Part shown: piece after piece, positions 1-21,528 of the stretch
Numbering within the stretch: the stretch's first letter is position 1
Layout: every line of letters begins with the position of its first letter
IMG/VR virus record: IMGVR_UViG_3300042731_004230
Span: 1 to 21,528 of that record
Reading direction: 5' to 3' (one strand)
DNA: 21,528 nucleotides
Origin: a virus
Translations under genes and position numbers: made by a program
Notes under the pieces: model-generated
What the model was told of the DNA's origin: nothing
Database searches by the model: none
The model's input: only the letters and a program-made list of their open reading frames with translations

Positions 1-2
1 AA

Positions 3-398
3 ATTAGGATTCCAAACAACGTTTTGCAAATTGACGCAACAGCTAATGCGTCTAACGTTGGTATGGACATCATCCGACGCAACGGTAAACTTTACGACAA
101 AGTCAAGCATGACGATAAATTCGACAAACCAGTTGAGTGTGACATCGTTTGGTTGTTTGACTGGGTCGACCTTCCAAGACCAATTGCAGATTTTATTACT
201 GCCCGTGCTGCAGCGATCACATCGAGCCGAATTGTTGGCGACACAAACCAATACCAAATGCTCCAACAAAAAGAAGCATTCACTAGAGCTATGGCGATGG
301 AGTATGAATGCAATCAAGGTGACTATACGTTCTTTGGCCACCCTGGGGACACCAATCGTTACCGTAGTTATCAACCTTACAACGCACTTTATCGATAA
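3..398 (+). CDS. gp11: Tail tubular protein A (T7 gp11-like), 5' end cut by window
   Basis: This is the C-terminal part of the tail tube/gatekeeper protein that forms the ring below the portal and anchors the tail fibers in T7-like phages. The frame is open from base 3, with no stop upstream, so the gene is truncated by the window edge; the TTG at 24 is an internal codon, not a start. 131 residues are visible; T7 gp11 is 196 residues, so about a third is missing. Recognisable family features are the NGKLYD turn, a run of tube-forming residues around DIVWLFDWVDLPRPIADFIT, and a C-terminal helix containing QKEAFTRAMAMEYE followed by a Gly/Asn-rich tail. The stop TAA lies directly against the ATG of the gp12-like gene, which supports the assignment because gp11 precedes gp12 in T7. 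Confidence 0.85.
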   Translation: MRIPNNVLQIDATANASNVGMDIIRRNGKLYDKVKHDDKFDKPVECDIVWLFDWVDLPRPIADFITARAAAITSSRIVGDTNQYQMLQQKEAFTRAMAMEYECNQGDYTFFGHPGDTNRYRSYQPYNALYR

Positions 399-3038
399 AT
401 GGCATCAGTAACTCAGCGGATCGGAACCTATCTAGGTGGGGTTTCAAAACAATCAGATGATAAAATGCTACCAGGTCAGGTCCGTGAATGTTACAACGGA
501 TTTCCTGATGCTACATATGGGCTGACAAAAAGACCTGGTTTTGAGCACATTCTTAATCTTGCATCAGGTTCCAGTTACGGTAGCAGAAAATGGTTTTATA
601 TCAAACGTGATGATGACGAAGAATACATTGGCGTAATTAAAGAGACTGGTATTGAGATCTGGAATGCACTGTCAGGTGTTCAAGCTACTGTCACATACCC
701 TGACGGGATGGGCTACTTAAATGGTACAAGGGATAATTTTAAAATTATTACTGTTCAAGATACCAGCATCATCATTAATACTTCCATAGAAGTGGCTGCA
801 GATCAAGCGGTTACTGATGCAAACTACGATCCGCATCGTCAAGTAACCCTTGTTCTTGGGTCTGTTCTCGCGGGTGAAGATTATCAGGTCGATATTACTG
901 TCAATGGGAATACTGAAACGGTAACATATTCTGCAACCAGTTCCAGTACAGTACCAGATGCTCTTGAAAGTTTTAAAACAGATATTGAGGGCCTTACCGC
1001 AACAGACCACGCTGGCATCACTGTCAACCAATATGCAAACAGCCTTGAATTAGTACATACCGCTGACATGGATGTCCACGCAACTGGTGGACTTACAGGC
1101 CTAGATTTTGTAGCAATTGAAGATGTTGTCACTACCGCTTCTGATTTGCCTGTACAGTCTGATCATGGAAGGCTTGTTAAAATTGTTTTAACTGGTGCTG
1201 GTGACGCTGATTATTGGGTCAAATTTGTAGCACACAATGGTGTGGGTGGTGAAGGTTTTTGGGAAGAAGCGCTCGATCCTACGGTTTCAGTGGGGCTAGA
1301 CAATTCCAAAATGCCTCACGAACTTATCAACCCAAGCCTAGACACATTTACATTTAGGCAAATCGATTACGTAGACAGAAAAGTTGGTAACGACGATACT
1401 AACTCGATGCCGAGTTTTGTTGGAAAAAATATTACTGGTGGTTTCTTTCACAACAATCGTCTTGGTTTCATTTCACAAGACAATGTGATAATGAGTCGGT
1501 CTGCTGACCCATACAATTTCTTCTTTACTACAGCTCAAACGGTTATTGATTCTGACCCAATCGATATTAGCTGTTCTTCGATTAGACCAACGTCTCTCAA
1601 CTCTGTTTTGCCTACCGCTCAGGGTGTTGTGTTGTTTAGTGAGAACCAACAGTTTATCCTGTTTTCTGATACAGGTGTGCTGACACCAGCGTTGGCGACT
1701 ATTAGGACGTTGTCTAACTACCAAATGGATCAGCAAATTGAACCTGTGGATGTTGGTACTAACATTAATTTTGTCAGCAAGACGCCAGGTTACAGCCGTG
1801 TCTTTAGCATGATTACACGTGGTCAGCAGGAAAACCCTCAAGTGCTAGACACTTCTCGTGTTGTGAAGGAATGGATTTCACCGAGTGTTGATGCAATGGT
1901 TTCCAGCCCACAAAATTCCTTGATTGCCCTCAGTGGTCAGACACTAAAAGAGGTGTTTTTGTTCCGTTATTACAACGACGGAGAAAAGAACCTTATGGAA
2001 TCTTGGGTCAGCTGGATTATGCCAGGTGCGGTTCAGTTTATAGCTTGTGATTCAGATGACATGTATGCAGTTACAAGACATGGAAATGATTTTGTACTGC
2101 TAAAAGCGGCGCTGAGCCAAAGCCCAGAGCAAGCTATCATTGTCAATAACAGGGGAGAAAAGGTAAACCCGTGCATTGACATGTACAAAAACATCCCTGC
2201 TTCTCATGTTATTTATGACGCAACCAACAACAGAACTAAATGCTACCTGCCCATTATTGACGATCAAAGCTTGACTCCAATCATTGTTATTAAGGGTGAC
2301 ACAAGTAGCGGTGACTTTGTTGAGTCAGGATTTACAATTACACCAAAACGTTTTACTGACTCAGCTGGACCCAATGCACCAACACTTGAGTCTTATTTTG
2401 AAATTCCAAACAAAAACCTGACGGCAACTGGTGAAGGCGCTCTTGATGTTGCTGATGATGTTGTTGTAGGTTATAAGTATAATTTTGACGTAGAACTGCC
2501 CCGCACCTACTACAGAACTGAAAATAGAATTACAGATTTTACAGCTAATCTCACCATTGCACGTATGAAGTTTGCAGTTGGTTTGTCAGGTATGATGGGA
2601 TTTAAGGTAGAACAAAACGGACGTTTGCCGTATAGTGTTCAGTTTACAGGCGATGGAACGACAACAGTTTTTGACTTCAATAAAAATGATTTAGATTATG
2701 CTGACAGATCTGATGTCAAAGTCAGTATTAACGGAGTTAACGAAACAGCATTCCAGTTTCAGTCTGATACAAGGATTTCATTTACTAATGCTCCCGCAAA
2801 TGGTGCTGTTATTAAATTCTACATGGACGAATGGTTTGTTGTAGAGCCTGTTGTAGAAGCAAACGAGTATCTAGCTAACGACGTTTCACTAAACAACGAC
2901 ACTGTATTCACCATACCTATCCACCAACGCACTGAAAATTTCAGAGTAAAATTGTTTAATAATTCACCTTTCCCAGTTGCAGTAAATGCCATGATGTGGG
3001 AAGGACAGTACACACCACGATTCTATAGGAGGGCTTGA
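399..3038 (+). CDS. gp12: Tail tubular protein B (T7 gp12-like tail nozzle)
   Basis: This 879-residue protein matches the tail nozzle protein of T7-like phages (T7 gp12 is 794 residues), which forms the distal conical tail through which DNA leaves. Family features are the N-terminal QRIGTYLGGVSKQ and the KRPGFEHIL segment, the central YWVKFVAHNG and FWEEALDPTVSVGLD region leading to KMPHELI, and the NNRLGFISQDNVIMSRS segment (propeller-like core). An inserted beta-rich region of about residues 145-250 precedes the YWVKF motif. Residues about 748-812 look like the N-terminal domain of the tail fiber encoded downstream, starting FTGDGTTTVFDF. The ATG follows the previous stop with no space and no Shine-Dalgarno, so translation is probably coupled to gp11. 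The TGA overlaps the ATG of the next gene. Confidence 0.93.
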   Translation: MASVTQRIGTYLGGVSKQSDDKMLPGQVRECYNGFPDATYGLTKRPGFEHILNLASGSSYGSRKWFYIKRDDDEEYIGVIKETGIEIWNALSGVQATVTYPDGMGYLNGTRDNFKIITVQDTSIIINTSIEVAADQAVTDANYDPHRQVTLVLGSVLAGEDYQVDITVNGNTETVTYSATSSSTVPDALESFKTDIEGLTATDHAGITVNQYANSLELVHTADMDVHATGGLTGLDFVAIEDVVTTASDLPVQSDHGRLVKIVLTGAGDADYWVKFVAHNGVGGEGFWEEALDPTVSVGLDNSKMPHELINPSLDTFTFRQIDYVDRKVGNDDTNSMPSFVGKNITGGFFHNNRLGFISQDNVIMSRSADPYNFFFTTAQTVIDSDPIDISCSSIRPTSLNSVLPTAQGVVLFSENQQFILFSDTGVLTPALATIRTLSNYQMDQQIEPVDVGTNINFVSKTPGYSRVFSMITRGQQENPQVLDTSRVVKEWISPSVDAMVSSPQNSLIALSGQTLKEVFLFRYYNDGEKNLMESWVSWIMPGAVQFIACDSDDMYAVTRHGNDFVLLKAALSQSPEQAIIVNNRGEKVNPCIDMYKNIPASHVIYDATNNRTKCYLPIIDDQSLTPIIVIKGDTSSGDFVESGFTITPKRFTDSAGPNAPTLESYFEIPNKNLTATGEGALDVADDVVVGYKYNFDVELPRTYYRTENRITDFTANLTIARMKFAVGLSGMMGFKVEQNGRLPYSVQFTGDGTTTVFDFNKNDLDYADRSDVKVSINGVNETAFQFQSDTRISFTNAPANGAVIKFYMDEWFVVEPVVEANEYLANDVSLNNDTVFTIPIHQRTENFRVKLFNNSPFPVAVNAMMWEGQYTPRFYRRA
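3027..3032 (+). promoter_or_regulatory. Strong ribosome binding site for gp14-like gene
   Basis: AGGAGG lies 5 bases before the ATG at 3038, inside the last codons of the gp12-like gene. It decides the start: the TTG at 3035 would be only 2 bases from it. It is the only full Shine-Dalgarno I found at a gene start in the window. Confidence 0.75.
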
Positions 3039-4096
3039 TGTTTAATCCAAAACAAAATATACTGGACCAGCAGCTTCAAGAGTCTGGATTAGAGGCAAAT
3101 ATATTCGACGCTATCGCTGATATTTTCACTGGCGGTGCGTCAACACAAAACAAACACGCTAAAAAAGTAAGTAAAGAGACTAATAAATACAACGCTGCTG
3201 TCTATAAATATGAAGGTGAAGAGCTAGACCGACGTTATAACTATGAAGTCGAAGGTCTGGAAATCCAAAGAGGGAATCTTTTACAAGATCTACAGTTCCA
3301 AGCCAACACCAGGCAGCAGGATTGGAATTACGGGATGGCAATCCGTGATTTTGAGTTTTCTCAGGATATGCGGGCTTACGAACAGTCTGTCGCGCAAGCT
3401 GCAGCCCAGCAATCATTCAACGCAATGGCCGCAGAATTTGCCAACTTGCAGGCAGATCGGCATTTGATGGAGCAACAGATTGAGCTAGAGCTTAGCGGGC
3501 AAGAAACACTGCTTGCATACACCGCTCAAGCCCACGGCCTAATGATGAAAAAGAAAAAGACTAAAGCAGCGGGGGTTTCACAACTCCGTAAAGCTAGTCT
3601 TTCTAGTCTAAAGGCACAGGGTCAGGCTGCAGCTCGTGGTCAAAGCGGTAGAAGTGCTGGTAAAACTTTGAATGCAATCCAAGCTGAGACCAACGCTGTT
3701 GAAAGTGAGATTGTTGAGGAGTTGATGTCAGACACAAAACAAATAGACATGGATTTGCTTGTATCTAAAATGCAAAATATGCAAGACAACTTGGCGTTAG
3801 AGTTAAGCAAAAACAACCTAATTGCTGCTGACACGCTAAACCGGCAGCAAATCTCACTCCAGCGGCAGCAGGCAGATTTACAAGCACAAGCTAGTGTCAT
3901 GCTCAAACCCCAACTTATGCCACCACTACCTAAGCCTATGGCTTTGCCGATTCCTCAGATGCAGGATATTTACGAGCCTAAGCAAGGTCCTAAACCGATG
4001 AAGAGCATCCCGTATCAAGCTAACATTGCCGGTGCCTTCTTCCGAAATAGTCTGAACATTGCCACCCAGGTTGTCGGAATGACCGGAGGCGGTTAA
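3038..4096 (+). CDS. gp14: Internal virion protein, gp14-like (coiled-coil ejection protein)
   Basis: A 352-residue protein in the position of T7 gp14 (196 residues), one of three inner-core proteins ejected to build a channel through the cell envelope. The middle (about residues 45-160) is rich in Gln, Ala, Glu and Arg and reads as long amphipathic helices or coiled coil. A basic KKKKTKAAG stretch is followed by an ARGQSGRSAGKTLNAI segment, which I recognise from cyanophage podovirus proteins at this locus, then further Gln-rich helices and a Pro/Met-rich tail (residues about 288-328). No enzyme motif is visible. The ATG at 3038 is chosen over the TTG at 3035 because of the AGGAGG 5 bases upstream. 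It overlaps the gp12 stop as TGATG. The assignment rests on position and composition more than on conserved sequence. Confidence 0.8.
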   Translation: MFNPKQNILDQQLQESGLEANIFDAIADIFTGGASTQNKHAKKVSKETNKYNAAVYKYEGEELDRRYNYEVEGLEIQRGNLLQDLQFQANTRQQDWNYGMAIRDFEFSQDMRAYEQSVAQAAAQQSFNAMAAEFANLQADRHLMEQQIELELSGQETLLAYTAQAHGLMMKKKKTKAAGVSQLRKASLSSLKAQGQAAARGQSGRSAGKTLNAIQAETNAVESEIVEELMSDTKQIDMDLLVSKMQNMQDNLALELSKNNLIAADTLNRQQISLQRQQADLQAQASVMLKPQLMPPLPKPMALPIPQMQDIYEPKQGPKPMKSIPYQANIAGAFFRNSLNIATQVVGMTGGG

Positions 4097-4111
4097 TTAA
4101 AACTCTAAATT

Positions 4112-6724
4112 ATGCCAAAAAATTACAAGACATACAGTTCGCCGGGCAGTTTTGGGCAATTTCAAGTCAAGGTTCCTGACCAAACTGGCAAGATTCAACG
4201 GCAAACAGAAAAAACAATTAGGGGCATGGACCGTGCCCGGCAGTTTGAAAAGGAAAATCAAGAGATTTTTATGCGTGCACAACGCCTTGTAAATTCTTTT
4301 GATGAATCCGTTAGACAAACAAATTTCAAGATGCAGTCACTAGAACGTCAGTCTTTTAAAGACGCGTTGGACCGTGACTACAAAATCCAGATGGACAATC
4401 TGGACCAACAAAATAAAGCAAGGCAAACTGATTTAGAAAACATCGCACAGTTTAGCCAGACAGCAGCAGGCTTAGTTGGCCAGTATTTAAAAGACCAAGA
4501 GGAAAAGAAAGTCGCTGCTGCCCATGATGTCATTTCCAGAACGGGCGTCACCTTCAAAGAAATGGTGGCATTCCAAAAAATGGATGACAACCTTACGCGT
4601 TCAGAGTTTGGTGCGCACGACGCTGTCCAGCAAATGTTTGGACCTGATGCTGACTCAAAGCTTATCGACGGTATGTTTGCGGTCTACCAAAACCGTAATA
4701 CAAAACGTTGGGTGGAACACCAACAGCTGTACCAAAACAGCCTTGGCAAGTTTCCAGCTTTTATGGAAGAAAAGATTAGAGCCAAGCAGCTTGAAGACAA
4801 TGAAAGAATCACTGATTTTGATGCATTTCTAGCTAACGTCAAGCGTGAGTTTATGGAAATTAATTTCATAGGCAATGCGCGGCCTGAAGTGCTAAATGGT
4901 GCGGGTGTTTATGCTAAGCTAAATGAACTTGTAAATAATCGACGCAATGTTTTTTTACAGGAACGTCGGAAGCTTCAAGGTGAAGAACTTAGTACCGATC
5001 GTCAAAACGCGTTTGCGGTTGAATACAACAAATCAGGTATTGCAGGCTTAGTCCGTTGGAACAGCACAAATCCATCGTTTGAAAAACGCGAAGATCTACT
5101 GGAATTTTTAAAGAAAAAAGTAAAAATTACTGGACCGTATGCGCTTGGAATCGAAGACTTAGATCGACTTCTAGACTACGAAAATGGCGGTTCTAACGGT
5201 AAAACCTTAGGGGAATCTTTTCCATCTTTTGCTACTGAAGTAGAGCTTTTAAAAGATGAAATTTTAGAACGCGACACTCAATATGAAAGGCAAAAAGAAG
5301 CCCAGCGTGAACGTGATTTTGACGATGAAGTGCTTCGTCAAGCTGATAGGTTGGGTTTAGACAGAGACGGACTTACTGCAAAAGATGTCAAGTTAATTGA
5401 AAATGACATGTACTCAAGACCTGAATATTTTGGGATCAGTACAGATATTTTTGCCGATCTTATGCGTTTATCCACTGACGGACAAAGAGCGCGTCAAACT
5501 GAAACAGTTAATGAGCAGCTTTTTCAGCTTGGCCAGTTGACCCCTGAATACGTTAGAGGTGGTCATTATCTAAATTCTGCGGATTTTGATAAATGGCTTA
5601 GACTTGCTGAATCCGATCGTCAACAGTTTTCTGAAAACAACTTAAAAGAAGTACATTTAAAAATTCAAGCTGCTTTTGAAGGTGATCCTAAAATACGGGC
5701 AAATAAAAATGCTTTTGGTAAATACAACGATGTAACTTACCAGCTGCAACTCGCAGAATTTAAAAGAAACTACAAGAAATACTACCGCCAAATTCAGCTA
5801 TCGAAGCCCGACATGGCTAATAACGACGTTTCAGAAAGAGCGTTGTCTTTGGTTGGTAAGGACATTCAAGAGGTAGTTTCTAATATTGGCGCTGATGGTG
5901 CAATCAAAAAGTACAAAATTAGCAGTACAGATGAGTTTGCAGATCTTGATACGCTGACAAAAGCAGGTATCCAAAAACTGGGTGACATTCAAAAAGTTCT
6001 AAGAGACAAAACTTTATCCGCAGAAATCAGATATGAAAGGGTAGCAGAAATGCTTGATGCAACAGAATTAGAACGAGCACTTACAAACTTCGGCAGTAAG
6101 CAGTGGTCAATGCCACCGGCCATTGAATACATCGCAGAAGAGACAAACAAAAACCCCCTGCAGGTTCTCGAAAAAATTGCCCCGTACATTCCCGGCAATC
6201 TCCGTCTTCAAGTTGATGCACTTAGAGACGAACAAAAACAACGTTATACTGATTTTGAAGTCACACCATATTCGTCAATACGTAACACCCTACGTACGCC
6301 CCAGCGAACTGGACGTGCAAATGTAGGTGACACTAAAACTGGAGCTTCTGCACCAATCCGTCCATCTATGTTAAAAGTTGTCCAGTATGTCAGCGGTGAC
6401 CCTGCTATTAAAGAAACAGCAGACGGTAAGCGCATTGTCTATGACAACGGCGACGGACCGCGTGGACACGGCGGACGTAACTACCATAATCACTATGAAT
6501 TTGCGACACAAGAAATGGCTGCTACTGCAAAAACTTTGTTTGAGCAAGCTGGTTTCCGTGTCACATCTTACATTCGAGAGCACGACACAGACAGCGCACA
6601 TTCACGTGGTGTAGCACTGGACGTAGCTCCCGATCCAAACTTGCCCTATACCGACGAAGCTGAAGCTAGGTGGTCAGCCGCCGCTAATGCTGTAATCGGA
6701 TTTGATCCTTTAGCAAATGAATAG
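4112..6724 (+). CDS. gp15: Internal virion protein, gp15-like, with C-terminal M15-like metallopeptidase domain
   Basis: An 870-residue protein in the place of T7 gp15 (747 residues), an ejected inner-core protein. Residues about 1-700 are charged and mostly helical. After a low-complexity linker (about 715-750) a separate domain covers about 753-870. It holds GHGG (785-788), a His-x-His pair (H792, H794) and S828-A-H-S-R-G-V-A-L-D837, a perfect match to the SxHxxGxAxD metal-site motif of M15 / D-Ala-D-Ala carboxypeptidase-like enzymes. H830 and D837 would be two zinc ligands; the usual third His is not downstream, so H792 or H794 may serve. Inferred role: cutting cell-wall peptides during DNA entry. 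The start is the first ATG after a 15-base gap, with no good Shine-Dalgarno. The 3' end overlaps the next gene by 8 bases. Confidence 0.85.
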   Translation: MPKNYKTYSSPGSFGQFQVKVPDQTGKIQRQTEKTIRGMDRARQFEKENQEIFMRAQRLVNSFDESVRQTNFKMQSLERQSFKDALDRDYKIQMDNLDQQNKARQTDLENIAQFSQTAAGLVGQYLKDQEEKKVAAAHDVISRTGVTFKEMVAFQKMDDNLTRSEFGAHDAVQQMFGPDADSKLIDGMFAVYQNRNTKRWVEHQQLYQNSLGKFPAFMEEKIRAKQLEDNERITDFDAFLANVKREFMEINFIGNARPEVLNGAGVYAKLNELVNNRRNVFLQERRKLQGEELSTDRQNAFAVEYNKSGIAGLVRWNSTNPSFEKREDLLEFLKKKVKITGPYALGIEDLDRLLDYENGGSNGKTLGESFPSFATEVELLKDEILERDTQYERQKEAQRERDFDDEVLRQADRLGLDRDGLTAKDVKLIENDMYSRPEYFGISTDIFADLMRLSTDGQRARQTETVNEQLFQLGQLTPEYVRGGHYLNSADFDKWLRLAESDRQQFSENNLKEVHLKIQAAFEGDPKIRANKNAFGKYNDVTYQLQLAEFKRNYKKYYRQIQLSKPDMANNDVSERALSLVGKDIQEVVSNIGADGAIKKYKISSTDEFADLDTLTKAGIQKLGDIQKVLRDKTLSAEIRYERVAEMLDATELERALTNFGSKQWSMPPAIEYIAEETNKNPLQVLEKIAPYIPGNLRLQVDALRDEQKQRYTDFEVTPYSSIRNTLRTPQRTGRANVGDTKTGASAPIRPSMLKVVQYVSGDPAIKETADGKRIVYDNGDGPRGHGGRNYHNHYEFATQEMAATAKTLFEQAGFRVTSYIREHDTDSAHSRGVALDVAPDPNLPYTDEAEARWSAAANAVIGFDPLANE

Positions 6725-9700
6725 CTATTTTCGTGGTGATCCAGGTGCGCCTGAGATCGACGATGAGTTCATCCGCCAAAGAGAGGCGGAAGAAGAAGAA
6801 CTCAAACGACAGCAGCAAGCTGAACAAAAAGAAGCTACGGCTTCAACAGAAAAACCCACAGAAAAACCCACAGAAAAACCAACTGAAGAACTGACACCGG
6901 TTACAAATGACCCTCAAGCTGCTGAACAAGTAAAACAACAAGTGCAGGAGGAAGAAGAAGAACAATCAACAGTAGAGTTTGTAGGCGAACTTGCAGCAGC
7001 ACCTGTTGTGGGTGTCACTGACTTTGCAGCTGACTTTCTCAACCTTGTGCCTGGGGTAGAGATTCCTAAAGTACCAGAGTTTGAAAGCGAAGTCACCCAG
7101 ACTGTCCGTAATATTTCATCAATTGTCCTTCCTACTATTGGTTTGGGGGGATTTGGTGCTGCAGGACTAGCTGGTAAAGCTGCAACCATGGCTGGAAAGT
7201 ATAAGAAAGCTAAATTTCTTGTCGATCCAATGGTCAAAAAGATTGGTGGCATGGCCTTTAATGCTGGTGCTGGAGCTTTTGTTGACTATACAGTTGAAAT
7301 TAACCAAAATGACGACAACCTGGCCGGTACTTTAAAGCAAAACTTTGGGTGGGCAGGTTGGATTCCAGATGATCTGGCGACGATGCCTACAGATGGTGCA
7401 GACGTAAAGCGTGCTAAAAATGTTACTGAAGGTGTTTACCTAGGTGTTGGTACCGACGTTTTAATCGGCGGTGTACGTTTGCTACAACACTACCGCGGCC
7501 TTCGTACTAAATTTATTCCCAAATCAGAAAAGGCCAAGCCTGTTGCAGAAAAGCTTAATGCACGACAAGAGTTGTCACCAGAAGAGCTTGTCAATGATTC
7601 GGCAGCCAAGCGTGAAATCGCACTTGATGATATTGGCAATACTAACTACAAAAAGGCTTTAGAAAAATTTGACGGCGACGTTGAGTTGGCACTTTCTGAG
7701 CCGATTCGTGGTGTACATGACTTGTACGGCGAGCAAGAAATCATTGCTAGAGGCACTGACGGTGACATTAATCTAGCTGCAGCTGACGCTTACCAGGTTG
7801 CAACAAACGCTGGTGGAAGTATTTATGGCCGCGTTGGGTCAATGCTTTCTGACTCATTAATTGACTACGGGCTTGATCTAAAAAATGACATGCACGTTGT
7901 TGTGCGTGGACTTGCAGACGATCTGCGTGAAGTTGACATGGACATCAAATACCCTAATGGTGACTATGCAACGGCTGCTGATATTGCCAAAGTCGGTGAG
8001 GATATGGCAGGTGAGCTGGCTGGAATGCCTTTCGAGAAAATGAAACAAATTCTTGAAAAGGAACTCACAGAAAAGTCAGGAGAAATGGGTGTTAAAACAC
8101 TTAGTTCTACTGGCATTGAAGCTGCCAGGGTTGCGATGAAAGATCATATTAAAACTTTGATTGATCTAGATGAAGTCAAAGCTGAGGCATACCTTTCAAC
8201 TTCTTTGGCAGGGCAGATTTCCGATACTGCACAAGGTATTCGACGTACTGAAGGTACACCGGCTATTGACATCGCTTCAGATGACTTGATTAAAAGGCTT
8301 GAATACCTTATGGCTATGCGCGGTCGTGCTGTCTATGTACGTGGTCGTGCTCTTAATTTGACGAATATGTGGAATCGGATGCGTGCACCCGGTACTCCAT
8401 ACTCTAAAGCTAACGCACAAGCCTATGCAAGCCGCATTGATAGAATTATTAAAGAAGAATCCAATGATACCTTACGAGCTATTGAACGGATTCGGTTGGA
8501 CGCAAAGAACACTGCAGATGTCTTGCGTGAAGTCAAAGATACAAACCGTGAGTTCTTTAACGCTTTGATGTTGGCTTACGAGCTTACTGACGGCAAAGTG
8601 AGTACCATGTCGTCTTTGAACAAATATCTCGAACAATCTACCGGTATTGTTAGAAAATCACTTTACGATCAAGATCCAGGAACGCAATCACTGATTCTTC
8701 AAGGGTTTTGGTCAAACGTTTATAACTCAACGCTGAGTGCACTGTCTACACCGATTAAAGCTGGCATTAGTAACTTTGCTGGTCTAGTTGAAAAACCAAT
8801 TGGTGCGATGATTGGCGGCTTGAGATACGGAGAAGGTCAGCAAATCCGACGTGCCATGTTCCAATATAGTATGAATTTGGACGTGCTACAGGATTCGTTG
8901 AAATACATGGGAGAAGTGTTCAAGCGTAGTGCAACAGAACCTAATGTAGGTGATTTGGCCCGTGAAAACTTCTTTGCTAAAAATCAAGATCAAATAGAAA
9001 TCCTAAGAAGAATTGCTGAAGGTAAAAAACTCGAAAACAAAAACGGTCCAATGGTCGCTTACGAACGCATCAAAGCGATGAATGATCTAGCAAACCACCC
9101 TTGGCTGCGTTTTGGTAACCGCGCTATGCAAGCCCTTGACGGATTTACACAACACATGGTCGCTAACGCAGAAGCCCGTGGACGGATTTTTGACCTTGTC
9201 ACCGACAACGGAGCTAAACCATTTGACAAAGCTGCCGGTGAAAGATGGGTAGATTTGTTCATGAAGAGCATGAAAGATGAAACGGGACTGATTAAGGATG
9301 ATGTAGTTAAGAGAACTGCAGCTGAAATTTCAATGTCAGTAGATAATGATGCTACTAATTTGATTTCAGGTTTGATCACTAAATTCCCAGTCATGAAACC
9401 GTTCATGCTGTTCACTAAAACACCTGTAAACGATCTTATTTTGTCTGGATCTTACTCGCCCCATAACTTATTTATGGAAGAGTATAAAAACTTTTTCCTT
9501 AAAGCAGACGAAATTAGTAAAGAACAAGTTGAATCTTTGCTTCAGAAACGTGGCTATAAGGTCGGAGATCTTACACAAATGTCTGACGCACAAAAATACC
9601 AACGGTATGCAGAGATACGTGCTGATCTTTATGGACGTTCCGCAATTGGTGTATTGATTACAACTGCTGCTATCGGTTTGTTCATGACCGACCGTATTAC

Positions 9701-10712
9701 AGGTAACGGTCTTGCTGATAAAGAGACACAAGCTTTGCGCCGCGAGACTGGCTGGAAGCCCCGGTCTATCAGATTGCCTAACGGTGACTGGGTCAGTTAT
9801 GACAACTTAGGTCCAATTACTAATTGGTTTGCTGCACTTGCTGACGTTGCCGATAACTTTGATTCTTTGACGCCTAACGATATTGCCACACAATTCCGAA
9901 AGCTTGCTTTCATTCTGTCCGCATCAGTTACTGACAAATCATTTATGGCTGGTTTAGAGCCTTTTATTGATGTAGCACGTGGCGATGTCGGTGCAATCAA
10001 TCGTTGGCTCGGCAGTTTTGCTGTCGCCGCCAATGCTCCCGGATCAAGCCTTATGGCAGAGATGTCTAGGTTGATGGATCCTGGACTGAAAGAAGTACAG
10101 CAAACAACATTTGACATAGCTCGTAACCGTCTGCCTCTTTTGAAAAGCCAAATTCCACAGAAATATGACTGGATTGACGGAACTCGTATTGGGTACCCAG
10201 ACAAAGCTGGCAACATTTACGAAGGTTTCATGACTCGTGTATGGAACAACTACATGCCTTGGAAAGTTAGCGGAAAAATTTCTGACGAAAAGAAATTCCT
10301 GCAGATGGTTGAGTTTGATGCCCGACCTACACTGCGTACAAACGGCAAAGGCGTTGAGTATACCCCTGCGCAGCGCTCTGAAATCACCAATATTATGGGC
10401 CGTGAAGGGTTTTTTAAAGAAGGTATTAAGCGTGTCATGCAGTCTTACGATGCGAAAGAGTTCAGAAAAGCATACATGGATTGGGTTAATGGCGGATTTC
10501 CCATTGATAAAAAACAACTTGCAGGCCTACACAAAAAACTACGTTTTGAATTAAGAAGCGCTATGCACGCTGCAGCAGCCCTGTCAAGTGAAAAAGACAG
10601 CATTGCACAAAAGCAATACATTAACGATGTCATTGCAATGTACTACGAAAGGGACATGAGAAAAGAGGCTCGGGAATTCCTGGATCGTATGGAAAAACGT
10701 ATTTCTTTCTAA
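6717..10712 (+). CDS. gp16: Internal virion protein, gp16-like (large ejection protein)
   Basis: At 1,331 residues this is almost the length of T7 gp16 (1,318), the largest ejected core protein, and follows the gp15-like gene as in T7. The N-terminus (about 1-80) is acidic and Gln/Glu-rich with a TEKP tandem repeat (residues 44-55) and looks disordered. A Gly/Ala-rich hydrophobic stretch lies near 138-160 and another, GVLITTAAIGLFM, near 976-988; both could contact membrane after ejection. Other stretches, such as PWLRFGNRAMQALDGFTQHM and FPVMKPFMLFTKTPVNDLI, are typical of cyanophage proteins at this locus. The T7 N-terminal lytic transglycosylase domain is not seen: there is no catalytic-Glu segment or GLMQ-like motif. 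The start overlaps the gp15 stop by 8 bases and lacks a Shine-Dalgarno. Confidence 0.9.
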   Translation: MNSYFRGDPGAPEIDDEFIRQREAEEEELKRQQQAEQKEATASTEKPTEKPTEKPTEELTPVTNDPQAAEQVKQQVQEEEEEQSTVEFVGELAAAPVVGVTDFAADFLNLVPGVEIPKVPEFESEVTQTVRNISSIVLPTIGLGGFGAAGLAGKAATMAGKYKKAKFLVDPMVKKIGGMAFNAGAGAFVDYTVEINQNDDNLAGTLKQNFGWAGWIPDDLATMPTDGADVKRAKNVTEGVYLGVGTDVLIGGVRLLQHYRGLRTKFIPKSEKAKPVAEKLNARQELSPEELVNDSAAKREIALDDIGNTNYKKALEKFDGDVELALSEPIRGVHDLYGEQEIIARGTDGDINLAAADAYQVATNAGGSIYGRVGSMLSDSLIDYGLDLKNDMHVVVRGLADDLREVDMDIKYPNGDYATAADIAKVGEDMAGELAGMPFEKMKQILEKELTEKSGEMGVKTLSSTGIEAARVAMKDHIKTLIDLDEVKAEAYLSTSLAGQISDTAQGIRRTEGTPAIDIASDDLIKRLEYLMAMRGRAVYVRGRALNLTNMWNRMRAPGTPYSKANAQAYASRIDRIIKEESNDTLRAIERIRLDAKNTADVLREVKDTNREFFNALMLAYELTDGKVSTMSSLNKYLEQSTGIVRKSLYDQDPGTQSLILQGFWSNVYNSTLSALSTPIKAGISNFAGLVEKPIGAMIGGLRYGEGQQIRRAMFQYSMNLDVLQDSLKYMGEVFKRSATEPNVGDLARENFFAKNQDQIEILRRIAEGKKLENKNGPMVAYERIKAMNDLANHPWLRFGNRAMQALDGFTQHMVANAEARGRIFDLVTDNGAKPFDKAAGERWVDLFMKSMKDETGLIKDDVVKRTAAEISMSVDNDATNLISGLITKFPVMKPFMLFTKTPVNDLILSGSYSPHNLFMEEYKNFFLKADEISKEQVESLLQKRGYKVGDLTQMSDAQKYQRYAEIRADLYGRSAIGVLITTAAIGLFMTDRITGNGLADKETQALRRETGWKPRSIRLPNGDWVSYDNLGPITNWFAALADVADNFDSLTPNDIATQFRKLAFILSASVTDKSFMAGLEPFIDVARGDVGAINRWLGSFAVAANAPGSSLMAEMSRLMDPGLKEVQQTTFDIARNRLPLLKSQIPQKYDWIDGTRIGYPDKAGNIYEGFMTRVWNNYMPWKVSGKISDEKKFLQMVEFDARPTLRTNGKGVEYTPAQRSEITNIMGREGFFKEGIKRVMQSYDAKEFRKAYMDWVNGGFPIDKKQLAGLHKKLRFELRSAMHAAAALSSEKDSIAQKQYINDVIAMYYERDMRKEAREFLDRMEKRISF
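6846..6881 (+). repeat. 12-base tandem repeat, three copies, in gp16-like gene
   Basis: The unit acagaaaaaccc occurs three times head to tail; the third copy differs only in its last base. Each unit encodes TEKP in frame, so copy changes would not shift the frame. It lies in the disordered N-terminal region of the gp16-like protein. Confidence 0.9.
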
Positions 10713-10724
10713 CTTAACACACTA

Positions 10725-13700
10725 ATGGCTAACACATTCATTGAATACTCGGGTGATGGTTCGACGACGGACTATAACATCCCCTTTAGATACATCAAAC
10801 AGGCAGAAGTTAAAGTCACCATCAATGGCGTTGCTACAACTGCCTTTACATTCCCTACTGCTGGTACAATCCGTCTTACTGATCCCACAAACCCTGATAC
10901 TAATAACGCCACGATTCGCGTTTTCCGGGAGACAGATGTTTCTGATTTGAAAGCAGAATTCTTTGCCGGTTCTGCTATTAAAGCGGAGGATCTTAACGAT
11001 AACTTCAAGCAAAACAACTATGCTGTTGAAGAACTGCGTGAATCTACTTGGGATTTTGACACTGAAACCATTAAAACTAATGAGACATGGTCAAGTGTTG
11101 ACACTCAAATCGCAACGACAGCAGCCGTTGACAACAGAATTGATGCGAAAATCGACACCGCTATCACGAGTGACATTGGTACTGATGGCACAGGCATCAC
11201 TGTTACAGATGACGGGGACGGCACCATTACACTTGGTCTGGGCTCAGGTGGCATCGATCTCGACCGCATTAACCCAAATAACATCCTTAATGCTCAGGAA
11301 CAGCTAACTGCTACACCTTCTGACCTTGAAATCTACACCGCACGGGCGGCTTCTGAACGCCACGATAACTACGTCCAAGTCCCTACACCCTCAACAGTAG
11401 GGAGGACAGTTGGACAGTTTTGGTTCCAACCTGACGATGACCAAACACTGCACATTTGGAATGGAAGCAGCTGGAGACCTGTTACTTCTGGTGGTACTTT
11501 TACAAGCCTTCAAAAAGTAATTTACGTTGATGGTAATAACGGTGACGATGCAGCTGACGGTCATAGAATTTCATCACCAATGCGTACTATTAAGGCTGCT
11601 GTAAATGCAATTAATGCTGACGCAGAAAACGGTGATGGTAGTGTCATTCTGGTCTCACCTGGTATTTATCAAGAAATAGCACCTATTGACATCCAAAGAC
11701 GTGACGTTTCAATTATTGGTGCTTCTATCCGTAACACTGTTGTACACCCAACTCCTAACACACAAGATCAAGAAGGGGAAGACGGTCTTGGTGCAAACAC
11801 AGACGGGGCTTTGTTCCGCGTCAACAGCGGCACTTACCTAGCTAACATGACCTTCACTGGCATGAAAGCCAGCGGTACGCGAGGTGAATCAGGCAGTTTA
11901 TGGGAAGACGCAACATATGGTCTACCCGCTAACCAAGGTTGGAACGTTGCGTTCTACCCTAATGCAATGATTGTCAAATCACCGTACATTCAAAACTGCA
12001 CTAATTTTTCTGATTCAGAAATTGATAACAGCAATTTAAATTGGTACGGTTCATCGCAGACCCAAGGTCGTGCTGGTGATACTACTTCTGAAATGACGGG
12101 TGGCGGTCTTCTTATTGACGGAAGTGTACCACATCCTAACTCACCTTTGCGTTCTATTGTATGTGATAGCTACACACATACTGGCCTCAATGCCCCCGGT
12201 ATCTTTGTTACCAACAACGGTTATTGCCAAGCAACGTCTAGTTATGCATTCTTTAACCACTTCCACATTGCATGTCTAAATGGCGGTCAAGCTAACCTGG
12301 CTGCATCGACCTCTGACTTTGGTGATTTTTCAATTATTGCCGATGGCAAGTCACCTTCTGCAATCTTTACCGCAACTACAAGCGGTACTTCCGCACCTGG
12401 TGCAACTACCTTTACTATTAATGCACCAACTGCTGCGTCTAATTGGCATGGTGATGTTACAAAACCGCAGGATAACATGGTCGTGGAAATCACTAATAAT
12501 GGTGTAACCACGGTTTACCCTATCCTATCTTCCGTCGCTAACGGAACCGGTTGGGATGTAACTATCAGCCGTCCAGATCCTAACAATCGTCTCCAAAACT
12601 TAGGTTTGGTTGGTGATCCTACAGATGCTGCCGATACAATTGCCGACCTTACTTCGGTATCGTTCTACCTCCGTTCTATGGTTGCTTCTAGCGGCCACAC
12701 GATGGAATACGTGGGTAGTGGCACTGATTATCGTGCATTACCTGAGAATGGCGGTGTGCCCGATGACACTAAACAAGCAACTGAACTTAATGGCGGTAAA
12801 GTTTGGGCAGCTATTACAGACCACCGTGGTAAATTTACAGTCGGTGATTCATTTAGTGTTGACCAACAAACTGGATTTGTTCAAGTTGCTGCAGGTGCTT
12901 TTTCGATTGAAACACTGATTACGGATCTCAACGTTAATGGTAACAGCATCACGAGTGACAGCGCTAACCCTAATATTGTCCTTGATCCAAATGGTGCAGG
13001 TACTGTAGATGTAAGTACTTCTAGAATTACTAGTGTTACAGATCCTACTAATGCCCAAGACGCTGCTACTAAAAATTATGTAGATGGTTTTATCCAAACA
13101 GACGGCTCTAGTACCGCCACCACTAACAATACCTCTTTCTTTACTACACAAGCGTCTGATACACGGTACTTCCGCCAAGACAGTACTGAAACTATCGCGT
13201 CTGGTGATACTTGGAGCAGCGCAGATACACACGTAGCTACTACTGGTGCAATTAATGCAAGGATTGTTGACCTACTCGACAATATTGGTGGTTTTGTCCC
13301 TATTGCAAACGAAACCAGTTTTCCGACAACAAACCCTGACACTAACGACGGTTCTGGTACAATTGTCAGTATTGCAAGTCTGACTAATAGTCATACCCAT
13401 GTCGGAGGTACTGTAACTATCAGTAATGGTGCTGGTTCTGGCAATACTGTTACCATCACTGGTTGTCCTGATCTCCCTGCTGGATTTGGTGTTCTTGTCG
13501 AAACTACCACTACACTGCACACCTACAATTTCCACAGAATTGTACCTAAAGCTACTGAAGTTACTACGGTTGCTGGGATTAGCGGTGACGTAACCACAGT
13601 TGCAGGCGTCTCTGCTGATGTAACTACGGTTGCCGGTATTCACAATAATGTAACCGCTGTGGCTGGTGATGAGGTTGACATTGGACTAGTTGCTGGCAGT

Positions 13701-14918
13701 ATTAGCGCCGTTAGTACGGTTGCTACTGATATATCTAAAGTCAATACTGTTGCAGGTGATCTTAACGGTAATAATACTATTGGCACTGTTCATACAAATA
13801 TTAATGAAGTAAATGCGGTTGCGACTGACATTAGTAGTGTAACCACTGTAGCTACTAGCCTTAATAGCGACACTAATATCGCAACGGTTGCTGGCAGTAT
13901 TGCCAATGTAAACCATACTGGCGGTAGTATCACTAATGTAAACCACGTTGGCGGTAGCATTGGTAACGTAAACACGGTTGCCACCGACCTCAGTGGAACC
14001 AATACTATTGGAACGGTTGCTACTGATCTTAGTGGTACCAATACTATCGGCACGGTTGCTGGGATTAGCGGTGACGTAACCACAGTTGCAGGTGACACCC
14101 AAGATATTGGCACTGTTGCCGGCAAAAGCGCAGAAATTACGTCACTCGCTGCTGTAGATACTGAAATCGGTAGGCTTGGAACAACAGCAGCAGTTGCTGA
14201 CTTGAGTTCGCTCGGAACTGCACATAACGTGGCTTCTATGAGCAATTTAGGTACGGCAGCTAATGTAACTAACATGGGCATATTGGCTAATACATCGAAC
14301 CTAGCTAACATTAATCTGGTTGGTGGTTCTATTGTCAACGTCAACGCTACTGGCGGCGACATTACTAACGTTAATCTAGTTGCTGGTTCTATTAGTAACG
14401 TAAACACGGTAGCTACTAACCTTAGTGGAACTAATACTATTGGAACAGTTGCAACTAACATTAGCGATGTAAATAATTTCGCTGATCGTTATCGTATTAG
14501 TGCGTCTGCACCGACAGCAAGCCTCGACAATGGTGACCTGTGGTGGGATTCCAGTAACAATAAACTGATGGCGTACGACTCAAATAATTGGGTTTCTGCA
14601 ACGCAATTGGAAACTATTCCACAAAACCTACAAACCGGTTCTAGTAGTTATACCCTACAGGCTAGCGACGTAGGTAAACACATTAATGTGACACAAGCTG
14701 GGGTAACTGTTCCTAATGGCGTGTTCAGTATTGGTGAAGCAGTTTCTGTCTTCAATGACAGCTCTTCTGATGTAACCATTACTGCACCTAGTTCTGGAAA
14801 CATGTACTCAGCAGGTACGTCTGACACTGGAGACCGTACACTAGCTCAACGTGGGCTTTGTACTATTCTCTGCGTCGGCAGCAGTGACTTTGTTATTAGC
14901 GGTGCGGGTATTAGCTAA
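10725..14918 (+). CDS. gp17: Tail fiber protein (T7 gp17-type N-terminus, beta-helix body, VA-repeat stalk)
   Basis: This 1,397-residue protein is the tail fiber, much longer than T7 gp17 (553). Residues 1 to about 150 match the T7 tail-fiber N-terminal domain that binds the tail (IEYSGDGSTTDYNIPF, then VTINGV). From L262 the motif YVDGNNGDDAADG followed by TIKAA and repeated beta-strands (to about 650) suggests a pectate-lyase-like right-handed beta-helix. A DTRYFRQDS module starts near 811 and contains a near copy (821-840) of the neck motif at 113-132. Residues about 942-1250 are VAG/VNTVATDLSGTNTIGT-type repeats. The C-terminal cap holds GDLWWDSSNNKLMAYD near 1270. It starts 12 bases after gp16 without a Shine-Dalgarno and ends in a TAATG overlap with the next gene. 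Host-surface binding is inferred from the family. Confidence 0.93.
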   Translation: MANTFIEYSGDGSTTDYNIPFRYIKQAEVKVTINGVATTAFTFPTAGTIRLTDPTNPDTNNATIRVFRETDVSDLKAEFFAGSAIKAEDLNDNFKQNNYAVEELRESTWDFDTETIKTNETWSSVDTQIATTAAVDNRIDAKIDTAITSDIGTDGTGITVTDDGDGTITLGLGSGGIDLDRINPNNILNAQEQLTATPSDLEIYTARAASERHDNYVQVPTPSTVGRTVGQFWFQPDDDQTLHIWNGSSWRPVTSGGTFTSLQKVIYVDGNNGDDAADGHRISSPMRTIKAAVNAINADAENGDGSVILVSPGIYQEIAPIDIQRRDVSIIGASIRNTVVHPTPNTQDQEGEDGLGANTDGALFRVNSGTYLANMTFTGMKASGTRGESGSLWEDATYGLPANQGWNVAFYPNAMIVKSPYIQNCTNFSDSEIDNSNLNWYGSSQTQGRAGDTTSEMTGGGLLIDGSVPHPNSPLRSIVCDSYTHTGLNAPGIFVTNNGYCQATSSYAFFNHFHIACLNGGQANLAASTSDFGDFSIIADGKSPSAIFTATTSGTSAPGATTFTINAPTAASNWHGDVTKPQDNMVVEITNNGVTTVYPILSSVANGTGWDVTISRPDPNNRLQNLGLVGDPTDAADTIADLTSVSFYLRSMVASSGHTMEYVGSGTDYRALPENGGVPDDTKQATELNGGKVWAAITDHRGKFTVGDSFSVDQQTGFVQVAAGAFSIETLITDLNVNGNSITSDSANPNIVLDPNGAGTVDVSTSRITSVTDPTNAQDAATKNYVDGFIQTDGSSTATTNNTSFFTTQASDTRYFRQDSTETIASGDTWSSADTHVATTGAINARIVDLLDNIGGFVPIANETSFPTTNPDTNDGSGTIVSIASLTNSHTHVGGTVTISNGAGSGNTVTITGCPDLPAGFGVLVETTTTLHTYNFHRIVPKATEVTTVAGISGDVTTVAGVSADVTTVAGIHNNVTAVAGDEVDIGLVAGSISAVSTVATDISKVNTVAGDLNGNNTIGTVHTNINEVNAVATDISSVTTVATSLNSDTNIATVAGSIANVNHTGGSITNVNHVGGSIGNVNTVATDLSGTNTIGTVATDLSGTNTIGTVAGISGDVTTVAGDTQDIGTVAGKSAEITSLAAVDTEIGRLGTTAAVADLSSLGTAHNVASMSNLGTAANVTNMGILANTSNLANINLVGGSIVNVNATGGDITNVNLVAGSISNVNTVATNLSGTNTIGTVATNISDVNNFADRYRISASAPTASLDNGDLWWDSSNNKLMAYDSNNWVSATQLETIPQNLQTGSSSYTLQASDVGKHINVTQAGVTVPNGVFSIGEAVSVFNDSSSDVTITAPSSGNMYSAGTSDTGDRTLAQRGLCTILCVGSSDFVISGAGIS
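13566..13606 (+). repeat. 41-base perfect direct repeat, copy 1
   Basis: Identical over 41 bases to 14052-14092, beginning acggttgctgggattagcgg. The copies start 486 bases (162 codons) apart and are in the same reading frame. Confidence 0.9.
14052..14092 (+). repeat. 41-base perfect direct repeat, copy 2
   Basis: Second copy of the 41-base repeat at 13566-13606, also within the tail-fiber stalk. The identity extends through synonymous positions, unlike most other units of the array. Confidence 0.9.
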
Positions 14919-17440
14919 TGAGTATTATGCAAATGCTGCTTGCAAAAGCAGAACCAATTGACCCATCATTTAATCTTAAATACGCTGAATTTACAGGTTG
15001 GCCTAGAAACACTTTTATACCAGATCCAGACGAGGTTAACAATCCGATCCATTTTACATGGAAACCGGATGGTACTCGTTTATATGTTGTAAATCAAAAT
15101 AGTAGAGTTATTAACCAGTACGATTTGAGTGAACCTTGGGACATAACTACCGCAACTCTTAATGGTTCAATTAATGTATACAACATTTCAGGTGCTCCGG
15201 CTCCGGATCGATGCGGCCAACCTACGTCATGTCAATTTAGAACTGATTCAAATAATTCTTCAAATGATGGAAGTAAATTGTACGTTTACTCTAACCAATA
15301 TAGAAGAATTTTTGAATTTAATTTAAGTACTAATTGGGACATTACTACTGCAAGTTGGTATCAAACCGGAGCTACAGCGACTGAAGCAGCTTTTTATCTA
15401 GAAAATTTTCAGTTCAGTGCTGACGGAAGTGCTTTGTTTATGGTTGACGATAATACGGACACAATTTACCAATATACTTTGTCTACAGCCTGGGATATTA
15501 GCAGTAACAGTGTATCGTATGCAAACAAATCTCTTGGCAGAAACCCTTCGGCAATTGGTACCGGGACAATATTTTTTAGAAAGGATGGCGGTACCCGTGA
15601 TGGTAAAGATATGTGGTGGCTTGACCCTAGCTATCGAAGGATTTACCACTACACCCTAACAACTGCTTACGATATTAGCACTGCAACTTTACAGAGCGCA
15701 TATGGGTCGCTTGGTCTAGAAGTCACTAATCCGTTTGATTTGGTTATTAGCTCTGACGGTAAAAAATTAATTATTTTCGACTCACATAATGATTTATTGC
15801 GTCAATATGAGATAACAACAGCATGGGATGTTAGTACAACACAAAACTGGGTTAAACCATACTCAGAATATCAACATCTAGGTAATATCTCAACAAGAGG
15901 GTTGTACTGGAAAAATGACGGCACGGAATGCTACGTATTAAGTACGTATTTAAACGATTTTGTAGAACGTTATATATGCACCACACCTTGGGACACAACA
16001 ACCCTTTATAACCCACCTAGCAATAGTTCGGATTATTTAACAAAAGATATTAGCAGTCAAACACAAGTCGGTGAAGACATATTTTTCTCCAACGATGGTT
16101 ATTACATGTTTATTGTTGCTAGGACTTATGTTTATCGTTACGATTTAAGTATAGCATGGAATATATCAACTGCTACGTATTCTCAGAGTCTTTATGTTGG
16201 CTCTGAAGACAGCAACATGACTGGTATTCATTTCAGGGAAGATTCGTCAGGTAATGGTCAGGTGATGTATTTATCTGGCAGGCAATACGATAAAGTTTAC
16301 CAATACAGTAGTAATACCCCATTTGCTTTAAATACTTTTTCGTACGACAATAAGTCCCTTGCCTTACGCACCGAACAATACACCCCAGAAGACGTTTCTC
16401 TTAGCCCAAACGGAGACTACTGTTATACAGTAAACAAAGACGGCGATATTTTACAATCTAAACTTAGCACTCCTTGGGACATCTCGACAGCAACTAAAGA
16501 ACTTTCATACTATGGTCCGATGTATATCGGGGGTGATCAACACAGCCTGTACATGAAAAAAGACGGTAGCAGCTTGTATGTGGCAGATAGCATTAGAGTT
16601 CATCGCCACAGAATATCTCTTTCACCGTACGCACACCCTGGCATCGGCTCATCTACTGCTGAATCAGCTCAGCAATACCCTTGGTATGGTTTTGCATCGG
16701 TTGGCGGACTTTACTTTAAACCTGACGGGACGAAGATGTATATTGTCAGTGCCCTGAGCCAAACTAGCTATATTATGAGGCACTACACTCTCCTTAAACC
16801 GTGGGACCCCAACGGCGGTTATGTGCTTGAGTATACTTATACATTTCCTATACAATCCGGTGAAAGTTACCACAGTGTACAAGACGTTTTCTTTAAACCC
16901 GACGGTAAAACACTTTACTATTGCGAAAATTATAGTAGATATATTGTTGCACACACTTTATCGACAGCTTGGGATTTAAGTACTATTTCTTCCTCTTATA
17001 CAACATACGACCACGGCGCTAACTACAATACTGCTGTAGGGTTACATTTTTCACCTAATGGTAAATACATGTTCACCTTGGGTGGCAGCCGCCGCGTCAG
17101 AAGGTTTGAACTCAGCACCCCTTGGGACATTACTACTGCTACGCACAACAGTGCAAACAGATCTGATGCATTGTTTTCTAGTCATATTGACCCGTATGGT
17201 ATTCACTTTAAATACGATGGAACTGTATTGTATGCAATAGATCAAGGTACCGATACCATTTATCAGTGGAATTTATCTACGCCATGGGACGTCAGTAATG
17301 TTACCAACAGTAATTATACTGATTCTTTAGCTGTAAGTACTATCGATAATCGACCGGCATTTATGTTTATAAGTGATAGCGGGACAAATTTGTATTTTAA
17401 CGGCGATCAAAATCACAAACTCTACCACAGAACACTATGA
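14918..17440 (+). CDS. Propeller-like repeat protein, probable tail-fiber partner or receptor-binding protein
   Basis: This 840-residue protein is built almost wholly of repeats of about 55-60 residues. Each has a half like FKPDGTKMYIV and a half like IYQYTLSTPWDISTATY. I count 14 complete units (one weak, at S-L-S-P-Y-A-H-P) and a fifteenth that stops after the first half at the C-terminus. This is the pattern of beta-propeller blades, and similar repeats occur in virion proteins of marine phages. No signal peptide, catalytic motif or membrane segment is visible. The ATG overlaps the fiber stop (TAATG), so the two are probably made together; I infer a fiber-tip or adhesin role. It could instead be a separate decoration protein. 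The end overlaps the next gene as ATGA. Confidence 0.85.
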   Translation: MSIMQMLLAKAEPIDPSFNLKYAEFTGWPRNTFIPDPDEVNNPIHFTWKPDGTRLYVVNQNSRVINQYDLSEPWDITTATLNGSINVYNISGAPAPDRCGQPTSCQFRTDSNNSSNDGSKLYVYSNQYRRIFEFNLSTNWDITTASWYQTGATATEAAFYLENFQFSADGSALFMVDDNTDTIYQYTLSTAWDISSNSVSYANKSLGRNPSAIGTGTIFFRKDGGTRDGKDMWWLDPSYRRIYHYTLTTAYDISTATLQSAYGSLGLEVTNPFDLVISSDGKKLIIFDSHNDLLRQYEITTAWDVSTTQNWVKPYSEYQHLGNISTRGLYWKNDGTECYVLSTYLNDFVERYICTTPWDTTTLYNPPSNSSDYLTKDISSQTQVGEDIFFSNDGYYMFIVARTYVYRYDLSIAWNISTATYSQSLYVGSEDSNMTGIHFREDSSGNGQVMYLSGRQYDKVYQYSSNTPFALNTFSYDNKSLALRTEQYTPEDVSLSPNGDYCYTVNKDGDILQSKLSTPWDISTATKELSYYGPMYIGGDQHSLYMKKDGSSLYVADSIRVHRHRISLSPYAHPGIGSSTAESAQQYPWYGFASVGGLYFKPDGTKMYIVSALSQTSYIMRHYTLLKPWDPNGGYVLEYTYTFPIQSGESYHSVQDVFFKPDGKTLYYCENYSRYIVAHTLSTAWDLSTISSSYTTYDHGANYNTAVGLHFSPNGKYMFTLGGSRRVRRFELSTPWDITTATHNSANRSDALFSSHIDPYGIHFKYDGTVLYAIDQGTDTIYQWNLSTPWDVSNVTNSNYTDSLAVSTIDNRPAFMFISDSGTNLYFNGDQNHKLYHRTL

Positions 17441-17604
17441 TTACACTTATCCGTCCGATCCTTTTTTCATTCATCAACTCTAATCAAGTCAAACGACTTA
17501 TTGTTGACCTTCTTAAAAAGCTCGCTGAGTCTACTGACAACACAGTAGATGATCAAGCTGTAAGATTTATTGAACGCGGTTTGTTCGGTGGACCCCTGGA
17601 TTGA
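17437..17604 (+). CDS. Short conserved-looking phage protein, 55 aa
   Basis: A 55-residue frame starting with ATG in an ATGA overlap with the previous stop. The N-terminus ITLIRPILFSFI is hydrophobic, followed by a helix-like segment QVKRLIVDLLKKLAEST, an acidic TDNTVDDQAVRF stretch and a Gly-rich end. It resembles a short protein I associate with cyanophage podoviruses next to the fiber; no function is known to me. The tight start coupling and plausible codon pattern support it being real despite its size. It may be a small membrane-associated or structural protein. Its 3' end overlaps the next frame by about 17 bases. Confidence 0.75.
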   Translation: MITLIRPILFSFINSNQVKRLIVDLLKKLAESTDNTVDDQAVRFIERGLFGGPLD

Positions 17605-18034
17605 CCCACCGGTCTTGCCACACGCGGCGCTACCTGAAGCCCCTACAATGCCTGCTCCAGTCTTGGAGGTACCTAGGGGTTTACTTCCTAGTTACAAGCC
17701 TCTTGTAGCGCCCCCTAACGTGCTTAGGCCACCCCCGGGCATCAAGGGCATCAACACGCAAGATGAACCGCCTCAAAAAGAAGCGGTTAAACCAGAACCT
17801 ACACTTCCAAAAATACCAGAATCACAGATAGTTGAGGTACCTTTTACTGATCTTGAAGTACCGATGCCATCGACGATTGTGATGACGACAGCTGTAACAA
17901 CAGCCTTTATTTCTGTTGCTGCTACCCTCACAGCTACGTCTTTATTCAAATATATTGTCATGGTTTCAAAACCTATCATTAAACAAGCATGGAAAAAACT
18001 GACAAAACAGACCCAAAACCCAGAAATTTCTTAG
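17588..18034 (+). CDS. Proline-rich membrane-anchored protein
   Basis: About 148 residues from the GTG at 17588; the same frame is open back to a TTG at 17570, which would add six residues. GTG is preferred because the product then begins VDPWIDPPVLPHAAL and overlaps the preceding gene less. Residues 1 to about 94 are rich in Pro with little charge and no predicted fold. Residues about 95-126 form a hydrophobic segment (STIVMTTAVTTAFIS onward) long enough to cross a membrane, followed by a basic tail with KKLTK. A Pro-rich extended arm on a membrane anchor would suit a wall- or envelope-spanning role in lysis or virion assembly, but that is inference. The gene overlaps the next one by 46 bases in a different frame. 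I recognise it only as a cyanophage-type hypothetical protein. Confidence 0.8.
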   Translation: MDPWIDPPVLPHAALPEAPTMPAPVLEVPRGLLPSYKPLVAPPNVLRPPPGIKGINTQDEPPQKEAVKPEPTLPKIPESQIVEVPFTDLEVPMPSTIVMTTAVTTAFISVAATLTATSLFKYIVMVSKPIIKQAWKKLTKQTQNPEIS

Positions 18035-18288
18035 ATAAAGTCAAAGAAAATACTGAAGATGAACTTCAAATCTTAGGTACTTTTGTACGGCTTGGTGTTG
18101 TGGTCTGGAGTGGTTTTATTATCACTCTTAATTATGTGGATCTTCCTATGATTAAAAAAGGACAAAGCGGTGGTGACATCACGTTCGTAGCTAGCGTGTT
18201 TACTGGTGCACTTGCGACTTTTGGCCTGACAACATCAAATAGCAAAGCAAACAACAAACCTCCTGAGCCTAAAAAGAAAGAAGAATGA
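17989..18288 (+). CDS. Two-helix membrane protein, holin candidate
   Basis: This 99-residue protein has two hydrophobic segments, near residues 33-52 (VRLGVVVWSGFIITLNYV) and 63-82 (ITFVASVFTGALATFGL), between a charged N-terminus and a Lys/Pro-rich tail ending PKKKEE. Size, two membrane segments and a basic C-terminus fit class II holins, and the T7 holin (gp17.5) lies in the same place, between the fiber and the small terminase. The WSGFIITLNY segment recalls a protein common in cyanophage podoviruses, usually left as hypothetical. The assignment as holin is by topology and position only. It begins inside the previous gene (46-base overlap) and shares ATGA with the next. Confidence 0.8.
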   Translation: MEKTDKTDPKPRNFLDKVKENTEDELQILGTFVRLGVVVWSGFIITLNYVDLPMIKKGQSGGDITFVASVFTGALATFGLTTSNSKANNKPPEPKKKEE

Positions 18289-18635
18289 AACGTCTGATTC
18301 TATTACTCATGCTGGCTAGCCCGGCAGCTGCTCAACAAATCACGCCTAACTTTACCCAGGGTAGTATGCAAGCCACCACGACTACCACTGTGGACATCGA
18401 TCGAACAATCGAAACTAACATCTATGGTGGTAGTTACAAGTCATGGTCTGGTACCAACGTAACCCCAAGTGGGGACATCTCAGATTCTTCAACAACCTAT
18501 TCAGTAACCAACGCCGGAGAACAATTTCAACTGGAGATTGTGACACGGGATGCAGGTCTGATCGAAGACAGCCTAGTCACAGAAACCATTCAACAGGTTA
18601 CAAATACTACTTCCTTGTCGGTCTTCTCGCAGTAG
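18285..18635 (+). CDS. Small secreted protein of unknown function
   Basis: A 116-residue protein with a clear signal peptide: MKRLILLLMLASPAAAQQ, with basic start, hydrophobic core and an A-A-A cleavage site before QQ. The mature part is rich in Thr and Ser and looks beta-stranded (YGGSYKSWSGTNVTPSGDIS), ending SLSVFSQ. There is no lipobox Cys. I recognise the type from cyanophage podoviruses but know no function; an export signal in a phage protein suggests action in the periplasm, perhaps during lysis or superinfection exclusion. The ATG overlaps the previous stop (ATGA) and follows an AAGAAAGAAGA purine stretch that may serve as a weak ribosome site. Its last 12 codons are also read in another frame as the signal peptide of the next protein. 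Confidence 0.82.
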   Translation: MKRLILLLMLASPAAAQQITPNFTQGSMQATTTTTVDIDRTIETNIYGGSYKSWSGTNVTPSGDISDSSTTYSVTNAGEQFQLEIVTRDAGLIEDSLVTETIQQVTNTTSLSVFSQ

Positions 18636-19096
18636 GAACACCAGCCTTAGCAGAAGACCCTAGGGTTCAAAACACATCTAACCCTGTGGCCGCGGCAACC
18701 GGCAATGTGACCAATCAAGCGGTGCAATTCCAAAATAATGGTGCACCGTCACGTCAATACTTTGCAGCTAACAATAGTTGCAACGGTAGTACTATGCAGT
18801 TCAGCCCATTTTACATGGGTAACGACACCATTCCTTATCAATCTACAGGCTATGTCCGTAGTAATAACTTTGGTGTGCAACTGAATTTTGCTGTACCCCT
18901 TGATGGTGGCATGATTGAAACTTGCAAAGCTATTGCACGGAAACACGAACAGAAAATGCGTCTTGATTACGAACTTGTTCGTGCCCTTAAATGTACAGAA
19001 ATTATGAAAGCTGGGTTTACTTTTAGACCTGGCAGTCGTGTAGAAGTTCTTTGTCACGACATTGTCCCCATTGTATCGCTAACAAACAATGATTGA
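18599..19096 (+). CDS. Second secreted protein; start codon not found, possible frameshift or sequence error
   Basis: The plausible protein begins with a signal peptide (KYYFLVGLLAVGTPALA, cleavage before EDP) and continues with VAAATGNVTNQAVQFQNNG, a Cys-containing middle and an amphipathic charged C-terminal part (MRLDYELVRALKCTEIM). It resembles secreted proteins found at this place in cyanophage podoviruses. No ATG, GTG or TTG lies in this frame near the signal peptide. The nearest upstream start is ATG 18443, and the 52 codons after it read as non-protein-like shadow of the preceding gene; the next downstream start, GTG 18686, would remove the signal. The frame is -1 relative to the preceding gene, so a fusion by frameshift, an unusual start or a base error must be considered. 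The coordinates given are the homologous-looking part only. It overlaps the next gene by 8 bases. Confidence 0.65.
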   Translation, partial: YKYYFLVGLLAVGTPALAEDPRVQNTSNPVAAATGNVTNQAVQFQNNGAPSRQYFAANNSCNGSTMQFSPFYMGNDTIPYQSTGYVRSNNFGVQLNFAVPLDGGMIETCKAIARKHEQKMRLDYELVRALKCTEIMKAGFTFRPGSRVEVLCHDIVPIVSLTNND

Positions 19097-19322
19097 AGCA
19101 GCCGTACCGGTTGCTGTTGCAATAATCGGTGCCGGTGTGGCCCTGACAAACCGTCTATATGGACGAATTACAGAAATGGACCGACGTTTAGACACCTTTG
19201 AACTACGCGTAGCGACTAGCTACGTTCCAAAGGATGAATTCACAACAGCAATCAAAAAAATTGAGGATCACATGATCCGTATCGAGACTAAAATTGACAA
19301 AATTGTAATGAAAAATGGCTAA
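19089..19322 (+). CDS. Small membrane-anchored coiled-coil protein
   Basis: A 77-residue protein with an N-terminal hydrophobic segment (AAVPVAVAIIGAGVALT, about residues 4-20) and then a charged heptad-like helix (ITEMDRRLDTFELRV, then IKKIEDHMIRIETKIDKIV). The layout, membrane anchor plus coiled coil, is like XhlA-type holin partners and inner-membrane spanins, but no specific family motif is certain, so a lysis role is inference from shape and from the neighbouring membrane proteins. T7 has its spanin gene (18.5) near the terminase genes, which fits loosely. ATG at 19089 overlaps the previous stop by 8 bases, and its own stop overlaps the small terminase start by 8 bases. Confidence 0.8.
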   Translation: MIEAAVPVAVAIIGAGVALTNRLYGRITEMDRRLDTFELRVATSYVPKDEFTTAIKKIEDHMIRIETKIDKIVMKNG

Positions 19323-19560
19323 CAAAAAGAAAGCCACTGAAGATCAATTTAATGAACTGCATAATTTAGTTACTAAAGAGTTTCTTGCCAGAATTAAGTC
19401 TGGTGACGCTACTACACAGGACTTGAAAGCAGCCTGTGACTGGCTAAAAACTAACGACATCAGTGGTGTTGCAATGGAAAGCAACGCATTGTCCAAGTTG
19501 GCAGCAATTATGCCACAAGTTGATCCTGAACTTGTACAATCTAGGCTACATGGCCGATGA
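19315..19560 (+). CDS. terS: Terminase small subunit (T7 gp18-like DNA maturase A)
   Basis: An 81-residue protein, close to T7 gp18 (89 residues), which recognises the concatemer and works with the large subunit in DNA packaging. The sequence EDQFNELHNLVTKEFLARI, then SGDATTQDLKAACDWLKTND and a C-terminal PELVQSRLHG is the pattern I know from cyanophage podovirus small terminases: an acidic helical protein with a conserved DLKAACDWL helix. The start at 19315 follows the previous gene with an 8-base overlap. Unlike T7, where few genes separate 18 and 19, four further frames lie between this gene and the large subunit. Its stop shares ATGA with the next gene. Confidence 0.85.
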   Translation: MANKKKATEDQFNELHNLVTKEFLARIKSGDATTQDLKAACDWLKTNDISGVAMESNALSKLAAIMPQVDPELVQSRLHGR

Positions 19561-19805
19561 ATACATCTACGTACTACAAACAAAACCCTGCTGCACGCAA
19601 ACGACGCCTAAAACAGCAAGGTGACTACAACAAAACTAAAAAAGGACTCATGATTCGTACCGCTGCTAACAAGCTTAACCGCAAGCTTGGCACTTACGGT
19701 AACGGAGACGGTAAAGATGCTTCACACACTGGACCTAACAAAGGTAAAACAGAGAATGCATCTGCTAACCGCCGCCGTCCAAGATTGAAGCAACGCTACG
19801 CCTAA
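19557..19805 (+). CDS. Small basic protein of unknown function
   Basis: An 82-residue, strongly basic protein with three positively charged clusters: AARKRRLKQQ near the N-terminus, KLNRKLGTYGNGDGKDASH in the middle and RRRPRLKQR at the end. There is no Cys pair or fold I can name. The middle part looks conserved in similar cyanophage proteins next to terminase genes. Its charge fits binding to DNA, and its place between the small terminase and an HNH nuclease suggests a packaging or head-DNA role, but this is inferred. ATG at 19557 is coupled to the previous stop (ATGA), and its own stop gives TAATG with the HNH gene. Confidence 0.8.
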   Translation: MNTSTYYKQNPAARKRRLKQQGDYNKTKKGLMIRTAANKLNRKLGTYGNGDGKDASHTGPNKGKTENASANRRRPRLKQRYA

Positions 19806-20134
19806 TGACCCCCTTACTTCCAACGCCTGACCACTACTTACAAAATCTAATAACCATGACATCCTCTGAAGCAAAGCGCCTTTGGAGGCGCAGCATTAAA
19901 GAGCACTTTGGCTGCACATGTGTTTATTGTGGAGAAACTTATGAATTACACGAACTTACTTTGGATCACGTTCACCCTAGAACCTTTGGTGGTGAAGATA
20001 TTACAAGCAATCTCGTACCTAGCTGCAAACAGTGTAATCAGGCAAAAGGAAGTACCAATTGGTTGTCTTGGATGAGACAAACATTTGGAATCAATCGACT
20101 TAGAGAAACTCTTATTCTTTCACACATTAATTGA
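19805..20134 (+). CDS. HNH endonuclease
   Basis: A 109-residue protein with a complete HNH domain: zinc ligands C39-V-Y-C42 and C74-K-Q-C77, the DHVHPRTFGG catalytic loop (D54, H55), N69 in ITSNLVPSC and N78 in CNQAKG. The final position is Asn, so this is an HNN-type variant, still normal for the family. It lacks any extra DNA-binding domain seen in homing endonucleases, so it may be a free-standing HNH that helps the terminase, as known for several tailed phages, or a mobile homing nuclease. The start at 19805 is coupled to the previous stop (TAATG); an in-frame ATG at 19856 is a plausible alternative that would begin MTSSEAKRLWRR. Confidence 0.92.
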   Translation: MTPLLPTPDHYLQNLITMTSSEAKRLWRRSIKEHFGCTCVYCGETYELHELTLDHVHPRTFGGEDITSNLVPSCKQCNQAKGSTNWLSWMRQTFGINRLRETLILSHIN

Positions 20135-20757
20135 TGGCACGTTATCAAAAGAAAAAAGACTTTGGTCTTGGAAAAGCTACGCAAAAAGAAAAAGCAACTG
20201 CCAGAAAAATGGCAAACATGGCTCAAGGTAAGCCACCAAGTTCTGGTGGTAAAAAGTTGTCAAGCGCTATGTACACCTGGGCTAAGACAAACATGTCTAA
20301 ACTGAAAAGCCCCACTAAAGCTCAAAAAAAGATTTTTGACCAATACAAAGCTATGAAGGCTGCTGGTGACAACCCAACCAACCCTAAGCCTAAGGCTAAA
20401 GCTGCGGCTAAACCGGCAAAACCACCTGCTCCCCCTAAACCTTCTAAGCCTGCTGCACGTAAGTCAAAACTGGGTGCTGCTGTGTTGGAAATGGGCGGTT
20501 CTAACGTCAAAAAGAGTGCACAAAAAAGCAAACCCGCTGCTAAAAAACCTGAAGCAAAAAAGGTAAAAGGTAGCCGTCGCCGTTACTCAGGTGGCACACG
20601 CACCCAAACAAACGTAGGACAAGCTCTTACAAATTTTGCAAAGTCTGTAGATAAAACACTTAAGTTGACACACAAAAAGGGTGACACAAAAAAGGTTGGT
20701 AACAAGACTTACCGCTGGAATGGCAAAAAATGGCAACTTCTTAATCGTCCTTTCTAA
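20134..20757 (+). CDS. Histone H1-like basic protein 1
   Basis: A 207-residue, very Lys/Ala/Pro-rich protein. The N-terminal third (KKDFGLGKATQKEK, then AMYTWAKTNMSKLKSPT) is basic and helical. Residues about 85-115 are a KPKAKAAAKPAKPPAPPKP-type tail like histone H1 tails. A second basic section follows and the C-terminus is KKVGNKTYRWNGKKWQLL, a short aromatic basic motif. ATG 20134 is preferred to TTG 20131 because it makes the common TGATG coupling with the HNH stop. DNA binding in the head or on packaged ends is the obvious guess from charge, but composition bias makes any homology claim weak. A virion or scaffolding role is also possible. Confidence 0.8.
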   Translation: MARYQKKKDFGLGKATQKEKATARKMANMAQGKPPSSGGKKLSSAMYTWAKTNMSKLKSPTKAQKKIFDQYKAMKAAGDNPTNPKPKAKAAAKPAKPPAPPKPSKPAARKSKLGAAVLEMGGSNVKKSAQKSKPAAKKPEAKKVKGSRRRYSGGTRTQTNVGQALTNFAKSVDKTLKLTHKKGDTKKVGNKTYRWNGKKWQLLNRPF

Positions 20758-20759
20758 TT

Positions 20760-21359
20760 ATGGCAAAACGTACTTACAATCGTCGCGGTCGTCAAACCGC
20801 TAAGACTCCTATCCGTAATGATGGCCGCGGCCGTAAACAACGCATCAAAGCTGCACAAGTTGCACGTGACACTGGTTCTAAAGATCGTGTGACCCGTGGC
20901 CGTGGTGTGACGCGTACCCGTACTGGCGCCCCTCGTGGTGCACAAGGTCCCGCTACTCCCCCACAACAGGGTCCTAGCCGGGCTGTTAAAGGTCTGATCG
21001 GTAGCCGCAATACTCCTGCTACTAAAACTGTCAGTGGACCTCCAAAAGTTAGTGGTAAAACAGTCCGCACTGCTGCAAAGGTTGGCACACTAATCAATCC
21101 TAGGTCTGATGTCCCTGCAAAGGTTGCTGCAGCTGCTTCCCTGGTGGCTGACGCCATCGCTAGTCGTAAAAAACCAACCTCTAAAAAAGGCACCGGTAAA
21201 CCCATGGCTAGCCGCGGCAAAGACTACAAAGCAAAAGAAAAAGAACTTAGCCGTAAAGCCAATGCTTCTAACTTTGACCAAGCTTTCGCTAAAGCACGGG
21301 CAGCTGGTAAGAAGACCTTTGTGTGGCGAGGTAAAACTTACACAACCAAAATCAAATAA
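20760..21359 (+). CDS. Histone-like basic protein 2 with C-terminal WRGKTY motif
   Basis: A 199-residue Arg/Lys/Ala/Gly/Pro-rich protein. The N-terminus (AKRTYNRRGRQTAKT) and residues about 20-60 are Arg-rich and Gly-containing; the middle has an alanine-rich helix (KVAAAASLVADAIAS). The C-terminus has ASNFDQAFAKARAAGKKTFV followed by WRGKTYTTKIK, a pattern I have seen at the ends of small basic phage proteins near head and terminase genes. The preceding protein ends in a related KTYRWNGKKW motif, so the two may be distant duplicates or share a binding partner. It starts 2 bases after the previous stop and ends directly against the large terminase ATG. The function is not established; DNA compaction or head assembly is inferred. 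Confidence 0.8.
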   Translation: MAKRTYNRRGRQTAKTPIRNDGRGRKQRIKAAQVARDTGSKDRVTRGRGVTRTRTGAPRGAQGPATPPQQGPSRAVKGLIGSRNTPATKTVSGPPKVSGKTVRTAAKVGTLINPRSDVPAKVAAAASLVADAIASRKKPTSKKGTGKPMASRGKDYKAKEKELSRKANASNFDQAFAKARAAGKKTFVWRGKTYTTKIK

Positions 21360-21528
21360 ATGAACAACGTCCAAACGCCCGCCATGGGCGTGCTTGAGGC
21401 GTTGCAGAACGATTTCAAGCTGTTCCTACAAGCACTGTGGCAGCAGCTTGATCTTCCATCCCCTACCCGTGCTCAATATGCAATCGCAGACTATCTTCAA
21501 CATGGACCTAAACGTCTACAGATACAAG
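21360..21528 (+). CDS. terL: Terminase large subunit (T7 gp19-like), 3' end cut by window
   Basis: The first 56 codons of the packaging ATPase/nuclease are visible and the frame stays open to the window end. The N-terminus (MNNVQTPAMGVLEALQNDFK, then LFLQALWQQLDLPSPTRAQY and IADYLQHG) aligns by eye with the start of T7 gp19, where a KGDFVAFLFVLWKALNLP segment is followed by PVPTK and a helix before the Walker A region. The Walker A and nuclease motifs lie beyond the window. The ATG follows the previous stop without a gap. The position after the small terminase and HNH gene agrees with this call. Confidence 0.88.
   Translation, partial: MNNVQTPAMGVLEALQNDFKLFLQALWQQLDLPSPTRAQYAIADYLQHGPKRLQIQ

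Follow-up and report, generated by a model that had tools for sequence, protein, structure and literature searches.

A putative LAS-type zinc peptidase domain with permuted ligand order at the C-terminus of a gp15-type ejection protein from a probable cyanopodovirus

Introduction

In phage T7, the wall-opening enzyme is a lytic transglycosylase at the N-terminus of gp16, an ejected core protein, and gp15 builds a periplasmic tube on ejection (PMC8954989). An enzyme on a gp15-like protein has a precedent in gp35 of phage K1E (PMC8954989), and in mycobacteriophage TM4 a tape-measure protein is known to contain a hydrolase motif (PMC1796659). In our analysis, a Phage_lysozyme domain was located at aa 776–910 of the 982 residues of K1E gp35, and K1E gp36 gave none.

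The LAS group is named after lysostaphin, D-Ala-D-Ala peptidase and sonic hedgehog. Its canonical order is α-β-β-α, followed by a β-β hairpin carrying the HxH motif. In the hedgehog N-domain ShhN, the zinc ligands are H141, D148 and H183, and the base is E177 (PMC4102407).

We analyzed a virus record of 21,528 bases (the window, meaning the whole stretch of DNA) that encodes a gp15-type protein. We propose that the last ~120 residues of this protein form a zinc-dependent LAS-type peptidoglycan peptidase with a permuted ligand order, which would cut murein at ejection, and we assign this reading a probability of roughly 0.74.

Gene order and probable host

The window starts within a tail tubular protein and continues into a T7-type structural block, in which synteny gives the order nozzle (gp12), gp14-like, gp15, gp16 and fibre. 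The gp12-like nozzle protein (399-3038) matches PF25675 at E 3.3e-185. Between the nozzle and gp15 lies an internal virion protein at the gp14 position (3035..4096, plus strand), which matches phrog_20153 of unknown function (E 5.9e-46). It is followed by the gp15-type internal core (ejection) protein of 870 aa (4112..6724, plus strand) and the gp16-type internal virion protein of 1331 aa (6717..10712, plus strand; phrog_6651, E 1.7e-253), and then by a fibre protein whose T7-fibre N-terminus was recognized by Pfam (10725-14918). The gp15 assignment is based on gene order and on homology to cyanopodovirus gp15: the tblastn matches are the gp15-position proteins of S28-C3, S-B28, 7B11-B and S-CBP4, and the protein matches phrog_24152 (E 2.2e-14), which also takes in the S-CBP3 copy within an unnamed full-length protein. 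The relatives of gp16 are mainly cyanopodoviruses (S-B28 at 48.9%, also WH11-B, S-CBP4, S-RIP2 and others), which makes a marine picocyanobacterium the probable host.

Several other features of the window were recorded. The nozzle protein has a C-terminal extension (aa 747-806) that matches the T7 tail-fibre N-terminal domain (PF03906, E 7.1e-6), and the same type of domain starts the fibre, so the fibre-attachment module seems to be duplicated onto the nozzle. The C-terminal half of the fibre is rich in degenerate repeats with the pattern TVAGDxxxVxTVATDLSGTNTIGTVA, and the adjoining 840-aa protein (14918-17440) is a long β-propeller-like repeat array with Lactonase, PD40 and WD40 matches. 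A small HNH endonuclease (19805-20134; PF01844, E 1.1e-12) is encoded downstream of the structural genes.

The C-terminal domain of gp15 and its conserved residues

The C-terminal LAS/M15-like domain was delimited to aa 748-870 (6353..6721, plus strand) from a 34-row alignment, an AF2 model and its homologues; the elements described below lie on the same strand. The first conserved strand is VVQYVSGD at aa 756-763 (6377..6400; predicted strand 9-14 of the model), and its last residue, D763, is a candidate catalytic base or structural acid. The second element is GHGGRNYHNH at aa 785-794 (6464..6493; model strand 46-50), with invariant H786, N790, Y791, H792 and H794; its HNH at 792-794 is the sole HxH within gp15 and is the proposed source of the third metal ligand. 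The third is SAHSRGVALD at aa 828-837 (6593..6622), which aligns with SLHYEGRALD of hedgehog and with the SxHxxGxAxD of M15_3; its H830 and D837 are proposed as zinc ligands. It is the sole SxHxxGxAxD in the proteome of the window. In randomized sequence the motif came up in 5 cases among 20,000 shuffles of gp15 and in 18 among 3,000 shuffles of all proteins of the window. The C-terminal helix starts at E851 (6662..6664), a position occupied by Glu in 68 and Asp in 4 of the 72 distinct homologues and thus acidic in every one.

Conservation is stronger evidence for the motif than these shuffle counts. G762, H786, N790, Y791, H792, H794, H830, D837 and P840 are identical in 72/72 distinct homologues; the loci were partly fetched by patterns with NYH[NE]H, so that N790, Y791, H792 and H794 were partly preselected, whereas H786, H830, D837 and P840 were absent from the fetching patterns and their invariance was not preselected. 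Position 763 is Asp in 71/72 and position 824 is His in 55/72. The invariant HxH lies 36-38 residues upstream of H830, and no conserved histidine was found C-terminal to D837 among the 72 homologues. The earlier note had read the SxHxxGxAxD at residues 828-837, with GHGG (785-788) and a His-x-His pair upstream, as part of a metal site whose third ligand would have to come from the upstream HxH; all three elements are present as described, and the lack of a conserved downstream histidine supports this ligand order.

Homologous tips were found on 13 IMG/VR contigs in a close search, at 49 loci with a profile and at 104 with a wider profile. The deposited phages that carry the domain are uncultured S28-C3 and the Synechococcus phages S-CBP3 and S-SKS1, and a Foldseek search of BFVD at E up to 0.001 returned only these three. 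Two scans of 84,980 species genomes confirmed no cellular relative, with patterns tight enough to miss distant ones, and a search of plasmids gave none. The domain is 63-81% identical to that of its relatives, compared with 25-56% for the rest of gp15, and its non-synonymous divergence is about half to a third of that of the rest in most comparisons; in two closer pairs (L009/L013 and L010/L013), domain and rest change at similar rates.

Relationship to hedgehog and M15 peptidases

The domain is not covered by any Pfam or NCBIfam model or by a named PHROG. The best library model is PF13539 (M15_4) at 16.2 bits, below its cut-off of 25, and PF08291 has no match on the window record. A PDB search with the single sequence returned a chance match only. 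When a profile of 34 homologues was compared with all PDB sequences, 24 matches had an E of 10 or less; 23 were hedgehog N-domains, which were also the only chains below 0.2. The best had an E of 0.0023, and a second alignment repeated the result at E 0.0024. The alignment spans ~45 columns over "GrHakgSyHysGqAlDv", the H...D half only. The same half aligned by hhalign with 91 canonical M15 sequences (MepK, RcTitan, Vibrio and Marinomonas phage peptidases and IMG/VR relatives) at P 7.5e-5 to 1.1e-4.

The gp15 domain has the same set of H, D and HxH as the hedgehog N-domain (LAS group; ShhN PDB 1vhh, DhhN 2wfq), and H824 corresponds to H135 of ShhN. However, the HxH lies upstream of the H...D pair in gp15 and downstream in hedgehog, no Glu is found at the spacing of hedgehog E177 (the residue six before H794 is Gly), and hedgehog is a signalling protein whereas gp15 is a phage virion protein. 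The Peptidase M15_3/M15_2 families (PF08291, PF05951; E. coli MepK and phage M15 endolysins) share the SxHxxGxAxD zinc motif, and the podovirus-branch domains also share the preceding TSxxR of M15_3 (hhalign P ~1e-4), but the ligand order differs and those models do not recognize the gp15 domain. Thus, of the earlier description as an M15-like peptidase domain, the M15/LAS-like character held up, with the zinc pair HxxxxxxD inside SxHxxGxAxD, while membership of Peptidase_M15 by library cut-off did not, and the HxH/ExxH strand with the third His that follows the H...D pair in LAS/M15 enzymes is absent from its usual place. The domain is a separate family with the ligand order HxH...HxxxxxxD. 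Literature searches turned up neither a permuted peptidase of the M15/LAS type nor a report of a peptidase carried by cyanophage gp15.

The likeness to hedgehog also raises the possibility that the domain is a catalytically inactive LAS-like wall binder, which has kept the metal site and docks the gp15 tube onto murein. The gp15 domain has no obvious Glu base, the peptidase activity of hedgehog, itself a LAS protein, is not firmly established (PMC4102407), and in S-CBP3 and S-SKS1 the domain accompanies an active-type lysozyme domain. Nevertheless, we consider this unlikely, since the invariant putative ligands together with D763, H786 and the always-acidic position 851 are typical of catalysis, and a mere binder would leave the window lineage without a virion enzyme on gp14–gp16, where Pfam suggests no other wall-related domain.

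Predicted fold and probable permutation

The AF2 model of the gp15 domain (pLDDT 88.8, pTM 0.85) is compact, with the order β-β-β-α-β-β-α, and a second model of the S-CBP3-type copy (pLDDT 91.8, pTM 0.84) is consistent with it. This order is a rotation of the LAS order α-β-β-α-β-β only if the short strand 28-30 is omitted. When the last LAS hairpin is moved to the front, the phage order results, and VVQYVSGD...NYHNHYEF takes the place of the hedgehog hairpin. Because the fronted hairpin reproduces the phage order, we read the domain as a LAS-type peptidase whose ligands are permuted and whose fold is probably circularly permuted.

The structural searches leave some weight to another explanation, namely a metal-dependent hydrolase of an unrelated, non-LAS fold that acquired HxH and HxxxxxxD by convergence. 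Foldseek searches of the PDB with both models at E up to 0.001 returned no LAS structure, and the top 50 rows also contained none; the closest partial matches are to unrelated proteins, arginine kinase (E 0.25) and, for the second model, aminotransferase domains (E 0.018). Rotation of the alignment at every third column against the 91 canonical M15 sequences showed no preference for the permuted order. A permutation would explain the missing match in a search that follows sequential order, yet the missing match also leaves room for another fold. On the other hand, the GxHxxxSxHYxGxAxD stretch matches hedgehog over ~45 columns, a match that takes in an additional His (55/72) located six positions ahead of the zinc ligand His, and canonical M15_3 aligns at P ~1e-4. 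We consider a convergent fold slightly less likely still than an inactive wall binder, and the permuted LAS-type peptidase is retained as the preferred reading.

Domain partners in other proteins

In S-CBP3, the gp15-position protein (991 aa) carries an SLT_3 lysozyme-like domain (E 5.4e-13) followed by the present domain, and SLT_3 likewise directly precedes it at two further loci (L028 and L039). The S-SKS1 protein, from a cyanophage whose baseplate genes are of the T4 type, has a Phage_lysozyme2 tail lysozyme domain (E 1.3e-15) followed by the present domain, and its gene lies among baseplate hub genes. The domain shares a protein with M23 in L033, with GH19 in L050 and with Amidase_2 in one member, and is found within tape-measure-type proteins with TMP_3 in L031 and L044. 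As far as these architectures indicate, its company is that of a virion-associated murein hydrolase. It is very improbable that the domain serves as a structural cap, takes part in maturation, or is a protease whose substrates are phage or host proteins instead of the wall: its presence in tape-measure proteins, with their structural roles, would fit, but its main catalytic companions are wall hydrolases (SLT, lysozyme, M23, GH19 and amidase), and sister phages fill the same gp15 position with wall hydrolases.

gp16 and the C-terminal enzyme position of gp15

The N-terminus of the gp16-like protein is acidic and of low complexity (QREAEEEELKRQQQAEQKE...TEKPTEKPTEKPTEE...EEEEEQ), and no transglycosylase was found by Pfam at E up to 1 in any part of its 1331 aa, whereas T7 gp16, a positive control scored alike, gave SLT at E 1.7e-31. 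Pfam detected no hydrolase on T7 gp15. These results agree with the earlier note, which had placed the T7 wall-opening enzyme on gp16 and described the gp16 N-terminus of the window as acidic sequence in place of a lytic transglycosylase. No hydrolase or SLT was found on the gp16 of S-B28, S-CBP4, S-RIP2, P-SSP7, Syn5, S28-C3 or the window.

The gp15 proteins presented a different picture from gp16. A C-terminal wall-hydrolase domain, some of them sub-threshold, was found in 5/7 other cyanopodovirus gp15s (S-CBP3, S-CBP4, S-B28, 7B11-B and S-RIP2). The tip of S-CBP4 combines SLT and M23, and Hydrolase_2-like tips were found above the cut-off in S-RIP2 and below it in S-B28 and 7B11-B. Syn5 gp15 gave a weak tail-lysozyme match at its tip (E 0.013), and no hydrolase was recognized on P-SSP7 gp15. 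In the window and in close relatives such as S28-C3, gp15 has the present domain alone. Because different hydrolases occupy the gp15 tips across cyanopodoviruses, the C-terminus of gp15 is, on domain content, an exchangeable enzyme slot. The same note had suggested that a peptide-cutting activity took over on a different core protein; a wall-opening role on gp15 is supported by these comparisons, but a one-off event is not, given the five other gp15s with such domains and the K1E precedent.

Within the window lineage, the gp15 domain is the only wall-related domain that Pfam suggests on gp14–gp16, and no glycosidase is visible to Pfam. A degenerate transglycosylase ahead of the domain in gp15 was considered and rejected, as there was no Pfam match and little room before the domain. 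Separately, P-SSP7 gp15 (L160:2559-5072) ends in two KIPNxIGYYVYKNGEWQKSGQRGK-like repeats instead of a recognized hydrolase.

The arrangement resembles that of gp35 of K1E/K1-5 in having a wall hydrolase at the gp15 C-terminus, but the K1E enzyme is a glycosidase of a known family whereas that of the window is LAS-type peptidase-like. S-CBP4 gp15 has a LAS-group zinc peptidase at the same gene position, although it belongs to M23, another family, and stands beside SLT. As with the T7 transglycosylase (PMC8954989), the proposed activity is wall-opening on an ejected core protein; the T7 enzyme is on gp16 and the candidate enzyme of the window on gp15, and the two differ in family and probably in the bond cut. 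It is plausible that a peptidase, as predicted here, cleaves a bond other than that of the T7 enzyme.

Proposed function and significance

In the proposed mechanism, the domain would be arranged with the HxH hairpin first, then a helix and a strand, then the SxHxxGxAxD pair, with a helix at the end. One zinc would be held by H794 (or H792), H830 and D837 and would activate water, with D763 or H786 serving as the base. After the core proteins are ejected into the periplasm, the gp15 tube could present several copies of the tip to murein, and cleavage of stem peptides or cross-bridges would then let the tube and the DNA pass. The tip would thereby stand where other cyanopodoviruses keep wall hydrolases and do the job of the T7 gp16 transglycosylase. 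Of this picture, the analysis establishes the conserved residues and their order, the kinship of the H...D half with LAS peptidases, the domain partners and the lack of SLT on gp16, whereas zinc binding, the geometry of the active site, circular permutation, catalysis, the bond cut and the timing are predicted.

A broader reading, which we favour with less assurance, is that these domains represent a new phage-borne zinc peptidase family built on a circularly permuted LAS fold, with the HxH hairpin moved to the front. It would be found on podovirus gp15, on myovirus baseplate-region proteins and on tape-measure-type proteins, in some cyanophages and many contigs of unknown host, and would be the only detectable core-protein wall enzyme in the window lineage. 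While gp15 proteins that carry an enzyme are already known, an enzyme family with this permuted ligand order is new according to the libraries and literature searched. This analysis names a likely wall-opening enzyme for a lineage of marine phages in which no hydrolase had been annotated among the ejection proteins, and points to the gp15 tip as an exchangeable slot in cyanopodoviruses, where gp16, the enzyme bearer of T7, has none. A LAS peptidase of this permuted kind would mean that a textbook metalloenzyme fold has been permuted in nature. For annotation, the domain can be traced by the motif Y[LV][ST]GD...HGGxNYHxH...SxHxxGxAxDxP, which Pfam, NCBIfam and PHROGs do not recognize as an enzyme.

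The seven-residue spacing between H830 and D837 is kept in nearly all homologues. In L028 (9956-10318), a six-residue insertion (SYHYKSASPDGGLAVDI) separates the His of the putative zinc site from its Asp; it is the sole departure in spacing that we saw and offers a natural test of the metal-site model.
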